From: Raineya orbicola | GTDB lineage: Bacteria > Bacteroidota > Bacteroidia > Cytophagales > Thermonemataceae | Direction of reading: 5' to 3' | Assembly (NCBI RefSeq): GCF_002843425.1 | Contig: NZ_NKXO01000016.1 | Span: 1-64,000, forward strand | DNA: 64,000 nucleotides | Shown here: piece after piece, positions 1-64,000 of the stretch | Position numbering within the stretch: the first letter of the stretch is position 1 | How the letters are laid out: each line of letters starts with the position of its first letter | Notes under the pieces: model-generated | Told to the model about the DNA's origin: nothing | The model's database searches: none | The model's input: only the letters and a program-made list of their open reading frames with translations | Translations under genes and position numbers: made by a program

Positions 1-126
1 TGTCCTAACGGGCGTAGAGAGTTCTCTTTTTTTAGGTATGGTTTCCTGTTTTTGCAATATTGCCTCTTAAATGATACCCAATATCCACAACTTGTAAAAA
101 CTATTCAACTTTTGTCGGAGGACTAA
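1..126 (+). CDS. Possible 3' end of an unidentified gene (partial)
   Basis: Frame 1 is open from the first base to a TAA at 124-126, giving about 41 residues that end in ...LVKTIQLLSED. I do not recognise the family. The composition is plausible for protein, but the piece is too short to be sure it is coding. The following WG-repeat remnant continues in the same frame after the stop, so this could also belong to the same decayed locus. Confidence 0.22.
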   Translation, partial: CPNGRREFSFFRYGFLFLQYCLLNDTQYPQLVKTIQLLSED

Positions 127-510
127 ATCTTTCCATATAATTTAGCCTGTGTAGTCAAAAATGGAAAAAAAGGAGTAATATCAAAAAATGCTCAAGAAGT
201 CTTACCCTGCGAATATGATGAAATTTTCACGAGTAAAGACTTCATTTTTGCAAAAAAAGAAAAAAAGTGGGGTATTTTTAGCAACAAAGGAGAAGCAATA
301 ATTCCTTGCAAATATGATGATATTGGGTTAATTGAAAACAATAGATTAGATAAATTTTTGAATAGTTTAAGAAAAAATTTTACCGGAAATTTTGTTAGTA
401 GCCGAGGTGAAGTTTTCTTACACTTAATATACTCAAAAGATTTGTTCTTGGTAGTAGAAAATGGTATTCTTGGCTATATTGACACTAAAGGAAACAAATA
501 TTGGGATTAA
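127..510 (+). pseudogene. WG-repeat protein remnant lacking a start codon
   Basis: Frame 1 stays open from 127 to a TAA at 508-510 and encodes about 127 residues with typical WG-repeat features: VVKNGKKGVIS, CEYDEI, KKEKKWGIFSNKGEAIIPC and CKYDDI. There is no ATG in this frame before the repeats, and a TAA lies directly upstream at 124-126, so the gene has lost its 5' end including any signal peptide. It sits 10 bp before an intact WG-repeat gene and is probably a decayed tandem paralog. WG repeats form beta-rich arrays of unknown binding function in Bacteroidota. An unusual non-ATG start cannot be excluded. Confidence 0.55.
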
Positions 511-520
511 ATAGCTTATT

Positions 521-1255
521 ATGAAAAATCTTGTATTCTTGTTCTCCATAGCTCTTGCGAGTTATCAAAATCTTTCTGCCCAACTAATGGCAGAAAAAGT
601 GGTACAAAATAAAAAAGTAGGCTTTCTGGATTTGAAAGAAAAAAAGTTAGTCATTCCTTGTGAATACGAAGACGCAGAAACTTACGCAGTAGGTAACAAT
701 ATCGCTGTAAAGAAAAATGGCAAATGGGGGCTTATCAATGAAAACAACAAAGTTCTCATTCCTTTTGAATATGAAATGATTTACAGCAGTTGCGACCACA
801 CTACTTCTGCGAAAAAGAATGGCAAATGGGGCGTCATTGATATAAACAGCAATGAGGTGCTTATTCCCTTTGAATACGAGCAAACAGGAAAAACTTTTCA
901 TAGTAAAATTTTAGGCGTAAAAAAAGGGGAAACTTTTACCATACACAATCCCATCATTGCCGTCAAGCAAAATGGTAGGTGGAAATTCATCAAAAAAGAC
1001 ACTAAAAACTTTATGCCTTTTAGTTTTGAAGATGTTGATGTAGATTGTGGCGAAGTTTTTTTAGATATAGGAGATGTAAAAATGATTATGCGGGGAAAAA
1101 GAAATTCTTTACCCTACATCAAATTTGAAGGCGAGTGGTACGAACCTCGCTACAACGAAGAAAAAGCAACTTTTGAATTTGTAGAGGATAAGGAAGCGAA
1201 AATATATAAAAGAGGAGATTATGCCCCTATCTCCAATTCCCCCACTAAAAAATAA
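521..1255 (+). CDS. Secreted WG-repeat protein
   Basis: This 244-residue protein starts with a clear signal peptide (hydrophobic core FLFSIALAS, ending SAQ near residue 21), so it is exported. The rest holds three to four WG repeats, seen as VVQNKKVGFLDLKEKKLVIPC, KKNGKWGLINENNKVLIPF, KKNGKWGVIDINSNEVLIPF and KQNGRWKFI. The last repeat has lost the WG pair (RWKF). The family has no established enzymatic role; such arrays are usually surface or periplasmic binding proteins. The ATG at 521 is the only start that gives a signal peptide. A terminator follows at 1289-1323. I see no clear promoter in the short gap after the upstream remnant. Confidence 0.85.
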   Translation: MKNLVFLFSIALASYQNLSAQLMAEKVVQNKKVGFLDLKEKKLVIPCEYEDAETYAVGNNIAVKKNGKWGLINENNKVLIPFEYEMIYSSCDHTTSAKKNGKWGVIDINSNEVLIPFEYEQTGKTFHSKILGVKKGETFTIHNPIIAVKQNGRWKFIKKDTKNFMPFSFEDVDVDCGEVFLDIGDVKMIMRGKRNSLPYIKFEGEWYEPRYNEEKATFEFVEDKEAKIYKRGDYAPISNSPTKK

Positions 1256-1288
1256 GCATTAAGCTCTACACAAACACAAAGCAACAAA

Positions 1289-1323
1289 ACACTCAATTTC
1301 AAATAATTGAGTGTTTTTTTTCA
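1289..1323 (+). terminator. Rho-independent terminator after the WG-repeat gene
   Basis: A 9-bp stem (ACACTCAAT at 1289-1297 with ATTGAGTGT at 1305-1313) is followed by a long T tract. It ends the WG-repeat transcript before the iron-locus promoter. Confidence 0.85.
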
Positions 1324-1340
1324 TTTTTTTATTAAAATTA

Positions 1341-1372
1341 TTTGGATTTAGTCTAAATAAGTTTTTACTTTG
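1341..1372 (+). promoter_or_regulatory. Promoter with Fur-like palindrome for the iron locus
   Basis: A near-perfect inverted repeat, TTTGGA-TTTAG-TCTAAA, occupies 1341-1357. Its left arm contains the TTTG that fits a Bacteroidota -33 box, and TACTTTG at 1366-1372 fits the -7 box with 21 bp between them. The same palindrome, at nearly the same distance from a -7 box, precedes the TonB receptor at 14971. A repressor bound here would cover the -33 box. An iron-responsive Fur-type regulator is the natural guess from the genes controlled, but this is inference. Confidence 0.6.
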
Positions 1373-1415
1373 GGGCAAATATTCTAATTCAATTCAAACC
1401 CTAAAAAATTCAGTT

Positions 1416-2549
1416 ATGATACGAATAACCTATCTTTTCGCCTTTGCTCTGCTTGTTTGGGCTTCTTGCAAGAAAAAAGAAAGCCCCCGCCCCGATTTGG
1501 TAATTCCAAGCACTTATGACGGGGTAAATTTTGACGCAAACAGCTCTGTACAAACCAACATTCTCAATCAGCTTGCTACGCTTACCCAAGAAGCCCAAAA
1601 GGGGCGTAATCCTTCGGTTTCGGTGGCAAAATCTGCTTTGGATAATCTATTCAATGCAGGTAACCCCAGTTTAGCGAATACTATTACACCATATTACAAA
1701 GGTCGTTTGGAAGGTACAGGCGGTTGGTTTGATGAACTCGCCAAAGCCAGCGGACAAGGTTCTTATACCCCTGCACCTCCTACAGGACAAGGAGGCGTAC
1801 TCGGCGGTTATCTTTTTGATGAAAACGGCTTGGAAATTGAACAGCTCATCGAAAAAGGACAATTCGGAGCTACCCTCTACAAACACGCCCTTGACCTTAT
1901 CAATGCAGGCAATTTCACCGAAGCCACTGCCGACCAACTGGTAGCTATTTTCGGTGCAACACCTAATTTTTCAAATTCAGGTTCAAACAACGTACCCGCT
2001 AACGTAAGAGATAGATTTGCCGCTAATTACGCCGCTCGTCGTAGCGACATCAACGATAATAACAGCCTTTATGTGCAAATCAAAAAGCAATTTATCAAAT
2101 TGCAAGCGGCTATTAAGGCAGGAACTGCTTACAACAAAGAAAGAGATGATGCTATCGCTGAAATTAAACTGCTTTGGGAAAAAGCCATTGCCGCAACAGC
2201 TATCAATTATTGCCACAGCGTAATAGCAACATTAAGCCAAACTAACCCCACCGATGCCCAAAAAGGCTCTGCTTTACACGCTCTCGGCGAAGCTATTGGT
2301 TTCATTCACGGATTTCGGACTATTCCTCAAAACCAAAAGAAAATCACAGATGCACAAATAGATGAAATTCTTACACTTTTCAACGCCCCTTACAATGCTA
2401 CTCCTACTTGCTATTTGTTCGTAACCGATGCTGTAAATCAATTACCTAAATTACAACAAGCTATCAGCAAATTACAAAACATCTACGGCTTCACAAATGC
2501 CGAAATTGAAAGTTTCAAAAATAATTGGGTAGCTTTGCAAGGTCGTTAA
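1416..2549 (+). CDS. DUF4856 lipoprotein of the iron/imelysin locus
   Basis: The reading frame is open further upstream, but the ATG at 1416 gives a good lipoprotein signal (hydrophobic run followed by LLVWASC, lipid-modified Cys near residue 19) and lies downstream of the promoter, so I choose it (377 residues). The mature protein begins CKKKES and then VIPSTYDGVNFDANSS, the conserved opening of DUF4856 proteins. In Bacteroidota these are encoded beside imelysin lipoproteins, HTTM membrane proteins and a TonB-dependent receptor, and this neighbourhood matches. The molecular function is not established; a part in outer-membrane metal or iron acquisition is inferred from context. A strong hairpin separates it from the next gene. 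Confidence 0.8.
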   Translation: MIRITYLFAFALLVWASCKKKESPRPDLVIPSTYDGVNFDANSSVQTNILNQLATLTQEAQKGRNPSVSVAKSALDNLFNAGNPSLANTITPYYKGRLEGTGGWFDELAKASGQGSYTPAPPTGQGGVLGGYLFDENGLEIEQLIEKGQFGATLYKHALDLINAGNFTEATADQLVAIFGATPNFSNSGSNNVPANVRDRFAANYAARRSDINDNNSLYVQIKKQFIKLQAAIKAGTAYNKERDDAIAEIKLLWEKAIAATAINYCHSVIATLSQTNPTDAQKGSALHALGEAIGFIHGFRTIPQNQKKITDAQIDEILTLFNAPYNATPTCYLFVTDAVNQLPKLQQAISKLQNIYGFTNAEIESFKNNWVALQGR

Positions 2550-2560
2550 ACATATCTTTC

Positions 2561-2595
2561 CCCCCTCTTTTCGGAAAAGAGAGGGGGATTTTTTC
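2561..2595 (+). terminator. Terminator or attenuator hairpin between DUF4856 and imelysin genes
   Basis: CCCCCTC (2561-2567) pairs with GAGGGGG (2581-2587); an inner TTTT/AAAA stem and a GA bulge complete the hairpin, which is followed by A and six T. No convincing promoter lies between it and the ATG at 2619, so it may be a partial terminator that lowers expression of the downstream genes. Confidence 0.65.
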
Positions 2596-2618
2596 TTGAA
2601 CTTCAAAATTTTTGCCAA

Positions 2619-3713
2619 ATGAAAAAATCTCTCTGTATAGCACTATTAGCAACACTTGCCTTTGCCTGTAAGAAAAAAAACTCTGAACCCTCTGACCGCT
2701 TTGATAGAGCAAAAATGCTTGAAAATTTTGCTCAAAACCTCATCAAACCTGCTTTTCAAGAATTACAAAATCAGGTAAATACGCTCAAAACTGCTACGGA
2801 TAATTTTGTGCAAAATACTACTTTACAAAACTTACAAAACTTACAAGTAGCTTGGGAAAATGCCTACACTGCTTGGCAATATGCGAATGCCTACAATTTC
2901 GGTCCCGCAGGCGAGCAAGGGCTTCGCAAGGGATTGATAGAGGAAATTGGTACTTTTCCTGTTTCTACCAGTAAAATTGAAAGTTTTATTTCCAACAACA
3001 ATGCTAATTTTAACGACTTCAATCGCGATGCTCGGGGCTTTTTAGCGGTAGAATATCTTATTTTTGACCTCAACGGCAACAATACCAATATTTTAAGCAA
3101 TTTCAGCTCGGCTAATCGTAAAAACTTTTTAGCAGATGTGGTAAATAATATCAAAATGCGGGTTGATGAAGTAGTTTCTGCGTGGAACGGAAGCTATTAC
3201 AACGAATTTATCAGCAATGCAGGCACAGACGTAGGTAGCAGTACTTCACAACTTTACAATGAATTTATTAAAAGTTTTGAAAGCATTAAAAATTACAAGG
3301 TTGGCTTGCCTTTGGGAAAGCGTCCTGGGCAAACCCAAGCCGAACCTACACGCGTAGAAGCGTATTATTCAGGGAAAACGCTCAAAGTGATAGGCGAACA
3401 TTTGAAAGCTATTGAAAACATTTGGTACGGAAAAGATAAAAACGGCAACGACGGCATCGGCTTCAAAGAATATTTAGAAAGTGTAGAAGGTGGAACTACC
3501 CTAATTACCTCTACCGAAACTCAATGGGCTATCGTAATGGATACCTACAAAAACATTCCTCAAAACCCTCGCATTTCTGAACAAATTACCTCTAACCCTA
3601 CACCTTTTGACAAATTACACACCGAATTGCAAAAACACACACGTTTTTTCAAAAGTGATATGAGTTCGCTTTTAGGAATTGCCATTACATACAGCAGTGG
3701 CGATGGGGATTGA
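2619..3713 (+). CDS. Imelysin-like (M75 family) lipoprotein
   Basis: The 364-residue protein has a lipoprotein signal ending LAFAC (Cys17), then CKKKNS. A helical N-terminal half contains the imelysin-type segment LQVAWENAYTAWQ and the core motif RGFLAVEYLIFD, which corresponds to the GxHxxE motif. The histidine is replaced by leucine here, as in many Bacteroidota relatives, so peptidase activity is doubtful. Family members such as IrpA and imelysin are surface lipoproteins tied to iron acquisition. It lies 69 bp after the DUF4856 gene and is probably co-transcribed, with attenuation at the intervening hairpin. Confidence 0.88.
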   Translation: MKKSLCIALLATLAFACKKKNSEPSDRFDRAKMLENFAQNLIKPAFQELQNQVNTLKTATDNFVQNTTLQNLQNLQVAWENAYTAWQYANAYNFGPAGEQGLRKGLIEEIGTFPVSTSKIESFISNNNANFNDFNRDARGFLAVEYLIFDLNGNNTNILSNFSSANRKNFLADVVNNIKMRVDEVVSAWNGSYYNEFISNAGTDVGSSTSQLYNEFIKSFESIKNYKVGLPLGKRPGQTQAEPTRVEAYYSGKTLKVIGEHLKAIENIWYGKDKNGNDGIGFKEYLESVEGGTTLITSTETQWAIVMDTYKNIPQNPRISEQITSNPTPFDKLHTELQKHTRFFKSDMSSLLGIAITYSSGDGD

Positions 3714-3742
3714 TATACAAAAAGATTTTTTGCGTAAATTTG
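3710..3742 (+). promoter_or_regulatory. Promoter of the MNT antitoxin gene
   Basis: TTG at 3710-3712 and TAAATTTG at 3735-3742 (TAnnTTTG consensus) are separated by 22 bp. The ATG at 3757 follows with a short leader. It overlaps the 3' end of the imelysin gene, which suggests that the toxin-antitoxin insert brought its own promoter. Confidence 0.5.
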
Positions 3743-3756
3743 AGGAAAAATAATTT

Positions 3757-4077
3757 ATGAAATTACTTGAAAAACACCAAAAAGAAATAGAGCAAATTTG
3801 TCAAAGGCTCAATGTAAAAGAATTATCTGTTTTTGGGTCAGTTCTTTCAAACAAATTCAATGAAAGTAGCGATATAGACTTTATAGTCGCTTTTTATGAC
3901 GAAGACCCTATCCTTTATGCGGAAAATTATTTTTCCTTGAAATTTACGTTAGAGGATCTTTTTCAAAGACCTATCGACCTTTTAGAGGCTAAAACTATTA
4001 AAAATGAAATATTTAGAGAAATACTCAATCGGACAAAGAAATTAGTGTATGCAGGAAAACATAAAAGTATGGCTTGA
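3757..4077 (+). CDS. MNT-type nucleotidyltransferase (MntA-like antitoxin)
   Basis: The 106-residue protein carries the minimal nucleotidyltransferase signature FGSVLSNKFNESSDIDFIV. The GS and the D-x-D pair (SDID) match the catalytic core of MntA antitoxins, which AMPylate and silence a HEPN toxin (HepT). The usual Arg of GSxxRG is Asn here. The C-terminal PIDLLEAKTIKNEIFREIL is also typical of the family. The 3' end overlaps the remains of a hepT gene at 4049-4232, which fixes the assignment by context. The antitoxin frame is intact while the toxin is broken, so it is probably a leftover of a degraded type VII toxin-antitoxin pair. Confidence 0.85.
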   Translation: MKLLEKHQKEIEQICQRLNVKELSVFGSVLSNKFNESSDIDFIVAFYDEDPILYAENYFSLKFTLEDLFQRPIDLLEAKTIKNEIFREILNRTKKLVYAGKHKSMA

Positions 4078-4232
4078 AGACATTAAGAGGGCAAATTATA
4101 GCTACTCGCAATAGGATTATACACGGCTATGATACGGTTTCCTGTGATATTATTTGGCTAATAATAACTAAATATCTACCCATTCTTACCCAAGAAATAG
4201 AACAAATTATGCAAGAATTAAACAAACAATGA
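4049..4232 (+). pseudogene. hepT (HEPN/DUF86 toxin) remnant with internal deletion and frameshift
   Basis: An ATG at 4049, overlapping the antitoxin stop, starts MQENIKVWLEDIKRA, a typical HepT N-terminus, but the frame stops at 4112-4114. In another frame the sequence resumes with RGQIIATRNRIIHGYD, which holds the HEPN catalytic RNxxxH motif, and continues to a TGA at 4230-4232 ending IMQELNKQ. A normal HepT has roughly 60 more residues between these pieces. The gene has therefore lost its middle and shifted frame, and the toxin cannot be made as a whole. Its final TGA overlaps the ATG of the HTTM gene. Confidence 0.8.
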
Positions 4233-5521
4233 AAAAGTTTGTTCATCATCTTTCAGCCCCTATTCCTGCTTATCCATTAGGGGTTTTTCGTTTGGCATTT
4301 GGGCTATTGATGGTTTTCGGAACGGTACGTTTTATGGCTTTGGGCTGGATAGAAGACCATTACACCGAACCGATGTTTCATTTCAAATACTGGGGTTTTG
4401 AATGGGTAGAACCTTTGCCTCGTTTTTGGCTCTATGTGGTGCATTTTGCAATGATACTCGCCGCTTTGGGGGTAGCTTTCGCTACTCGTATTTGGTACAG
4501 AATTTCAGCTATTGCCCTTTTTCTAACTTTCACCTACACCGAACTAATTGACCTAACGTACTATCTCAATCATTATTATTTTGTAAGTTTAGTTTGTCTT
4601 TTACTTTGTATCATACCCTCACCTCCACCTGTGCTGAAAAGAGGTTATTTTGTACCTCGTTGGGCAATAGGTATTTTCAAACTGCAAATTACGATTGTGT
4701 ATGTATATGCAGGACTTGCCAAAATCAATTACGATTGGCTCATCAATGCTTTACCGCTTAAAATCTGGCTCCCTGCCAACAACAAACTGCCTATTATAGG
4801 TGAAATTTTTACTTGGGAAATCACGCCTTATGTATTTTCTTGGGCAGGAATGATTTACGATTGTACGATTCCATTCTTTCTGATGTGGCGAAAAACGCGA
4901 ATTTGGGCATATCTTGCTGTCATTGTGTTTCATACGCTTGTGGGGCTATTGTTTCAGATTGGTATTTTTCCTCTTGTAATGATAGGTGGAACATTGATTT
5001 TTTTTGAATTTGAAAAAAATCCTGTAATATCCCCTGCACCCGTAGAGACAAGGCAATGCCTTGTCTCTACTACGGTATCCCAAATTTTAACAATGATTTT
5101 TTTAGGAATATTTTTCATTTTTCAAATGCTATTTCCTTGGCGGTATTTGCTGTACGAAGGGAATTTATTCTGGACAGAAGAAGGTTATCGGTTTTCGTGG
5201 CGGGTAATGCTAATGGAAAAAGCAGGAACAGCTACTTTTTACGTAAAAGATACTTGCACAGGCAGAGAGGGCGTAGTAGATAATAGTGAGTTTCTCAATG
5301 CCCATCAGGAAAAACAAATGGCTATGCAACCCGATATGATTTTACAATTTGCTCATTTTTTAGGCAAATATTACGAGCAAAAAGGCGTTTGCAAGCCCCA
5401 AGTAAGAGCAGAGGTGTACGTTACACTCAACGGACAGCCCAGCCGTTTGCTCATAGACCCCAACATAGACCTAATGAAACAAAAAGATACCTTTGCCCCT
5501 AAAAAGTGGATTTTGCGATGA
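4229..5521 (+). CDS. HTTM-domain integral membrane protein
   Basis: The 430-residue protein has several hydrophobic helices in its first 270 residues and the HTTM hallmark ELIDLTYYLNHYYFVSLVC near residues 111-129. HTTM proteins share a fold with vitamin K-dependent gamma-carboxylase. In Bacteroidota they accompany imelysin/DUF4856 lipoproteins and a TonB receptor, so a role in that envelope system is likely, but the reaction is unknown. The C-terminal soluble part contains an ETRQCLVST segment encoded by an inserted 29-bp palindrome at 5042-5070. The ATG overlaps the hepT remnant stop. Confidence 0.85.
   Translation: MKKFVHHLSAPIPAYPLGVFRLAFGLLMVFGTVRFMALGWIEDHYTEPMFHFKYWGFEWVEPLPRFWLYVVHFAMILAALGVAFATRIWYRISAIALFLTFTYTELIDLTYYLNHYYFVSLVCLLLCIIPSPPPVLKRGYFVPRWAIGIFKLQITIVYVYAGLAKINYDWLINALPLKIWLPANNKLPIIGEIFTWEITPYVFSWAGMIYDCTIPFFLMWRKTRIWAYLAVIVFHTLVGLLFQIGIFPLVMIGGTLIFFEFEKNPVISPAPVETRQCLVSTTVSQILTMIFLGIFFIFQMLFPWRYLLYEGNLFWTEEGYRFSWRVMLMEKAGTATFYVKDTCTGREGVVDNSEFLNAHQEKQMAMQPDMILQFAHFLGKYYEQKGVCKPQVRAEVYVTLNGQPSRLLIDPNIDLMKQKDTFAPKKWILR
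5042..5070. repeat. 29-bp palindromic (REP-like) element inside the HTTM gene
   Basis: GTAGAGACAAGGCA at 5042-5055 and TGCCTTGTCTCTAC at 5057-5070 are perfect inverted arms around a single A. It lies in frame in the coding region between the last hydrophobic part of the HTTM domain and its C-terminal segment, and adds a short peptide. No second copy is visible in this window. Confidence 0.8.
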
Positions 5522-5539
5522 GTAATTCTTTTTTAGCTT

Positions 5540-8500
5540 CTAAGTTGTTTTAGCAGTATTTGTGCAGCAAGATTGCTCCACCACCTTGATTTCCTCCTCC
5601 GTTAAGCCGTAAAGCTCATAAACTAATTGGTCTATTTGGTTTTCCTCTGCTTGCGTGTCTTCGCCTCGCTCTTTTTTGGCAAGTATCTGCTCTACCAACG
5701 CCATAAAGGGCTGTTGAGCGGTTTCAGATATGGGGGGAATGGGTATGTTTTCAAAAAATATCTTTCGTAGCTCTCTTGTGCCGCCTTGTAGTTCGGGGCA
5801 GTTTTCACGTATCCAGCGATGTGATATTTTTGAGTTAAAATAACCAACCAAAAACTTTAATGATATAGAATTACTTGTAAGAATAAACCCTTTGTCGTTG
5901 ATAAAATGCCCTTTATCATCAAAAATAAACGGCAAAAACAGCGTCATATTGGGATAGATAATCTTCTCCTTTTCAAATTCTTGGATATAGGCACAGTTGC
6001 GAAGGTTTGTCCAATGGTCTCCTTGGTCTTGGCGTTTGATAAGTTCTTTTTCGTATTGCAGTAAATGCTTGTAAATGGCAGGGTAATCTTTTACCACATC
6101 AATTCTCGGAATATTTTTTTCTTTCACGCCGTTGTGCGTATTTATCAACCACAAATCCTGCCATTCGGCTCGGTAGCGTTTGATGTCTCTGCCTCGCAGA
6201 ATGGGTTTGATGATTTCGGCACTTTTGGGGTCTTGGGCAATGAGTTCGGCTCGCTTCTTACCGTCTATGATAAAGGCTTCGTTGTAGCCGGTTAAAATGC
6301 CCCGATAAATGTTTATGTCCCATTCTTTGAGCGGTTTGCCAATGCGTTCTATTTTGGCTTTGATGCTTAGCTCTATGGGGCTTGCAATCGTCCAACTTTC
6401 GTCTTTTTGGGGGTTTATTTGAAGGGTTTTGTGGTGGTAGGCTTGGAAATTGTTTATCTTTTTTTCTTTACTGATGTCTAGGGCATCAAAGGGGCGATGA
6501 TAGGCTTGTTTTTTGAAAATCAGGATATTGGAATCTACGGTAGCTTCTTCAAATACGCCGCTTCCCAAGTCTATGAGTAGCTCGGGCTGGGTGTGTGTAA
6601 GGAAAAAGTTGCGAGTGGTTTTTCCGTAGCCTGCCCGCATCCATTTATTGGAAGTGATGAACGCCAAGAATCCGTTTTCCCGAAGAATTTGGTATCCTTT
6701 TTCGTAAAATAGCGAATAGATGTCGCCTGTTTTTTCGTAGGTTTTGTAACCAAAGCGTTTGAGTTGTTCAGAGGTTTCTTTCATTGCTTGCAGTTGGATG
6801 TACGGCGGATTTCCGATGACCACATCAAAGCCCACAAAATCGCCGTTTTCATTGAGTACTTCGGGAAACTCAAATCGCCATTCAAAGGCATTTTCAAAAA
6901 TCTTGTTGGATTTGATTTCTTCAATTTCGTTTTCCAATTTTCGGATTTCAAGTGCAAGTGTTTTGGCTTTTAGTTCTTTTTCTATCTTTTCTTTTTCTGA
7001 AAGTTCAAAGACTTGGGTTTGATTCATTAGAGTGAATAAATCACCTTCAAGTTTTCGCTTTCGGACGAGTTTGGGGTCTTTGTTGTAGATTTCTGTTCTA
7101 AAATCGGACTTAATATTGGCAATCAGCCGTTCCATTTCTCGCTTTTGTTCTTTGCTTTGGGCGTTTCGGTAGGTGGCAACGGCTATTCGGTAGGTATCAA
7201 TGCTCCATTTGCTTTTTTTGAGGGCTTGCCGTAGGTCGGCATCCAAGGCAAAACGGCTCACGAGTGAGTTTCCGCATTTGATGTTGATGTCAATGTTCGG
7301 AAGTGTTTCAAGTTCGGTTTCGTTCTTGTAATATGCATTTTTCAAAAGCTCAATCCACAAACGCAACCGGCAAATTTTTACGGAGTTGGGATTGATATCC
7401 ACCCCGAAAAGGCAATTTTCAATGATGGTTTGCTTTTCGTGGAAAAGGGTTTCTTGTATGCGTTGGCTTTCTTTGTTATTGGGGTTGTATTCAAAAATTT
7501 CCCCGTTTTCGTCGGTTACGATGAGTTCGTCGTTGAGTACTTCTATTTCGTATCTGTGTAAAGATTTTCCGTCCTTGTCTTCCAATATCTTCAAATCATT
7601 TTTTATTGCTATGATTTCATTCAAGGCACTTACCAAAAAATGCCCCGAACCTACGGCAGGGTCGCATATTTTTAAGGAATTGATGATTTGATTGGCTTTT
7701 TTTCTTGAAATTTTTTGAGGAATCAACTCATAAATATCTTCAATCTTGCTAATCCCATAATCAGGAAAATCATGGTTAAATTTCTGCACCACAGCTTTGC
7801 GAATAGTTTCACGGCACATATACATCGTAATGAAACCGGGGGTAAAAAACGAACCCTCTTTGTAGCCGTTTATTTTCTCGAAAATCAATCCAAGAACCGA
7901 GGCGTTAATGAGTGTTTTGTTATCTTCCTGAATTTCCTCAACGCCTTCGGCTCCGAAGTCGTAGGCATCTAAGAACTCAAACAAATATTGGAGCGTGGGA
8001 ATATTGCCTGTTCGTTTTTTGCCTTGCAGGTCTTTGAGCACGGTTTGCGAAAAAATTGGAATGGTTTTATCGTCTTTTAGGTTGCTGATAAAGATGGTGG
8101 CGTGTTCGAGTTCGGTTGGCTCGAAAAGCGAAGAATTGAGATAAGGAACTTTCTCAAAAATCTTTTTTACGTCTTCGTTCCGTTCGTCATACTTGCGTGC
8201 CAAGACCTGAAAAAACAAGCTGTTCAGGTCGTCATAGTTTTTGATTTTGTCAAGATTGAGAAACGAATAGGATTTGTCGCCTTTGTGATAGGTGATGAGT
8301 TGAGCTTCGAGCAGTTTCAAAAACAAAATTCGGTTTATCCAGGTAATAGCAAGTTCAAGGGCAACATTGAAAAGTCTTTCTTCGTGTGTATTGCCGAATT
8401 GTTCTGATTTTTCCAATCGGCTGATTTTATCTAAGCTATCAAGCTGAATGATAGCATCTTCAAGAATAGTTCCTGTGTGTCGTTCGCCGGGTTTGTTTCG

Positions 8501-9319
8501 CTCGATGAGTTTTTTGCCGCCTTCTTTGGTTTCTGTTAGTCCGATAATGTGCAACAACTCGCTGTAGAAGCGTTTGTCGAGGCTGTTGCTGTCGTTGGTA
8601 AAAGGAAGTTTTAAGAGATGCTCAGGGGAAAGCAGTTTGAATAAGGCAATCAGCGAATTATCGTCTGCTTGGTCGTTGTTGCGTAAAGGTTTCTGAAAGT
8701 CTTGAATGTTGAAGTAAGTAAATTCAATTTCAGATGTAATGCCGTTGATAAATGGCTCGGCAATTCGTTTATAGAAAAACTCGGTTTTGGTATCTGCCAA
8801 CCGTCCCGCTTCAAAGTCGTTGAATTGTTTTACAAGATTTTTGTTTTGGGCAAAAAGTCTTTCGAACAAGGTAGCATCAAAAATGAACCATTCGTAAATG
8901 TTGGTCGCTATTAAATGTTTTACTTCAAGGTTTTTGTGTGTAATTCTTTCACGCAAGTAATACAGCACCAGTTCCTGAAATGCTTTTTTATTGATGTTTT
9001 CACGGGTTAGCATTTCGGCTTTGTTAGTTGTTTTTTTGGTCTCAATAATTACACCAACGGAAGATTTCGCTGTATCGCTATTGTGTATGACAAGGTCGTT
9101 TCTGCCTTTGGTATTGATAAAATGATTTGGTTCGTAATAAGTTTTCTTCAAAAAGTCAATCACAAGGTTTTTATGAAACTCTTCGCTTTCGGTATCATTT
9201 ACTCGGTCGAGTAAAGTAATGAGATGCGTCTTGAAACTTTCAATTTCAGCCCTATGGGGTTTTACTTTAAGAAAGGCTTTGTTGAGAGCCTGTTTGGGGT
9301 TCAATTCTTTCAAAGTCAT
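5540..9319 (-). CDS. Type IIG restriction-modification enzyme (fused nuclease, methylase and specificity)
   Basis: The single 1259-residue chain contains all three R-M functions. Near the N-terminus, RNDLVIHN (D75) followed by VGVIIETKK (E93, K95) fits a PD-(D/E)xK nuclease. GSFFTP (491-494), DPAVGSGH (553-560) and NPPY (837-840) are N6-adenine methyltransferase motifs of the Eco57I type. The C-terminal third, with GILTGYNEAF and ILRGRDIKRY, resembles TaqI-like target-recognition domains. It would both methylate and cut DNA at one recognition site. The gene lies 86 bp after the KITE gene of the SMC operon on the same strand, so the two systems may be co-transcribed. Its end is only 18 bp from the convergent HTTM gene. 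The recognition site cannot be read from sequence. Confidence 0.88.
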   Translation of the reverse strand: MTLKELNPKQALNKAFLKVKPHRAEIESFKTHLITLLDRVNDTESEEFHKNLVIDFLKKTYYEPNHFINTKGRNDLVIHNSDTAKSSVGVIIETKKTTNKAEMLTRENINKKAFQELVLYYLRERITHKNLEVKHLIATNIYEWFIFDATLFERLFAQNKNLVKQFNDFEAGRLADTKTEFFYKRIAEPFINGITSEIEFTYFNIQDFQKPLRNNDQADDNSLIALFKLLSPEHLLKLPFTNDSNSLDKRFYSELLHIIGLTETKEGGKKLIERNKPGERHTGTILEDAIIQLDSLDKISRLEKSEQFGNTHEERLFNVALELAITWINRILFLKLLEAQLITYHKGDKSYSFLNLDKIKNYDDLNSLFFQVLARKYDERNEDVKKIFEKVPYLNSSLFEPTELEHATIFISNLKDDKTIPIFSQTVLKDLQGKKRTGNIPTLQYLFEFLDAYDFGAEGVEEIQEDNKTLINASVLGLIFEKINGYKEGSFFTPGFITMYMCRETIRKAVVQKFNHDFPDYGISKIEDIYELIPQKISRKKANQIINSLKICDPAVGSGHFLVSALNEIIAIKNDLKILEDKDGKSLHRYEIEVLNDELIVTDENGEIFEYNPNNKESQRIQETLFHEKQTIIENCLFGVDINPNSVKICRLRLWIELLKNAYYKNETELETLPNIDINIKCGNSLVSRFALDADLRQALKKSKWSIDTYRIAVATYRNAQSKEQKREMERLIANIKSDFRTEIYNKDPKLVRKRKLEGDLFTLMNQTQVFELSEKEKIEKELKAKTLALEIRKLENEIEEIKSNKIFENAFEWRFEFPEVLNENGDFVGFDVVIGNPPYIQLQAMKETSEQLKRFGYKTYEKTGDIYSLFYEKGYQILRENGFLAFITSNKWMRAGYGKTTRNFFLTHTQPELLIDLGSGVFEEATVDSNILIFKKQAYHRPFDALDISKEKKINNFQAYHHKTLQINPQKDESWTIASPIELSIKAKIERIGKPLKEWDINIYRGILTGYNEAFIIDGKKRAELIAQDPKSAEIIKPILRGRDIKRYRAEWQDLWLINTHNGVKEKNIPRIDVVKDYPAIYKHLLQYEKELIKRQDQGDHWTNLRNCAYIQEFEKEKIIYPNMTLFLPFIFDDKGHFINDKGFILTSNSISLKFLVGYFNSKISHRWIRENCPELQGGTRELRKIFFENIPIPPISETAQQPFMALVEQILAKKERGEDTQAEENQIDQLVYELYGLTEEEIKVVEQSCCTNTAKTT

Positions 9320-9405
9320 TTACAAAATCTATTTTTAACGTAAGTATAGAAATCACAAAAGCCTATGTTAGGCATATCAGTGTACTTTTTTGCAAGTATA
9401 AATTG

Positions 9406-9936
9406 TTATTCATTCAGCTTGGCTAATTTGTTTGTTGCTATCTCTTTGGCAAACTCAAAGAACAAATCTACGGCTTTTGTAAATTCAAAAGTTTCCTTGC
9501 TGTTGTCCAACTTGATGATGTTGCGTTGGTCTAACTCTTTCAAAAACTTTTCTATGCCTTCTTCTTTGAGTTCGATGAGTCTAAATATGTCGCTGTACGT
9601 TGAGTTTTCTAAAAGAGTTTGAATTTCAAGGACTGAAAAACTTCCATTTTCTATGCGGTCTTTGATGTCTCTGCCTTGTAAATTCCACTCGTAACAAAGA
9701 ATGGATAAGATAACCGTAAATCGTTTTGAAAATTCTTCACTCGTGTTTTTTGATAACAAATAAGCAAATTCCTTTCTCAAAACCAATTCATAACCAAAAC
9801 TTTCCTTGAAAAAAGCCTTGTAAAAATCTTGTTCTTTTGTCAAAATTTCAAAATGAACTTCGTTCCGGAGGATAAATTTTCCTTTGAGCAAATCATTCAC
9901 TATTTCGTAGTGATATTTGGGTGCTTCGAAAGTCAT
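9406..9936 (-). CDS. KITE/MukE-like subunit (JetB/MksE-like) of the SMC defence operon
   Basis: This 176-residue, helix-rich protein has no motif I can name. It is assigned by position: its ATG overlaps the stop of the kleisin-like gene (ATGA), its size matches small MukE/JetB winged-helix subunits, and it closes a four-gene SMC operon. The segment TVILSILCYEWNLQGRDIKDRIENGSF, taken as a whole, looks like a winged helix, with another helix-turn-helix-like stretch further on (EEGIEKFLKELDQRNIIKLD). KITE subunits normally bind the kleisin and DNA. Direct similarity is not evident by eye. Confidence 0.55.
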   Translation of the reverse strand: MTFEAPKYHYEIVNDLLKGKFILRNEVHFEILTKEQDFYKAFFKESFGYELVLRKEFAYLLSKNTSEEFSKRFTVILSILCYEWNLQGRDIKDRIENGSFSVLEIQTLLENSTYSDIFRLIELKEEGIEKFLKELDQRNIIKLDNSKETFEFTKAVDLFFEFAKEIATNKLAKLNE

Positions 9937-11204
9937 TTTTTCAAAATTTTTAGGAGAATTTTGGGTACTTCTAAAATCAAATCTGCTAAACAGATTTCAA
10001 CTTTTTCAGGCTCAAAAACAGTTTCTAACCGTATGTGAAAATCTTTTTCAAATTCTTCATCTAAAAACAACAAAGACGAAATCGCAAAAAACTTTTCAGC
10101 ATTGATGTTTTGGATGGCTGTTTCTTGAAGTTCCGCTTGTAAAGAATTATAGCACCATTGAAAAAAATTATCAATCGGCAAATCTTGAACGAGTTTTTTC
10201 TTGTAGTAATTTTTAGTTTCCAGGTCAAAAAACCAAGTATCAGAGACTTCGTTTTTAGTAGGTTGTAATACAAAACTTTCACTTTCTTGTAGTCTTTCGC
10301 ATAAAAATTTGGCATCTTGTCCAAAACTTTCAGAGTACAAAGTATGATTTAGCCTTGTGTTTTCAAAAAAGGCTATTTGTGGCAATTCTTCTGATTTTTT
10401 CAAGCCTAACGCCACTTGCCTAATGTCTTCCAAATAAGCAATAGCACCCGATAAAATTTGGCTTTCGCTTTTGATACGTTCTGCCAAAGGCAGGAGTTCT
10501 TTTGAAATGATAGCCGAATTTTTCAACACTTCATCAATGATATTTTTAGAATATAAGTACAAAGTAGCGAATTGATTACGAATTTCAAAACGTGGATATT
10601 CGTACTGCTGTCGGCTTGCAAAATCACTTATTCGGGTAAGTTCCTGATAAACAGAATGTGGATTTTCTCGTTCTAAAATATCATTCAAAGGAATGATGTA
10701 GTTTTCAATCCAATAACTCGCTTTTCGAATTTTATCCAAATAATCAATTTGAGAAAGATTGCTTTTGAGTTCTCTTGTTTCTTTCAGAAGTTGTCGGGTT
10801 CGGTTTTCTATGATTTCGCTAAATTCTTCTATTTCACTTACCAAACTATTTATCAAATCATTGACTTTGTTATGTTCTTTTTCTTGCAGAAGTTGCGTAT
10901 AATAATTGGCAATAGAAACTCGGTATTTATCTACACTTTCGTGTAAAGGCATAGCATAGTCGCTGAACAAATGCGACAAAAACTGCACATAAACCGAAGG
11001 TAAATTATATTCGTTATTACGTTGCTCTCTTACAATTCTATACTCTTTCAACGTATCAAAAGGTACTTCAAATTCTCTGCAAATATCTTTTAGAGTTTCT
11101 TCTTTGATAAAAAAATTAGTCTGTTTGGCAATAGAAAAAAGTCTATACACAAAGTCATAATAGCGGTGTAAAAATCCTAATATACTTTTTCCGTTAATGT
11201 TCAT
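9933..11204 (-). CDS. Kleisin/MukF-like subunit (JetA/MksF-like) of the SMC defence operon
   Basis: I place the start at the ATG at 11202-11204, which overlaps the upstream TGA as ATGA; a longer frame reaching 11264 runs into the TOPRIM gene and is less likely. The 423-residue product is almost all helical with long amphipathic stretches (for example SLVSEIEEFSEIIENRTRQ and RELKSNLSQIDYLDKIRKA). This fits MukF/MksF/JetA kleisins, which are about 440-500 residues. No catalytic motif is visible, as expected. Translational coupling on both sides supports a stoichiometric complex with the SMC, TOPRIM and KITE genes. The family call rests on size, fold impression and operon. Confidence 0.6.
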   Translation of the reverse strand: MNINGKSILGFLHRYYDFVYRLFSIAKQTNFFIKEETLKDICREFEVPFDTLKEYRIVREQRNNEYNLPSVYVQFLSHLFSDYAMPLHESVDKYRVSIANYYTQLLQEKEHNKVNDLINSLVSEIEEFSEIIENRTRQLLKETRELKSNLSQIDYLDKIRKASYWIENYIIPLNDILERENPHSVYQELTRISDFASRQQYEYPRFEIRNQFATLYLYSKNIIDEVLKNSAIISKELLPLAERIKSESQILSGAIAYLEDIRQVALGLKKSEELPQIAFFENTRLNHTLYSESFGQDAKFLCERLQESESFVLQPTKNEVSDTWFFDLETKNYYKKKLVQDLPIDNFFQWCYNSLQAELQETAIQNINAEKFFAISSLLFLDEEFEKDFHIRLETVFEPEKVEICLADLILEVPKILLKILKK

Positions 11205-12010
11205 AGGTTTATCAGTAGGCTTTCTTGCTCTAAAAATTTCTGTTTGGTCTGCAAATCTTGGCAAATTTTCAAAACGATTTCATCTTGTGAAGCCAACACA
11301 TATTTTGAGGCTTTTTGTCCTTTTTTGCGGTTGAGTGTTATTTCTTTGGCGTATTTCTCAAAAAGTAAATCGTAATTTTCAGGCACAAAGAAATTTGTAT
11401 TTTCAAAAACAGATTTGCACTTCAAGTATTCATTCAACCCAATATAGTCATAGTCTGAAAAAATAAGCACCTCATTTGTCTGTATTTTCTCTAACAAGTT
11501 TTTACCAATTCTTCCGTAAGAATGAACAAAAACATAATCTTGCGAAATTACTTTTTCGGCTTGCAAAAAACTTTCTTTGTTTTCTACAAAGCACAATTTT
11601 TCGGTTTTCAGACTTTCTAATACACAAGCAAAAAAGCCAAATTTTTTTGTATATTCTTGTAAATCAATTATTTCTTTATTAACTTCAACTTGTTTATTTC
11701 CTTTCAGAAACACAATTACCGATTTTTCCTTGCTTTTCTTACTATCTTTCAATTTAGCAATACTGCTTGCTCGGTTTATAACTTCGATGTCTGCATTTGG
11801 GAATTTTTTAGCAAACCAATTTTCAAAAACTTGTCTTTTCTCTTTGTTCAACTCATAAACGTAGCCACGCCCTACACTTGATTTCAACACTATGCCACTA
11901 TCTAACATATTTTGAAAGTCGTTGCACTCTAAAAAAGTTTTTGGAACTGATTTAGATTGCAATTTTTCAGTTTTGAGTAATTGAAAATATTTGAGTAAGG
12001 TTTCAGTCAT
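11201..12010 (-). CDS. TOPRIM nuclease subunit (JetD/MksG-like)
   Basis: The 269-residue protein ends in a recognisable TOPRIM fold. CFVENKESF (catalytic Glu143) is followed by VFVHSYGRIGKNLLEKI and then EVLIFSDYDYIGLNEYL, with the D186-x-D188 pair. This arrangement matches the C-terminal domain of JetD and DUF2220 proteins, which cut DNA extruded by the SMC motor in Wadjet. The N-terminal 120 residues would be the arm/wing domain. At 269 residues it is shorter than typical JetD. Its ATG overlaps the 3' end of the SMC gene by 8 nt, and its TGA overlaps the kleisin ATG. Confidence 0.75.
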   Translation of the reverse strand: MTETLLKYFQLLKTEKLQSKSVPKTFLECNDFQNMLDSGIVLKSSVGRGYVYELNKEKRQVFENWFAKKFPNADIEVINRASSIAKLKDSKKSKEKSVIVFLKGNKQVEVNKEIIDLQEYTKKFGFFACVLESLKTEKLCFVENKESFLQAEKVISQDYVFVHSYGRIGKNLLEKIQTNEVLIFSDYDYIGLNEYLKCKSVFENTNFFVPENYDLLFEKYAKEITLNRKKGQKASKYVLASQDEIVLKICQDLQTKQKFLEQESLLINL

Positions 12011-14693
12011 TGTATTTTCGGGTTTTTCCTGTGTGGGTTTCGTCCAAAACTACCTTTCCTTTATTTTCGGGCGAAGGTCGCATAAAGTAGTATTTTTCAA
12101 AGCCGTAGCCCATAATATTGGCGGCGAAAATGGTAATAAAACCATTGTCTTTGCAGAACTGCACCAATTCACCAATATTTTTAGGGTCAATCGTGAGTTC
12201 ATCAACAAAGAAAACGACTTTATTTTCTTCGCTATCCACCTTGAAATATTTGATAATGAGCAAAAACAAAATCAGATTTATCATTCGGATAGTGCCTGTA
12301 CTTTCGTTTTGCTTTTTCAAGTCAATTTCCTTTTTGCTACCGTCTTCGTACAAAGCATCAATTTTGATACTGAACAGTTCCTCAAATTCATAAACTCTTG
12401 ATTTGGCACTGTTCAAATACTCATCAAGTTTTTGCAAGCCTTGTTGTTGTTCTTGGTCGTTGGTATCAAAAATAAGTTCTTGGGTTTGCCCAATATTTAG
12501 TTTTTCTACCTTACTTATCAAGGTGAGTTCTTTGATAAAACTTTCATTATCAATGATTTTTATTGTCATTTCTTTGATACGTGAAATAGGATATTTCCGC
12601 ACCCAATTATTGAACTCACTAATAAAATCTCGTTTGAACTCTTTGTATTCCTTCAAATAAGCCAAAACAGGGTGAATGATTTGGTTAGAAATGATTTTCA
12701 GGTGTTCCTGTTTTTGTTTTTCTCTTTCGGCAATGGCTTCCAATTCTTTGCCTACGTTTTCAATAAAATCTTTTTCATAGGCATATTCTCGTCCTGATTT
12801 GTTTTTCAGGTCGTTGAAAAGGCTGTTTTTTATCCTTTCCAATTCTTTGTAGTCGTGAATTTGCTTGCGAAAATCGGTTAAAAAGAGTTCTAAATCTGAA
12901 ATAGGAATGTAGTTACAAACCAATTCAGGCAATTTTTCTTCTGCAAAAATCTTGTTGTTTTCCACAAGTTTCTCTAATTCTTTTTCGTATTTTGCTTTCT
13001 GTTGGTTGTGATTTTTAATCAGATATTTATTGTCCTTAATTTGCTTTTCAATCGTTTCAAAGGCTTTATTTTTTTCGTCAAGTTGCTTGTTAAGGCTTTC
13101 AAGTTCTGTGCTTAAAACTTTGATATTGTTTTCGTTGGGTTCTTTAAGTTTTACTTTTTCAATTTTTTTGATTTCGCACTCTTTTTCATTAATTTTGCTT
13201 TGAAGTTCGTTTTTCTTTTTTTCAAAATCAATGCTGTATGGCAAAGCCTTTTTCAACTCGGAAATTTCGTTTTCAGTTTGCTCCAATTCGTCTTGCAATT
13301 CGGTAAGGGTCTTAATTTGTTTAGGACTAATAGCTGAAATATCAATTTCACCGTCAAAAATTTTCAGCAAATCAGTAAAATTGGTAATCTGTTTTACCAA
13401 CTTCCCTTTATCCAAAACATCTTGCGAAAGCAAGGCATTGAGTAACTTTTGCTTTTCTACATCTTGTGTAATATTGAAAAGCAGCAATCTTTCTTTGCCT
13501 TCTATATTTGTGATAAGGCTTTCTTTTTTCTTTTCTGAGTCAGCTAATTTATTGCGAATTTGTGCTTCTGAAAGTTGGTTTTTGGTTATGTTTTGCAAGT
13601 AATAATTAAGTTCATCAATTTGCTTGTTTAGATTTTCAATTCGTTCTTCAAAATTTTTAATCAAACTTTCCGTAGGCAAATTGAGCGGATTGAGCAAGGC
13701 AATTTCACGTAAAACAATTTCTGATTTTTCAATGGCTTCTTTCTTATTTGAAACTTCGTTTTCCAATTTTTGCGTCTCTTTGAGCAATTTATCTCTATCA
13801 GACTCTATTTTTTCATTCAATTTTTCGTACATATCCGCTTGTTCTTCTGCGTGCTTTATTTGTAATTCCAACTCTTGAGTACGTTTGTTAAAATACTCGT
13901 TGAAAGTATAGAAAAGTTGCCCTATTTTTTCTTTTTGTAATTCAAAACGCACCATACAATCCTTAAAAGCTTCAAAATCTTCTTTGATACTTTTAAAGAG
14001 TTCTATGTCTTGGTGAATTTTCCTTAACTGAACAAGGCTATCCTTTTTGGTATTGTCTGCAAAAACTTTCAAAACGACATTTTTGCGATTATTAGCAATA
14101 ATTAACGCCTTTTGCAGGCTTTCGGCATTGATAGATTTGGAATTTATCAAATGTTGATAAATTTCAGCAAACATTTCTTTACGCTGCACTTCATTTTTAA
14201 GCCAAACTACCGCATTTTTGCTTTGGTCAAAACTATAAAACTCATCAAATAATTTAGCTTTATCTAACTTTCGGTAATTGATACCATTGCTCAAAAGATA
14301 GTCTATAAAAGTCTGAAAGTCTTTAATTTTTCCGTTTTCTTCAAAAAAAGTTAGTTCGTCAAAAGGAGCATCTATTTTATAGTATTCCAATTCGTCAATT
14401 TTGCGTTTAAGTAAGATGCAATAATATCCGCCTGCTTTCCTTTTGAAGTTTTCAAAAACGATATAACTGTTTTTGTCAGAAGGAAAAAGGTGGTCAAGAG
14501 TTTGTTTAAAGTTATACTTGTCATTGTCAAACGACATATATTGCTGTTTGATACAATACAAAAAATTGAGTGTGTCAATCAGCGTAGTTTTGCCGATTTG
14601 GTTTTCACCCACCAACTGAATAGAACTTTTGTCAAGCGTAATAACTGCTTTTGCGTGCTTTTTAGAGTTGAAAATCGCAATCTTTGAAATCAT
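12003..14693 (-). CDS. SMC/MukB-like ATPase (JetC/MksB-like) of the defence operon
   Basis: The 896-residue protein has an SMC layout. A Walker A motif, GENQIGKTT (29-37), is followed by a long charged coiled coil (about 230-700) rich in Glu, Lys, Asn and Leu. An ABC-signature-like STGTIRM lies near 798, and a Walker B VVFFVDELT lies near 826-833 (D831, E832). No Zn hook CxxC is seen. At 896 residues it is much shorter than MukB and near the size of MksB. It is the first gene of the operon, so the order is SMC, TOPRIM, kleisin, KITE, unlike canonical jetABCD. The likely role is DNA loop extrusion that recognises plasmids or other invading circular DNA. Confidence 0.8.
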   Translation of the reverse strand: MISKIAIFNSKKHAKAVITLDKSSIQLVGENQIGKTTLIDTLNFLYCIKQQYMSFDNDKYNFKQTLDHLFPSDKNSYIVFENFKRKAGGYYCILLKRKIDELEYYKIDAPFDELTFFEENGKIKDFQTFIDYLLSNGINYRKLDKAKLFDEFYSFDQSKNAVVWLKNEVQRKEMFAEIYQHLINSKSINAESLQKALIIANNRKNVVLKVFADNTKKDSLVQLRKIHQDIELFKSIKEDFEAFKDCMVRFELQKEKIGQLFYTFNEYFNKRTQELELQIKHAEEQADMYEKLNEKIESDRDKLLKETQKLENEVSNKKEAIEKSEIVLREIALLNPLNLPTESLIKNFEERIENLNKQIDELNYYLQNITKNQLSEAQIRNKLADSEKKKESLITNIEGKERLLLFNITQDVEKQKLLNALLSQDVLDKGKLVKQITNFTDLLKIFDGEIDISAISPKQIKTLTELQDELEQTENEISELKKALPYSIDFEKKKNELQSKINEKECEIKKIEKVKLKEPNENNIKVLSTELESLNKQLDEKNKAFETIEKQIKDNKYLIKNHNQQKAKYEKELEKLVENNKIFAEEKLPELVCNYIPISDLELFLTDFRKQIHDYKELERIKNSLFNDLKNKSGREYAYEKDFIENVGKELEAIAEREKQKQEHLKIISNQIIHPVLAYLKEYKEFKRDFISEFNNWVRKYPISRIKEMTIKIIDNESFIKELTLISKVEKLNIGQTQELIFDTNDQEQQQGLQKLDEYLNSAKSRVYEFEELFSIKIDALYEDGSKKEIDLKKQNESTGTIRMINLILFLLIIKYFKVDSEENKVVFFVDELTIDPKNIGELVQFCKDNGFITIFAANIMGYGFEKYYFMRPSPENKGKVVLDETHTGKTRKYND

Positions 14694-14763
14694 TTTTGGT
14701 TTGATGTTTCTGGTTTTCTGATTCTCCGAATGACACAGAAAAAACAGTAGTTTTGACGAAGTT

Positions 14764-14919
14764 ATGAAAAATTATGCTGTAAGCGAAGAAAATTTTCGGA
14801 ATTGTGCAAAATTTGTAAATATACACAATTCTACGTGCTTTTTTTCAAATTTCCAAGAAGGTAAAGTCCTTGTAGTTTATTCATTTTCTACAAAGAACAA
14901 ATTTTCTTACATTGTTTAG
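14764..14919 (+). CDS. Possible small ORF or gene remnant, 51 residues
   Basis: An ATG at 14764 opens a frame to a TAG at 14917-14919, giving MKNYAVSEENFRNCAKFVNI and ending STKNKFSYIV. I do not recognise it. It lies between the divergent SMC gene and the TonB receptor gene, and its last bases run into the Fur-like palindrome of the receptor, which argues that it may be a remnant rather than a working gene. Confidence 0.22.
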   Translation: MKNYAVSEENFRNCAKFVNIHNSTCFFSNFQEGKVLVVYSFSTKNKFSYIV

Positions 14920-14948
14920 ATTTTGTCTAAATAAATTTTGTAATTTTG
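14915..14948 (+). promoter_or_regulatory. Promoter with perfect Fur-like palindrome for the TonB receptor
   Basis: TTTAGA-TTTTG-TCTAAA at 14915-14931 is a perfect inverted repeat. TAATTTTG at 14941-14948 is an exact TAnnTTTG -7 box. The palindrome begins 26 bp before the -7 box, against 25 bp at the DUF4856 promoter (1341-1372). The match in sequence and geometry implies that one repressor controls both transcripts. Confidence 0.7.
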
Positions 14949-14970
14949 CCTCGCTTTTGATTTCAGGGCT

Positions 14971-17379
14971 ATGAGACAACTTTTTTATACAATGTTATTT
15001 TTACCCTTAATGACTTGGGGGCAGACTTTCAATATTTCAGGGAAAATAGCTTTTAGGCAATCTAATGAGCCTATCACTAATGGGATAATAGCTTTGCAGG
15101 GTACAAAATTTCAAAGTCAAGTACAACCCAATGGAAATTTCACCCTGACTGCCATTCCACAAGGAAAATATGTACTAATTGCCTTTGCTGAAAATGCTAA
15201 AACTTACTTTCAGGAAATAGAACTAAACAAAGATTTGTTTCTAAACATTGTTTTAGAAAGTTTTGAAAATGAAATTGAAGCTATCACCGTACAAGCTGAA
15301 AAGGAACGTCTTTTGGGGCTTACCCGCTTGCAAAATGTAGAAAATTTTGGTATTTACGAAAGCAAGAAAAATGAAGTCATTGAAATTGGAAACCTTACAG
15401 CCAACTTTGCCACCAACAATGCCCGACAAATTTTCTCTCGTATCACAGGGCTGAACATTTGGGAAAGCGACCAAGCAGGTTTGCAATTAGGCATCGGAGG
15501 CAGAGGCTTGAACCCTAACCGCACTTCAAATTTCAATGTTCGGCAAAATGGTTATGATATTTCTGCCGATGCCTTGGGCTACCCTGAATCTTATTACACG
15601 CCCCCCGTAGAGGCTCTGGAACGCATAGAAATCGTACGAGGAGCGGCTTCTTTGCAATATGGCACGCAATTTGGCGGAATGTTGAATTTCAAGTTTAAGC
15701 GAGGCAGTGAGAAAAAAATAGAACTCACAAGCCGTCAGTCGGTGGGTTCTTGGGGCTTTTGGAGTGCTTTTAATAGTGCAGGCGGAACAATCGGCAAACT
15801 AAACTATTATGCGTATTACCTCTACAAAACAGGCAAAGGCTACCGACCCAATTCCGCTTTCAATTACCATAACTTTTACACTTCTTTGGAATATGCTTTT
15901 TCCAAAAAATTTTCAGCTACGTGGCAATTTACTAAAATGCAATATTTAGCCCAGCAACCGGGCGGACTTACCGACAAGAATTTTGAAGAAAACCCACGAC
16001 AATCATTGAGAGAAAGGAACTGGTTTTGTGTAGATTGGAACCTGCTTGCTCTACTTTTTACGTACAAACTCAACGATAATAGCCAAATCAATATTCGTAA
16101 TTTTGGCTTGCTTGCTCAAAGGCTTGCTTTGGGTAATTTGGAACGTGCCAACGTGGCTGATTTTGGCAAAGAAAGAACCCTAATTGCAGGAAAATTCCAA
16201 AATTTTGGCTCCGAAATAAGGTTTTTACATCATTACAAAGTTTCCAACCAAAAACATACAATTTTGCTCGGTGCAAGAATCTACCAAGGCAATAGTACCG
16301 CCCAACAAGGTTTCGGCACAAACAGCTCTGATGCTAATTTTACTTTTCTTAATCCTGATGACGTAGAAGATTCTAACTATCGTTTTCCTAATACGAATTA
16401 TTCCTTTTTTGCTGAAAATATCTTTCAAATCAATGATAAATGGAGCATTACCCCGGGTATTCGCTACGAAAATATTCAAACCTTCGCCGAAGGTTACTAC
16501 AAACGTTATGTAAAAGACGGAGCAGGGAATATCATTGTACAAGACAAAATTTCTGAAAATTTAGCACGCAAACGCGGTTTTGTGTTTGCGGGCGTGGGCG
16601 TAAGCTATAAAATGAAGCCCCAAGCCGAAATTTACGCAAACTTTTCTCAAAACTACCGAGCTATCAATTTTACCGATTTACGCATCAATAATCCCAACTT
16701 ACGCATTGATGCCAATATTCAAGATGAAAAAGGCTTCACGGCTGATGTGGGTTTGCGTGGCAAATCGTATGATTTTTTTAATTATGAAATAACTTTGTTT
16801 TATTTGAGCTACAAGGGCAAAATTGGTCAAGTTTTACGTACCGATAGCGTACTTTTTAACGACTACCGCTTTCGCACCAATGTTTCCGATGCTCGTAACA
16901 TAGGCGTGGAGGCTTTCGGCGAAATTTCCTTACTGCCACTTGTAGGCAAAGAAAATTCGGCTTGGAAATGGGCTATTTTTGGAAATTTCGCATTCATTGA
17001 TGCCCGCTACGTACATACGCAAGAAAGCTCTATTCGCAACCGCAAAGTAGAAATGGTACCGCCTATTACTTTGCGAGTGGGTAACACCCTACAATACAAG
17101 AATTTCAGCACTACCCTACAATATGCCTACACCGCCGAACATTTTTCCGATGCTACCAATACCCGCCGAACCGCCTCTGCTATTGAAGGTATTATTCCCG
17201 CTTATAGCGTTGTGGATTTATCTTTCAGCTACACCTGGCGTTTTTTACGTGCCGAGTTTTCAGTGAATAACTTGCTCAATGAAAAGTATTTTACCCGCCG
17301 AGCCGAAGGCTACCCAGGTCCGGGCATTATTCCTGCTGATGGCAGAGGGTTTTATGGCACTTTGCAAGTAAAATGGTAA
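14971..17379 (+). CDS. TonB-dependent outer-membrane receptor (FecA-like, iron locus)
   Basis: The 802-residue receptor has a signal peptide (to about WGQ, residue 18), a carboxypeptidase-like regulatory domain (about 20-95; FNISGKIAFRQSNEPITNG), a plug domain with ARQIFSRITGLNIWE and ALERIEIVRGAASLQYGTQF, and a long barrel ending GFYGTLQVKW with a terminal aromatic residue. This layout fits Bacteroidota siderophore or ferric-citrate-type receptors that occur with imelysin/HTTM/DUF4856 genes. Here the receptor is separated from those genes by the 9.1 kb defence cassette but keeps the same operator palindrome. The substrate is inferred to be an iron complex. Confidence 0.85.
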   Translation: MRQLFYTMLFLPLMTWGQTFNISGKIAFRQSNEPITNGIIALQGTKFQSQVQPNGNFTLTAIPQGKYVLIAFAENAKTYFQEIELNKDLFLNIVLESFENEIEAITVQAEKERLLGLTRLQNVENFGIYESKKNEVIEIGNLTANFATNNARQIFSRITGLNIWESDQAGLQLGIGGRGLNPNRTSNFNVRQNGYDISADALGYPESYYTPPVEALERIEIVRGAASLQYGTQFGGMLNFKFKRGSEKKIELTSRQSVGSWGFWSAFNSAGGTIGKLNYYAYYLYKTGKGYRPNSAFNYHNFYTSLEYAFSKKFSATWQFTKMQYLAQQPGGLTDKNFEENPRQSLRERNWFCVDWNLLALLFTYKLNDNSQINIRNFGLLAQRLALGNLERANVADFGKERTLIAGKFQNFGSEIRFLHHYKVSNQKHTILLGARIYQGNSTAQQGFGTNSSDANFTFLNPDDVEDSNYRFPNTNYSFFAENIFQINDKWSITPGIRYENIQTFAEGYYKRYVKDGAGNIIVQDKISENLARKRGFVFAGVGVSYKMKPQAEIYANFSQNYRAINFTDLRINNPNLRIDANIQDEKGFTADVGLRGKSYDFFNYEITLFYLSYKGKIGQVLRTDSVLFNDYRFRTNVSDARNIGVEAFGEISLLPLVGKENSAWKWAIFGNFAFIDARYVHTQESSIRNRKVEMVPPITLRVGNTLQYKNFSTTLQYAYTAEHFSDATNTRRTASAIEGIIPAYSVVDLSFSYTWRFLRAEFSVNNLLNEKYFTRRAEGYPGPGIIPADGRGFYGTLQVKW

Positions 17380-17409
17380 AATTCACACAAACATAAAATA
17401 AAAATCACA

Positions 17410-17469
17410 AAAAACGCTTGGTGCAGATTGTAGAAAATTTTATTTTTGAAAATTATACCAAGCGTTTTT
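17410..17469 (+). promoter_or_regulatory. SNF2-gene promoter framed by a 13-bp perfect inverted repeat
   Basis: AAAAACGCTTGGT (17410-17422) and ACCAAGCGTTTTT (17457-17469) are perfect inverted arms. Between them lies TATTTTTG (17441-17448), an exact -7 box. The TTG of the left arm (17418-17420) is placed 20 bp before it, like a -33 box. The right arm would contain the transcription start and ends 4 bp before the ATG at 17474. It may be an operator, or the transcript start may be structured. Confidence 0.55.
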
Positions 17470-17473
17470 GGCT

Positions 17474-20404
17474 ATGAAAGTAGTTACTTCACAACCTTTC
17501 CGAGTAGTTTATTCGCTTTTTAATCATCAATTTTTAGGCTATCTGATAGCCCCTTTCGTGGTGCAAATCAATAGCAAAGGTGAATTGACCTTTTCCTATC
17601 AAGCTGTTTCAGCGAAAACCGCCAAAGAGTTTCAAAAAAATACAGACGAAACCGACCTCAAAATTATCAAATACGCCGATGCTATTCAACCTGAATATAT
17701 TGTAAGCAAATTTTACAACAAGCGTATTCACCCCAACGAGTTTTTCTTGAAAGTGTATGACAAAACCAAAGGCGATAGAAACTTGCAAACCCTCGTTGAA
17801 GAGTTCGTAGATAGCCGAATTGGCGAAATTCTCAAACTTATTCAAACGCATCAAAAGCCTTTTTTTGTAATGGGAACAGACGGCAACCCCACTTGGAAAC
17901 CTATTCAAATTGCACCAAACCCTGTTTCTGTGCTATTTCATTTTGTAAGAAATGAAAAAGAAACTCACTACTTCCCTACCTTGCTGTATGAAGGCAAAAA
18001 ACTTACTTTTCAATTCAAAGATGCCCGAATTTTATGCAATCAGCGAGCTTGGTTGCTTTTGGAAAATACTTTGTACCATTTCAAACAAAACATTGATGGC
18101 AACAAACTGCGACCCTTCTTGCAAAAGTGGTACATCAACGTTCCTCGCAATGTAGAGGAAAACTACTTTCAAAAATTCGTTTTGCCTCTTATCGCTTCTT
18201 TTGATGTTTCTGCAAAAGGAAGCGGTTTTGAAATTATTAGCGAAAGTTTTGCTCCACAAGCCATTCTACGCATTGGCTCGGTTTGCAGAGTGGCGGAAAA
18301 CAACCTTTTTGAAGCTGAAAGTGAAACCTTAGAGCAGGAAGTAGATTTTTTATTTGAACTATTTTTCCGTTATGGCTCTTATGTATTTCCCGCCGAAAAC
18401 GACCACAAACCCGCTTTTGTGAATTTAGAGAAGCACAAAGATGGTTATATTTTTCGTAAAATTTTCAAAAACAAGATTTTTGAGCAGAATACTTTTGAGT
18501 TTCTGAAAAATAAAAATTTAGAAATATTCAAAGGAAGGCTATTCTTGCCGATAGAAAAGGCTTTACAATGGCTTGAAAAAAATGCCGAAAACCTTCCTAA
18601 CGAACAGATTGTTTTGGAACAAAACTTTGAAAGTGGTAAAAAATATTTTTTTGGCAAAAGTTTTATTTCCCTGAAAACCACTGAAAAAGCGGATTGGTTA
18701 GATTTGAAAGCCATTATTCGTTTCGGAGAGTACGAAGTTCCTTTCATAAAATTACGCCCTTACATTTTAGGAAACATCAAGGAGTTTCCTCTACCTAACG
18801 GCGAAATTGCTCTTATTCCTGATGAGTGGTTTAGTCGTTATAGTGATGTTTTTTATTTAGCTCAAAATGAAAATAACGAAATCAGATTAGAAAAGTATCA
18901 TTTGCCTATTTTACAAGAAATCGCTCAAAATCAGGAATTTGAGCTAAATATTCAAGAAAAATTGAAAAATCTGCTATCTCAAGAAATACAAGACTACCCT
19001 CTGCCACAAGGTTTGAAAGTTACTTTGAGAAACTATCAGAAAGTAGGTTTTAATTGGCTTTGTATTTTGGCTGAAAACCGATTAGGCGGCTTTTTGGCAG
19101 ATGATATGGGTTTAGGGAAAACCTTACAAACGCTTGCCCTGTTGCAAAGCGAAAAAGAAAAAAAAGCTACTAAACCCTCGCTTGTAATTATGCCTACTTC
19201 TTTGCTGTATAATTGGGAAGTGGAAGCAAAAAAATTTACGCCTTTTTTACAAATAACCACCTACACAGGCTCACAAAGAGAGCAAAAATTACCTTTTTTA
19301 CACAAATTTGACGTAGTTTTCACATCTTACGGCGTGGTAAGAATGGATATTGAAGCACTTGCTAAAATTTCCTTCAATTACGTCATTTTAGACGAATCGC
19401 AGGCTATCAAGAACCCTCAATCTAACATTTCACAAGCTGTAAGCCTGCTGAAAGCCGAAAAAAGACTTTTACTCACAGGCACGCCCGTGGAAAATAGCCT
19501 GCTGGATTTGTGGTCGCAAATGAATTTTGCCAATCCTCATCTGCTCGGCGACCAATCTTTCTTTAAGAAAAACTTTCTCAGACCTATTGAAAAAGAAAAT
19601 GATGCAAAGCGTTTAGAAAAACTACAAAAAATTATCCGACCCTTTATTTTACGCCGCACCAAAGAGCAAGTCGCTACCGAATTACCCCCCAAAATGGAGC
19701 ATATTGCTTTTTGCGAAATGAGTGCCGAACAAGCCAAAATTTACGAGGAAACAAAATCCAGACACCGAAACCAAATTTTAGAACAAATTGAAAAATTTGG
19801 CGTAGCCAAATCGCAATTTATCATTCTGAAAGCTCTTACAGAACTGCGTCAGATTGCCAATCACCCACAACTTGTAAATACTGATTTTCAGGGAATTTCA
19901 GGAAAAATGGAAGATGTTTGCTACAAACTGCAAACGCTTTTAGCAGAAGGTAAAAAAGTCCTGATTTTCAGTCAGTTTGTAAAGCATTTGGCAATTTTTC
20001 GCAGATATTTAGAAGAAAACAATATTCGTTACGCTTATTTAGACGGAGCCACGCTCAATCGGCAGGAGCAAGTCAATGATTTTCAGCAAAATCCCAAAAC
20101 TGCTGTTTTTCTTATCTCGTTGAAAGCGGGTGGTGTAGGGCTAAATCTTACCGCCGCCGAATATGTTTTTCTGCTAGACCCTTGGTGGAATCCTGCCGTA
20201 GAAGCCCAAGCCATTGATAGAGCCTATCGCATTGGGCAAACGAAAAACGTAATCGCCTACAAATTTATCACACACGGAAGCATTGAAGAGAAAATCTTGC
20301 TTTTACAAGAACGAAAAAAAACTTTATCGCAAAATTTAATAAATACAGAAGAAAGCATTTACAAGCACTTTTCAGCCGAAGATATTGACTTTTTGTTAGG
20401 TTAA
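17474..20404 (+). CDS. SNF2-family DEAD/DEAH-box helicase
   Basis: I use the ATG at 17474; a TTG two codons upstream is possible. The 976-residue protein has a variable N-terminal half and a standard SNF2 ATPase in the C-terminal half: DDMGLGKTLQT (motif I), MPTSLLYNWE (Ia), LDESQAIKNP (II, DESQ), LTGTPVENS (III), IFSQFVKHL (IV), SLKAGGVGLNLTAA (V) and DRAYRIGQTK (VI). Bacterial SNF2 proteins of this RapA/HepA-like length remodel nucleic-acid-protein complexes; many sit in defence islands, others are housekeeping. It follows the TonB receptor but has its own promoter within an inverted repeat. Confidence 0.92.
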   Translation: MKVVTSQPFRVVYSLFNHQFLGYLIAPFVVQINSKGELTFSYQAVSAKTAKEFQKNTDETDLKIIKYADAIQPEYIVSKFYNKRIHPNEFFLKVYDKTKGDRNLQTLVEEFVDSRIGEILKLIQTHQKPFFVMGTDGNPTWKPIQIAPNPVSVLFHFVRNEKETHYFPTLLYEGKKLTFQFKDARILCNQRAWLLLENTLYHFKQNIDGNKLRPFLQKWYINVPRNVEENYFQKFVLPLIASFDVSAKGSGFEIISESFAPQAILRIGSVCRVAENNLFEAESETLEQEVDFLFELFFRYGSYVFPAENDHKPAFVNLEKHKDGYIFRKIFKNKIFEQNTFEFLKNKNLEIFKGRLFLPIEKALQWLEKNAENLPNEQIVLEQNFESGKKYFFGKSFISLKTTEKADWLDLKAIIRFGEYEVPFIKLRPYILGNIKEFPLPNGEIALIPDEWFSRYSDVFYLAQNENNEIRLEKYHLPILQEIAQNQEFELNIQEKLKNLLSQEIQDYPLPQGLKVTLRNYQKVGFNWLCILAENRLGGFLADDMGLGKTLQTLALLQSEKEKKATKPSLVIMPTSLLYNWEVEAKKFTPFLQITTYTGSQREQKLPFLHKFDVVFTSYGVVRMDIEALAKISFNYVILDESQAIKNPQSNISQAVSLLKAEKRLLLTGTPVENSLLDLWSQMNFANPHLLGDQSFFKKNFLRPIEKENDAKRLEKLQKIIRPFILRRTKEQVATELPPKMEHIAFCEMSAEQAKIYEETKSRHRNQILEQIEKFGVAKSQFIILKALTELRQIANHPQLVNTDFQGISGKMEDVCYKLQTLLAEGKKVLIFSQFVKHLAIFRRYLEENNIRYAYLDGATLNRQEQVNDFQQNPKTAVFLISLKAGGVGLNLTAAEYVFLLDPWWNPAVEAQAIDRAYRIGQTKNVIAYKFITHGSIEEKILLLQERKKTLSQNLINTEESIYKHFSAEDIDFLLG

Positions 20405-20464
20405 ATCATATTTGAGGGTTGATTTTTCTGACAAAAATCATTTTCTCGTTTCAAAAACAAATAT

Positions 20465-20472
20465 TAACTTTG
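20465..20472 (+). promoter_or_regulatory. -7 box of the trhO promoter
   Basis: TAACTTTG matches TAnnTTTG 50 bp before the trhO start. No convincing -33 TTG is at the right distance. Confidence 0.4.
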
Positions 20473-20521
20473 TGAAAATTTTTACCACTCTGTTTGAAGC
20501 AGAGCTAAACACAAGGTTATT

Positions 20522-21505
20522 ATGGAAAATCAAAATCTTACCCAAGGGCAAGAGTATTGGGTGCTTTTGTACTATTGCTATACCCACATTGCCGACCCCG
20601 AAGCATATCGCGAAGAGCATCATTTGTTTTGCATTGAAAATGGCATTTTAGGGCGTATCATTATTGCCCACGAAGGGCTGAATGGGACGGTTTCTGGCAC
20701 CAAAGAAGCCTGTCAGAAGTATATGGACTATGTCCTTTCTGATGAACGATTCAAAAATACTGATTTTAAGATTGAAAAAGTTCAAGGACACACTTTTACG
20801 AAAATCCACGTAAGAGTGAAACCCGAAATTGTACATTCGGGCTTACGCCACATAGACCCCACCCAAAAAACAGGCATTCATCTTTCACCTGAAGAATTCA
20901 AAAAACTAAAAGACGACCCAGATGTAGTCATTTTAGATGCTCGCTCCAATTATGAACACAAACTTGGGCGTTTCAAAAATGCTATTACTTTGGATATTGA
21001 AAACTTCCGAGAATTTCCCGAAAAGGTAAAAGAGGTTTTTCCTTTACTGCAAGGGAAAAAAATCGTTACGTACTGCACAGGCGGTATTAAATGCGAAAAA
21101 GCAAGTGCCTATCTTTTGGAGCAAGGTTTTGAGAACGTCTATCAGCTACACGGTGGTATTATTAAATATGGTTTAGAGGCGGGCGGAGAAGATTTTGAAG
21201 GTAAATGTTATGTTTTTGATAATCGCATTGCTGTTGAAATCAATAAGATAAATCCCAAAGTAATCTCTCATTGCTACATCTGTGGTACTGAATGTGATAG
21301 AATGATAAATTGTGCCAATCCTCATTGCAACAATCACGTACCTATCTGCGAAAAATGTGGTTGGGAATATGAAGGAGCTTGTTCTACTGAATGTAAAAGC
21401 CACCCCGACAAACGCCCTTATGATGGCACAGGCTACTACCAGAAAAATACCAATGGCTACAACCCTTACAAAGGCTGGAAAAGAAAAAGCACAACAACAA
21501 TCTAA
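20522..21505 (+). CDS. trhO: tRNA uridine-34 5-hydroxylase TrhO (rhodanese family, UPF0176)
   Basis: TrhO uses oxygen to make 5-hydroxyuridine at position 34 of certain tRNAs. The 327-residue protein has the N-terminal UPF0176 domain (GRIIIAHEGLNGTVSG, about 42-57), the rhodanese domain with catalytic loop TYCTGGIKCEK (Cys near 182), and a C-terminal Cys-rich segment with several CxxC pairs (CYICGTECDRM, CANPHCNNHVPICEKCG), probably metal binding. Length and motif order match YceA/TrhO. It is monocistronic, with a terminator after it. Confidence 0.95.
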   Translation: MENQNLTQGQEYWVLLYYCYTHIADPEAYREEHHLFCIENGILGRIIIAHEGLNGTVSGTKEACQKYMDYVLSDERFKNTDFKIEKVQGHTFTKIHVRVKPEIVHSGLRHIDPTQKTGIHLSPEEFKKLKDDPDVVILDARSNYEHKLGRFKNAITLDIENFREFPEKVKEVFPLLQGKKIVTYCTGGIKCEKASAYLLEQGFENVYQLHGGIIKYGLEAGGEDFEGKCYVFDNRIAVEINKINPKVISHCYICGTECDRMINCANPHCNNHVPICEKCGWEYEGACSTECKSHPDKRPYDGTGYYQKNTNGYNPYKGWKRKSTTTI

Positions 21506-21534
21506 TTTCTTACAAAACAATAGGAATAAATTTT

Positions 21535-21567
21535 ACCTGATACTCTCTTAGTATCAGGTTTTTTTAT
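21535..21567 (+). terminator. Rho-independent terminator after trhO
   Basis: ACCTGATACT (21535-21544) pairs with AGTATCAGGT (21550-21559), and a run of T follows directly. Confidence 0.9.
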
Positions 21568-21797
21568 TTTTGTTCAGTATTTTCAATATTTTCAATTTTT
21601 TATTTTTTTTCTATAATTGTAACGTTTCGTCACACCTCTCGTATCGTAACGCGTTGAAAAATTCATCATTCATTATTTTTGGAAAGTTTCATAGCTTTTT
21701 TTAGAGTTTTCGCCGAGTATTTGTAGCATTTCGCCGAAAACACAAAATTGGATTATAGACTCTTTCTTATTTTTACAACATCAAAAACTGCTTTTTT
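21568..21797. other. AT-rich leader region before the T9SS adhesin gene
   Basis: No gene is seen here. The stretch has a short inverted repeat (GTTTTCG at 21706-21712 and CGAAAAC at 21735-21741) with the direct repeat TTTCGCCGA inside. No TAnnTTTG box is evident, so the promoter of the large adhesin gene is not located. Confidence 0.4.
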
Positions 21798-24700
21798 ATG
21801 TTATCAAAAATTACCTACAAAAAGTTGTTTGGTTTTAGGCAAGGTACTGGCTTAACTCCAAACATTTTAGGGTTCGGCACAATATTATTACTATTGTACT
21901 GGCTGAACGTAACAAGTAGCTATGCCCAAGCAGGCAAAGATGGAGCACTAACGGTAACTACTGCCAACACGGTGCTCAACCGTTACACGCGTGTAACTAC
22001 TGATGTTACGGCTGGCTCCAATGTAATCACGGTTGTCAATATCAATGACTTGAACCGAGATGGCATAGGGTATCTACCTGCGGGTTTTGTAACCAATAGC
22101 TCGGTATATGCCAACAATGCACTTTCCCCTGGCGATTTGATAATCATTTATCAAGCCCAAGGGGCAATTATCAACTCCACCAACACCATCAATTACGGAC
22201 AAGTTACGAACTACAATGGAGCAGGTACGTATGAATTTGCCCAAGTAGCCAGTGTTTCGGGAAATAACATCACCTTGGCTTGTAGAACAAAATACAGTTA
22301 TTTTGCGGCACGTTATGTGCAGGTGATACGTGTGCCTCAATACACTACACTTACCGTAAATGCAGGGGCAAGTGTGGTAGCTGTTCCTTGGGGGGCACCC
22401 TCGTTTGGTGGAGCAGACCCTTCTGCTCTTGAACGCCGCAGAGGCGGTTTTATGGTTGTTCATGCTACTAATATTGTAAATAACGGAACTATCCACGCCA
22501 ACGCAGCAGGTTTTAGAGGTGGTACAATAGACCCTAACACATCTCCAACAGGAAATAACTTCTCAATTGCTTTTGTAACTAATAGCTCTAATGAATCTGC
22601 TGAAAAAGGAGAAAGTATAGCTGGCTATAGAGATGATTACGATAATTTGTATAATGGTAGATACGGCAGAGGAGCACCAGCAAATGGCGGAGGCGGCGGT
22701 AATGGACACAACGCCGGTGGAGGTGGGGGTGCCAATGGTGGAAACCCCGCAGGCTGGTTCAGAGGAGCAGGGGTAATGAATAGTTTTGGAACTTGTGGTA
22801 ATCCCGGTGCTTGGGCTTTGGACCCAGATTATATCGCTAACGGAAACGCTCTAACCAACTCACAAGGTGGTGGCAGAGGGGGGTATTCTTTTGGAAGTTC
22901 GAATCAAAATGCTTGTACACTTGGTCCTTCATACCCCGCTAATTTTATTGCACCGGGCATCCCTGCTGCTGATGTGCAAAATACTGCTTGGGGAGGTGAT
23001 AATAGAGATGCTGTCGGAGGACTTGGCGGAAGACCTATTGTATCTGCTAACTTTCAAAATCAAATTTTCTTCGGCGGCGGTGGCGGTGCGGGTGATGGAA
23101 ACAATGGTGCCAACGCAGATGGTGGAGATGGCGGTGGTATTGTATTTTTAATTGCAACAGGAAATATTACGGGAAGCGGTACCATCAGTGCAAATGGTGA
23201 AAATGGATTTAATACCATCAGCGGACACAACGATGCTCCAGGTGGTGGCGGCGGTGGTGGTACTGTAGCTATTCAAGCTACATCAATTGCTAATACGATA
23301 AATATTAGAGCCAATGGCGGAAATGGTGGAAATCAGCTAATCACAAATAATGAGTCTGAAGGTCCTGGTGGTGGCGGAGGAGGAGGAGTAATAGTTATCA
23401 ATGCAACTACCGATGGCTCAACCAAGCAAGTAAATGGTGGACAAAACGGAACAACCACTTCAGCTGCGGTTACAGAATTTACCGCCAACGGTGCTACCAG
23501 TGGTAATAGTGGGACCATTAGCTCTGTATCAGTTTCTTTATTCAGCATAGTTTGTACTTCAAACTTAGGTATCAACAAAGCAATCAGTAATAGCTCGCCT
23601 AATGTAGGTACAAACGTTACTTTTACCCTAACAGCAAGCAATGCAGGTCCAGACCCTGCTACCAATGTTGTAGTAAATGATTTACTACCTGCTGGATATA
23701 CTTTCGTTTCAGCTACCCCTTCGCAGGGTACTTATAATAACGTAACAGGTGTTTGGAATGTAGGAAGTTTGGGCATTGGAGGAAGTGCTACCCTTACTAT
23801 TGTAGCTACGGTCAATGCGAGTGGTCCTTATACAAATACAGCAACGATTTCTACTCCCGACCAAAACGACCCGAACACTTCAAACAATACTTCCTCCGTT
23901 ACACCTACACCTGTACCCCAAACAAACTTGGGCGTAACCAAGACAGCAAGCAATATGACCCCACCTGTGGGTTCTAACATCACCTTCACAATCACGGCAA
24001 ACAATGCTGGTCCAAGCAATGCCACTGGCGTAGTGGTGAATGATGTTCTGCCTTCAGGTTATACCTTCGTATCAGCAACAACTTCACAAGGTACTTACAA
24101 CAACGTTTCAGGGGTTTGGAGCGTTGGTGCATTGGCGAATGGTGCATCTGCTACCCTGACTATTACTGTTACCGTCAACGCAAGCGGTTCTTATGCGAAC
24201 ACCGCAACCATAACTGGCGACCAAGCCGACCCAGTAGCAGGAAATAATAGCTCAACAGCTACACCTACGCCTGTGCCTCAAACGAATTTGGGCGTAACCA
24301 AGACGGCAAGCAATATGACGCCACCTGTGGGTTCTAACATCACCTTCACAATCACGGCAAACAATGCTGGTCCAAGCAATGCCACTGGCGTAGTGGTGAA
24401 TGATGTTCTGCCTTCAGGTTATACCTTTGTATCAGCAACAGCTTCACAAGGTACTTACAACAACGTTTCAGGGGTTTGGAGTATCGGAGCACTGGCGAAT
24501 GGTGCATCAGCTACTCTGACAATTACAGTTACCGTGAACGCAAGCGGTTCTTATACGAACACCGCAACCATATCTGGCGACCAAGCCGACCCAGTAGCAG
24601 GAAATAATAGTTCAACAGCTACACCTACACCTGTAAATGTTGCTCCTGATGCGGTGAATGATAATTACACAATGGCTCAAAATGGAAATTTGAGTAATTC

Positions 24701-27700
24701 TGTTGCTACTAATGATATTTTACAAGCAGGGGGAAATCCTCACACTTTCACACTTGTGAGTGGTGGTAGTGCTGCGGCAAATGGTACTTTAACTTTTAAC
24801 CCTGATGGCACATTTACTTATGTTCCTAACACTGGTTTTAGTGGCACTGTTTCATTTACTTATCAGGTTTGTAACGGAGTAACACCTATAAACCAATGCG
24901 ATACAGCAGTAGCGACGATAGTCGTGTTGCCTCCTCCTGTGGCGGTGAATGATAATGCGGTAACGCCTATCAATACGCCTGTGAGCGGTAATTTGAGCAC
25001 AAATGATAACCTACCTTCGGGAGGAACATACACTTATACGATAGCTACGCCACCCAACCCAGCACAAGGCACTGTAACTATCAATCCTGATGGTACTTAT
25101 ACCTTCACGCCTGCAACAGGATTTACTGGAACAGCAACTTTTACCTACCAAGTATGTAACCAGTTGGGGCAGTGTAGCACGGCAACGGTGAGCGTATTGG
25201 TATTGCCACCACCAGTAGCGGTAAATGACACGGCAAATACGCCTATCAATACCCCTGTGAATGGAAATGCGAGCACGAATGACAACTTGCCGTCAGGTGG
25301 TACTTACACCTACACAGTAACTACCCCACCTGCCAATGGTAGTGTTACGATGAACCCCGATGGCACTTATACCTACACGCCTAACACTGGATTTACTGGC
25401 ACCGATGTATTTACCTATCAAGTATGTAACCAAGTAGGGCAGTGTAGTACCGCAACCGTAACTATCAATGTAGTTCCTGCACCAGTAGCCAATGATGATT
25501 CTTACACAATGCCACAGAACGGCAGTTTGAGCAACTCAGTCGTGGGCAATGATGTATTACCAGCATCAGGCAATCCTCATACCTTTAGCTTGGTGAGTGG
25601 TGGCAGTGCAGCAGCTAACGGCACACTTACCTTTAACCCTGACGGCACATTTACCTATGTACCTAACACAGGTTTTAGTGGTACAGTGTCATTTACGTAT
25701 CAAGTCTGCAACAGCCTTATACCTGCTCAATGCGATACAGCAGTAGCGACGATAGTCGTGTTACCTCCTCCTGTGGCGGTGAATGATAATGCGGTAACGC
25801 CTATCAATACGCCTGTGAGCGGTAATTTGAGCACAAATGATAACCTACCTTCGGGAGGAACATACACTTATACGATTGCTACGCCACCCAACCCAGCACA
25901 AGGCACTGTAACTATCAACCCTGATGGCACTTATACCTTCACGCCTGCAACAGGATTTACTGGAACAGCAACTTTTACCTACCAAGTATGCAACCAGTTA
26001 GGGCAGTGTAGCACCGCAACCGTGAGTGTATTAGTATTGCCTCCACCAGTAGCGGTAAATGATACGGCAAATACGCCTATCAATACCCCTGTGAATGGAA
26101 ATGCGAGCACGAATGACAACTTGCCGTCAGGTGGTACTTACACCTACACAGTAACTACCCCACCTGCCAATGGTAGTGTTACAATGAACCCCGATGGCAC
26201 TTATACCTACACGCCTAACACTGGATTTACTGGCACTGATGTATTTACCTATCAAGTATGTAACCAAGTAGGGCAGTGTAGTACCGCAACCGTAACTATC
26301 AATGTAGTTCCTGCACCAGTAGCCAATGATGATTCTTACACAATGCCACAGAACGGCAGTTTGAGCAACTCAGTCGTGGGCAATGATGTATTACCAGCAT
26401 CAGGCAATCCTCATACCTTTAGCTTGGTGAGTGGTGGCAGTGCAGCAGCTAACGGCACACTTACCTTTAACCCTGACGGCACATTTACCTATGTACCTAA
26501 CACAGGTTTTAGTGGTACAGTGTCATTTACGTATCAAGTCTGCAACAGCCTTATACCTGCTCAATGCGATACAGCAGTAGCGACGATAGTCGTGTTGCCT
26601 CCTCCTGTGGCTGTAAATGATAGTGCAGTAACACCTATCAATACCCCTGTAAATGGTAATTTGAGCTCTAACGACAACTTACCCGCAGGCGGAACTTACA
26701 CTTACACAGTAGCAACCCCACCCAATCCTGCACAAGGCACTGTAACTATCAATCCTGATGGTACTTATACCTTCACGCCTGCAACAGGATTTACTGGAAC
26801 AGCGAGTTTTACCTACCAAGTATGCAACCAGTTAGGGCAGTGTAGCACCGCAACCGTGAGTGTATTAGTATTGCCTCCACCAGTAGCGGTAAATGATACG
26901 GCAAATACGCCTATCAATACCCCTGTAAATGGAAATGCGAGCACGAATGACAACTTGCCGTCAGGTGGTACTTACACCTACACGGTAACGACGCCACCTG
27001 CCAATGGTAGTGTTACGATGAACCCCGATGGCACTTATACCTACACGCCTAACACTGGATTTACTGGCACTGATGTATTTACCTATCAAGTATGTAACCA
27101 AGTAGGGCAATGTAGTACGGCAACCGTAACTATTACAGTTCCAGCGAACCCTGTGGCTGTGAATGACAATTACACAACACCTATCAACACTCCTGTTGGA
27201 GGTAATTTAGCGGCGAATGATTTATTGCCTACGGGCTTTACTTACACATTTAGCTTAGTAAACGGTGGCAGCGCAGCATCCAATGGTACTTTGGTAGTAA
27301 ATCCTGATGGTACTTACAACTTTACTCCCAATACAGGTTTTAGTGGTGTGGTATCATTCACATACCAAGTATGTAATCAAGTAAATGTTTGTAGCACAGC
27401 TACAGTTACTATTACGATACTCGCTCCACCAGTAGCAAGCAATGATACCGCTGGTACGCAACCTAACACGCCAGTAAACGGCAATGTAAGCCCCAACGAT
27501 AATTTACCAGCAGGTGGTACTTATACCTTTACGGTAACTACCCCACCTGCCAATGGTAACGTTACGATGAACCCTGACGGCTCTTATACCTACACTCCAA
27601 ATCCCGGCTTTGTAGGCACTGATACCTTCACCTATACAGTGTGCAACCAATTAGGTCAGTGTAGTACGGCAACGGTTACTATCACGGTGGGTCAGCCTCC

Positions 27701-28529
27701 TTTGGCAGTAAATGATGAATACAACACAGGTGCAGGTATTCCTGTTAGCGGCAATGTAGGTACAAATGACCAAAACCCAAGTGGTGGAACAACTACCTTT
27801 AATCTTGTAAGCGGTGGAACTGCTACGCAAAATGGTACTTTGGTCTTCAATCCTAATGGAATATTTACCTTCACCCCTAACCCAGGGTTTAGTGGTACGG
27901 TTACATTCACTTACGAAATCTGTAACCCTGTGGGTTGCTCACAAGCAACAGTAACTATCAATGTAGCTCCACCCGTGCAAGCCGTTGATGATAATTACAC
28001 CACAACACCCAACAACCCTGTAAGTGGTAATTTGGGAACAAATGATGTAGTACCCGCAGGGCAAGCCCCTACATTTAGTTTAGTAAATGGTGGAACTGCT
28101 ACGCAAAATGGTACGCTTGTGGTAAATCCTGATGGTTCATTTACCTTCACACCCAACCCAGGATTTGTAGGAACAGTAACTTTCACTTACCAAGTTTGTA
28201 ACCAGTTTGGGCAATGTAGTACAGCAACAGTTACTATTGTAATTGAAGACCCTGTGGTACAAATTCCCGAAGGTTTCTCGCCTAACAACGATGGCATCAA
28301 CGACAACTTTGTTATCAAGGGCAGAAACGGCAGACCTGTGGTACTTAGAATTTACAACCGATGGGGTAATTTGGTATATGAAAACCTCAATTACCAAGAT
28401 GATTGGAACGGAACATCTAACATAGGTATCCGTATTGGCGAGCAACTCCCTGACGGCACTTACTTCTACACCGCCGAATTCAAAGACACAGGCGAACGTT
28501 ACGCTCGTTACCTTACTATTCAAAGATAA
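21798..28529 (+). CDS. Giant T9SS-secreted repeat adhesin with CHU_C sorting domain
   Basis: The 2243-residue protein starts with a long signal peptide (hydrophobic ILGFGTILLLLYWL, ending SYAQ near 44). Residues about 45-590 are Gly-rich, with many GGGGG blocks. Then come three DUF11 repeats (about 590-950; SNAGPDPATNVVVNDLLPAG type) and thirteen tandem-95/Ig-like repeats of about 90 residues (PVAVNDN... to ...TFTYQVCNQ). The C-terminal 85 residues (PEGFSPNNDGINDNF, YNRWGNLVYE) are the gliding-motility-associated type B sorting domain that directs export by the type IX system. The protein should be surface-bound or released. It is followed by SprF/PorP and OmpA genes, its usual partners. Internal DNA repeats are nearly identical. 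Confidence 0.93.
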   Translation: MLSKITYKKLFGFRQGTGLTPNILGFGTILLLLYWLNVTSSYAQAGKDGALTVTTANTVLNRYTRVTTDVTAGSNVITVVNINDLNRDGIGYLPAGFVTNSSVYANNALSPGDLIIIYQAQGAIINSTNTINYGQVTNYNGAGTYEFAQVASVSGNNITLACRTKYSYFAARYVQVIRVPQYTTLTVNAGASVVAVPWGAPSFGGADPSALERRRGGFMVVHATNIVNNGTIHANAAGFRGGTIDPNTSPTGNNFSIAFVTNSSNESAEKGESIAGYRDDYDNLYNGRYGRGAPANGGGGGNGHNAGGGGGANGGNPAGWFRGAGVMNSFGTCGNPGAWALDPDYIANGNALTNSQGGGRGGYSFGSSNQNACTLGPSYPANFIAPGIPAADVQNTAWGGDNRDAVGGLGGRPIVSANFQNQIFFGGGGGAGDGNNGANADGGDGGGIVFLIATGNITGSGTISANGENGFNTISGHNDAPGGGGGGGTVAIQATSIANTINIRANGGNGGNQLITNNESEGPGGGGGGGVIVINATTDGSTKQVNGGQNGTTTSAAVTEFTANGATSGNSGTISSVSVSLFSIVCTSNLGINKAISNSSPNVGTNVTFTLTASNAGPDPATNVVVNDLLPAGYTFVSATPSQGTYNNVTGVWNVGSLGIGGSATLTIVATVNASGPYTNTATISTPDQNDPNTSNNTSSVTPTPVPQTNLGVTKTASNMTPPVGSNITFTITANNAGPSNATGVVVNDVLPSGYTFVSATTSQGTYNNVSGVWSVGALANGASATLTITVTVNASGSYANTATITGDQADPVAGNNSSTATPTPVPQTNLGVTKTASNMTPPVGSNITFTITANNAGPSNATGVVVNDVLPSGYTFVSATASQGTYNNVSGVWSIGALANGASATLTITVTVNASGSYTNTATISGDQADPVAGNNSSTATPTPVNVAPDAVNDNYTMAQNGNLSNSVATNDILQAGGNPHTFTLVSGGSAAANGTLTFNPDGTFTYVPNTGFSGTVSFTYQVCNGVTPINQCDTAVATIVVLPPPVAVNDNAVTPINTPVSGNLSTNDNLPSGGTYTYTIATPPNPAQGTVTINPDGTYTFTPATGFTGTATFTYQVCNQLGQCSTATVSVLVLPPPVAVNDTANTPINTPVNGNASTNDNLPSGGTYTYTVTTPPANGSVTMNPDGTYTYTPNTGFTGTDVFTYQVCNQVGQCSTATVTINVVPAPVANDDSYTMPQNGSLSNSVVGNDVLPASGNPHTFSLVSGGSAAANGTLTFNPDGTFTYVPNTGFSGTVSFTYQVCNSLIPAQCDTAVATIVVLPPPVAVNDNAVTPINTPVSGNLSTNDNLPSGGTYTYTIATPPNPAQGTVTINPDGTYTFTPATGFTGTATFTYQVCNQLGQCSTATVSVLVLPPPVAVNDTANTPINTPVNGNASTNDNLPSGGTYTYTVTTPPANGSVTMNPDGTYTYTPNTGFTGTDVFTYQVCNQVGQCSTATVTINVVPAPVANDDSYTMPQNGSLSNSVVGNDVLPASGNPHTFSLVSGGSAAANGTLTFNPDGTFTYVPNTGFSGTVSFTYQVCNSLIPAQCDTAVATIVVLPPPVAVNDSAVTPINTPVNGNLSSNDNLPAGGTYTYTVATPPNPAQGTVTINPDGTYTFTPATGFTGTASFTYQVCNQLGQCSTATVSVLVLPPPVAVNDTANTPINTPVNGNASTNDNLPSGGTYTYTVTTPPANGSVTMNPDGTYTYTPNTGFTGTDVFTYQVCNQVGQCSTATVTITVPANPVAVNDNYTTPINTPVGGNLAANDLLPTGFTYTFSLVNGGSAASNGTLVVNPDGTYNFTPNTGFSGVVSFTYQVCNQVNVCSTATVTITILAPPVASNDTAGTQPNTPVNGNVSPNDNLPAGGTYTFTVTTPPANGNVTMNPDGSYTYTPNPGFVGTDTFTYTVCNQLGQCSTATVTITVGQPPLAVNDEYNTGAGIPVSGNVGTNDQNPSGGTTTFNLVSGGTATQNGTLVFNPNGIFTFTPNPGFSGTVTFTYEICNPVGCSQATVTINVAPPVQAVDDNYTTTPNNPVSGNLGTNDVVPAGQAPTFSLVNGGTATQNGTLVVNPDGSFTFTPNPGFVGTVTFTYQVCNQFGQCSTATVTIVIEDPVVQIPEGFSPNNDGINDNFVIKGRNGRPVVLRIYNRWGNLVYENLNYQDDWNGTSNIGIRIGEQLPDGTYFYTAEFKDTGERYARYLTIQR
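23931..24650 (+). repeat. Two 360-bp tandem DUF11 repeats in the adhesin gene
   Basis: The DNA from 23931 repeats with a 360-bp period and few differences (for example GGCGTAACCA at 23931 and 24291). Each unit encodes one 120-residue DUF11 domain. A first, more diverged DUF11 copy precedes them. Confidence 0.85.
24912..27125 (+). repeat. 834-bp tandem duplication (two full units and part of a third) in the adhesin gene
   Basis: The segment starting GCGACGATAGTCGTG recurs at 24912, 25746 and 26580, exactly 834 bp apart. Each unit holds three Ig-like domains (278 residues). Units 1 and 2 are almost identical over their whole length; unit 3 covers about two domains and is more diverged at its start. 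This shows a recent in-frame segmental duplication. Confidence 0.9.
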
Positions 28530-28541
28530 AAAATACCTAAC

Positions 28542-28569
28542 CCCTGCTCTCTACCTAATGAGAGCAGGG
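28542..28569 (+). other. Intercistronic stem-loop between adhesin and sprF/porP genes
   Basis: CCCTGCTCT (28542-28550) pairs perfectly with AGAGCAGGG (28561-28569) around a 10-nt loop. No T tract follows, so it is more likely an mRNA processing or stability element than a terminator; it could tune the ratio of substrate to anchor protein. Confidence 0.6.
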
Positions 28570-28597
28570 CTAAAAAGGAATATAAAAGAATACTTTT

Positions 28598-29530
28598 ATG
28601 AAAAACCTCCGAATTCTTTCTGCAAGTGTGTATGTGCTTTTAGGCTTAAAAGCACAAGCCCAACAAGATGCGATGTTTTCGCAATATATGTTCAACCCCA
28701 TCGCAGTAAATCCTGCTTATGTAGGTAGCAATGAAGTTCTTACCTTTACAGGATTATTCCGCAAACAATGGGTAGGTATAGAGGGAGCCCCTACCACAGC
28801 AACTCTTTCAGTAGATGCTCCTTTACGCAACGAAACTATGGGGTTAGGGCTTAATGTAGTAGGCGACCAAATTGGGATATTCAAAACGTTGGGAATTTAT
28901 GCTTCTTACTCATACCGAATTAAACTCAATGAAAGTTCTCGTTTGGCATTTGGTTTGCAGGTAGGTGGCAGCCAGTTTGTTGCAGACTTTGGAAGTGTGA
29001 ATACCATAAATAATGACCCTACTTTTCAAGGTGCAGGAATGTTCAGTAAGTTTTTGCCCAATGTAGGTACAGGAGTGTGGTACAATACTGAAAGACTCTT
29101 TGTAGGGGTTTCTGTACCTCATCTTATCAACAATGCTCAATCAGGCGATGCCGCTTTCTTGAACGATACCGATGGGGCAAGACAATACCGACACTATTTC
29201 GTAATGGCTGGTTATGCCTTTGATTTAAGCGAAGATTGGCAACTAAAACCCTCCTTGCTTTTCAAAGGCGTTCAAGCCGCTCCTTTGCAGTTAGACATCA
29301 ATGCAACACTATGGTATTTGGATAAATTCGGTGCAGGACTTTCTTGGCGTTCGTTTAGTTCTGCTAATATTTTGCTGGGCTATAAAATCAATGAACAACT
29401 TTCAGCAGGATACGCCTACGATTTTTCTACAACCGATTTGCGTAGATACAATACAGGTAGCCACGAGCTAATGCTTCGCTATCAACTCAGAACCAGTAAA
29501 ACGCGAATTATTACTCCCCGATTTTTCTGA
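28598..29530 (+). CDS. PorP/SprF family type IX secretion outer-membrane protein
   Basis: The 310-residue protein has a signal peptide (ending KAQAQQ near 22) and the family opening QDAMFSQYMFNPIAVNPAYVG, followed by RKQWVGIEGAPTTAT. The rest is a beta-barrel with alternating hydrophobic strands. PorP/SprF proteins anchor or help export CHU_C-tailed substrates. It lies 68 bp after the adhesin gene and overlaps the next frame at TGATG, so the three genes form a substrate/SprF/OmpA module. This copy is probably specific for the adhesin rather than the core gliding SprF. Confidence 0.92.
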   Translation: MKNLRILSASVYVLLGLKAQAQQDAMFSQYMFNPIAVNPAYVGSNEVLTFTGLFRKQWVGIEGAPTTATLSVDAPLRNETMGLGLNVVGDQIGIFKTLGIYASYSYRIKLNESSRLAFGLQVGGSQFVADFGSVNTINNDPTFQGAGMFSKFLPNVGTGVWYNTERLFVGVSVPHLINNAQSGDAAFLNDTDGARQYRHYFVMAGYAFDLSEDWQLKPSLLFKGVQAAPLQLDINATLWYLDKFGAGLSWRSFSSANILLGYKINEQLSAGYAYDFSTTDLRRYNTGSHELMLRYQLRTSKTRIITPRFF

Positions 29531-29580
29531 TGTTTAAGCACTTAAAAGAGGGTCTATCACAAAAATTAAAAGTTTTTGTT

Positions 29581-31827
29581 ATGAAAAAAATCACATTCCT
29601 TGCGATATTTCTCTTGCCCGCTCTACTCTGTGGGCAAGGGATAAAAAAGAAAATGGCAGATAAAAATTTTACCAATTTTCATTATGCCGAAGCCATTAAG
29701 TATTACGAAAGTATTTTAGCTAAAAATCCTGATGATACTGATTCGGAGGAGAAACTTGCCGAATGTTATAGGCAAAATAATGATAACAAAAATGCTGAAA
29801 AGTGGCTTGCCAAAGTCTTGCAAAGACCTACGGCAAAATCCATTCACAAGCTATACTATGCCGAGGCTCTTGCCAGCGAAGGTAAATACGAAGAGGCAAA
29901 AAAATGGTACAACGTGTATAATGAAGATAGCCGAGGGCAAAGATTTGTAGATTTTTACAACAACGAAATGCCCTCGCTTTTAGCAAACAACAAAGATTAC
30001 ACCATAGAGCCTGCCCCATTCAACTCCTCCAATGGCTCTGATTTTAGCCCTGCTTTTTTAGGCGATAAAATCGTATTCTGCTCCAATCGCCACCCTTCAA
30101 GCAATGGCTGGCGAAAAGATGAATTTAAGTGGAATAAATCTTCTTTTTTGGATTTGTATGTTACCAATCCTGACGGCAGTGGCATTGAAATTTTCAACAA
30201 AAAAATCAATACTCGCTATCACGAAGGTCCTGTTGTGTTCTATGACAATGGCAATAAGGTTATTTTTACCCGCAACAACTATCACGAAGGAAAGTATAAA
30301 GAAAGCTCTGATGGAATCAATAAGCTCAAACTTTTCTTTGCCGAAAAATTGCCCGATGGCTCTTGGGGGAATATTACTCCTTTTGCTTACAACAGCGATG
30401 AGTACAGCGTAGGACACCCCACTCTTTCCCCTGACGGACAGACACTCTATTTCGCTTCCGATATGCCCGGCGGTTTAGGCGAAACCGATTTGTATATGTG
30501 TAAATGGGAAAATGGTGCTTGGGGCAAGCCTATCAATTTGGGTAAGGAAATCAACACCGAAGGCAAAGAAGAGTTCCCTTTTATGGATAGCAAAGGTAAT
30601 TTATTTTTTGCTTCCACAGGACACGGCGGTTTTGGTGGTTTAGATATTTTCTTTGCTGAAAACCTCAAAGGCAAATTCGTAAAACCTGAAAATGTAGGCG
30701 TTCCACTCAACTCTTCGCAAGATGATTTCGGAATTATTGTAGATGCCACAGGCAGAGCAGGCTATCTATCCTCTGATAGAGCTAATGCCAATGCCCAAGA
30801 TGATATCTACAAATTCTCGGGCAAACCTTTTGGCAACTACATCACACTGAAAGCCATTACGCTTAACGCCGAAACCAAAAAGCCTATTCCAGCTACCAGT
30901 GTGAATATTTCGCTTCAAGAAGTAGTTACAAGTAGCCTTTCTGGCGAAGATGGCATTGTAGAAGGTACGTTTCATAAGAAAAAAACCTACAAAATAGTAG
31001 CCCAAAAAGAAGGTTTTGAACCTGTAACGCTCATACTTACACCGCAAGAATTGCAAAAATATCAGGAAGGTGATATGATTGAAATTCCACTGATACCCAT
31101 ACCTCAAAATATACCTGTGGTGATTATTCTTGATGAAGAAACTCGCCAGCCTGTGCCTTCACATCTGCTCATCACCGACAAAAACAAGAAAAGCGTTTTT
31201 GATAAACAAGAAGTAAGCAAAACCACCGTTGAAAACATTGGCACAGGTAAGTTTGACCTGCACGTTACTGCCAAAGGCTACTTTTTCAAGAACGATACGA
31301 TGAGTATTATTGACAACAAAAAGAAAGTTGAAAAAATTGTGCTTCTCAAACGCCTCAAAAAGAATATGGTTTTGATAGTAAATAATATCAACTTCGAGTT
31401 CAATTCAGATAAGCTCACCAAACAATCTGAAAAAGAAGTAGAATACATCTATCAGCTAATGGCTGAAAATCCTTCCCTCAAAATTGGTATTTATGCTCAT
31501 ACAGATGCCGTAGGTCCCGACCACCGCAACCTTGACCTTTCAAATCGCCGTGCCAAATCCGTTTATACATACATCAACAAACGGGGTATCCCTATGGAAC
31601 GTATGACTTGGAAAGGTTTTGGTGAGAGCAAACCTATTGCTACCAACAATACCAAAGAAGGCAGAGCTAAAAACAGACGCGTAGAGTTTGAAGTGCTTGA
31701 AGTAGAAGGAGTTGAAATCAAAGACCGATACGACCCTAACAAGCAACACAAAGACGAAAAATTTGACGAGAAAAAGGCTCTGGAAGAAGAAAAAAACAAA
31801 CAAAAGCCGAAACAAAATAAACCCTAA
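29581..31827 (+). CDS. TPR, PD40 propeller and OmpA-domain protein (PorE/SprF-partner type)
   Basis: The ATG at 29581 gives a normal signal peptide (MKKITFLAIFLLPALLCGQ); the frame is open from an ATG at 29530 that overlaps the preceding stop and could also be used. The 748-residue protein has TPR-like helices (about 20-140), a WD40-like PD40 propeller (about 165-420; DFSPAFLGDKIVFCSN, PTLSPDGQTLYFASD), a carboxypeptidase-regulatory-like segment (about 440-510), and a C-terminal OmpA peptidoglycan-binding domain (about 605-720; FEFNSDKLT, AHTDAVGPDHRN, NRRVEFEV). It should link the SprF barrel to the cell wall. A bidirectional terminator follows. Confidence 0.9.
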   Translation: MKKITFLAIFLLPALLCGQGIKKKMADKNFTNFHYAEAIKYYESILAKNPDDTDSEEKLAECYRQNNDNKNAEKWLAKVLQRPTAKSIHKLYYAEALASEGKYEEAKKWYNVYNEDSRGQRFVDFYNNEMPSLLANNKDYTIEPAPFNSSNGSDFSPAFLGDKIVFCSNRHPSSNGWRKDEFKWNKSSFLDLYVTNPDGSGIEIFNKKINTRYHEGPVVFYDNGNKVIFTRNNYHEGKYKESSDGINKLKLFFAEKLPDGSWGNITPFAYNSDEYSVGHPTLSPDGQTLYFASDMPGGLGETDLYMCKWENGAWGKPINLGKEINTEGKEEFPFMDSKGNLFFASTGHGGFGGLDIFFAENLKGKFVKPENVGVPLNSSQDDFGIIVDATGRAGYLSSDRANANAQDDIYKFSGKPFGNYITLKAITLNAETKKPIPATSVNISLQEVVTSSLSGEDGIVEGTFHKKKTYKIVAQKEGFEPVTLILTPQELQKYQEGDMIEIPLIPIPQNIPVVIILDEETRQPVPSHLLITDKNKKSVFDKQEVSKTTVENIGTGKFDLHVTAKGYFFKNDTMSIIDNKKKVEKIVLLKRLKKNMVLIVNNINFEFNSDKLTKQSEKEVEYIYQLMAENPSLKIGIYAHTDAVGPDHRNLDLSNRRAKSVYTYINKRGIPMERMTWKGFGESKPIATNNTKEGRAKNRRVEFEVLEVEGVEIKDRYDPNKQHKDEKFDEKKALEEEKNKQKPKQNKP

Positions 31828-31834
31828 TAAATCT

Positions 31835-31867
31835 AAAAAACCTGTTCGCTTTGCGTTCAGGTTTTTT
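31835..31867. terminator. Bidirectional terminator between OmpA and SDR genes
   Basis: AAAAAACCTG (31835-31844) pairs with CAGGTTTTTT (31858-31867). Both flanks are A/T tracts, so it can stop transcripts from both convergent genes. It overlaps the stop codon of the SDR gene. Confidence 0.8.
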
Positions 31868-32615
31868 TCTTAACAATGGTTGCCGAAGCCTGTGCTGTTG
31901 GGAAAATGACTATATCAGCAATTTGTACGTGAGCAGGTGCCGCAACCGCATACCAAATTGCATCAGCAATATCTTGGGCTGAAAGCGGCTGGTAGCCTTC
32001 ATACACCTTTTTAGCTCTCTGTGCATCTCCTTTGAAGCGTACTAACGAGAACTCTGTTTCTACGAGTCCTGGGGCTATTTGCGTAACTCTTATACCATAC
32101 GGATTCAAGTCTATACGCATACCTTTCGTAAGACTATCTACCGCCGCCTTGGAGGCACAATATACGTTCCCATTGGGATAGGCTTCTTTGCCCGCAATAG
32201 AACCAATATTGACAATATGACCCGTTTCTCGCTCTACCATTTGTGGCAAAATACACTGCGTTACATAAAGCAACCCTTTGAGGTTTATATCAATCATCGC
32301 TTCCCAATCACTCAATCTGCCCGCCTGAATAGGCTCTAATCCGTGGGCGTTCCCCGCATTATTCACCAAAATATCTATACTTTTCCATTCATTTGGCAAA
32401 GAATTAAGACTTTCGGCAACTTCTTTCTGCTGGCTTACATCAAAGGAAAGGGTATAAACCTCTGTAATTTTAGAAAGCTCTGCTTCTAATTCTTTCAAGC
32501 GTTCTTTTCTTCTGCCACAAATAATCACTCGCAAGCCCTTTTGAGCAAAAAGCCGAGCTGTAGCTTCCCCTATCCCCGAAGTTGCTCCTGTAACGAGTGC
32601 AATTTTTCCTATCAT
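31857..32615 (-). CDS. Short-chain dehydrogenase/reductase (SDR)
   Basis: I set the start at the ATG at 32613-32615, which puts the cofactor motif at the usual place; a longer frame exists. The 252-residue protein has TGATSGIG (NAD(P) binding, about 9-16), LVNNAGNAHG, and the catalytic set Ser in IVNIGSIAG, then YCASK (Tyr and Lys). It resembles YdfG-type 3-hydroxy acid dehydrogenases. The substrate cannot be told from sequence. CGRRKERL after the second strand suggests NADPH preference. Confidence 0.88.
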   Translation of the reverse strand: MIGKIALVTGATSGIGEATARLFAQKGLRVIICGRRKERLKELEAELSKITEVYTLSFDVSQQKEVAESLNSLPNEWKSIDILVNNAGNAHGLEPIQAGRLSDWEAMIDINLKGLLYVTQCILPQMVERETGHIVNIGSIAGKEAYPNGNVYCASKAAVDSLTKGMRIDLNPYGIRVTQIAPGLVETEFSLVRFKGDAQRAKKVYEGYQPLSAQDIADAIWYAVAAPAHVQIADIVIFPTAQASATIVKKKT

Positions 32616-32674
32616 AGCTTTTAGTTTTAGCAAGGTGCAAATAAGCAAATTTTTCAAATTGTGGCAAAGTAAAA

Positions 32675-32706
32675 TTTGACTTTACAAGCAAAAAGCTATA
32701 ATTTTG
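32675..32706 (+). promoter_or_regulatory. Promoter of the GH3-family gene
   Basis: TTTG at 32675-32678 and TAATTTTG at 32699-32706 are spaced 20 bp, an exact fit to the Bacteroidota housekeeping promoter. It supports the gene start at 32767. Confidence 0.65.
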
Positions 32707-32766
32707 CAGTTATTATTTCAAAAATTGCTCCTACTTTCTGTATTTTTTCCTGATTTTGTATTTCGT

Positions 32767-34290
32767 ATGAATGGGTTAGTACGTTTGGCATTACCACTGA
32801 TAAAAAAAATCTTGCATTTTCCTTATCGCCGCATTAAGCATTTTATGCAAAACGCCGCCGAAGTGCAAGAAAGACAATTCTTTTACCTGATTAACAAAGC
32901 CAAATCTACCGAATGGGGTAAAAAATATGACTACGCTTCTATTCGCAATATTGAACAATTTACCCAAAGAGTACCTGTATCCGCTTACGAAGAAATTGCC
33001 CCTTACATTATGCGAATGATGAAAGGAGAGCAAAATATTCTTTGGAACTCCCCTATTCATTGGTTTGCCAAATCATCAGGAACAACTAACGCAAGAAGTA
33101 AGTTTATTCCTGTTTCGCGAGAATCACTTATAAAATGCCATTTTCAGGGTGGTAAAGATTTAATTGCCTTGTATTTAGAGAATAACCCCCAAACAAAATT
33201 TGCTCTTGGAAAAGGTTTAGGTATTGGCGGTACATTCCAAGAAAGTATTGAAACCAAAGGAGTTTTTTATGGTGATGTTTCTGCGGTTGTTACCCAACAA
33301 CTCCCCGCTTGGGCTCAAAAATTACGAGTTCCCAGCTTAGAGGTTGCTATGCTTGCTAAATGGGAGGAAAAAATTGAGCGAATGGCACAAGAAACTATGC
33401 ACCAAAACATTACAAGTCTTTTGGGCGTGCCTACGTGGATGGTAGTGCTTTTGCAAAGAATTTTAGAAATTACAGGCAAAAAAAATATTCACGAAGTTTG
33501 GGAAAATCTGGAAGTCTTTTTTCACGGGGCAGTGGCTTTTCAACCTTACAGAACACTTTTCAACCAAATTGCCCCCAATCTCAAATATATGGAAGTCTAT
33601 AATGCTTCCGAAGGCTTTTTTGGCTTGCAAGACGATATGAGCCGCGATGATATGCTTCTGATGCTGGACTATGGTATTTTTTATGAATTTGTTCCTATTG
33701 ATGAGTGGGATAAGCCCTTTCCCAAAACGCTAACCATTTCGGAGGTAGAACCCGATACCAATTATGCTATGGTTATTTCTACCAATGGTGGTTTATGGCG
33801 TTATAGAATTGGTGATACCGTGAAATTCACTTCGCTCAATCCGTATCGTATCAAGATTACAGGCAGAACCAAACATTTCATCAACGCTTTTGGCGAGGAG
33901 CTGATGGTAGAAAATGCAGATATAGCCATCGCCAAAGCCTGTGAATACACACACGCTACCATTGTAGATTTCACTGCTTGCCCTATTTACATAGGTGATG
34001 GCAGTAAAGGCGGACACGAGTGGCTTATAGAATTTGAACAACAACCCACTGATTTGAACTTCTTTGTAGAAATTTTAGATAAAACCCTCCGAGAAGTCAA
34101 TTCCGATTATGATGCCAAACGCTATCAGGATTTAGCCCTGCAAAAACCTGTTGTGCATAGTTTGCCTACGGGTACTTTTTACGAGTGGCTCAAACGTAAA
34201 GGCAGATTGGGTGGGCAATACAAAGTTCCACGTCTTTCTAATAGCAGGGAAATTGTTGAAGATATTCTCAAAATTGTAGCCACAGCTTAA
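32767..34290 (+). CDS. GH3 auxin-responsive-promoter-family protein (acyl-adenylate type)
   Basis: The 507-residue product starts at the ATG at 32767; an upstream TTG at 32704 lies inside the promoter. The signature SSGTTNARSKFIPVS (phosphate-binding loop) and EVYNASEGFFG, GGLWRYRIGDTVKF and ITGRTKHFINAFGEEL match the GH3 superfamily of adenylating enzymes. Plant GH3 proteins join amino acids to hormones; the role of Bacteroidota members is not known. Its tail overlaps by 4 nt the convergent epimerase gene. Confidence 0.9.
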   Translation: MNGLVRLALPLIKKILHFPYRRIKHFMQNAAEVQERQFFYLINKAKSTEWGKKYDYASIRNIEQFTQRVPVSAYEEIAPYIMRMMKGEQNILWNSPIHWFAKSSGTTNARSKFIPVSRESLIKCHFQGGKDLIALYLENNPQTKFALGKGLGIGGTFQESIETKGVFYGDVSAVVTQQLPAWAQKLRVPSLEVAMLAKWEEKIERMAQETMHQNITSLLGVPTWMVVLLQRILEITGKKNIHEVWENLEVFFHGAVAFQPYRTLFNQIAPNLKYMEVYNASEGFFGLQDDMSRDDMLLMLDYGIFYEFVPIDEWDKPFPKTLTISEVEPDTNYAMVISTNGGLWRYRIGDTVKFTSLNPYRIKITGRTKHFINAFGEELMVENADIAIAKACEYTHATIVDFTACPIYIGDGSKGGHEWLIEFEQQPTDLNFFVEILDKTLREVNSDYDAKRYQDLALQKPVVHSLPTGTFYEWLKRKGRLGGQYKVPRLSNSREIVEDILKIVATA

Positions 34291-35264
34291 AGATTTTCCC
34301 TGAACCACTCAGCCGTAAGTTTTAAGCCTTCTTTGGCAAAAATAGTAGGCTTGTATCCCAAGAATTTCTGAGCATCAGAAATATCGGCAAGGCTATCACG
34401 AATATCACCTTTGCGTGATTCGGTAAATTGAGGTTCAATATCCACCTTAAAAAAATCTCGCAAAATTTCAAAAATTTCAAGCACCGAAAGTTGCTCACCA
34501 CAAGCAATATTATACACACGATTCACAGCTTCGGGATTTTCTACAAACATTGCCCTAATATTAGCTTGTACGGCATTTTCTACAAAAGTAAAATCACGTG
34601 TTTGCTTACCATCGCCGTGTATGATAGGAGATTTTTGGGACTGCAAGGCTTTCATAAAAAGTGGTATCACCGCCGCATAAGCCCCTTCGGGACTTTGATT
34701 ATAGCCAAAAACATTAAAATAGCGTAAGCCTATGCTTTCAGTGCCATATACACGTGCAAATACTTCTGCGTATTGCTCATTGATAGATTTGGTAAGGGCA
34801 TAAGGCGAAAGTGGCTTGCCTATTTGGTGTTCTTTTTTAGGTAAAATGGGACTATCGCCATATACTGAAGAAGAAGAAGCATACACCAAGCGTTTTACTT
34901 TATTTTCTTTACAAGCCCAAAGAATATTCAGAAATCCCGTAACATTGGCTTCGTGGCTTGCTAGTGGGTTCTGAATACTACGAGGCACCGAACCCAAAGC
35001 GGCTTGATGAAACACATAATCAATCCCTTCGCAAGCACGCAAACACATCTCTACCGACGCTATATCCCCTTGAATAAACTCTACATTCGGAAGGCTAAGG
35101 AAAGGCTCTATATTTTTTAGATAACCCGTAGATAGGTTATCCAAAATTCTAATTTTTTTCGCCTGATTATCAATCAAATAGGCAACAATATTGGAGCCTA
35201 TAAAACCTGCACCGCCTGTAACTAAAAAGTTGAAACGACTTATATCTTGGCTTTGATACTGCAT
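34287..35264 (-). CDS. NAD-dependent UDP-sugar 4-epimerase (WbpP/TviC-like)
   Basis: The 325-residue extended SDR begins with VTGGAGFIGSN (NAD binding). It has HQAALGSVPRSI, ASSSSVYGDS, YALTK (catalytic Tyr and Lys) and RYFNVFGYNQ followed by GAYAAVIPLF, a pattern of WbpP/TviC-type UDP-N-acetylglucosamine 4-epimerases rather than GalE. It would supply sugars for surface polysaccharide. I use the ATG at 35262-35264; one more ATG lies 15 bp upstream. Confidence 0.85.
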   Translation of the reverse strand: MQYQSQDISRFNFLVTGGAGFIGSNIVAYLIDNQAKKIRILDNLSTGYLKNIEPFLSLPNVEFIQGDIASVEMCLRACEGIDYVFHQAALGSVPRSIQNPLASHEANVTGFLNILWACKENKVKRLVYASSSSVYGDSPILPKKEHQIGKPLSPYALTKSINEQYAEVFARVYGTESIGLRYFNVFGYNQSPEGAYAAVIPLFMKALQSQKSPIIHGDGKQTRDFTFVENAVQANIRAMFVENPEAVNRVYNIACGEQLSVLEIFEILRDFFKVDIEPQFTESRKGDIRDSLADISDAQKFLGYKPTIFAKEGLKLTAEWFRENL

Positions 35265-35342
35265 AAAAATTAACTTCAAGGTCTTGCAAAGGTATATTTT
35301 TGTGATATGCTTTGCAAAAAAATAAAAATTTTCACAAAAAAG

Positions 35343-35373
35343 TTTGCAAAGTATATTTTTATTCGTACCTTTG
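35343..35373 (+). promoter_or_regulatory. Promoter of the initiator tRNA gene
   Basis: TTTG at 35343-35346 and TACCTTTG at 35366-35373 are 19 bp apart, matching the TTTG / TAnnTTTG consensus. The tRNA begins 17 bp after the -7 box. Confidence 0.75.
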
Positions 35374-35389
35374 CACTCGCAAATTACAT

Positions 35390-35462
<73 letters not shown>

Positions 35463-35475
35463 CAAAGAAAGAGTG

Positions 35476-35508
35476 AGGCTGTCTTTTTCAGACAGCCTTT
35501 GCTTTTTT
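35476..35508 (+). terminator. Terminator after tRNA-fMet
   Basis: AGGCTGTCT (35476-35484) pairs with AGACAGCCT (35490-35498), followed by TTGC and six T. A second hairpin (GCCCCTA at 35518-35524 with TAGGGGC at 35543-35549) lies between it and the thiolase stop. Confidence 0.85.
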
Positions 35509-35577
35509 ATTCTTTTCGCCCCTACAAAATTTAATGATTATTTAGGGGCTTTTGTCAGGAAAGTTCAAATTCCGAGC

Positions 35578-36786
35578 TTACACCCTTTCAATAATTGTTG
35601 CAATTCCCATACCGCCACCAACGCAGAGTGTTGCAAGTCCTGTTTGTAAATTTCTTCGCTCTAATTCATCTAACAATGTTCCTAAAATTACTGAACCTGT
35701 TGCTCCCAAGGGGTGCCCCATAGCGATAGCACCGCCATTCACATTTATTTTGTCGTGAGAGATGCCAAGCATATCCATAAAATACAATGGCACAACCGCA
35801 AAGGCTTCATTTACTTCATAAAGGTCAATATCATTGGCTTGCATACCCTGCTTTTTAAGAAGTTTCTGCACCGCAGGCACAGGTCCTGTGAGCATAATGG
35901 TAGGTTCGGAGCCAATGATAGTAAAAGCCTTCACTTTTGCTCTCGGCTTCAAGCCTGTTTTTTCGCCAAATTCTTTGCTACCCAAAAGCGTAACAGAAGC
36001 CCCATCTACAATACCCGAGCTGTTTCCTGCGTGATGTAAATGTTCTATGCGTTCTACTTCGGGATAACGCAACTGAGCCAAGCCGTCCAAACCACCCATC
36101 TGCCCCATCATAGCAAAAGAAGGAGGAAGTTTGGCAAGAGTTTCCAAAGTAGTATCAGGGCGAATGGTTTCGTCTTTATCTAAAATCACAAAACCTGCTT
36201 GGTCTTTGACAGGTACAATAGATTTCTTGAAATATCCTTCACTTTGAGCTTTGTAAGCTCTTTGATGAGAATGTACCGCATAAGTATCCAAGTCAGTACG
36301 AGAGTAGCCATATTTGGTAGCAATTAAATCCGCAGAAATGCCTTGTGGAACAATTTTATGCTTGGCAATAATGGCAGGACTGGTAAATAATGCTCCCCCA
36401 TCAGACCCCATCGGTATTCTTGACATAGACTCTACCCCTCCTGCAATGATAGCCTCTATTTGCCCCGACATAATGTATGCCGCCGCCATATTGATAGCCT
36501 CCAAACCTGAAGAGCAAAACCGATTGATTTGCACCCCTGCCGTCGTTTGGGCATAACCCGCTACCAATGCCGCTGTGCGGGCAATATCTGCCCCTTGTTC
36601 GCCAATAGGCGTAACACAACCCAAGATAATATCTTCAATCAGACTTGTATCTAATTGATTTTTTTCTCGCAATGTTTTTAGCAAGGTACTCACTAGTTCC
36701 ACGGGTTGAATAGTATGCAAAGCCCCTTCGGCTTTACCTTTACCACGTGGTGTGCGAAGTGCATCATAAATATAAGCATCTGCCAT
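35578..36786 (-). CDS. Thiolase (acetyl-CoA C-acyltransferase)
   Basis: The 402-residue protein starts at the ATG at 36784-36786 (MADAYIYDALRTPRGKG). It has the active-site Cys in RFCSSGLEAIN (about 88-98), the His in GGAIAMGHPLGATG (about 352-365) and the second Cys in CVGGGMGIAT near the end, so the full catalytic triad of thiolases is present. It should cleave 3-ketoacyl-CoA in fatty-acid degradation or run in reverse. No hydratase or dehydrogenase partner is adjacent. Confidence 0.93.
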   Translation of the reverse strand: MADAYIYDALRTPRGKGKAEGALHTIQPVELVSTLLKTLREKNQLDTSLIEDIILGCVTPIGEQGADIARTAALVAGYAQTTAGVQINRFCSSGLEAINMAAAYIMSGQIEAIIAGGVESMSRIPMGSDGGALFTSPAIIAKHKIVPQGISADLIATKYGYSRTDLDTYAVHSHQRAYKAQSEGYFKKSIVPVKDQAGFVILDKDETIRPDTTLETLAKLPPSFAMMGQMGGLDGLAQLRYPEVERIEHLHHAGNSSGIVDGASVTLLGSKEFGEKTGLKPRAKVKAFTIIGSEPTIMLTGPVPAVQKLLKKQGMQANDIDLYEVNEAFAVVPLYFMDMLGISHDKINVNGGAIAMGHPLGATGSVILGTLLDELERRNLQTGLATLCVGGGMGIATIIERV

Positions 36787-36883
36787 AGAAGTAAATTTTA
36801 GGGTTGAAATGTTTTTTGCTTGCAAAATACAACTTTATCCGTAAAAAAATGTTTTCCTTATGCAAAATCTTTTAGACAAATTC

Positions 36884-36915
36884 TTGATTGTTTGGAATGA
36901 TATTTGCTAATTTTG
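36884..36915 (+). promoter_or_regulatory. Promoter of coaX
   Basis: TAATTTTG at 36908-36915 is an exact -7 box, with TTG at 36884-36886 (21 bp) or 36888-36890 (17 bp) as -33 candidates. Confidence 0.5.
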
Positions 36916-36991
36916 AGCCAAAAAATGAAAGATTTAAGTGAAAGGGTTCAAGTGCAGACACATCAAACCCCAAAATCAAATCAGACTTCCA

Positions 36992-37723
36992 ATGAAAAAT
37001 GTAGCCATAGATTTAGGAAATACACGCTCTAAAACAGCTCTTTTTGAGGATAATCGTCTGGTAGAAGGTCTGGAAACCACAGACCAAGATTTACTTTTGC
37101 GTACTATTGAAAGTTACAATGCCGATAATTTTATTGTTAGCTCTGTAAGGAAAGATACTGATTTACTCGCAGGAAAACTACCCAAAAAACCACTAATTTT
37201 TGATAATAATGTACCTGTACCTATTGAAAATTGCTACAAAAGCCCTCAAACGCTCGGTACTGATAGGCTTGCGGCGGCAATTGGGGCAAAGGCTCTTTTT
37301 CCCGATAAGCCCTGCCTTGTTATCGATCTAGGTACTTGCATAACCTACGACTTTGTAACTGCCGATAACAAATTTATGGGTGGAATGATTGCCCCCGGCG
37401 TAAAAATGCGGCTCAAAGCTATGCACGAATTTACCCAAAAATTACCTCTTGTAGAGTGGAAACCCGAACAAGAAGTGCCTATCACTGCTACTACTACTGA
37501 AGAAGCTATTCTGAGCGGTGCTGTAAATGGCGTAAAGGGCGAAATTCATAGCTTGCGTGAATACTATCAAATTTTACACCCCGATTTGCAAACTATTTTA
37601 TGTGGTGGAGATAGTATTTATTTTGAAAATATCAAAAAAGCAGGTACTTTTGCAATCCCAAAACTTGTACTTTACGGATTAAACCAAATTTTGATGTACA
37701 ATCTGCCTATGGCAAGCAATTAG
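36992..37723 (+). CDS. coaX: Type III pantothenate kinase CoaX
   Basis: CoaX phosphorylates pantothenate, the first step of coenzyme A synthesis. The ATG at 36992 gives 243 residues starting MKNVAIDLGNTRSKTAL (phosphate loop DLGNTRSK). TLGTDRLAAAIGAK and VIDLGTCITYDFV, with GGMIAPGVKMRLKAM, complete the ASKHA-fold type III signature. A longer frame from 36938 exists but lacks support. Confidence 0.93.
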   Translation: MKNVAIDLGNTRSKTALFEDNRLVEGLETTDQDLLLRTIESYNADNFIVSSVRKDTDLLAGKLPKKPLIFDNNVPVPIENCYKSPQTLGTDRLAAAIGAKALFPDKPCLVIDLGTCITYDFVTADNKFMGGMIAPGVKMRLKAMHEFTQKLPLVEWKPEQEVPITATTTEEAILSGAVNGVKGEIHSLREYYQILHPDLQTILCGGDSIYFENIKKAGTFAIPKLVLYGLNQILMYNLPMASN

Positions 37724-37813
37724 TTCGTTTGAAGTTCAAAGTTCAGGGATTAAAGCCGCGAGCTTTCTCGTTGGGTTTCTTGAAACAATTTATATTGAAT
37801 ACAAAGTTAATCT

Positions 37814-39094
37814 ATGAAAAATCATTCAATCAAGCTATTTCTTTTTACTATTTGCTTTTTGCTTATGCAAAAGCTTTTTTCTCAAAACTCTCCTCTTTCT
37901 GGTTTCGGCTTGGGTATGCTTACCCCCCAAGGTAATATAGCCCAGCAATCTATGGGCAGTGTAGGCGTAAGTACCAGCAACTCTTTTTGGGTAAATACCC
38001 TAAACCCTGCTCTCCTTGTTCGGAATGGAAGTGTAATTTTTGATGCAGGTTATAATTTCAAAATCCAGCAACTTCGCTCCGATAAAGCCCAACAAAGTTT
38101 TACTACGGGGAATTTCAATTATGCCACATTGGCTTTGCCTATTACCAAGAAATGGACGAGTGCCATTGGTTTGCAACCATACAGCTATTTAGAATACCTT
38201 ACCGAAACTTCTGCAAAAGTAGAAAACTCCGATTTTTTTGCGTACTACACTTTCAAGGGCGAAGGCGGACTGAATAACTTTTTTTGGGCTAATGGTTTTA
38301 TGCCTATCAAAAATTTGAGTTTAGGCGTAAAGATGTCTTATCTTTTTGGCAATCTCACACGCGAATCGGTTACAGAACTCATTGCTTCGGGGCAAAATAG
38401 CCGAATAGCTTTTCTCCAAAGAGATAATATCAACCAAATTACTTGGAATGTGGGTACTTCGTACCGCTACCCTTTGGAAAAAGACCGCAAGTTTTTGAAT
38501 TTTGGGCTTACTTACGACCTCTCGGCACAAATGAAAACCAAGCGTTTTGAGGCTTTTGAAAAACGCGATTTCTTTGGTAATAACCTGATTGCTCCTTCTT
38601 TTGTAGATACACTTACCACTATAAAAGGTAAAACTTTCTTACCCGCTCGCTTGCGAGTAGGTGTTTCTTACGAAAAATTAAACCATTACACCATACACGC
38701 CGAAATGATTTCACAAAATTGGTCGCAGTTCAGGCGTTTTGATATACCCGATACACAACTGACTAATCGCCTTACTTTTGCCATTGGCGGCGAATGGACA
38801 CCTGAATTCGGCTCTAATAAATTTTTGAACAGAAGTACCTATCGCATAGGTTTCAATCATACGCCACAAATCTTACAAATTGAAGGAAAAACACTTGCCG
38901 AAACCAACTTTTCTTTAGGTGGTTCTTTTGCTTTTTCAGGCGGGCAAGGCAAACTTACTTATCTACACTTGGGCATTATTGCAGGGCAAAGAGGCAACCT
39001 TTCTCGCAATGGCTTGCAAGAACGCTACATTGAAGCACGTTTAGGTGTTTCTTTGAGTGATGTACTTTGGTTTTATCGTCCTAAAATTGATTAA
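37814..39094 (+). CDS. Putative outer-membrane beta-barrel protein
   Basis: The 426-residue protein has a signal peptide (KLFLFTICFLLMQKLFSQ, cleaved near residue 24), then SPLSGFGLGMLTPQGNIAQQSMGSVGVSTS, which as a whole is typical of FadL/PorV-like Bacteroidota barrels that begin by describing a lumenal hatch. Amphipathic strands continue to a short terminal strand (VLWFYRPKID). I do not recognise a specific subfamily. It lies 90 bp after coaX, an arrangement also seen in other Bacteroidota. Confidence 0.7.
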   Translation: MKNHSIKLFLFTICFLLMQKLFSQNSPLSGFGLGMLTPQGNIAQQSMGSVGVSTSNSFWVNTLNPALLVRNGSVIFDAGYNFKIQQLRSDKAQQSFTTGNFNYATLALPITKKWTSAIGLQPYSYLEYLTETSAKVENSDFFAYYTFKGEGGLNNFFWANGFMPIKNLSLGVKMSYLFGNLTRESVTELIASGQNSRIAFLQRDNINQITWNVGTSYRYPLEKDRKFLNFGLTYDLSAQMKTKRFEAFEKRDFFGNNLIAPSFVDTLTTIKGKTFLPARLRVGVSYEKLNHYTIHAEMISQNWSQFRRFDIPDTQLTNRLTFAIGGEWTPEFGSNKFLNRSTYRIGFNHTPQILQIEGKTLAETNFSLGGSFAFSGGQGKLTYLHLGIIAGQRGNLSRNGLQERYIEARLGVSLSDVLWFYRPKID

Positions 39095-39151
39095 ACCAAT
39101 TTTTTCTTACAAACCTTTGCAATTTTTATTTTTGCCTCGTAAGTTTGCACA

Positions 39152-40063
39152 ATGAAATTTGCCGCAATAGATATTGGCTCTAACGCCGCTCGTATGCAAA
39201 TCAGCAGTGTGTTGTATCACGCTGAAAGCATTTCTTTCAAGAAAGTAGAATATGTCCGTTTTCCCTTACGTTTGGGCTTGGAAGTGTTCAGAAATAGAGA
39301 AATTAGCTCAGCTAAGGAAAAAGACATTCTGAAACTTTTGCAAGCCTATAAAATTCTAATGGAATTGCATCAGGTTGATGACTACCTTGCTCTGGCTACT
39401 TCGGCAATGCGTGAAGCTCGTAATGGAACTGAAATCGCCGAAAAAGTTAGAAAAGAACTTGACTTGCGTTTGCAGATTATTTCAGGAGACCAAGAAAGCG
39501 AAATCGTTAATAAAGGACTTTTGCGAGTTTTAGATGATAAAAACTATTTGCATATAGATGTGGGCGGTGGCAGTACAGAAGTTACGCTTTTTTCCCAAAA
39601 AAAAGTGTTAGCAAGTAAATCTTTTCCTGTGGGTTCGGTGAGGCTTTTGGAAAATGCCGTTTCAGCAAAAGACTGGCAAGAAATGCAAAATTGGGTAGAA
39701 AAGAATATTCGTGATGTAGTACCTAAAATTACAGCGGTAGGTATTGGTGGTAATATCAATAAAATTTGGGAACTTGCCCGAAAAAAATCTAAGTCGCTTA
39801 CTATCAAAGAAATTGAAGAAGTTGTACAAAGGCTTTCTAAATATACTTTGGAAGAACTTATCAATGAATGGGAGCTAAATCCCGACCGAGCCGATGTAAT
39901 TACACCTGCTTCTAATGTATATCTTTCGGTAATGAAATGGGCAAAAATCAAGGAAATTTTAGTTCCAGGATTGGGCTTGAAAGATGGCATTATGGAAATG
40001 CTTGCTGAAAAACACAAACTTGGTATCACAACTTATCAGAATATTAGCGTAGGAGAATGGTAA
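39152..40063 (+). CDS. Ppx/GppA family exopolyphosphatase
   Basis: The 303-residue protein shows the ASKHA phosphate loops of the family: AIDIGSNAARMQI (6-18), ALATSAMREARNG, HIDVGGGSTEVTLF (about 132-145) and AVGIGGNINKI. It would hydrolyse polyphosphate or pppGpp. It is the single-domain version, shorter than E. coli Ppx. TTTG at 39116-39119 and TAAGTTTG at 39140-39147 form a well-spaced promoter whose start would lie almost at the ATG, hinting at a leaderless transcript; TATTTTTG at 39127-39134 is an alternative. Confidence 0.92.
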   Translation: MKFAAIDIGSNAARMQISSVLYHAESISFKKVEYVRFPLRLGLEVFRNREISSAKEKDILKLLQAYKILMELHQVDDYLALATSAMREARNGTEIAEKVRKELDLRLQIISGDQESEIVNKGLLRVLDDKNYLHIDVGGGSTEVTLFSQKKVLASKSFPVGSVRLLENAVSAKDWQEMQNWVEKNIRDVVPKITAVGIGGNINKIWELARKKSKSLTIKEIEEVVQRLSKYTLEELINEWELNPDRADVITPASNVYLSVMKWAKIKEILVPGLGLKDGIMEMLAEKHKLGITTYQNISVGEW

Positions 40064-40074
40064 TGAGTGAGATA

Positions 40075-40144
40075 GGAGACAAGAGACAAGAGACAGGAGA
40101 CAGGAGACAGGAGACAAGAGACAGGAAATAGGAGATAAGAGATA
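40075..40144 (+). repeat. Heptanucleotide tandem repeat, about ten units
   Basis: Ten consecutive 7-bp units of the form RGAGACA (GGAGACA or AGAGACA), with the last three degenerate (GGAAATA, GGAGATA, AGAGATA), fill the gap between the ppx-like gene and rfbB. The strand is almost pure purine plus C and has no spacers, so it is a slippage-prone short tandem repeat. Confidence 0.9.
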
Positions 40145-40208
40145 AGGATTAGAAATTTTTGTTTTGTAAAAATAAACTTTTTGAGCCTAAAACCTTCAAA
40201 AACTTACT

Positions 40209-41270
40209 ATGTCAGCAATAAAAATTCTCATTACGGGTGGTGCAGGCTTTATTGGTTCTCACGTAGTACGACTTTTTGTAAAGAAGTATCCCAACTATCA
40301 CATTTACAACCTTGACTCCCTCACCTATGCAGGCAATTTGATGAATTTGCAAGATATTGAAAATGAACCTAATTACACTTTCATCAAAGGTGATATTTGT
40401 GATGTAGATTTTTTAGAAAAACTCTTTGCTCTACACGATTTCAAAGGGGTAATACATTTGGCGGCAGAGTCTCACGTGGATAGGTCTATACTCAATCCTA
40501 TTCAGTTCGTAATGACTAACGTTATTGGCACGGTGAATTTGCTAAATGTTGCCAAAAACGCTTGGAAAGATAATTTAGAGGAACATATCTTTTACCACGT
40601 TTCTACCGATGAAGTGTATGGCTCACTGCACAACCCCGATGAATTCTTTACTGAAAAAACTCCTTATGACCCTAAATCGCCATATTCAGCCTCCAAAGCC
40701 AGTTCCGACCACTTCGTAAGAGCCTATCATAATACCTATAAAATTCCTATACTCATTTCCAACTGCTCAAACAACTACGGACCTAATCAATTTCCCGAAA
40801 AACTTATTCCTTTGTGTATCAATAACATAAAGCATTACAAGCCTCTGCCTATTTACGGGAAAGGTGAAAATATACGCGATTGGCTCTATGTCATTGACCA
40901 CGCCCAAGCCATAGATTTGGTTTTCCATCAAGGTAAAATTGGCGAAACTTACAATATTGGAGGCTTCAACGAATGGAAAAATATTGATGTGGTGCGTCTG
41001 CTTTGCAAAATTATGGATAGAAAACTTGGCAGAGCCGAAGGTGAAAGCGAAAAGCTCATTACTTTCGTTACCGACCGTGCAGGACACGACCTCCGCTACG
41101 CTATTGATGCCTCTAAAATTATGAATGAGCTTGGCTGGAAACCTACTTTACAATTTGAAGAAGGCTTGGAAAAAACCGTAGATTGGTATTTGGCGAATGA
41201 AAAATGGTTACATCAAGTAACTTCGGGAGAGTATCAGAAATATTATACAGAGCAGTATGCTCACAGATAA
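40209..41270 (+). CDS. rfbB: dTDP-glucose 4,6-dehydratase RfbB
   Basis: The enzyme turns dTDP-glucose into dTDP-4-keto-6-deoxyglucose for rhamnose and related surface sugars. The 353-residue protein has ITGGAGFIGSHVV (NAD loop), HLAAESHVDRSI, the active-site segment VSTDEVYG (Thr-Asp-Glu), YSASKASSDH (Tyr and Lys) and NCSNNYGPNQFPEKLIPL, all specific for RfbB. No rfbA, rfbC or rfbD lies in the window, so the pathway is completed elsewhere. Confidence 0.95.
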   Translation: MSAIKILITGGAGFIGSHVVRLFVKKYPNYHIYNLDSLTYAGNLMNLQDIENEPNYTFIKGDICDVDFLEKLFALHDFKGVIHLAAESHVDRSILNPIQFVMTNVIGTVNLLNVAKNAWKDNLEEHIFYHVSTDEVYGSLHNPDEFFTEKTPYDPKSPYSASKASSDHFVRAYHNTYKIPILISNCSNNYGPNQFPEKLIPLCINNIKHYKPLPIYGKGENIRDWLYVIDHAQAIDLVFHQGKIGETYNIGGFNEWKNIDVVRLLCKIMDRKLGRAEGESEKLITFVTDRAGHDLRYAIDASKIMNELGWKPTLQFEEGLEKTVDWYLANEKWLHQVTSGEYQKYYTEQYAHR

Positions 41271-41273
41271 ATT

Positions 41274-42731
41274 ATGCTTGAAAATTTACACTATTTATTA
41301 CAAAATACATCCATCAACCCACAAAGTTTAGAAAGCCGCTTAAAACACCCCATTATACAAAAGGCTTATCCTAAACGTACCGCTTTTGTTTTACTGCAAA
41401 AATATGCAAAAGATTTTTTCACCCAAGGAACAGAACCTCGTATGATTAGCCTCGTAGGTCTGCGAGGAACAGGAAAAACTACGTTAATGTGGCAAATAGC
41501 TGACTTTATCTATAAACATCATTGTGCAAAGATTTTCTTTTTCAACATTAACATTCTCAGCAATTTAGGTATCAGTTTACTACAAGCCTTGCAAGAATTC
41601 CAGAAAAACATTCTTCAAAAGAGCTTTAACCAACTTTCAGAGCCTATTGTTTTTCTGTTTGATGAAGTTCAAGAAGATGAAAAATGGGCTTCAGCACTCA
41701 AAATTCTTTATGATGAAGCACGTACGGCTTTTATTCTTTGTACTGGTTCATCTGCTCTACTGCTTAAAAACACCGCCGATTTAGCCCGCAGAATGAAAAT
41801 AGAAAAAATTTATCCATTCAAATTTATTGAATTTGTAACAGCTAAAACATTCTTACTCTCTTCTGAAACTATCCTGCCTGAAAAAAACTTAAGCCACAAA
41901 CTGAAAGAAGCTCTTTTTTTCAGCAATTCGGCAACCGAATCCTATGAAAAATTGCAAAATGTTCAAACAAACATTTCAAATTATTTCCAAAAAATTCAGG
42001 AAAAAAAATGGGATTTGACTGAATTACAAGAAAATTACATTAACTATCAGAATATTCCAAGTTTTTTGATGTATAAAGAGCCATCAGCTATCACCGATGC
42101 TATCCTTGAAATGCTCAAAAGAGTGGTTTATGAGGATATTCCCAAATTAGAAGGGCTCGCTACAAATTTGCATAATTTTCACAATGCCGAAAAACTACTT
42201 TTACGATTAGCAGGTTCAGATGAAATAAATCCTGATAGTTTATCCAAAGCAATTGGAATTAAACAATTAGAAATCAATAACTTGCTAAACTTTTTAGCCA
42301 ACGCCGAAATATTACATATCTTACCCCCATACGCAAGTTTTGAGGGCAGAATTCTCAAAAATCGTAAGGCATTTTTTATGTCTCCCTCTTTGCGTAGGGC
42401 TTTGCTAACTACCATTTACGGAGAAAATTTACCCAAACATTTCCAGAGTAAGCTTTTAGAGGATACCATTGTAATGTACTTGAAAAGAATTTTGCCAGAA
42501 CTTATTATTTCTTTTCATTCAGCAAGCAAGGAAGCAAACCCCGACATAATCATAGAAACAAGAGAAAGCCCTATAATTTTAGAAATTGGTACTCATAAAA
42601 AAAATATCCAACAACTGATAAAAGTTCGTATAGATAGCCGATACAATTTGCTTGTTACAGATAATTTCAAAGAACCACAAATAAAAGCAAATACAATTTT
42701 AGTACCATTTAGTTGGTTTATGCTACTTTGA
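41274..42731 (+). CDS. AAA-family ATPase with DUF4143-like C-terminus
   Basis: The 485-residue protein has Walker A GLRGTGKTTLM (about 63-73), Walker B IVFLFDEVQED (about 123-133), sensor LCTGSSALLL and a RRMKIEKIYPFKFIEF segment, the layout of AAA_14/DUF4143 ATPases. The C-terminus contains ANPDIIIETRESPIILEIG, which looks like a PD-(D/E)xK-type fold remnant as in many of these proteins. The function is unknown; such ATPases are common accessory genes. It starts 3 bp after rfbB but is unlikely to be functionally linked. Confidence 0.75.
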   Translation: MLENLHYLLQNTSINPQSLESRLKHPIIQKAYPKRTAFVLLQKYAKDFFTQGTEPRMISLVGLRGTGKTTLMWQIADFIYKHHCAKIFFFNINILSNLGISLLQALQEFQKNILQKSFNQLSEPIVFLFDEVQEDEKWASALKILYDEARTAFILCTGSSALLLKNTADLARRMKIEKIYPFKFIEFVTAKTFLLSSETILPEKNLSHKLKEALFFSNSATESYEKLQNVQTNISNYFQKIQEKKWDLTELQENYINYQNIPSFLMYKEPSAITDAILEMLKRVVYEDIPKLEGLATNLHNFHNAEKLLLRLAGSDEINPDSLSKAIGIKQLEINNLLNFLANAEILHILPPYASFEGRILKNRKAFFMSPSLRRALLTTIYGENLPKHFQSKLLEDTIVMYLKRILPELIISFHSASKEANPDIIIETRESPIILEIGTHKKNIQQLIKVRIDSRYNLLVTDNFKEPQIKANTILVPFSWFMLL

Positions 42732-42740
42732 AAAAATTGT

Positions 42741-42761
42741 AACCTTTCTCCAAAGGTTTTT
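42741..42761 (+). terminator. Short terminator before prs
   Basis: AACCTTT (42741-42747) pairs with AAAGGTT (42752-42758), followed by T residues. It separates the ATPase gene from the prs promoter (TAAGTTTG at 42775-42782). Confidence 0.6.
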
Positions 42762-42795
42762 CCAAAAAGAATTGTAAGTTTGCAAAAAAATTTTT

Positions 42796-43746
42796 ATGGC
42801 AAATCCAGCATTTGTAAAACTTTTTTCAGGCACAGCCTCACGCTATTTGGCTGAAAAAATTGCATTAGAATATGGTAAGGATTTAGGCGAAATAGCTATT
42901 CAAAGATTTAGTGATGGGGAAATCAGCCCCAGTTTCACTGAGTCGGTGCGTGGGTGTAATGTGTTTTTGATACAATCTACCTTCCCTCCTGCCGATAACC
43001 TAATGGAATTGCTCCTGATGATTGATGCGGCTCGGCGTGCTTCGGCTCAATATGTTACGGTAGTGATGCCTTACTTTGGCTATGCCCGCCAAGATAGAAA
43101 AGATAAACCTCGTGTAGCTATTGCTGCCAAATTGGTTGCTAATTTGCTTTCTGCCGCAGGTGCCGATAGGCTCATCACTTGCGATTTACACGCAGGACAA
43201 ATTCAAGGTTTCTTTGACTTTCCTGTGGATCATCTTGACGGGCAAGTAGTGTTTGCCCCTTATCTGCAAAGTCTGAACTTACCCAAAATGGTTTTTGCCG
43301 CCCCTGATGTGGGAGGCGTGGGCAGAGCCAGAGCTTTTGCTACCATTTTTGCCGCTGATATGGTTGTATGTGATAAACACCGAAAACGTGCCAATGAAAT
43401 CGCCGCTATGCAAATTATTGGTGATGTAGAAGGTGCTGATGTGGTGATTGTTGATGATATTATTGATACAGGCGGAACTATCACCAAAGCCGCTCAAATC
43501 ATCAAAGAAAAAGGAGCAAGAAGTGTTAGAGCAGTTTGTACGCACCCTGTACTTTCAGGAAAAGCCTATGAAAATATTGAAAATTCGGTTTTGGAAGAAG
43601 TGATTGTTTCTGATACCATACCGCTAAAAAAACAATGCTCTAAAATCACGGTATTGAGTGTTGCTCCGCTTTTTGCCAAAGCTATTCGTAGCGTACACGA
43701 GTATGAGTCTATCAGTTCGCTGTTTATTGTTCCACAAAAAATATAA
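42796..43746 (+). CDS. prs: Ribose-phosphate pyrophosphokinase (PRPP synthetase)
   Basis: The enzyme makes PRPP from ribose 5-phosphate and ATP for nucleotide, histidine and tryptophan synthesis. The 316-residue length is standard. FSDGEISPSFTESVRG, PYFGYARQDRKDK (flexible loop), DLHAGQIQGFFD and the PRPP-binding VVIVDDIIDTGGTI are all present. A -7 box TAAGTTTG lies 14 bp before the ATG. Confidence 0.96.
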   Translation: MANPAFVKLFSGTASRYLAEKIALEYGKDLGEIAIQRFSDGEISPSFTESVRGCNVFLIQSTFPPADNLMELLLMIDAARRASAQYVTVVMPYFGYARQDRKDKPRVAIAAKLVANLLSAAGADRLITCDLHAGQIQGFFDFPVDHLDGQVVFAPYLQSLNLPKMVFAAPDVGGVGRARAFATIFAADMVVCDKHRKRANEIAAMQIIGDVEGADVVIVDDIIDTGGTITKAAQIIKEKGARSVRAVCTHPVLSGKAYENIENSVLEEVIVSDTIPLKKQCSKITVLSVAPLFAKAIRSVHEYESISSLFIVPQKI

Positions 43747-43756
43747 ATGAAACCTT

Positions 43757-44137
43757 ATGAATTTTCCAAGTAACCTCAAATACTCCAAAGAACACGAGTG
43801 GGTACGCCTTGAAGGTGAATTTGCCTACATAGGTATCAGCGACCACGCCCAAAAAGAATTGGGGGATATTGTGTATGTAGATATTACCAGCGTAGGGCAA
43901 ACCTTAGAAGCCAATGCCGTTTTTGGCACTGTGGAAGCCGTAAAAACCGTTTCAGATCTTTTTATGCCCATAGGTGGTGAAATTTTAGAATTTAATGATA
44001 CACTTTCGGGAAGTCCCGAACTGGTTAATTCAGACCCTTATGGCAAAGGTTGGATGATTAAAATCAAACCTACGAACCTTTCAGAAATGAATAATCTGAT
44101 GGATGCCGATACCTACAAAGCTATGCTCGGCTTGTAA
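43757..44137 (+). CDS. gcvH: Glycine cleavage system H protein
   Basis: GcvH carries the lipoyl arm that shuttles the aminomethyl group in glycine cleavage. The 126-residue protein has [28 protein letters not shown] and the lipoylated Lys in [12 protein letters not shown], with the usual C-terminal GKGWMIKI. It lies 10 bp after prs and is likely co-transcribed. A terminator follows. Confidence 0.96.
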
Positions 44138-44153
44138 TAAAAATTTACTCATC

Positions 44154-44182
44154 AACTCCCCAAATTTTTGGGGAGTTTTTTC
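44154..44182. terminator. Terminator between gcvH and the methyltransferase gene
   Basis: AACTCCCC (44154-44161) pairs with GGGGAGTT (44170-44177), followed by a T tract. Confidence 0.85.
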
Positions 44183-44197
44183 TTAAAAATCAAGAAC

Positions 44198-44893
44198 TTA
44201 CTTTTTTCTTGCCACTACCACAAAATTTCCCGCATCGGCATTGCGAGCTTTCTGCGAGTGGGTTTTATCAAGTAAAAAAATTAAACCCTGCATCGGGATT
44301 GTAAGCAAAAAACGCAAAAACTTCGGTAGCTTAAACATTAACCCATCTTGTACCAATTGCATACCTATTGCACTTCTTCCCACAATGCCTCTAAATTCCA
44401 AAATCTCGAAACCTGCTTCTTCAATAATTTTACGCAAACCCATAGATGTCCAACGCCAAAAATCCGTAGGGTCGGGGTGAAACATCCAATAGCCGTGAGT
44501 AGTAAGTATCAGCAAGCCATTTTTCTCTAATATACGATGTGCCTCTTGTAAGTAAAAATTAGGATTAGGCACGTGTTCCAGAACTTGCGTAGAAAGCACT
44601 ACTTGTATTTGATGGTCGCCTATATTTACCTTTCCATCAGAAAAAATATGAATATCGGCGTAGGGATTTTCAGGCAAATCAATACCGATGTATTTTTCAC
44701 AAAAAGGCTCAAAAAGAATTTTGTAAGGCATATTCCCACAGCCAAAATCCGCTATTCTTGAAACTTTCTGTAAAGGCTTGAGATACACTGCTACAACACG
44801 CCTTATTTCCTGAGCCAACTTCCTTAAATAATAATAACGACTATGCCCAAATTTCGGCGAAAGTCGTATAATACCCGCCTCGCGTTGATACAT
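44198..44893 (-). CDS. Class I SAM-dependent methyltransferase
   Basis: The 231-residue protein has motif I IADFGCGNMPY (about 43-53), an acidic second motif YIGIDLPENPYAD, and STQVLEHVPNPNFYLQEAHR with RILEKNGLLILTT, the Methyltransf_11 pattern. HGYWMFHPDPTDFWRWT is shared with methyltransferases near glycan-synthesis genes. The substrate is unknown; a small molecule or surface glycan is possible. Confidence 0.85.
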   Translation of the reverse strand: MYQREAGIIRLSPKFGHSRYYYLRKLAQEIRRVVAVYLKPLQKVSRIADFGCGNMPYKILFEPFCEKYIGIDLPENPYADIHIFSDGKVNIGDHQIQVVLSTQVLEHVPNPNFYLQEAHRILEKNGLLILTTHGYWMFHPDPTDFWRWTSMGLRKIIEEAGFEILEFRGIVGRSAIGMQLVQDGLMFKLPKFLRFLLTIPMQGLIFLLDKTHSQKARNADAGNFVVVARKK

Positions 44894-44970
44894 ATTTTGC
44901 TATTAGTTTATTTTTTCTGCAAAAGTATTGAAATTTTGCTTGAATGTCAGAAAGTTCCTATAAGTTACTC

Positions 44971-45009
44971 AAAAAAAAGCGACTACCTCGCCGTTGATGT
45001 AGTCGCTTT
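44971..45009 (-). terminator. Terminator of the thiamine TonB receptor
   Basis: An 11-bp perfect stem (AAAGCGACTAC at 44976-44986 with GTAGTCGCTTT at 44999-45009) is followed on the minus strand by eight T. Confidence 0.9.
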
Positions 45010-45031
45010 ATGAAAAATTTTTGCTTTATGA

Positions 45032-47200
45032 TTAGAATTTCAAACCTACATTAAGCAGAAAATTAGTTCCTGCTTGCGGGTAGTAATAGTTTTCCCACAA
45101 TCTTTGCCCGCCTACAATGTAGCCAAAAGTATAACCATTAGGCTCATATTCCTCATTGAAAATGTTATTCACCAAAAGTCCTAATCGTAGCTCTTTCAAG
45201 CCTTTGAAGGTAGGAACTGTGTAAGCGAAGCGTACATCATTCACAAAAAAGGCATCAAGTTTGCGGTTTTCGTTTTGGGTGTTATCCAGATACTGCTTGC
45301 CCACGTATTTAGAAAGCAATCCTATTTCAAAAGCATTCCAAGGCTTAAAAGTAAGCTGTTGGGCGGCAATGATGCGAGGTGAAAAAGCCAAATCTACATT
45401 CTGGTAGGTAAAACTTACTTGTGTGCCATTATCGTAATCATCAACAAATTCCGTAAATTCAGGAATTTTATTTTGGCTCAATGTAAAGCTGGCTTGCCAA
45501 ATCCATTTTTTAGAAAGTTCTACATTGCCTTCTAACTCTACCCCTATTCTACGGCTACGAGGCACGTTGGTACGTGTGTATGCTCCTACGTCATTTACCT
45601 TGCCTGTCAAAATCAGCTCATTCGTGTAATCCATTAAAAAGTTATTGATTTTGAGGTTAGCTCTGCTCCAAGTGATTTGGTAGCCAAGTTCTACATTGTT
45701 CAGACGCTCTGCTTTGGGACGGCTCGCAGGCGTAGATTCTACAAAATCATTGCGATTAGGCTCTCGGTGAGCAATGCCCCACAAAGCATAAATGCGATGT
45801 TTCTGCCAAGCATAATCAACTCCTGCTTTGGGGTTGAAAAAATGAAATTCAGCATCTTGTTGGGTGCTTTGCAGATTTTGGTCAAAGCCTAAAAAGTTGT
45901 AACCAATGTAACGATATTGCCCATCAACAAAAGCAGAAATTTTGCTGTTGTTGCCCAAGTTCCACTCATTGGCAATTTTTAAGAACTGATTAAAATCCAC
46001 TTTAATAGCATCGTTATCATAGTAGCGATAGCGAATAGGAGCATTAGGGGCAAATTCAGCCCAAATGATTTCGCCAAAATGTTTGCCTTCGTATCTGTTC
46101 CAACCACCTCCTAAAATGAAATTCCAAGTTTTTTGCGTATAATCCAAAGAATAAACACCTCCGTAGAAATGATTATCCAGCCAACGGCGGCGAATAATAT
46201 CGCTTTTCTCAATAGTTGTTGAACCTATTACCACATCGGGCAAGCCGTATTTGGAAAACTTATCCTTTTTCTTAAACTCCTCGTAATAACCAAAGCCTCT
46301 TACGTAAAAAAGCGAAACATTAGCTTTGAGGTTACTAGTAATTTGCTGGTCAAGTATGGCTTGATAGTGGTTTTGGTTGTAGTTATCCACCTGATTTTCG
46401 TAGTCATAGACGTTGAAACGCCTGTTTTCTTTCAATCTATCCTCAGGAACACCATTCCAAGCCTGATAGGTACGCTCTCTGCCTTGCAAAGTAACAAGCC
46501 GCAAAGTAGTATTTTTGCCATAATAGCCTCCTGAAAGATACACTCCCAAAAGGTCTGAAAAAGCCCTTTCAATAAAGCCATCAGATTTGATTTTAGAAAG
46601 ACGAGCATCTACCACGAAGCCATTTTGCATTTTTCCCGTAGAAGCCTGCAAGGTATGTTTCCAAGTATTGAAACTGCCCCAAGAGTTGTTAAATTCAGCG
46701 AAGGGTTGGTCGGTGGGTTTATCAAAGGTTTGTATGTTCAGGCTTGCCCCGAAAGCTCCTGCCCCATTGGTAGAAGTGCCTACCCCTCTTTGCAAGGTAA
46801 CCGAAGTAGCTGAAGAAGCCAAATCAGGCAAATCTACCCAAAATACACCTTGCGACTCGGCATCGTTGAGCGGAATGCCATTGATAGTAGTGTTGATGCG
46901 AGTTGGGTCAGAGCCTCGCACACGCATACTCGTATAACCCACCCCTGCTCCTGCATCGGAAGTAATCACTACCGAAGGCGTAAAATTGAGCAGAAATGGC
47001 ATATCTTGCCCGTAATTACGCTTTTGCAGGTCTGTTTTTTTGAGCGTAGAGCGTGTAAGTTCTGTAATGTACGGAATACCCGTAACGGTTACAGCTTCAA
47101 TTTCTTTTTCTTGAAGCAAAGTGTCGCGAGTGGCTTGTTGTGCAAAACCTAAGTAAGGCACAAGCAAGCCTGCTGAAAAGCAGACAATTGTAGATTTCAT
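45032..47200 (-). CDS. TonB-dependent receptor under TPP riboswitch control (probable thiamine uptake)
   Basis: The ATG at 47198-47200 gives a signal peptide (CFSAGLLVPYLGFAQQ) and 722 residues. The TonB box region EIEAVTVTG is followed by the plug (MRVRGSDPTRINTTINGIPL, TSVTLQRGVGTSTNGAGAFG) and a beta-barrel ending TNFLLNVGLKF with a C-terminal Phe. There is no N-terminal carboxypeptidase-like domain, unlike the receptor at 14971. A TPP riboswitch lies directly upstream, so the cargo is very probably thiamine or a thiamine precursor, as for other THI-box-regulated receptors in Bacteroidota. A terminator follows on the minus strand. Confidence 0.9.
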   Translation of the reverse strand: MKSTIVCFSAGLLVPYLGFAQQATRDTLLQEKEIEAVTVTGIPYITELTRSTLKKTDLQKRNYGQDMPFLLNFTPSVVITSDAGAGVGYTSMRVRGSDPTRINTTINGIPLNDAESQGVFWVDLPDLASSATSVTLQRGVGTSTNGAGAFGASLNIQTFDKPTDQPFAEFNNSWGSFNTWKHTLQASTGKMQNGFVVDARLSKIKSDGFIERAFSDLLGVYLSGGYYGKNTTLRLVTLQGRERTYQAWNGVPEDRLKENRRFNVYDYENQVDNYNQNHYQAILDQQITSNLKANVSLFYVRGFGYYEEFKKKDKFSKYGLPDVVIGSTTIEKSDIIRRRWLDNHFYGGVYSLDYTQKTWNFILGGGWNRYEGKHFGEIIWAEFAPNAPIRYRYYDNDAIKVDFNQFLKIANEWNLGNNSKISAFVDGQYRYIGYNFLGFDQNLQSTQQDAEFHFFNPKAGVDYAWQKHRIYALWGIAHREPNRNDFVESTPASRPKAERLNNVELGYQITWSRANLKINNFLMDYTNELILTGKVNDVGAYTRTNVPRSRRIGVELEGNVELSKKWIWQASFTLSQNKIPEFTEFVDDYDNGTQVSFTYQNVDLAFSPRIIAAQQLTFKPWNAFEIGLLSKYVGKQYLDNTQNENRKLDAFFVNDVRFAYTVPTFKGLKELRLGLLVNNIFNEEYEPNGYTFGYIVGGQRLWENYYYPQAGTNFLLNVGLKF

Positions 47201-47270
47201 AAAAAATTGAAAAGTTAAATTGTGAAACAATAGGAGCTTCAAGGGGGTAGCTCCACCTGCTTCTTACCTT

Positions 47271-47348
47271 AACTCCCTGCGGCAGCATTATCTGCATCAG
47301 GTTCAAAGGGTATGTTCTCAGCCCGTTGTATTAAGGCACCCCTGTTTC
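47271..47348 (-). ncRNA. TPP (THI-element) riboswitch
   Basis: Read on the minus strand, the sequence shows the conserved parts in order: CAGGGGTGCC, CTGAGA, ACCCTTTGAACCTGAT, GATAATGC and GCAGGGAGTT. These are the J and P elements of the thiamine pyrophosphate aptamer. Downstream a GGAGCT/AGCTCC hairpin without a T tract precedes the receptor ATG by about 45 nt, which suggests control of translation rather than termination. Confidence 0.93.
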
Positions 47349-47391
47349 GGAAATTTGCAAGGCAAAGGTAAAAAAAAAACTTTTTTTCTTG

Positions 47392-47409
47392 TTTTTTTTT
47401 TTTTTTTTT
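47392..47409 (+). repeat. Homopolymer of 18 T upstream of the small secreted protein gene
   Basis: An uninterrupted run of 18 T is followed at once by GTTATTTTG, which resembles a degenerate -7 box, about 45-55 bp before the ATG at 47464. A run of A and C-T7 precedes it. Its length is likely to vary by slippage. Confidence 0.9.
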
Positions 47410-47463
47410 GTTATTTTGTATCGCAACGTTGCAGAGTATTTTTAAACTTAACCATTTATCATT

Positions 47464-47835
47464 ATGAAATATCTTTTATTTTTCTGCTCGATTTTCTTTT
47501 TTTTCTCATTTTATTCAAATGGGCAAGAAGTATCTACCTTTTTTAGCCCTCCTCCACCAATAGAGTTACCAGATCCAGATAACCCTAATGATATTATTAT
47601 TATGGGCAACTGGAAAGGAATTTCACCAGGTCCTAATGGTACTCTTATAGTAGAATGTGGAAGTGCTATAATGCACAAGTGTATGACTATTAAAAACAAT
47701 GGAAAATATCAAGATTCAAATCCTACCTTGATAGTTTATGATGAAAATAAAAATATAGTCCTGCAAATTAAAATTTCTGATATTAAAGAGGAAATTCAAA
47801 CTAGTTTTAGAAAGTTTTTTGTAAAAACAGAATAG
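47464..47835 (+). CDS. Small secreted cysteine protein A (unknown family)
   Basis: The 123-residue protein has a very hydrophobic Phe-rich signal peptide (about residues 1-20, ending NGQ), a proline-rich stretch (SPPPPIELPDPDNP), and then IIIMGNWKGISPGPNGTLIVEC with two cysteines about 10 residues apart (VECGSAIMHKCMTI). The same PG-xxGT-xIVxC...C pattern occurs in the next gene, so the two are paralogs. I do not recognise the family. The AT content is clearly higher than in the flanking housekeeping genes, and an 18-T tract lies upstream. Confidence 0.7.
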   Translation: MKYLLFFCSIFFFFSFYSNGQEVSTFFSPPPPIELPDPDNPNDIIIMGNWKGISPGPNGTLIVECGSAIMHKCMTIKNNGKYQDSNPTLIVYDENKNIVLQIKISDIKEEIQTSFRKFFVKTE

Positions 47836-48020
47836 TTATTTTTAGAAACTTTATTTGCAATTGTATTGTATACGATAAATTATTTCCCAAAAATTAACAT
47901 ATAACTTACAAAAAACGAAAAGAAAATTTTATAAAGACAGCCTCAAATATCTTTAAGAATTTTTATGTTTTTTATCAAAAAACACAAAGTAAGTTTTTTA
48001 TTCGCTAAACTTAAACATTT

Positions 48021-48389
48021 ATGAAAGAGTTATATTTGTCAATACTACTTGGAATAAGCATATTCCATTTTTCGCAAGCTCAAATGGCTATTGAACCTGC
48101 AGACGAACCTGGATTGGGCGGGAATGACGGAGTGGTTTTAGGTGATTTAATAAGTGTAAAACCTGGCAAAACTCCTGGTACATACATTATTACCTGCTCC
48201 AATAATCCTAAGAAAACTTGTTTTTCCTTTTATTCAAAATCTAGCAGTCAAGTTTCAAATAAAGATGAAAATCTCATCTGGCATATAGATATGTATAGCC
48301 CTGAAAATAACAACTTTATTTTTGGATACTTAGAATCCGCTGAGATTTATGTAAGAAAAGGGAAAGAAATAAAAAAAATTGATAAGTAA
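48021..48389 (+). CDS. Small secreted cysteine protein B (paralog of the preceding gene)
   Basis: The 122-residue protein has a signal peptide ending FSQAQ (about residue 21), then LGGNDGVVLGDLISVKPGKTPG and TYIITCSNNPKKTCFSF. The two cysteines are 10 residues apart, as in the gene at 47464 (ten apart in VECGSAIMHKC), and the PG(x)GT-Y/L-I-I/V-x-C core aligns. The function is unknown. It lies 185 bp after its paralog and is closed by a 15-bp hairpin. Confidence 0.7.
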   Translation: MKELYLSILLGISIFHFSQAQMAIEPADEPGLGGNDGVVLGDLISVKPGKTPGTYIITCSNNPKKTCFSFYSKSSSQVSNKDENLIWHIDMYSPENNNFIFGYLESAEIYVRKGKEIKKIDK

Positions 48390-48396
48390 CATATAC

Positions 48397-48431
48397 TTCC
48401 TACTTGAAAAGAAGTTCTTTTCAAGTAGGAA
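48397..48431. other. 15-bp perfect stem-loop after small secreted protein B
   Basis: TTCCTACTTGAAAAG (48397-48411) and CTTTTCAAGTAGGAA (48417-48431) form a perfect stem around AAGTT. No T tract follows in either direction, so it may be a processing or stability element, or a factor-dependent terminator. Confidence 0.7.
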
Positions 48432-48503
48432 ATTGATTATCTAAAATTTTATTTCTAATCTAAAATTTCAAACTCTTTATGGTTTAACCATCAATATTTC
48501 TAT

Positions 48504-49970
48504 ATGGTTTCTCTTATAAGTTATTCAAAAAATGTTTACATATTATCATTATTATTTTTTCTCAAAACCTTTTATGCTTATACACAAAGCAATAAAAACT
48601 TCAGTGTTTATTTTGCTATCAGCTTAGAAGATTGTATAAATTGTATCCAACCTATCAAAGAGTTTAATAAAATTCCAAAAGACTTCTCTCCACAAATCGT
48701 AATGAAGGAAAATGACAAAAGAGTTGCGAAGTATTTTTTTCAAGAAAATATGAATTTTGAGCTACCCTTAGCCCATACAGTATTTTCAGACTCTCTCTAT
48801 AATGCCTTACAAAAAAACTCAAATCGTTATGAGTCATACATTCACATCACTTGGAATGCAAAAGTTATTAAGTCAATAAAATTGAATAAATTTACACTAC
48901 AAGAACTTCAACCGTATAAAGAAGTAAAAATTACACTTACTCGTTTACTTCCCCAAGAGATTTTACTTGGCAATTTTATTTCTGTTTCATTAAACCAAGA
49001 TTTTATTTACTTATTTGATTATCAATTTGATAAATATTATATTCTTTCCAAAAACTCTAAAAAACTGTTAAAAGTTTTTACATCAAAAGATTTTGACAAG
49101 TTAGAAATTTACAAAAAAATATTCGGTGATACCACAAACTATCATGAATCTGTTGTTAAATATTCAAAAATATTGAGTCAGGTGAATAAACAAAATATTG
49201 ATTTAGGATCTCATCACCGTTCTTTTGAAAGCAGGGATTTTATTGAACTAGGTTTATCATATGTAAAAATTCAAGATAGAAAATATCACATTTACAAAGA
49301 AATTGTCATTGCAGAATGGATTAAAGATAATACATTTAATGTCTACAGCCTTGAAAAATCTGATAAGCTACCTAGTAATTACATTATGTCTTTTAACTTA
49401 CTAAGTTATGACAAAAAAACAAAAAAAATATTTGGAAGTATCCAAAATGTTCAACCAGATACAAGTACCAAGCTAATAGCGGAACTACATATAGATGAGA
49501 AAAATAAGAAAATCATTTTTCAAAAATTAAAACCTCTTAAATTTCCTAATTTTGTAAATACAAACACGGAATCATACAAATATATTTATGGTTATATTCA
49601 TTACCCATTTTATTTTTTTATTTATGAAAATCTAATTGGTAATATCGAAACAGGTGAATTTTTTCAGCTATTAAGAAACCTTTATCCTAATAATTCTGAT
49701 TTCTTTAATGGTAAAGATAGCTCTCTAAACTATTACGTTTACGATATCATTCCTATATCCCAAAACTTATTCCGTATTCTCTTAAAATATCAAGAAAAAT
49801 ACATAATAGTTGAACTAAACACTAAAACAAGGGAACATAAACTCGTTAAGGAAATTGGTATTCCGGCAGATAAAAACTATAGCCTTGTAATAAGCAGTTT
49901 TATATTCTCTTCACCTAACTGCATATGGGCTATTACACCTGATAACGAACTTATGGAAATTATATTCTAA
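48504..49970 (+). CDS. Secreted protein with N-terminal CxxC motif, possible beta-propeller (unknown)
   Basis: The 488-residue protein has a signal or anchor segment (VYILSLLFFLKTFYAYTQ, residues about 11-28), then FSVYFAISLEDCINCIQPIKEF, taken together suggesting a redoxin-like start with a CxxC pair. The remainder (about 140-488) has repeated beta-strand phrases such as ILLGNFISVSLNQDFIYLFD, FNLLSYDKKTKKIFGSI and YIIVELNTKTREHKLVKEIG, as in secreted six-bladed propellers of Bacteroidota. I cannot name the family. The gene is strongly AT-rich and follows two small secreted cysteine proteins, with which it may act. Confidence 0.7.
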   Translation: MVSLISYSKNVYILSLLFFLKTFYAYTQSNKNFSVYFAISLEDCINCIQPIKEFNKIPKDFSPQIVMKENDKRVAKYFFQENMNFELPLAHTVFSDSLYNALQKNSNRYESYIHITWNAKVIKSIKLNKFTLQELQPYKEVKITLTRLLPQEILLGNFISVSLNQDFIYLFDYQFDKYYILSKNSKKLLKVFTSKDFDKLEIYKKIFGDTTNYHESVVKYSKILSQVNKQNIDLGSHHRSFESRDFIELGLSYVKIQDRKYHIYKEIVIAEWIKDNTFNVYSLEKSDKLPSNYIMSFNLLSYDKKTKKIFGSIQNVQPDTSTKLIAELHIDEKNKKIIFQKLKPLKFPNFVNTNTESYKYIYGYIHYPFYFFIYENLIGNIETGEFFQLLRNLYPNNSDFFNGKDSSLNYYVYDIIPISQNLFRILLKYQEKYIIVELNTKTREHKLVKEIGIPADKNYSLVISSFIFSSPNCIWAITPDNELMEIIF

Positions 49971-50155
49971 ACTTTTCAATCCTTTACTAAATTTCTTTCT
50001 TTGGTTGATTAGATTTTTAGTAAGCAATTTCAAAATCAATGAGAGGAAGTGTACTTTTTATCTCAAATATGGTTTTCCTCATACAAATCAAGGATTAGGC
50101 ATTATTAAACATAATATTTTGAATTTCAAAAAATTTTTCTTATACTTGCAAGTAG
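49971..50155. other. Gene-free AT-rich spacer with possible decayed coding sequence
   Basis: No intact gene is seen. One frame near 50060-50110 reads FYLKYGFPHTNQGLGIIKH, which looks like an outer-membrane strand and may be part of the remnant that follows in another frame. Confidence 0.35.
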
Positions 50156-50340
50156 ATTTGTATTCAAAGTTTTTATGATGCAGATTTTTCTAAACAAGCG
50201 AGCCTAAAATATAATATTTGGCGTTCTTTCGGTATAAATTTACAATTAGGCTACAAAACCGAAGACTATCCATCTAGGCGGAGACCTATCAATGAAGGTT
50301 TATTAGGCTTTGTAGAGCTACATTATGTATGGCAATTATG
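50156..50340 (+). pseudogene. 3' remnant of an outer-membrane beta-barrel protein gene
   Basis: The frame opening after a TAG at 50153-50155 encodes KQASLKYNIWRSFGINLQLG, then YKTEDYPSRRRPINEGLLGF and VELHYVWQL. The alternating aromatic pattern and the end near HYVW look like the last strands of an outer-membrane barrel. There is no start codon and no proper stop; the frame runs into the DUF3592 gene. It is probably the tail of a deleted gene. Confidence 0.45.
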
Positions 50341-51177
50341 TTCCACCGCACTCGTCATATTCCTTTACCTTTGCTTATCAGAATGTTTTTTGAAAGCAAT
50401 TTTCTCTTGCTTTTCGGTTGGATATTTTTTACCTTTGGGAGTATCATTTTTTGTGTATTTGCTTCTATTTCCGATTTCAGCGATTTCGTTTTATCCAAAG
50501 ATAGTCCCCGTACCCAAGCCATTATTTACAAAAAGGAATATGCCAACGCCCGTGAAAATAGAGTTTCTATTTATGCGTATCATTACAAATTTCAGGTAGA
50601 AGGACAAGAATACACAGGCATTTCCTACGGCTACTCTTCTGATTATCAAGTAGGTAATACTGCCACGGTAATTTACAAAAAAGGCAAACCTACTTACTCT
50701 CGCATTGAAAACTTGCGTCATAAGCAGTTTCAGCCATATTTCCTGCTTTTTATTGTTATTTTTCCACTCATTGGCGGGATAATACTTGCCATTGCTATTC
50801 CTAAGGTTTTTTCTAAAATTCGCATCTTACGCGAAGGTACAATGGGTGAGGCTACTTTTAGTGGAATGAAGCCTACTAACACCACCGTCAATAAGCAAAG
50901 GGTAATGAAAATGTCTTTTCATCTACAGAGTGGAGGAAAAACCTATACAATACACCACAACACTCATCAAACGCATAAGTTTTTTACCGATAAACCGCTG
51001 AAAGTATTGTTCTTACCCCACCAGCCTGAAAAAGCTCTGCTTATTAACTCTCTACCCGGTAGCCCTGAAATTTCAGAACAAGGGACTATTCTCACGCAAT
51101 ACGCTTTGTTTCCTGCTATTCTTTATTTACTTTTCCCTGCAACTTGCCTTTTTGCCTATTGGCTAGCTTTTTTCTGA
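50329..51177 (+). CDS. DUF3592-type membrane protein
   Basis: The 282-residue protein has a hydrophobic helix at about 23-45, a beta-rich domain with YAYHYKFQVEGQEYTGISYG followed by GNTATVIYKKGKPTYSRIE (the DUF3592 pattern), a second helix pair (about 137-157), another similar domain (MKMSFHLQSGGKTYTIHH, VLFLPHQPEKALLIN) and a C-terminal helix. The function is unknown. Start codons at 50329 and 50338 are equally likely. Confidence 0.75.
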   Translation: MAIMFHRTRHIPLPLLIRMFFESNFLLLFGWIFFTFGSIIFCVFASISDFSDFVLSKDSPRTQAIIYKKEYANARENRVSIYAYHYKFQVEGQEYTGISYGYSSDYQVGNTATVIYKKGKPTYSRIENLRHKQFQPYFLLFIVIFPLIGGIILAIAIPKVFSKIRILREGTMGEATFSGMKPTNTTVNKQRVMKMSFHLQSGGKTYTIHHNTHQTHKFFTDKPLKVLFLPHQPEKALLINSLPGSPEISEQGTILTQYALFPAILYLLFPATCLFAYWLAFF

Positions 51178-51296
51178 AGTAAAAAGCTGTAATTAGCACA
51201 AAGTTCTACTTAACAAATACCACCCAAAAGTTGGGAGTGCTTTCGTGACGGTAGAGGAGTGAGCTGAAGCACAACCTGCCCACCAAATTCTTAATA

Positions 51297-52175
51297 CTAA
51301 TCGCTTTGTAAAAACTTGATAGTTTCATCAATTACCTCTTCGGTATGAATAGGGAGCAAGGCATCGGTGTAGGGCTCTTTTCCTCCAAAAGTATGGTCTG
51401 CATTTTCCAGTAATATCATTTCTGCATTTTTAGCCCAAGATGATAATTGGCGAGCATTATCCACCGAAACAGAAGTATCCGCTTTTCCGTGTATTACGAG
51501 GATAGGTACTTGAATTTTAGGTACTTGTTTTTCTAAATCGTAATGCAACCAGTTTTTTAGTAAATCTTCGTATACTTCTCTGTAAATAGGCATTTCTTGT
51601 TTGGTGCGGGCATTTTCAATATAAATTACCCCATTTTTTTCAATTTCGGCAATGCGTTCGGGGGTAAATAAAAATTTGGTGTTGGCAATAGATGCCCAAG
51701 TAACTACTTTCTTGATGCGATTATCTTCGGCGGCTTTCAACAGAGCCAAAGCTCCGCCCCTGCTGTGTCCGATGACAAACAATTTATCCAGCAATGTAAT
51801 TCTTTTGAACAAATAATCTTCGGAAAAGAAATAATCCAAAACCGCCGTAATGTCGTCTAAATCTTTGGTATAAGTTTCTCTGCCGAAAGCATCTAAATCT
51901 ACAAACTCTTTTTTATGGGTAGGCGTAGTGCCGTTGTGTGAAAGATTGATTTTAGCAAAAATAAAACCTCTTTGAGCAAACTGCTCGGCAATCAAATTGA
52001 AATGCCCCCAATCTTTGAAACCTTTGAAGCCGTGAATAAAAAGAACAAGTGGCTTGGGAATATCATCAAAAATAAGGCGAATATCCAAACCAATAGGACG
52101 AGGGTGTTTGTTGGAAGTAATTTGAATTTCTTGCTTAAATAGCGGTTCTTGTAAGTTCTCTGAATACATTTTCAA
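51297..52175 (-). CDS. Alpha/beta hydrolase (S9/dienelactone hydrolase type)
   Basis: The 292-residue protein has the oxyanion region LFIHGFKGFKDWG, nucleophile elbow GHSRGGA (Ser), acid in HGKADTSV and the catalytic His in NADHTFGG. It is a soluble esterase or acyl-peptidase-like hydrolase of unknown substrate. Its start overlaps the 3' end of the GldA-like gene by about 40 nt (ATG at 52175 or 52169), so the two are translationally linked. Confidence 0.88.
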   Translation of the reverse strand: MKMYSENLQEPLFKQEIQITSNKHPRPIGLDIRLIFDDIPKPLVLFIHGFKGFKDWGHFNLIAEQFAQRGFIFAKINLSHNGTTPTHKKEFVDLDAFGRETYTKDLDDITAVLDYFFSEDYLFKRITLLDKLFVIGHSRGGALALLKAAEDNRIKKVVTWASIANTKFLFTPERIAEIEKNGVIYIENARTKQEMPIYREVYEDLLKNWLHYDLEKQVPKIQVPILVIHGKADTSVSVDNARQLSSWAKNAEMILLENADHTFGGKEPYTDALLPIHTEEVIDETIKFLQSD

Positions 52176-53049
52176 TATTTTTTTCCTCTTGTTTGATTTC
52201 CAAGATTGTCCAATTTTGCATTTTAGCTAGTTGGAACAAATCGGCTCGCAAGTCTATATCGGCGGGTGTTCGGATTTCCCACAAATTGCCCGCAATATGC
52301 TGAATTTGCAAGATTTTTTCAAAGTTTTTCGCAATAATATTTTCGTCAATGCTTTCTGCAAATTCTACTTTTAAAATTCGCTCAGTTTGAAAAAGTTTGG
52401 TAATTTCACTCACAGGGGCATCCGCCACAATTTTTCCCAAATGAATAATCACCACTTTATCGCAAATCGCTTGCACTTCTTGCATAATATGCGTAGAAAG
52501 CAAAATAGTTTTTTCTTGGGCAATTTGCTTGATAAGATTGCGAATTTCAATGATTTGGTTAGGGTCTAAACCAGTGGTGGGTTCGTCAAGAATCATCACC
52601 GATGGGTTATGTATCAAAGCCTGTGCCAAACCTACTCTCTGGCGGTAGCCTTTGGAAAGCATTCCTACTTTCTTATGAGCCTCACGCTCCAAGCCACACA
52701 TTTCTATTACTTCCTTGATACGATTTTCTAAACGGGCTACCTTGTAAATTTTACCCATAAAACCCAAATACTCACGTACATACATATCCAAATACAGCGG
52801 ATTATGTTCGGGCAAATACCCCAAAGCTCTTTGAGCTTCTTTTGTGTGAGTTGTTATATCAAAACCTGCTACTTGCACAGTGCCTGAAGTCGCTTTTAAA
52901 TAACCAGTGGCAATTTTCATAGTAGTTGATTTTCCCGCTCCATTCGGACCTAAAAAGCCCGTGATTTTACCACTTTCAGCCACAAAATTGATATTATCTA
53001 CTGCTCTCTGCTTTCCGTATATTTTTGTAAGATTTTCAACGACTATCAT
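52135..53049 (-). CDS. gldA: ABC transporter ATP-binding protein, GldA-like
   Basis: The 304-residue ATPase has Walker A GPNGAGKST (about 34-42), Q-loop region GYLPEHNPLY, signature LSKGYRQRVGLAQAL, Walker B VMILDEPTTGLDPNQ and the H-loop STHIMQEV. Length, the YLPEHNPLY Q-loop and the C-terminal accessory part resemble GldA, the ATPase of the gliding-motility ABC transporter GldAFG. The permease genes gldF and gldG are not adjacent, so a different ABC-2 exporter cannot be excluded. Confidence 0.75.
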   Translation of the reverse strand: MIVVENLTKIYGKQRAVDNINFVAESGKITGFLGPNGAGKSTTMKIATGYLKATSGTVQVAGFDITTHTKEAQRALGYLPEHNPLYLDMYVREYLGFMGKIYKVARLENRIKEVIEMCGLEREAHKKVGMLSKGYRQRVGLAQALIHNPSVMILDEPTTGLDPNQIIEIRNLIKQIAQEKTILLSTHIMQEVQAICDKVVIIHLGKIVADAPVSEITKLFQTERILKVEFAESIDENIIAKNFEKILQIQHIAGNLWEIRTPADIDLRADLFQLAKMQNWTILEIKQEEKNIENVFRELTRTAI

Positions 53050-53081
53050 CTTGAATAGATTTTAAGAAACTAAACCTCTAA

Positions 53082-54461
53082 CTATATTTTCATTTTCTCC
53101 TCCCACTCTTTTGCAAAGGACTTATCAGCAATTTGGGGCATAGTACGATGCTTTCCCCAAGTTTTTCCGAAAAATTTTTTCAGCCATTTGTTTTTGATTT
53201 TAGCAGAAAAAAAGTCCATTATTTTTCGGCTTAGCATTGCTTTTTCCCAAAACTTGAACCCCAAACGCTCTAAAAAAGTAGTTTGCTTTTCTTCAACACT
53301 CTGCTTACGATTGAGCAAGAGCAAGTTATGAATAGGAATTTTTACAGGACATACCGAGCTACACGCCCCACAAAGCGAACTTGCAAAGCTCAAATGTTTG
53401 TATTCTTTCAGCTCTGCAAGGTGTGGCGTAATCACCGAGCCAATAGGACCGCTGTAAGTGGTGTTGTAGGTATGCCCACCAATGTTTTTATACACAGGGC
53501 AAGCATTCAGGCAAGCACCGCAACGAATGCAATTCAGAGCCTCTCGTTTTTCAGCATCGGCAAGCAGACGAGTTCTGCCATTATCCAGAAGTATCACGTA
53601 CATTTCATCGGGTCCGTCTAATTCATCGGCTTGTCGCGGTCCGAAAAAAATAGAATTATACACCGTGATTTTTTGCCCCGTGCCGCTAGTGGCAAGTAAG
53701 TGCCAAAATAAATCCAAATGTTCCAGTTTGGGAATAACCTTTTCAATGCCTACAATCGCAATATGTACTTTTGGGAAAGTGGTTGCCATACGGGCATTTC
53801 CTTCATTTTCAGTAATTGCCACCGCTCCTACATCTGCAATCAGGAAATTGCCCCCTGTAATGCCAATTTCAGCCTCTAAATATTTTTCTCGCAAAATTCT
53901 GCGAGCTGTAAGCGTAAGTTCTTGGGCATCATCGGTAGGCTTGATACGCAATTTTTCAACAAAAATATCGGCTATGTCTTTTTTAGAAAGGTGCATCGCA
54001 GGCGTAACAATATGATAAGGTTTCTGCCCTGCCAATTGCACAATAAATTCTCCCAAATCTGTTTCTATGGGTTCAATAACTTTTTTTTCCAGAAACTCAT
54101 TCAAATGAATTTCCTCCGTAGTCATTGATTTAGATTTTACTACGGACTTGGCTTTATATTTTTTGCAAATTTCTTCAATGCTTTTCAGTGCCGAGTTGGC
54201 ATTTTCCGCCCAAATTACCTTACCACCACGCTTGGTAAAATGCTCCTCAAAATCCAAAAGCAATTCGCCTAAATGATTGATAGTTTCTGTTTTCAGATAC
54301 GAAGCCCGCTCACGAGCCAAATCGTGATTATGGTACTGCTCCAAACCTTGCCGAACAGCATTATTGTATTTACCAATATTGTAATTGATGGTCTGTCGAT
54401 GCTTCAAATCAAAAGATTTTTGTTCAGCATCTTGCAAGAACTTTTCTGCCGTAGGGTTCAT
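53082..54461 (-). CDS. LutB-like iron-sulfur lactate utilization protein
   Basis: The 459-residue protein (ATG at 54459-54461; an alternative ATG lies 18 bp upstream) has the LUD domain in its N-terminal two thirds (KSKSMTTEEIHLNEFLE, GITGGNFLIADVGAV). Two 4Fe-4S clusters follow in the C-terminal part (CIRCGACLNACPVY and CGACSSVCPVKI). LutB works with LutA and LutC in L-lactate oxidation; neither is adjacent here, though fused or distant partners are possible. Confidence 0.88.
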   Translation of the reverse strand: MNPTAEKFLQDAEQKSFDLKHRQTINYNIGKYNNAVRQGLEQYHNHDLARERASYLKTETINHLGELLLDFEEHFTKRGGKVIWAENANSALKSIEEICKKYKAKSVVKSKSMTTEEIHLNEFLEKKVIEPIETDLGEFIVQLAGQKPYHIVTPAMHLSKKDIADIFVEKLRIKPTDDAQELTLTARRILREKYLEAEIGITGGNFLIADVGAVAITENEGNARMATTFPKVHIAIVGIEKVIPKLEHLDLFWHLLATSGTGQKITVYNSIFFGPRQADELDGPDEMYVILLDNGRTRLLADAEKREALNCIRCGACLNACPVYKNIGGHTYNTTYSGPIGSVITPHLAELKEYKHLSFASSLCGACSSVCPVKIPIHNLLLLNRKQSVEEKQTTFLERLGFKFWEKAMLSRKIMDFFSAKIKNKWLKKFFGKTWGKHRTMPQIADKSFAKEWEEKMKI

Positions 54462-54549
54462 TTTTTTGTACGCTTTCACAAAAATTTCACAAAGAAAGTA
54501 AAAATTTGTTTTGAATAGGAAAAAATTTAGATAAGATTTTCAAAAAATG

Positions 54550-54580
54550 TTGTAACATTAAAAGTTATTACATATATTTG
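54550..54580 (+). promoter_or_regulatory. Promoter and possible MarR-type operator of the first yceI gene
   Basis: TTG at 54550-54552 and TATATTTG at 54573-54580 are spaced 20 bp, a perfect fit. TGTAA (54551-54555) and TTACA (54568-54572) form an inverted pair exactly between the two boxes, a spot suited to a repressor such as the MarR protein encoded at 55988. Confidence 0.5.
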
Positions 54581-54621
54581 CAAACAAATTTCATTTTTTA
54601 ACATTAAAACCTCTTACAGCA

Positions 54622-55317
54622 ATGAAAAGTTTAGAAATTCTTGGAATTTTCTTATCAGGGGCAATTCTTTTCGCTTCTTGCGAATCGGCTCCTAAAAGCG
54701 ATGAAGCCAAAACAGGCGAAGCCCAAAAGGTAGATAGCACCAAAGCCGCTGAAGCTCAAACCTTGAAAGTAGATGTAGCTAATAGCGTGATTACTTGGGT
54801 TGGTACCAAACCCACAGGCAAGCATAACGGCACTTTTGCTCTTTCCGAAGGCTCTGTATCAGTAAAGGAAGGTAAAATCGTAGGGGGTAAATTTGTAATT
54901 GATGTGAAATCTTTGAAAGTTTTGGATATTCCTGAAACTGAAAAAGAAAATGCTAAACTTACAGGTCATCTCAAAAGCCCTGACTTTTTAGATGCCGAGA
55001 AATTCCCCACAGCTACTTTTGAAGTAGTTTCGGTAGAACCTTACAAAGCCGATACCACTCAAAAAGTAAGCGAAAAAGATAAAGAATACACATTGGAAAA
55101 CCCTACTCACAGCATTACAGGTAACTTGACAATGAAAGGCGTTACCAAATCCATTACGTTCCCAGCGATAGTAAAATTGGAAGGCGGAAAAATGGAAGCC
55201 GAAGCCAAATTCAACATCAATCGCAAAGATTGGGGTATGGAGTGGGGTATTACAGATAAACTCATCAGCAACACGGTACATATGGGCTTTAAGATATCGG
55301 CAGGTGTAGCAAAATAA
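54622..55317 (+). CDS. YceI-family lipoprotein
   Basis: The 231-residue protein has a lipoprotein signal (LSGAILFASC, Cys20), a Lys/Glu/Ala-rich linker and a YceI lipocalin-like domain (VITWVGTKPTGKHNGTFAL, SPDFLDAEKFPTATFEV, ITGNLTMKGVTKSITFP). YceI proteins bind isoprenoid-type lipids in the periplasm. It has its own promoter and terminator. Confidence 0.92.
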   Translation: MKSLEILGIFLSGAILFASCESAPKSDEAKTGEAQKVDSTKAAEAQTLKVDVANSVITWVGTKPTGKHNGTFALSEGSVSVKEGKIVGGKFVIDVKSLKVLDIPETEKENAKLTGHLKSPDFLDAEKFPTATFEVVSVEPYKADTTQKVSEKDKEYTLENPTHSITGNLTMKGVTKSITFPAIVKLEGGKMEAEAKFNINRKDWGMEWGITDKLISNTVHMGFKISAGVAK

Positions 55318-55327
55318 GTAAAAATTC

Positions 55328-55367
55328 AACCTCTGACTAAATTTGAAAAAATGTCAGAGGTTTTTTT
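55328..55367 (+). terminator. Terminator after the first yceI gene
   Basis: AACCTCTGAC (55328-55337) pairs with GTCAGAGGTT (55353-55362), followed by a T tract to 55367. Confidence 0.9.
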
Positions 55368-55450
55368 CAGATTTAAGCCCATATTTTCTTGGAAAATTTT
55401 TCTTAAACATTTAGTTTGCGAAAAGATTCTCAAGAAAAATTATCAAGCCT

Positions 55451-55981
55451 ATGGAGTATATTTGGAAATTAGACCCTTTACATTCCAATCTGACTTTTGC
55501 TGTACCTCATATGGTAATTGCAGAAGTAGTTGGCTTTATGCAAGATTTTGATGTTACTATTCGCACCACACACCTAGATTTTTCTGATGCCAAAATAGTA
55601 GCGGAAATCAAAGCAAACTCGCTTTATACCAACAATACTCAACGCGACCAGCATCTTGTTTCACCTGATTTTTTAGATGCTGAAAAATTTCCTATCATAC
55701 GATTTATCAGTATTGATTTTAAGAAAGTTGCTGATAGGAAATTTCAAGTTACAGGAAATCTCACTATCAAAGGAAAAACATTACCTGTGATTTTAGAAGC
55801 TGAATATACAGGGCAAGCCCGCGACCCTTGGGGCAATGTAAAAGCAGGTTTCAAAGCGAAAACACTTATTCGCCGTACTTCTTTCGGCTTAACCTGGAAC
55901 CAACTTTTAGATAATGGTGCTTGGCTGGTAGGCAATGAGATTAAGCTAAATTTTCAAGGAGAGTTTATCAGAAGTAACTAA
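55451..55981 (+). CDS. YceI-family protein, cytoplasmic form
   Basis: The 176-residue protein lacks a signal peptide and begins directly with the YceI fold (WKLDPLHSNLTFAVPHMVI), then SPDFLDAEKFPIIRFIS, VTGNLTIKGKTLPVILE and TSFGLTWNQLLDNGAWLVGNE. It is the typical stand-alone YceI that binds a polyprenoid. It is followed after 6 bp by a MarR regulator, so both are in one operon. Confidence 0.92.
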   Translation: MEYIWKLDPLHSNLTFAVPHMVIAEVVGFMQDFDVTIRTTHLDFSDAKIVAEIKANSLYTNNTQRDQHLVSPDFLDAEKFPIIRFISIDFKKVADRKFQVTGNLTIKGKTLPVILEAEYTGQARDPWGNVKAGFKAKTLIRRTSFGLTWNQLLDNGAWLVGNEIKLNFQGEFIRSN

Positions 55982-55987
55982 GAATGT

Positions 55988-56440
55988 ATGAAAACCATAG
56001 AGGAAGCTATCCAAAGCCGTTTTCGGAACGAAAAGCATAAGGCTTTGGTCAATATTCTTTATACAGCCAAATTTATTGAAAACAAAGTACAAACACACAT
56101 CAAGCCGTATAAAATCACTATGCAGCAATACAACATTTTGCGTATTGTCAGGGGGGCGGGCGGAAAGCCCGTTTCTTTGAAATACATCAAAGAACGTATG
56201 CTTGATAAAATGCCCGATGCCTCTCGGATTGTAGATAAACTCTACAAAAAAGGCTTACTCAAACGCAAAGAATGCCCCAATGACCGCCGCAGCGTAGATA
56301 TTACCATTACCAACAAAGGTTTAGAATTGCTTGAAACAATGGACAAACAAGCCCAAGAATTAGATGATATTTGCCAAAATCTAAGCGATACACAACTGCA
56401 AGAATTAAACTATTTGCTCAACTTCTTGCGAAATGAATAG
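55988..56440 (+). CDS. MarR-family transcriptional regulator
   Basis: The 150-residue protein has the MarR winged helix: TMQQYNILRIVRGAGGKPVS, recognition-helix part MPDASRIVDKLYKKGLLKR and the wing ECPNDRRSVDITITNKG with the DRR signature. YceI and MarR genes are commonly paired in Bacteroidota, and this one probably represses the yceI genes. Ligand unknown. Confidence 0.92.
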   Translation: MKTIEEAIQSRFRNEKHKALVNILYTAKFIENKVQTHIKPYKITMQQYNILRIVRGAGGKPVSLKYIKERMLDKMPDASRIVDKLYKKGLLKRKECPNDRRSVDITITNKGLELLETMDKQAQELDDICQNLSDTQLQELNYLLNFLRNE

Positions 56441-56583
56441 TTGAGTTTTACTCATTTTTATTTCGCTTGAAGCCTTTGAAATCAAAATCAAATTTTTCAG
56501 GCGTGCCTTCTATCAAGACATTTGCCAAACGCTTTCTTTGGCGTGTTAAAGCAACTTTATCTCGCAAAAAAATCCTCCAATCT

Positions 56584-56615
56584 TTTGAAAAACAAACTGA
56601 AATCACTTATATTTG
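56584..56615 (+). promoter_or_regulatory. Promoter of the TPR-CHAT gene
   Basis: TTTG (56584-56587) and TATATTTG (56608-56615) are 20 bp apart, an exact fit. The ATG at 56641 follows at a normal distance. Confidence 0.65.
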
Positions 56616-56640
56616 CTTGTATAGGCAAAATATTGATTTT

Positions 56641-59600
56641 ATGCAAACTCGTGTTTTTTTACTTGTTTTTTGCATAGCCTTAGCAGGGAGCTATGTGTCT
56701 TTTGCCCAAAGCTGGGGAGAGTTAAATAAGCAAGGAGTGAAGCTACTTAATGAAGATAAGTACTCAGAAGCAAAACCTATTTTAGAAAAAGCCCTCAAAC
56801 AAGCTGAAACAGAATTCGGCAAAGAACACCCCGATTATGCCACTGCTTGCAATAATTTGGCAGGGGTGTACGAAAACCAAGGTCGCTATGCCGAGGCTGA
56901 AAACCTCTACAAAGAAGCTCAATCTATTTATGCCAAAAACTCGGCAAAGAACACCCCGACTATGCCAACTCTTGCAATAATTTGGCGGCGTTATACAAAG
57001 ACCAAGGTCGTTATGCCGAGGCTGAAAAACTATTCAAAGAAGCCTTAGCCATTCGTGCCAAAACCCTCAGCAAAGAACACCCCGATTATGCCCAATCTTG
57101 CCATAATTTGGCATCGTTATACAAAGACCAAGGTCGCTATGCCGAGGCCGAAACCCTCTACAAAGAAGCTCACTCTATTTATGCCAAAACCCTCGGAAAA
57201 GAACACCCCGATTATGCTAACTCTTGCAATAGTTTGGCTTTGTTATACCATTATCAAGGTCGCTATGCCGAGGCCGAACCCCTCTACAAAGAAGCTCACT
57301 CTATTTTTGTCAAAACCCTTGGCAAAGAACACCCCCTTTATGCCCTAGCTTGCAATAATTTGGCAGGGGTGTACGAAAACCAAGGTCGCTATGCCGATGC
57401 CGAAACCCTCTACAAAGAAGCTCACTTTATTTATGCCAAAACCCTCGGAAAAGAACACCCACTTTATGCCCAATCTTGCAATAATTTGGCGGCGTTATAT
57501 CAAGACCAAGGTCGCTATGCCGAGGCCGAAAACCTAATCAAAGAAGCCTTAACCATTCGTGCCAAAACCCTCGGAAAAGAACACCCCGATTATGCCCAAT
57601 CTTGCAGTAATTTGGCAGGGGTGTACGAAAACCAAGGTCGCTATGCCGAGGCTGAAAACCTCTACAAAGAAGCTCAATCTATTTATGCCAAAACCCTCGG
57701 AAAAGAACACCCCAATTATGCCTTATCTTGCAATAATTTGGCAGCGTTATACAAAGACCAAGGTCGCTATGCCGAGGCTGAAAACCTCTACAAAGAAGCT
57801 CAATCTATTTATGCCAAAACCCTCGGAAAAGAACACCCCAATTATGCCTTATCTTGCAATAATTTGGCAGCGTTATACAAAGACCAAGGTCGCTATGCCG
57901 AGGCTGAAAACCTCTACAAAGAAGCTCAATCTATTTATGCCAAAACCCTCGGAAAAGAACACCCCAATTATGCCTTATCTTGCAATAATTTGGCAGCGTT
58001 ATACAAAGACCAAGGTCACTATGCCGAGGCTGAAAACCTATTCAAAGAATCCTTAGCCATTCGTGCCAAAACACTCGGAAAAGAACACCCCGATTATGCC
58101 CTAGCTTGCAATAATTTGGCAGCATTATACAAAGACCAAGGCCGCTATGCTGAGGCTGAAAAACTATTCAAAGATGCCCAATCTATTTATGCCAAAACCC
58201 TCGGAAAAGAACACCCCAATTATGCCTTATCTTGCAATAATTTGGCAGTGTTGTTTAGAGCTCAAAGTCGCTATGCCGAGGCTGAAAGCCTATTCAAAGA
58301 AGCTCAATCTATTTTTGCCAAAACTCTCGGTAAAGAACACCCCGATTATGCCACTGCTTGCAATAATTTGGCAGGGTTATACCAAGACCAAGGTCGTTAT
58401 GCCGAGGCTGAAAAACTATTCAAAGAAGCCTCCCAAACCCTAATTCACAACATTCAACGCAACTTCGTAGGGCTTTCTGAAAAAGAAAAAGAACAATACC
58501 TTGCTACTTTGAAATATCATTTTGAGATTTATCATTCCTTTGCCCTTAAAGCCCAAAAACCTGAACTCTCGGCTTGGCTACTGGAAAACAATCTTTTCAC
58601 CAAAGGGCTTCTGTTTTTTTCTACCCAACAACTCCGCAGAACCGCCGAAAAATCCCAAAATCCAAAACTTCAAGCTACCTACCACGAGTGGATTAACCAA
58701 CGCCGCCAACTTGCCAAAGCCTACGAAATGACACAAGAGAAACGTAAAGAACAAAACATCAGCCTCGAAAACCTTGAAAAACAAGCCAACGAACTGGAAA
58801 AACAACTCTCCCTGCTCCTTGCCCAAGAAGGGTATAGCTTTCAGCTCAGCCCTACCCAACACTCGTGGCAAGAAATCAAACAAAAACTTAAATCTGATGA
58901 AGCTATTGTAGAAATAAGCAGGTTCAGGTATCACGATAAAAAATGGACCGATAGCGTGCTGTATATGGCTTTGGTAGTAAAGAAAAATAGCCCCTACCCC
59001 GAAATGGTTCTCCTGCCCAATGGAAAAGATTTAGAAACAGGTGAAATTGCTTTCTACCGAAATCATATCCGTTTCCGCAAGCAAGATAAAGCCTCCTATG
59101 GTGTATTTTTTGAGCCTATTGCTCAAAAATTGAAAGGCATTCGGAAAATCTATTTCAGTGCCGATGGTGTCTATCATCAAATCAATCTTGCTACTCTCTA
59201 CAATCCCAAGACCCAAAAATACTTAGACGAGGAATTAAGCATTCAACTTATCAGCACAGCTCGCGATTTTATTGAGCTAAACACAAATAAAAAACTTCAA
59301 AAACAACTCAAAGAATACCGCCTGTACCTTTTCGGATACCCTGATTTTGCAAACAAACCCGCTTCCCAACAACCCAGCGAAAACAGAGCAGTGATTGATG
59401 TGGCTCTTGTCAGCAGAATTGATAAAAAACAACGCTTTTTTGACGAGCTTTCAGGAACGGTAACCTACCTGCCCGGCACCAAAAAAGAAGTAGAAGGCAT
59501 TGCAAGCATTGCCAAGCAGGCTAAAATAGAAAACAATGTTTTTTTAGAAAAACAAGCAAGCGAAGAAAATCTGAAAAAAATCAGCTCTGCAAACATTCTA

Positions 59601-60086
59601 CACATTGCCACGCACGGCTTTTTCATTGAAACCCAAGAGGACAATAAAAACAAAGAAGCCAAATTTGATAATCCGCTCTTGCGAGCAGGCTTGCTCCTAT
59701 CAGGTGCAGAGCTATCACTCAATAAAAAAGAAACAGGTAGCACGGAAAATGGCATACTCACTGCCCAAGAAGCTTTGGGCTTAGACCTACAAAGAACAGA
59801 TTTGGTAGTTCTTTCGGCTTGCGAAACAGGCTTGGGCGAGGTGAAAAGTGGTGAGGGTGTCTTTGGCTTGCAAAGAGCCTTGCAAGAAGCAGGGGCAAAA
59901 AGCGTAATAATGAGCCTTTGGAAAGTAGATGATAACGCCACCCAAGAGTTTATGAACCTATTTTACAAAAATATGCTCCTCAAAAAGCAAGATAAACGCA
60001 CTGCTTTCCAAAATGCTCAAAACAAAATGAAACGCAAATACTCCGCACCTTACTACTGGGGTGCTTTCGTAATGGTGGGCGAGTGA
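56641..60086 (+). CDS. Secreted TPR-CHAT protease-like protein, split by a frameshift
   Basis: The gene begins at the ATG at 56641 with a signal peptide (VFLLVFCIALAGSYVSFAQS) and TPR repeats of 42 residues (LGKEHPDYAxACNNLAxLYxxQGRYAEAExLxKEA). Near 56936-56943 the unit reads GCCAAAAACTCGG instead of GCCAAAACCCTCGG, one base shorter, and the frame is lost until a stop at 57048. The remaining repeats (about a dozen) and the CHAT domain continue in the other frame to 60086. The CHAT part has the catalytic His in ILHIATHGFF (near 59615) and Cys in LSACETG (near 59820), followed by SLWKVDDNATQEFM. The protein should be a caspase-like protease with a TPR sensor. It is inactive unless the shift is corrected or is a sequence error. 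Confidence 0.85.
56830..58440 (+). repeat. 126-bp tandem repeats encoding TPR units
   Basis: About thirteen units of 126 bp (42 residues) lie head to tail. Several neighbouring units in 57640-58010 are almost identical at the DNA level, so copy number is likely to change by recombination. Confidence 0.85.
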
Positions 60087-60115
60087 GGAAATTTTTTATT
60101 TTTACTCCCAAAAAT

Positions 60116-60754
60116 TCACACTTTCACCTTTTGAGCGGGGTTACCGAATAGAGTTTCCCCCGCTTCAACATTTTGCACTACTACCGAACCTGCTCCTATC
60201 CGAGCATTTTTTCCTACTTTCACCCCTGAAACAATCGTAGCTCCAGCTCCTACAAAAACTCCCTCTTCTATGGTTACGTTATCGCCTACAATGCTACCTG
60301 TTCCTATTTGGACAAAATCGGCAATTTGGGCATTGTAGTCAAGGATTGCCCCCGCACGGATAATGTTGTGGTTTCCTATTTTTACGCCTGCATTCAGTAT
60401 GGCTTTGGCATCAATAAGGTTGCCGTGTCCCATAGCCAAATGGCTGGAAAGAAAAGCCTCTGCGTGAATAGCGTTGGTGGGCATTACTTTTCGCCGCTCA
60501 ATAAGCATTTCTACGAGTTTCTTGCGAAGTTTATTGTCGTCAGTGGCTACAAAAGCTTCGCATTTTTTGCCGATAAGTTTCAAAAAGCCATCATCATCAG
60601 TACTTCCGAGTACGCTCACAAAGTTGATTTCAGTGCCGTGCAGTTTTTCATCATCATCAAGAAAACAATACACATCTATTTTGTGGCTCTGAAAAATTTC
60701 CAAAGCAACTATGCCTAAGTTTTTTGCTCCTAAAATAATTACGGGATTATCCAT
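60116..60754 (-). CDS. NeuD/PglD-like sugar O/N-acetyltransferase
   Basis: The 212-residue protein starts at the ATG at 60752-60754. It has an N-terminal nucleotide-sugar-binding Rossmann-like part (VIILGAKNLGIVALEIFQ) and a C-terminal left-handed beta-helix of hexapeptide repeats (about 110-205; AILNAGVKIGNHNIIRAGA, GTGSIVGDNVTIEEGVFVG, GAGATIVSGVKVGKNARIG). The family acetylates amino sugars of surface glycans. Catalytic His in ILNAG...GNHNII is present. It is divergent from the aminotransferase gene, which could make its amino-sugar substrate. Confidence 0.85.
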   Translation of the reverse strand: MDNPVIILGAKNLGIVALEIFQSHKIDVYCFLDDDEKLHGTEINFVSVLGSTDDDGFLKLIGKKCEAFVATDDNKLRKKLVEMLIERRKVMPTNAIHAEAFLSSHLAMGHGNLIDAKAILNAGVKIGNHNIIRAGAILDYNAQIADFVQIGTGSIVGDNVTIEEGVFVGAGATIVSGVKVGKNARIGAGSVVVQNVEAGETLFGNPAQKVKV

Positions 60755-60874
60755 AGCTTTCAGCTGATAATTTGAGTGCAAAAGTAGGAAATTTCAATTT
60801 TTGCCAAAAAAATATTTTCAAAACTCATCAAAAAGCCTTTTATTTGCATTTGAATTCACCAAAAAAGTAAATGT

Positions 60875-62095
60875 ATGCCCGGAACCGAATTATTTGGAGC
60901 AGAAGAACGCAAAGAAATCAATGATGTTTTAGAAACAGGGATTTTGTTTCGTTACAATCACGATAACCTACGCAACGGACACTGGAAAGCAAAAGAATTT
61001 GAAGCCGAAATTGCAAAATTCACAGGTGCTAAATATGCTCACTGCGTTTCAAGTGGCTCTACTGCGGTAGCTACCGCTATGGCGGCTTGTGGCATTGGAG
61101 CAGGCGATGAAGTGATTGTACCACCTTTCACGTATGTAGCTACTATTGAAGGAGCTTTGTTGGGAGGAGCTTTGCCTGTATTCGCCGAAATAGATGAAAC
61201 CCTTTGTCTTTCTCCCGAAGGTATTCGCAAAGCTATTACGCCCAAAACAAAAGCCGTAATCGTAGTGCATATGTGTGGAAGTATGGCTAAAATTGAGGAA
61301 ATCGTACAAATTTGCAAAGAACACAATCTGTTGCTCATTGAAGATACTGCCCAAGCTCTTGGAGCAAGCTATAAAGGCAAAGCCGCAGGTACTTTCGGCG
61401 AAATGGGCTGTTTTTCTTTTGATTTTTTCAAAATTATTACTTGTGGCGAAGGCGGAGCTGTTATCACGAATGATGAAAATTTATATCATTTAGCCGAGCA
61501 ATTTTCCGACCACGGACACGACCACATCGGCGATAATCGTGGAATGGAAAAACACCCTATTGTAGGCTTCAACTATCGTATTGGTGAAATCAATGCCGCA
61601 ATTGGTTTGGCTCAAATTCGGAAAATCAACTATATTTTAAGCCAACAACGCAAACACAAAAAAGCCTTACAAGAAACACTTGCTAAATTTGACGTGGTGA
61701 GCTTCCGCCATATCCCTGACCCACAAGGCGATGCCGCTACTTTTATGGATTTCTTTTTGCCTGACGAAGCAACTACTCGCAAAGTTTTGCAAGCCCTTCG
61801 CGAGGAAGGGGTAGGCGAACTAACAGGCATTCAATATTGGTGGGATAACCAGTATCATTACATACGCAACTGGGAACACGTAAGAGGTCTGAAAACCCCA
61901 ATGAAAACCGTGGCTCATCTTTTAGGCACACCACAAGATTATGAAAATTTGGACATTCCCAAATCAAATGATTTAATTAGCCGTCTGATTTCCCTTGTGG
62001 TAAAAGTTGCTTGGACAGAGGAGCAGTTACAAACCCTTTGCAGTCGTATTGAAAAAGCTATGCAGAAAGCACTTGCTCAAAGTAAAGTAGGATAG
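60875..62095 (+). CDS. DegT/DnrJ/EryC1/StrS family aminotransferase
   Basis: The 406-residue PLP enzyme has the N-terminal CVSSGSTAVATAMAACGIGAGDEVIVPPFTYVA region in the usual order (Ser/Gly phosphate contacts), IEDTAQALGASYKGK and SFDFFKIITCGEGGAVIT, where the Lys of FFK binds PLP. Members transaminate keto-sugars for surface polysaccharides. The C-terminus (about 280-400) is somewhat longer than in sugar aminotransferases with a GTxxWW-like TGIQYWWDNQYHY, so another substrate is possible. Confidence 0.9.
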   Translation: MPGTELFGAEERKEINDVLETGILFRYNHDNLRNGHWKAKEFEAEIAKFTGAKYAHCVSSGSTAVATAMAACGIGAGDEVIVPPFTYVATIEGALLGGALPVFAEIDETLCLSPEGIRKAITPKTKAVIVVHMCGSMAKIEEIVQICKEHNLLLIEDTAQALGASYKGKAAGTFGEMGCFSFDFFKIITCGEGGAVITNDENLYHLAEQFSDHGHDHIGDNRGMEKHPIVGFNYRIGEINAAIGLAQIRKINYILSQQRKHKKALQETLAKFDVVSFRHIPDPQGDAATFMDFFLPDEATTRKVLQALREEGVGELTGIQYWWDNQYHYIRNWEHVRGLKTPMKTVAHLLGTPQDYENLDIPKSNDLISRLISLVVKVAWTEEQLQTLCSRIEKAMQKALAQSKVG

Positions 62096-62118
62096 TTTTT
62101 TACCAAAACTTGGTATGT

Positions 62119-62325
62119 ATGAAACAATTATTTGCTTGCTTCCTTTTAGGGCTAACATTGATTGCTTGTGATAGAAAAAACACAACTCAACAGCAGCAGC
62201 AAGTCAAAGAGAGCAAAACAGATACTATGCAAAAGACAAACCTTGCCAAGTCTGATTCAGTTTCAGTAAGCAATAATGAAGAAGAACCCAAAAAAACCTC
62301 TGAAACTATTGAAGAAGAGCCTTGA
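62119..62325 (+). CDS. Small lipoprotein of unknown function
   Basis: The ATG at 62119 gives a 68-residue lipoprotein with signal MKQLFACFLLGLTLIAC (Cys17), followed by a low-complexity, mostly polar tail with a Gln run and many Lys, Ser and Glu (TQQQQQVKESKTDTMQ, EEEPKKTSET). There is no domain. Such small lipoproteins are common in Bacteroidota. It is 23 bp after the aminotransferase gene. Confidence 0.65.
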   Translation: MKQLFACFLLGLTLIACDRKNTTQQQQQVKESKTDTMQKTNLAKSDSVSVSNNEEEPKKTSETIEEEP

Positions 62326-62329
62326 TATA

Positions 62330-62364
62330 AAAAGCCTTGTATTGACTGCAAGGCTTTTCTTTTT
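62330..62364. terminator. Bidirectional terminator between the small lipoprotein gene and purL
   Basis: AAAAGCCTTG (62330-62339) pairs with CAAGGCTTTT (62349-62358), with T tracts on both strands. Confidence 0.85.
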
Positions 62365-62405
62365 GGCTTAAATCATAAACACCACTCTCTTAAATTTTGA
62401 ATTAT

Positions 62406-64000
62406 TTAATGATTCATTTTTTTACCCAAGCTATCTTCATAAATACGTCTTGCCTCTTTAGCAGAAAGCACTTTTTTGCCATCAATTTCAAAATCGCCTA
62501 TGGTTACTCTGCCTAAAAAAGTGTAAGGAATTCCCCTCTTTTCTAAAAATTTTTCAAACTTCATTGTCTCACGAGCTTTTCCACCCACCGAAACTATAGC
62601 TCTACCTTGACTTTCACCGAAAAGAAAAGCATCTTTTCTATAAAGAGGATTGGTAGCAATGCTAAAACCGAAATTTCTGGGTAAAGCCGATTCCACAAGT
62701 GCCACCCACAAACCACCATCAGAAACATCGTGAGCAGAACGAATAAGTCTATTGCGAATAAGCCCTTTGATAAGTTCCTGTAATTGATACTCTTCCTCCA
62801 AACTAAATTCAGGAGCAGGCGAACCTTTTACACCCAAATACGAATACAAATACTCCGAAGAAGAAATACAATTTTTACTATATCCCAAAAGGTAAATCCA
62901 ATCGCCTTCCTCTTTGAAGTCCAAAGTAGTTTGCCAACTTCTGTTCTCTAAAATTCCAAGCATTCCGATAGTAGGTGTAGGGAAAACGGGTATTTCTTTG
63001 CCGTCTATGTTGGACTGATTGTAAAAACTTACATTTCCTCCTGTTACGGGCGTATCAAACTTACGACAAGCCTTTCCCATACCCTTGATAGCTCCTACAA
63101 ATTGCCAATATACTTCGGGGTTGTACGGATTGCCAAAATTTAAGCAGTTTGTAATAGCCACAGGTTCGCCTCCACTGCATACAATATTTCTTGCCGCTTC
63201 GGCAACGGCAATCATTGTGCCAATTTCGGGGTCAGCTTGTACGTAACGAGAGTTACAATCCACAGTTATCGCAATAGATTTATTCGTACCTTTTACCATT
63301 ACCACCGCCGCATCAGAGGGAGCATTAGTACTTTGGTTAGCAGTTCCTACCATTGAGTCATACTGCTCATATACCCATTTTTTAGAGCAAATGTTAGGAT
63401 GGGAGAGTAAGAATTTAGCAATTTTAGGAATATCTTTATCTGTAACATCAGGAACATTATTGATATTAAATTTATGATATTCAGCATAGTAAGCAGGCTC
63501 TTTGTACTCACGTACATACACAGGGGCTCCCCCCCCTAAAACCAAACTAATAGCAGGAATTTTAGCAACCGTATCGCCTAAAATCATAAATCGCAATATT
63601 CCTGTATCAGTTACTTCACCAATCTGACTGCAATTCAAATCCCATTTTTCAAAAATAGCCTCAATTTCTTTTTCTCTGCCTTTCTCCACAACCATTAGCA
63701 TACGCTCCTGCGATTCGGAGATAAGAATTTCAAAGGGTTGCATATTTTCTTGCCGCAAAGGCACTTTATCCAAATGAATATCCATACCTACGCCCCCTTT
63801 GGCACTCATTTCTGAAGTAGAACAGATAATACCCGCCGCACCCATATCTTGCACGCCCACCACGTAACCTGTGGCAATAGCCTCCAAAGTGGCTTCTAAA
63901 AGCAGTTTTTCTTGGAAAGGGTCTCCTACTTGCACTGCGGGCAAATCTTTAATGCTTTCGCCTGTAATATCTTTGGAGGCAAAAGCCGCCCCTCCTACTC
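62406..64000 (-). CDS. purL: Phosphoribosylformylglycinamidine synthase subunit PurL (partial, 5' end outside window)
   Basis: PurL converts FGAR to FGAM in purine synthesis. The visible C-terminal 531 residues read through to the window edge without a start; AAFASKD at the edge is an internal part of the protein, and the apparent start near 63944 is a TTG. QVGDPFQEKLLLEA, VQDMGAAGIICSTSEM, SESQERM, GTANQSTNAPSDAAVV, NCLNFGNP and SAHDVSDGGLWVAL fit the small PurL type of about 740 residues. Confidence 0.95.
   Translation of the reverse strand, partial: VGGAAFASKDITGESIKDLPAVQVGDPFQEKLLLEATLEAIATGYVVGVQDMGAAGIICSTSEMSAKGGVGMDIHLDKVPLRQENMQPFEILISESQERMLMVVEKGREKEIEAIFEKWDLNCSQIGEVTDTGILRFMILGDTVAKIPAISLVLGGGAPVYVREYKEPAYYAEYHKFNINNVPDVTDKDIPKIAKFLLSHPNICSKKWVYEQYDSMVGTANQSTNAPSDAAVVMVKGTNKSIAITVDCNSRYVQADPEIGTMIAVAEAARNIVCSGGEPVAITNCLNFGNPYNPEVYWQFVGAIKGMGKACRKFDTPVTGGNVSFYNQSNIDGKEIPVFPTPTIGMLGILENRSWQTTLDFKEEGDWIYLLGYSKNCISSSEYLYSYLGVKGSPAPEFSLEEEYQLQELIKGLIRNRLIRSAHDVSDGGLWVALVESALPRNFGFSIATNPLYRKDAFLFGESQGRAIVSVGGKARETMKFEKFLEKRGIPYTFLGRVTIGDFEIDGKKVLSAKEARRIYEDSLGKKMNH

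Follow-up and report, generated by a model that had tools for sequence, protein, structure and literature searches.

A compact MksBEFG/Wadjet-like operon in Raineya orbicola, probably directed against plasmids, from a condensin family that carries a TOPRIM nuclease in only some of its members

We found in Raineya orbicola a four-gene operon that we read, with good confidence, as a small condensin of the MukBEF/Mks type that carries a TOPRIM nuclease like JetD or MksG and acts on plasmids. By analogy with type I Wadjet and MksBEFG, it is probably a plasmid-destroying defence, and its sequences point to a previously untyped compact variant of MksBEFG/Wadjet. The operon lies in the window, which is the whole stretch of DNA analysed (64,000 nucleotides, contig NZ_NKXO01000016.1), taken from a genome of 3.07 Mb that is 99.8% complete. 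The operon and the features that follow it are listed below.

12003..14693, minus strand: SMC gene, 896 aa, intact ORF
11201..12010, minus strand: TOPRIM gene, 269 aa, intact ORF
9933..11204, minus strand: kleisin-like gene, 423 aa from a conserved ATG, in the MksF/JetA position
9406..9936, minus strand: KITE gene, 176 aa, MksE family
9361..9373, minus strand: terminator-like hairpin and T run directly after the KITE gene, prediction only
5540-9319, minus strand: type IIG restriction enzyme-methyltransferase (DUF7149-DUF7814-Eco57I, PADLOC 1051 bits)

All four ORFs are intact, lie on the minus strand and follow one another as SMC-TOPRIM-kleisin-KITE. An earlier sequence-only reading had described them as coupled genes, and all ORFs were indeed found in place with an overlap at each junction: 8 nt between SMC and TOPRIM (12010-12003), and an ATGA both between TOPRIM and kleisin (11204-11201) and between kleisin and KITE (9936-9933). 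The kleisin-like ORF could open with a TTG and would then encode 443 aa; relatives conserve the start at 11204, an ATG, from which the protein has 423 aa. The catalytic motifs, read directly from the translations, are all intact. The predicted hairpin suggests that the operon ends before the type IIG restriction enzyme gene, which lies directly downstream, and promoter-like matches were at chance level. The description of the subunits as small is true relative to type I Wadjet of the same phylum, in which the SMC protein has ~1130 and JetD ~380-400 aa. The identical four-gene order, with 75-92% protein identity, was present in four named genomes besides this one, and the order recurs in several lineages further away; given this conservation the arrangement is more than chance. 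The named relatives are Cytophagales, Chitinophagales and 'Sphingobacteriales' records; the viral contigs, phages and plasmids searched contained no relatives.

The KITE protein matched the Pfam MksE family (PF21980) at 8.2e-22 and the NCBIfam MksE model at 2.2e-8, and aligned with type I JetB in hhalign (E 9e-9, probability 96%). A sequence search against solved structures gave no relevant match. These profiles assign it to the MksE family. The TOPRIM protein carries E143-N144, D186YD188, G191 and a C-terminal LEQE, and its catalytic triad is kept in every nuclease-bearing lineage. The window protein matched Pfam DUF7281 at 4.5e-4 and JetD_C at 0.0056, with no relevant match to solved structures by sequence. 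Its kinship with JetD, proposed beforehand, was upheld by profile comparison: the family profile aligned with type I JetD (hhalign, E 3e-6, probability 88%), pairing the E-N, DxD-x-x-G and LEQE residues, and the TOPRIM protein of one relative (L101) exceeds the Pfam JetD_C cut-off. The catalytic core is thus homologous to that of JetD. Type I JetD is longer by ~110-130 residues, and therefore the CAP-like domain of the window protein would be small or different. Residues 19-69 show a winged-helix-like pattern in a low-confidence AlphaFold2 model (pLDDT 40).

The SMC protein has a Walker A motif (GENQIGKT, 29-36), the signature ESTGT and a Walker B motif (VFFVDE, E832), in agreement with the earlier motif claims, which also named E143 and D186-x-D188 of the TOPRIM protein; the key residues of the head are invariant or nearly so across 21 relatives. 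It has no CxxC zinc hook. An invariant G448 is located near the exact middle of the protein, and a small hinge would sit around it. Matches of the window SMC protein to Pfam were weak (AAA_29/SMC_N), and by sequence it had no significant match to JetC or to solved structures. Its relatives score better, with DUF3584 at 1.5e-9 and JetC models down to 1e-8; the typed Jet models gave only weak matches in the SMC family, shared with other ATPase families. A profile match between the SMC protein and JetC was discarded as evidence because it was confined to the coiled coil. Taken together, the window SMC protein appears to be a compact MksB/JetC-like ATPase.

The kleisin-like protein appears to have a winged-helix-like N-terminal domain (~10-75) and long central helices. 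It matched no Pfam family, ScpA included, and had no significant sequence match to JetA or solved structures; profile comparisons with JetA and with a long-SMC kleisin were not convincing. AlphaFold2 models of this protein and of the TOPRIM protein were built from alignments of five close homologs, and the kleisin model was poor (pLDDT 46). Residues 4-83, the confident part of this poor model, superpose on a MukF structure (9gm7_C; 79 residues aligned with Z 7.5 and rmsd 2.8 A), a hint that the N-terminal domain is MukF-like. Foldseek with the two models gave nothing below E 0.5; the weak matches include MukF, MukEF and JetABC chains, and are a hint only. The kleisin assignment, which would rest chiefly on position, on the weakly MukF-like N-terminal domain and on the helical make-up, is the least certain of the four. 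Thus, of the folds proposed earlier for the two smaller core subunits, the KITE holds as MksE by its profile matches, whereas the kleisin is left with a weak MukF-like superposition of its N-terminal part from a poor model.

The model comes from type I Wadjet and MksBEFG, where the SMC core detects small DNA circles by extruding loops and thereby allows the TOPRIM nuclease to act (PMC10586767, PMC10123090). Every component for such a mechanism appears to be encoded in the window operon, the kleisin least certainly. Most probably, the kleisin would close an SMC dimer that also bears KITE dimers, and the complex would load on DNA and reel it in using ATP; on small circular DNA, extrusion would complete or stall, and the TOPRIM dimer, then freed from inhibition, would cut the plasmid. 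We infer loop extrusion, size sensing, cleavage and plasmid targeting from type I Wadjet and MksBEFG. That the shorter SMC arms and shorter TOPRIM protein change the DNA size sensed is speculation.

MksBEFG of Corynebacterium glutamicum and Pseudomonas, which is the type I Wadjet JetABCD, likewise combines SMC, kleisin, KITE and TOPRIM in one operon, and shares with the window an MksE KITE and the TOPRIM core and LEQE of JetD. The two differ in gene order (mksFEBG (PMC10123090) as opposed to SMC-TOPRIM-kleisin-KITE), in SMC length (896 aa in the window, 1111 in C. glutamicum, ~1130 in type I loci) and in TOPRIM length (269 aa versus ~380-400 for type I JetD). MksBEF and MukBEF have the core subunits in common with the window family, whose operons are mostly nuclease-free and of three genes; their order is F-E-B, whereas that of the window family is SMC-kleisin-KITE with a very divergent kleisin and SMC, and the window operon adds a nuclease. 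In two distant compact operons of the same phylum (L043 and L044; SMC ~940-960 aa), all four subunits are homologous to those of the window at profile level, but the order is the canonical kleisin-KITE-SMC-TOPRIM and identity is just 16-22%. None of the four window proteins matched the typed PADLOC Wadjet I-III Jet models, and the PADLOC models miss this lineage. The proposal of a separate lineage of anti-plasmid condensins therefore stands in so far as the operon appears MksBEFG/Wadjet-related and falls outside PADLOC types I-III, while its action on plasmids would follow from analogy. In the open-access literature searched, we found no account of the order SMC-TOPRIM-kleisin-KITE or of a nuclease-toggling family.

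The gene order was surveyed by searching the window's GTDB class (395 genomes) with a kleisin profile. The profile matched 53 of the 395 genomes, and most kleisin-positive loci were three-gene SMC-kleisin-KITE operons without TOPRIM. Where a TOPRIM gene is present in SMC-first operons, it occupies a single fixed slot between SMC and kleisin. This four-gene form is sporadic (window, L007-L010, L050, L097, L101, L102 and L103); the TOPRIM profile matched 11 of the 395 genomes, five of the matches being full-length and directly beside a compact core. Distant compact kleisin-KITE-SMC operons without TOPRIM were also found (L098, L099, L105 and L119). The order that the sequence-only reading had remarked on is real, but the class-wide survey shows it to be that of a compact MksBEF-type three-gene operon with a nuclease in one fixed slot rather than a reshuffled Wadjet order.

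Several further loci were observed during the survey. Genome G716 has an operon of each kind: L106 lacks the nuclease gene and L097 contains it. In the same genome, L097, a compact SMC-first module, and L107, a long-SMC kleisin-first module of a different lineage, are both preceded by a gene for a WYL-domain regulator and followed by SbcD-SbcC-like genes, as if one condensin module could be swapped for another within a common frame. L107-L112 and L041 represent another Bacteroidota lineage with an SMC protein of 1227-1235 aa; L107-L112 have the order kleisin-KITE-SMC-TOPRIM and a short TOPRIM protein (~285 aa; that of L107 passes the Pfam DUF7281 cut-off), and no TOPRIM gene was recognised adjoining L041. 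L053 (G390, 6706-12213) resembles type I JetA-JetB-JetC, but no JetD gene was recognised in the 17 kb examined, and it is possibly a nuclease-free type I operon. L042 and L048 encode an SMC protein of 1056-1080 aa and, in the JetD position, a short protein of 305-317 aa that did not match the type I JetD profile. A lone TOPRIM gene of the window family (L104, G807, 6578-7522) lies near a 1462-aa ORF whose start resembles a Cas9 RuvC motif; the kleisin-KITE-SMC operon of G807 is on a different contig.

The operon proteins of the window clade are more similar than their hosts. Identities to the window were ~89-91% for L007 (RpoB 82%), ~87-90% for L008 (RpoB 78%), ~84-89% for L009 (RpoB 69%) and ~74-77% for L010 (RpoB 69%), and no flanking genes were common to the operons in the pairs of relatives compared. 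Operon identity above that of RpoB, together with unshared flanks, indicates recent horizontal transfer. Neighbouring genes of the relatives include a DdmD-like ORF directly after the operon of Thermoflexibacter ruber (L007; 6260-9424, PADLOC DdmD 1.7e-23) with a TmtA-like ORF in the same neighbourhood, an MvaI/BcnI restriction system (L059), a PD-(D/E)XK nuclease (L008) and a WYL regulator upstream of the operon (L097). The window-type operon thus looks like a mobile defence. As an observation on L007 itself, two candidate anti-plasmid systems stand there side by side.

A defence of this kind could instead be anti-phage, with the operon supplying a Lamassu- or Gabija-like pair of SMC/ABC ATPase and nuclease. 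Restriction genes next door would suit such a role, Rad50-like ATPases are known to recognise DNA ends, and the SMC family gave weak LmuB, AriA and GajA profile matches, that of the window protein to LmuB being just 0.031. Lamassu (LmuABC) and SbcCD/Rad50 do resemble the operon in joining an SMC-like ATPase to a nuclease, but the operon differs from them in having no LmuA or LmuC, no metallophosphatase and no CxxC hook. The true MksE KITE, the JetD-type TOPRIM protein, the four-subunit condensin make-up and the DdmD-like anti-plasmid helicase adjoining L007 also argue against the anti-phage role, which we consider very unlikely.

The nuclease-free relatives have a different setting. Their neighbours are housekeeping genes, chorismate synthase and signal peptidase among them, and they are vertically inherited. 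Outside the window's order, none of the 49 kleisin-positive genomes of the class had ScpA, as against 7 of the 46 kleisin-negative genomes (Fisher p 0.005, relatedness ignored); the other 39 kleisin-negative genomes lack ScpA and the compact SMC alike. The nuclease-free compact complex may therefore be the working condensin of its ScpA-less hosts, a role that is suggested rather than proven since many genomes of the class lack ScpA. In the window's order, ScpA is encoded in the nuclease-bearing genomes (G000, G059, G147, G081 and G883). The window's host encodes ScpA away from the operon, so that the operon is not its only condensin; the operon's own kleisin-like protein is, by Pfam, not the ScpA of an Smc-ScpAB complex.

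These observations bear on a reading in which the window operon is a chromosome-maintenance condensin and the TOPRIM protein a topoisomerase-like or decatenation helper rather than an anti-plasmid nuclease. The vertical inheritance of the nuclease-free relatives beside housekeeping genes in ScpA-less genomes would be expected of such a complex, and in G790 and G773 the TOPRIM-bearing copy is the only condensin detected, so that these two copies fit pure defence less well. The window clade, however, is mobile, adjoins restriction or defence genes and has a host with ScpA, and most relatives are without TOPRIM, which is therefore dispensable for condensin function. Maintenance is accordingly an unlikely role for the window operon, and the anti-plasmid one is preferred. 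A broader and rather doubtful idea, which we put forward tentatively, is that one compact condensin family toggles its nuclease, even in place at a housekeeping site of the chromosome, so that the machine would alternate between folding the chromosome and restricting foreign DNA; where ScpA is lacking, as in G790, one armed complex may do both.

To follow the history of the nuclease, the SMC, kleisin and KITE sequences of 57 operons (12 nuclease-plus, 45 nuclease-minus) were joined for one tree. By parsimony, the presence of TOPRIM changed at least 6 times on it; when the labels were shuffled 1000 times, the mean was 11.1 changes and no shuffle gave as few as 6. Sister groups of plus and minus operons had full support (L097 with L096/L116, L101 with L118, L102 with L094, and L050 with L082). 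In genus g312 the same chromosomal site holds an operon with TOPRIM in G790 and without it in G635, G687 and G825; chorismate synthase and two further genes lie downstream in all four genomes, and upstream genes are common to G790 and G825. Junctions at the TOPRIM slot are clean and short, and no TOPRIM remnants were seen by eye in translations of five nuclease-free SMC-kleisin gaps. In an AU test with 12 taxa, the TOPRIM data rejected the core topology, a clash that may come from exchange among near-identical copies of the window clade; with eight representatives, one of them from that clade, TOPRIM and core accepted common trees, the TOPRIM tree having little power.

Repeated loss is the preferred reading of this history over regain, given that the position of the gene never varies and that TOPRIM is present in the outgroup with canonical order (L043/L044). 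A history of several gains, with the TOPRIM gene moved between operons by recombination, is a substantial possibility that we nevertheless do not favour. It needs 6 unordered changes where a no-regain model needs 15 losses inside the SMC-first clade, and it would fit the nesting of a single nuclease-plus genome, G790, inside one genus. Insertion every time at one position, leaving clean and short junctions, is less easily reconciled with it, as are the TOPRIM gene of the outgroup and, with little power, the agreement between TOPRIM and core trees on eight representatives. Several gains would concern the history only and would leave the preferred account of function as it stands.

The origin of Wadjet was described as unsettled in a 2023 review, in which Wadjet giving rise to MukBEF and MksBEF was called a tempting speculation (PMC10586767). 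A Hi-C study of two gut Bacteroidetes without a known condensin inferred an unidentified SMC complex (PMC10197239), and for other lineages of the class that lack ScpA, a compact condensin of the Mks type is a candidate. The main value of the family lies in its recurrent gain or loss of a nuclease, which offers a natural series for the conversion between defence and chromosome folding: with armed and nuclease-free operons as repeated sister branches, the transition between plasmid defence and condensin can be studied by adding or removing one gene.
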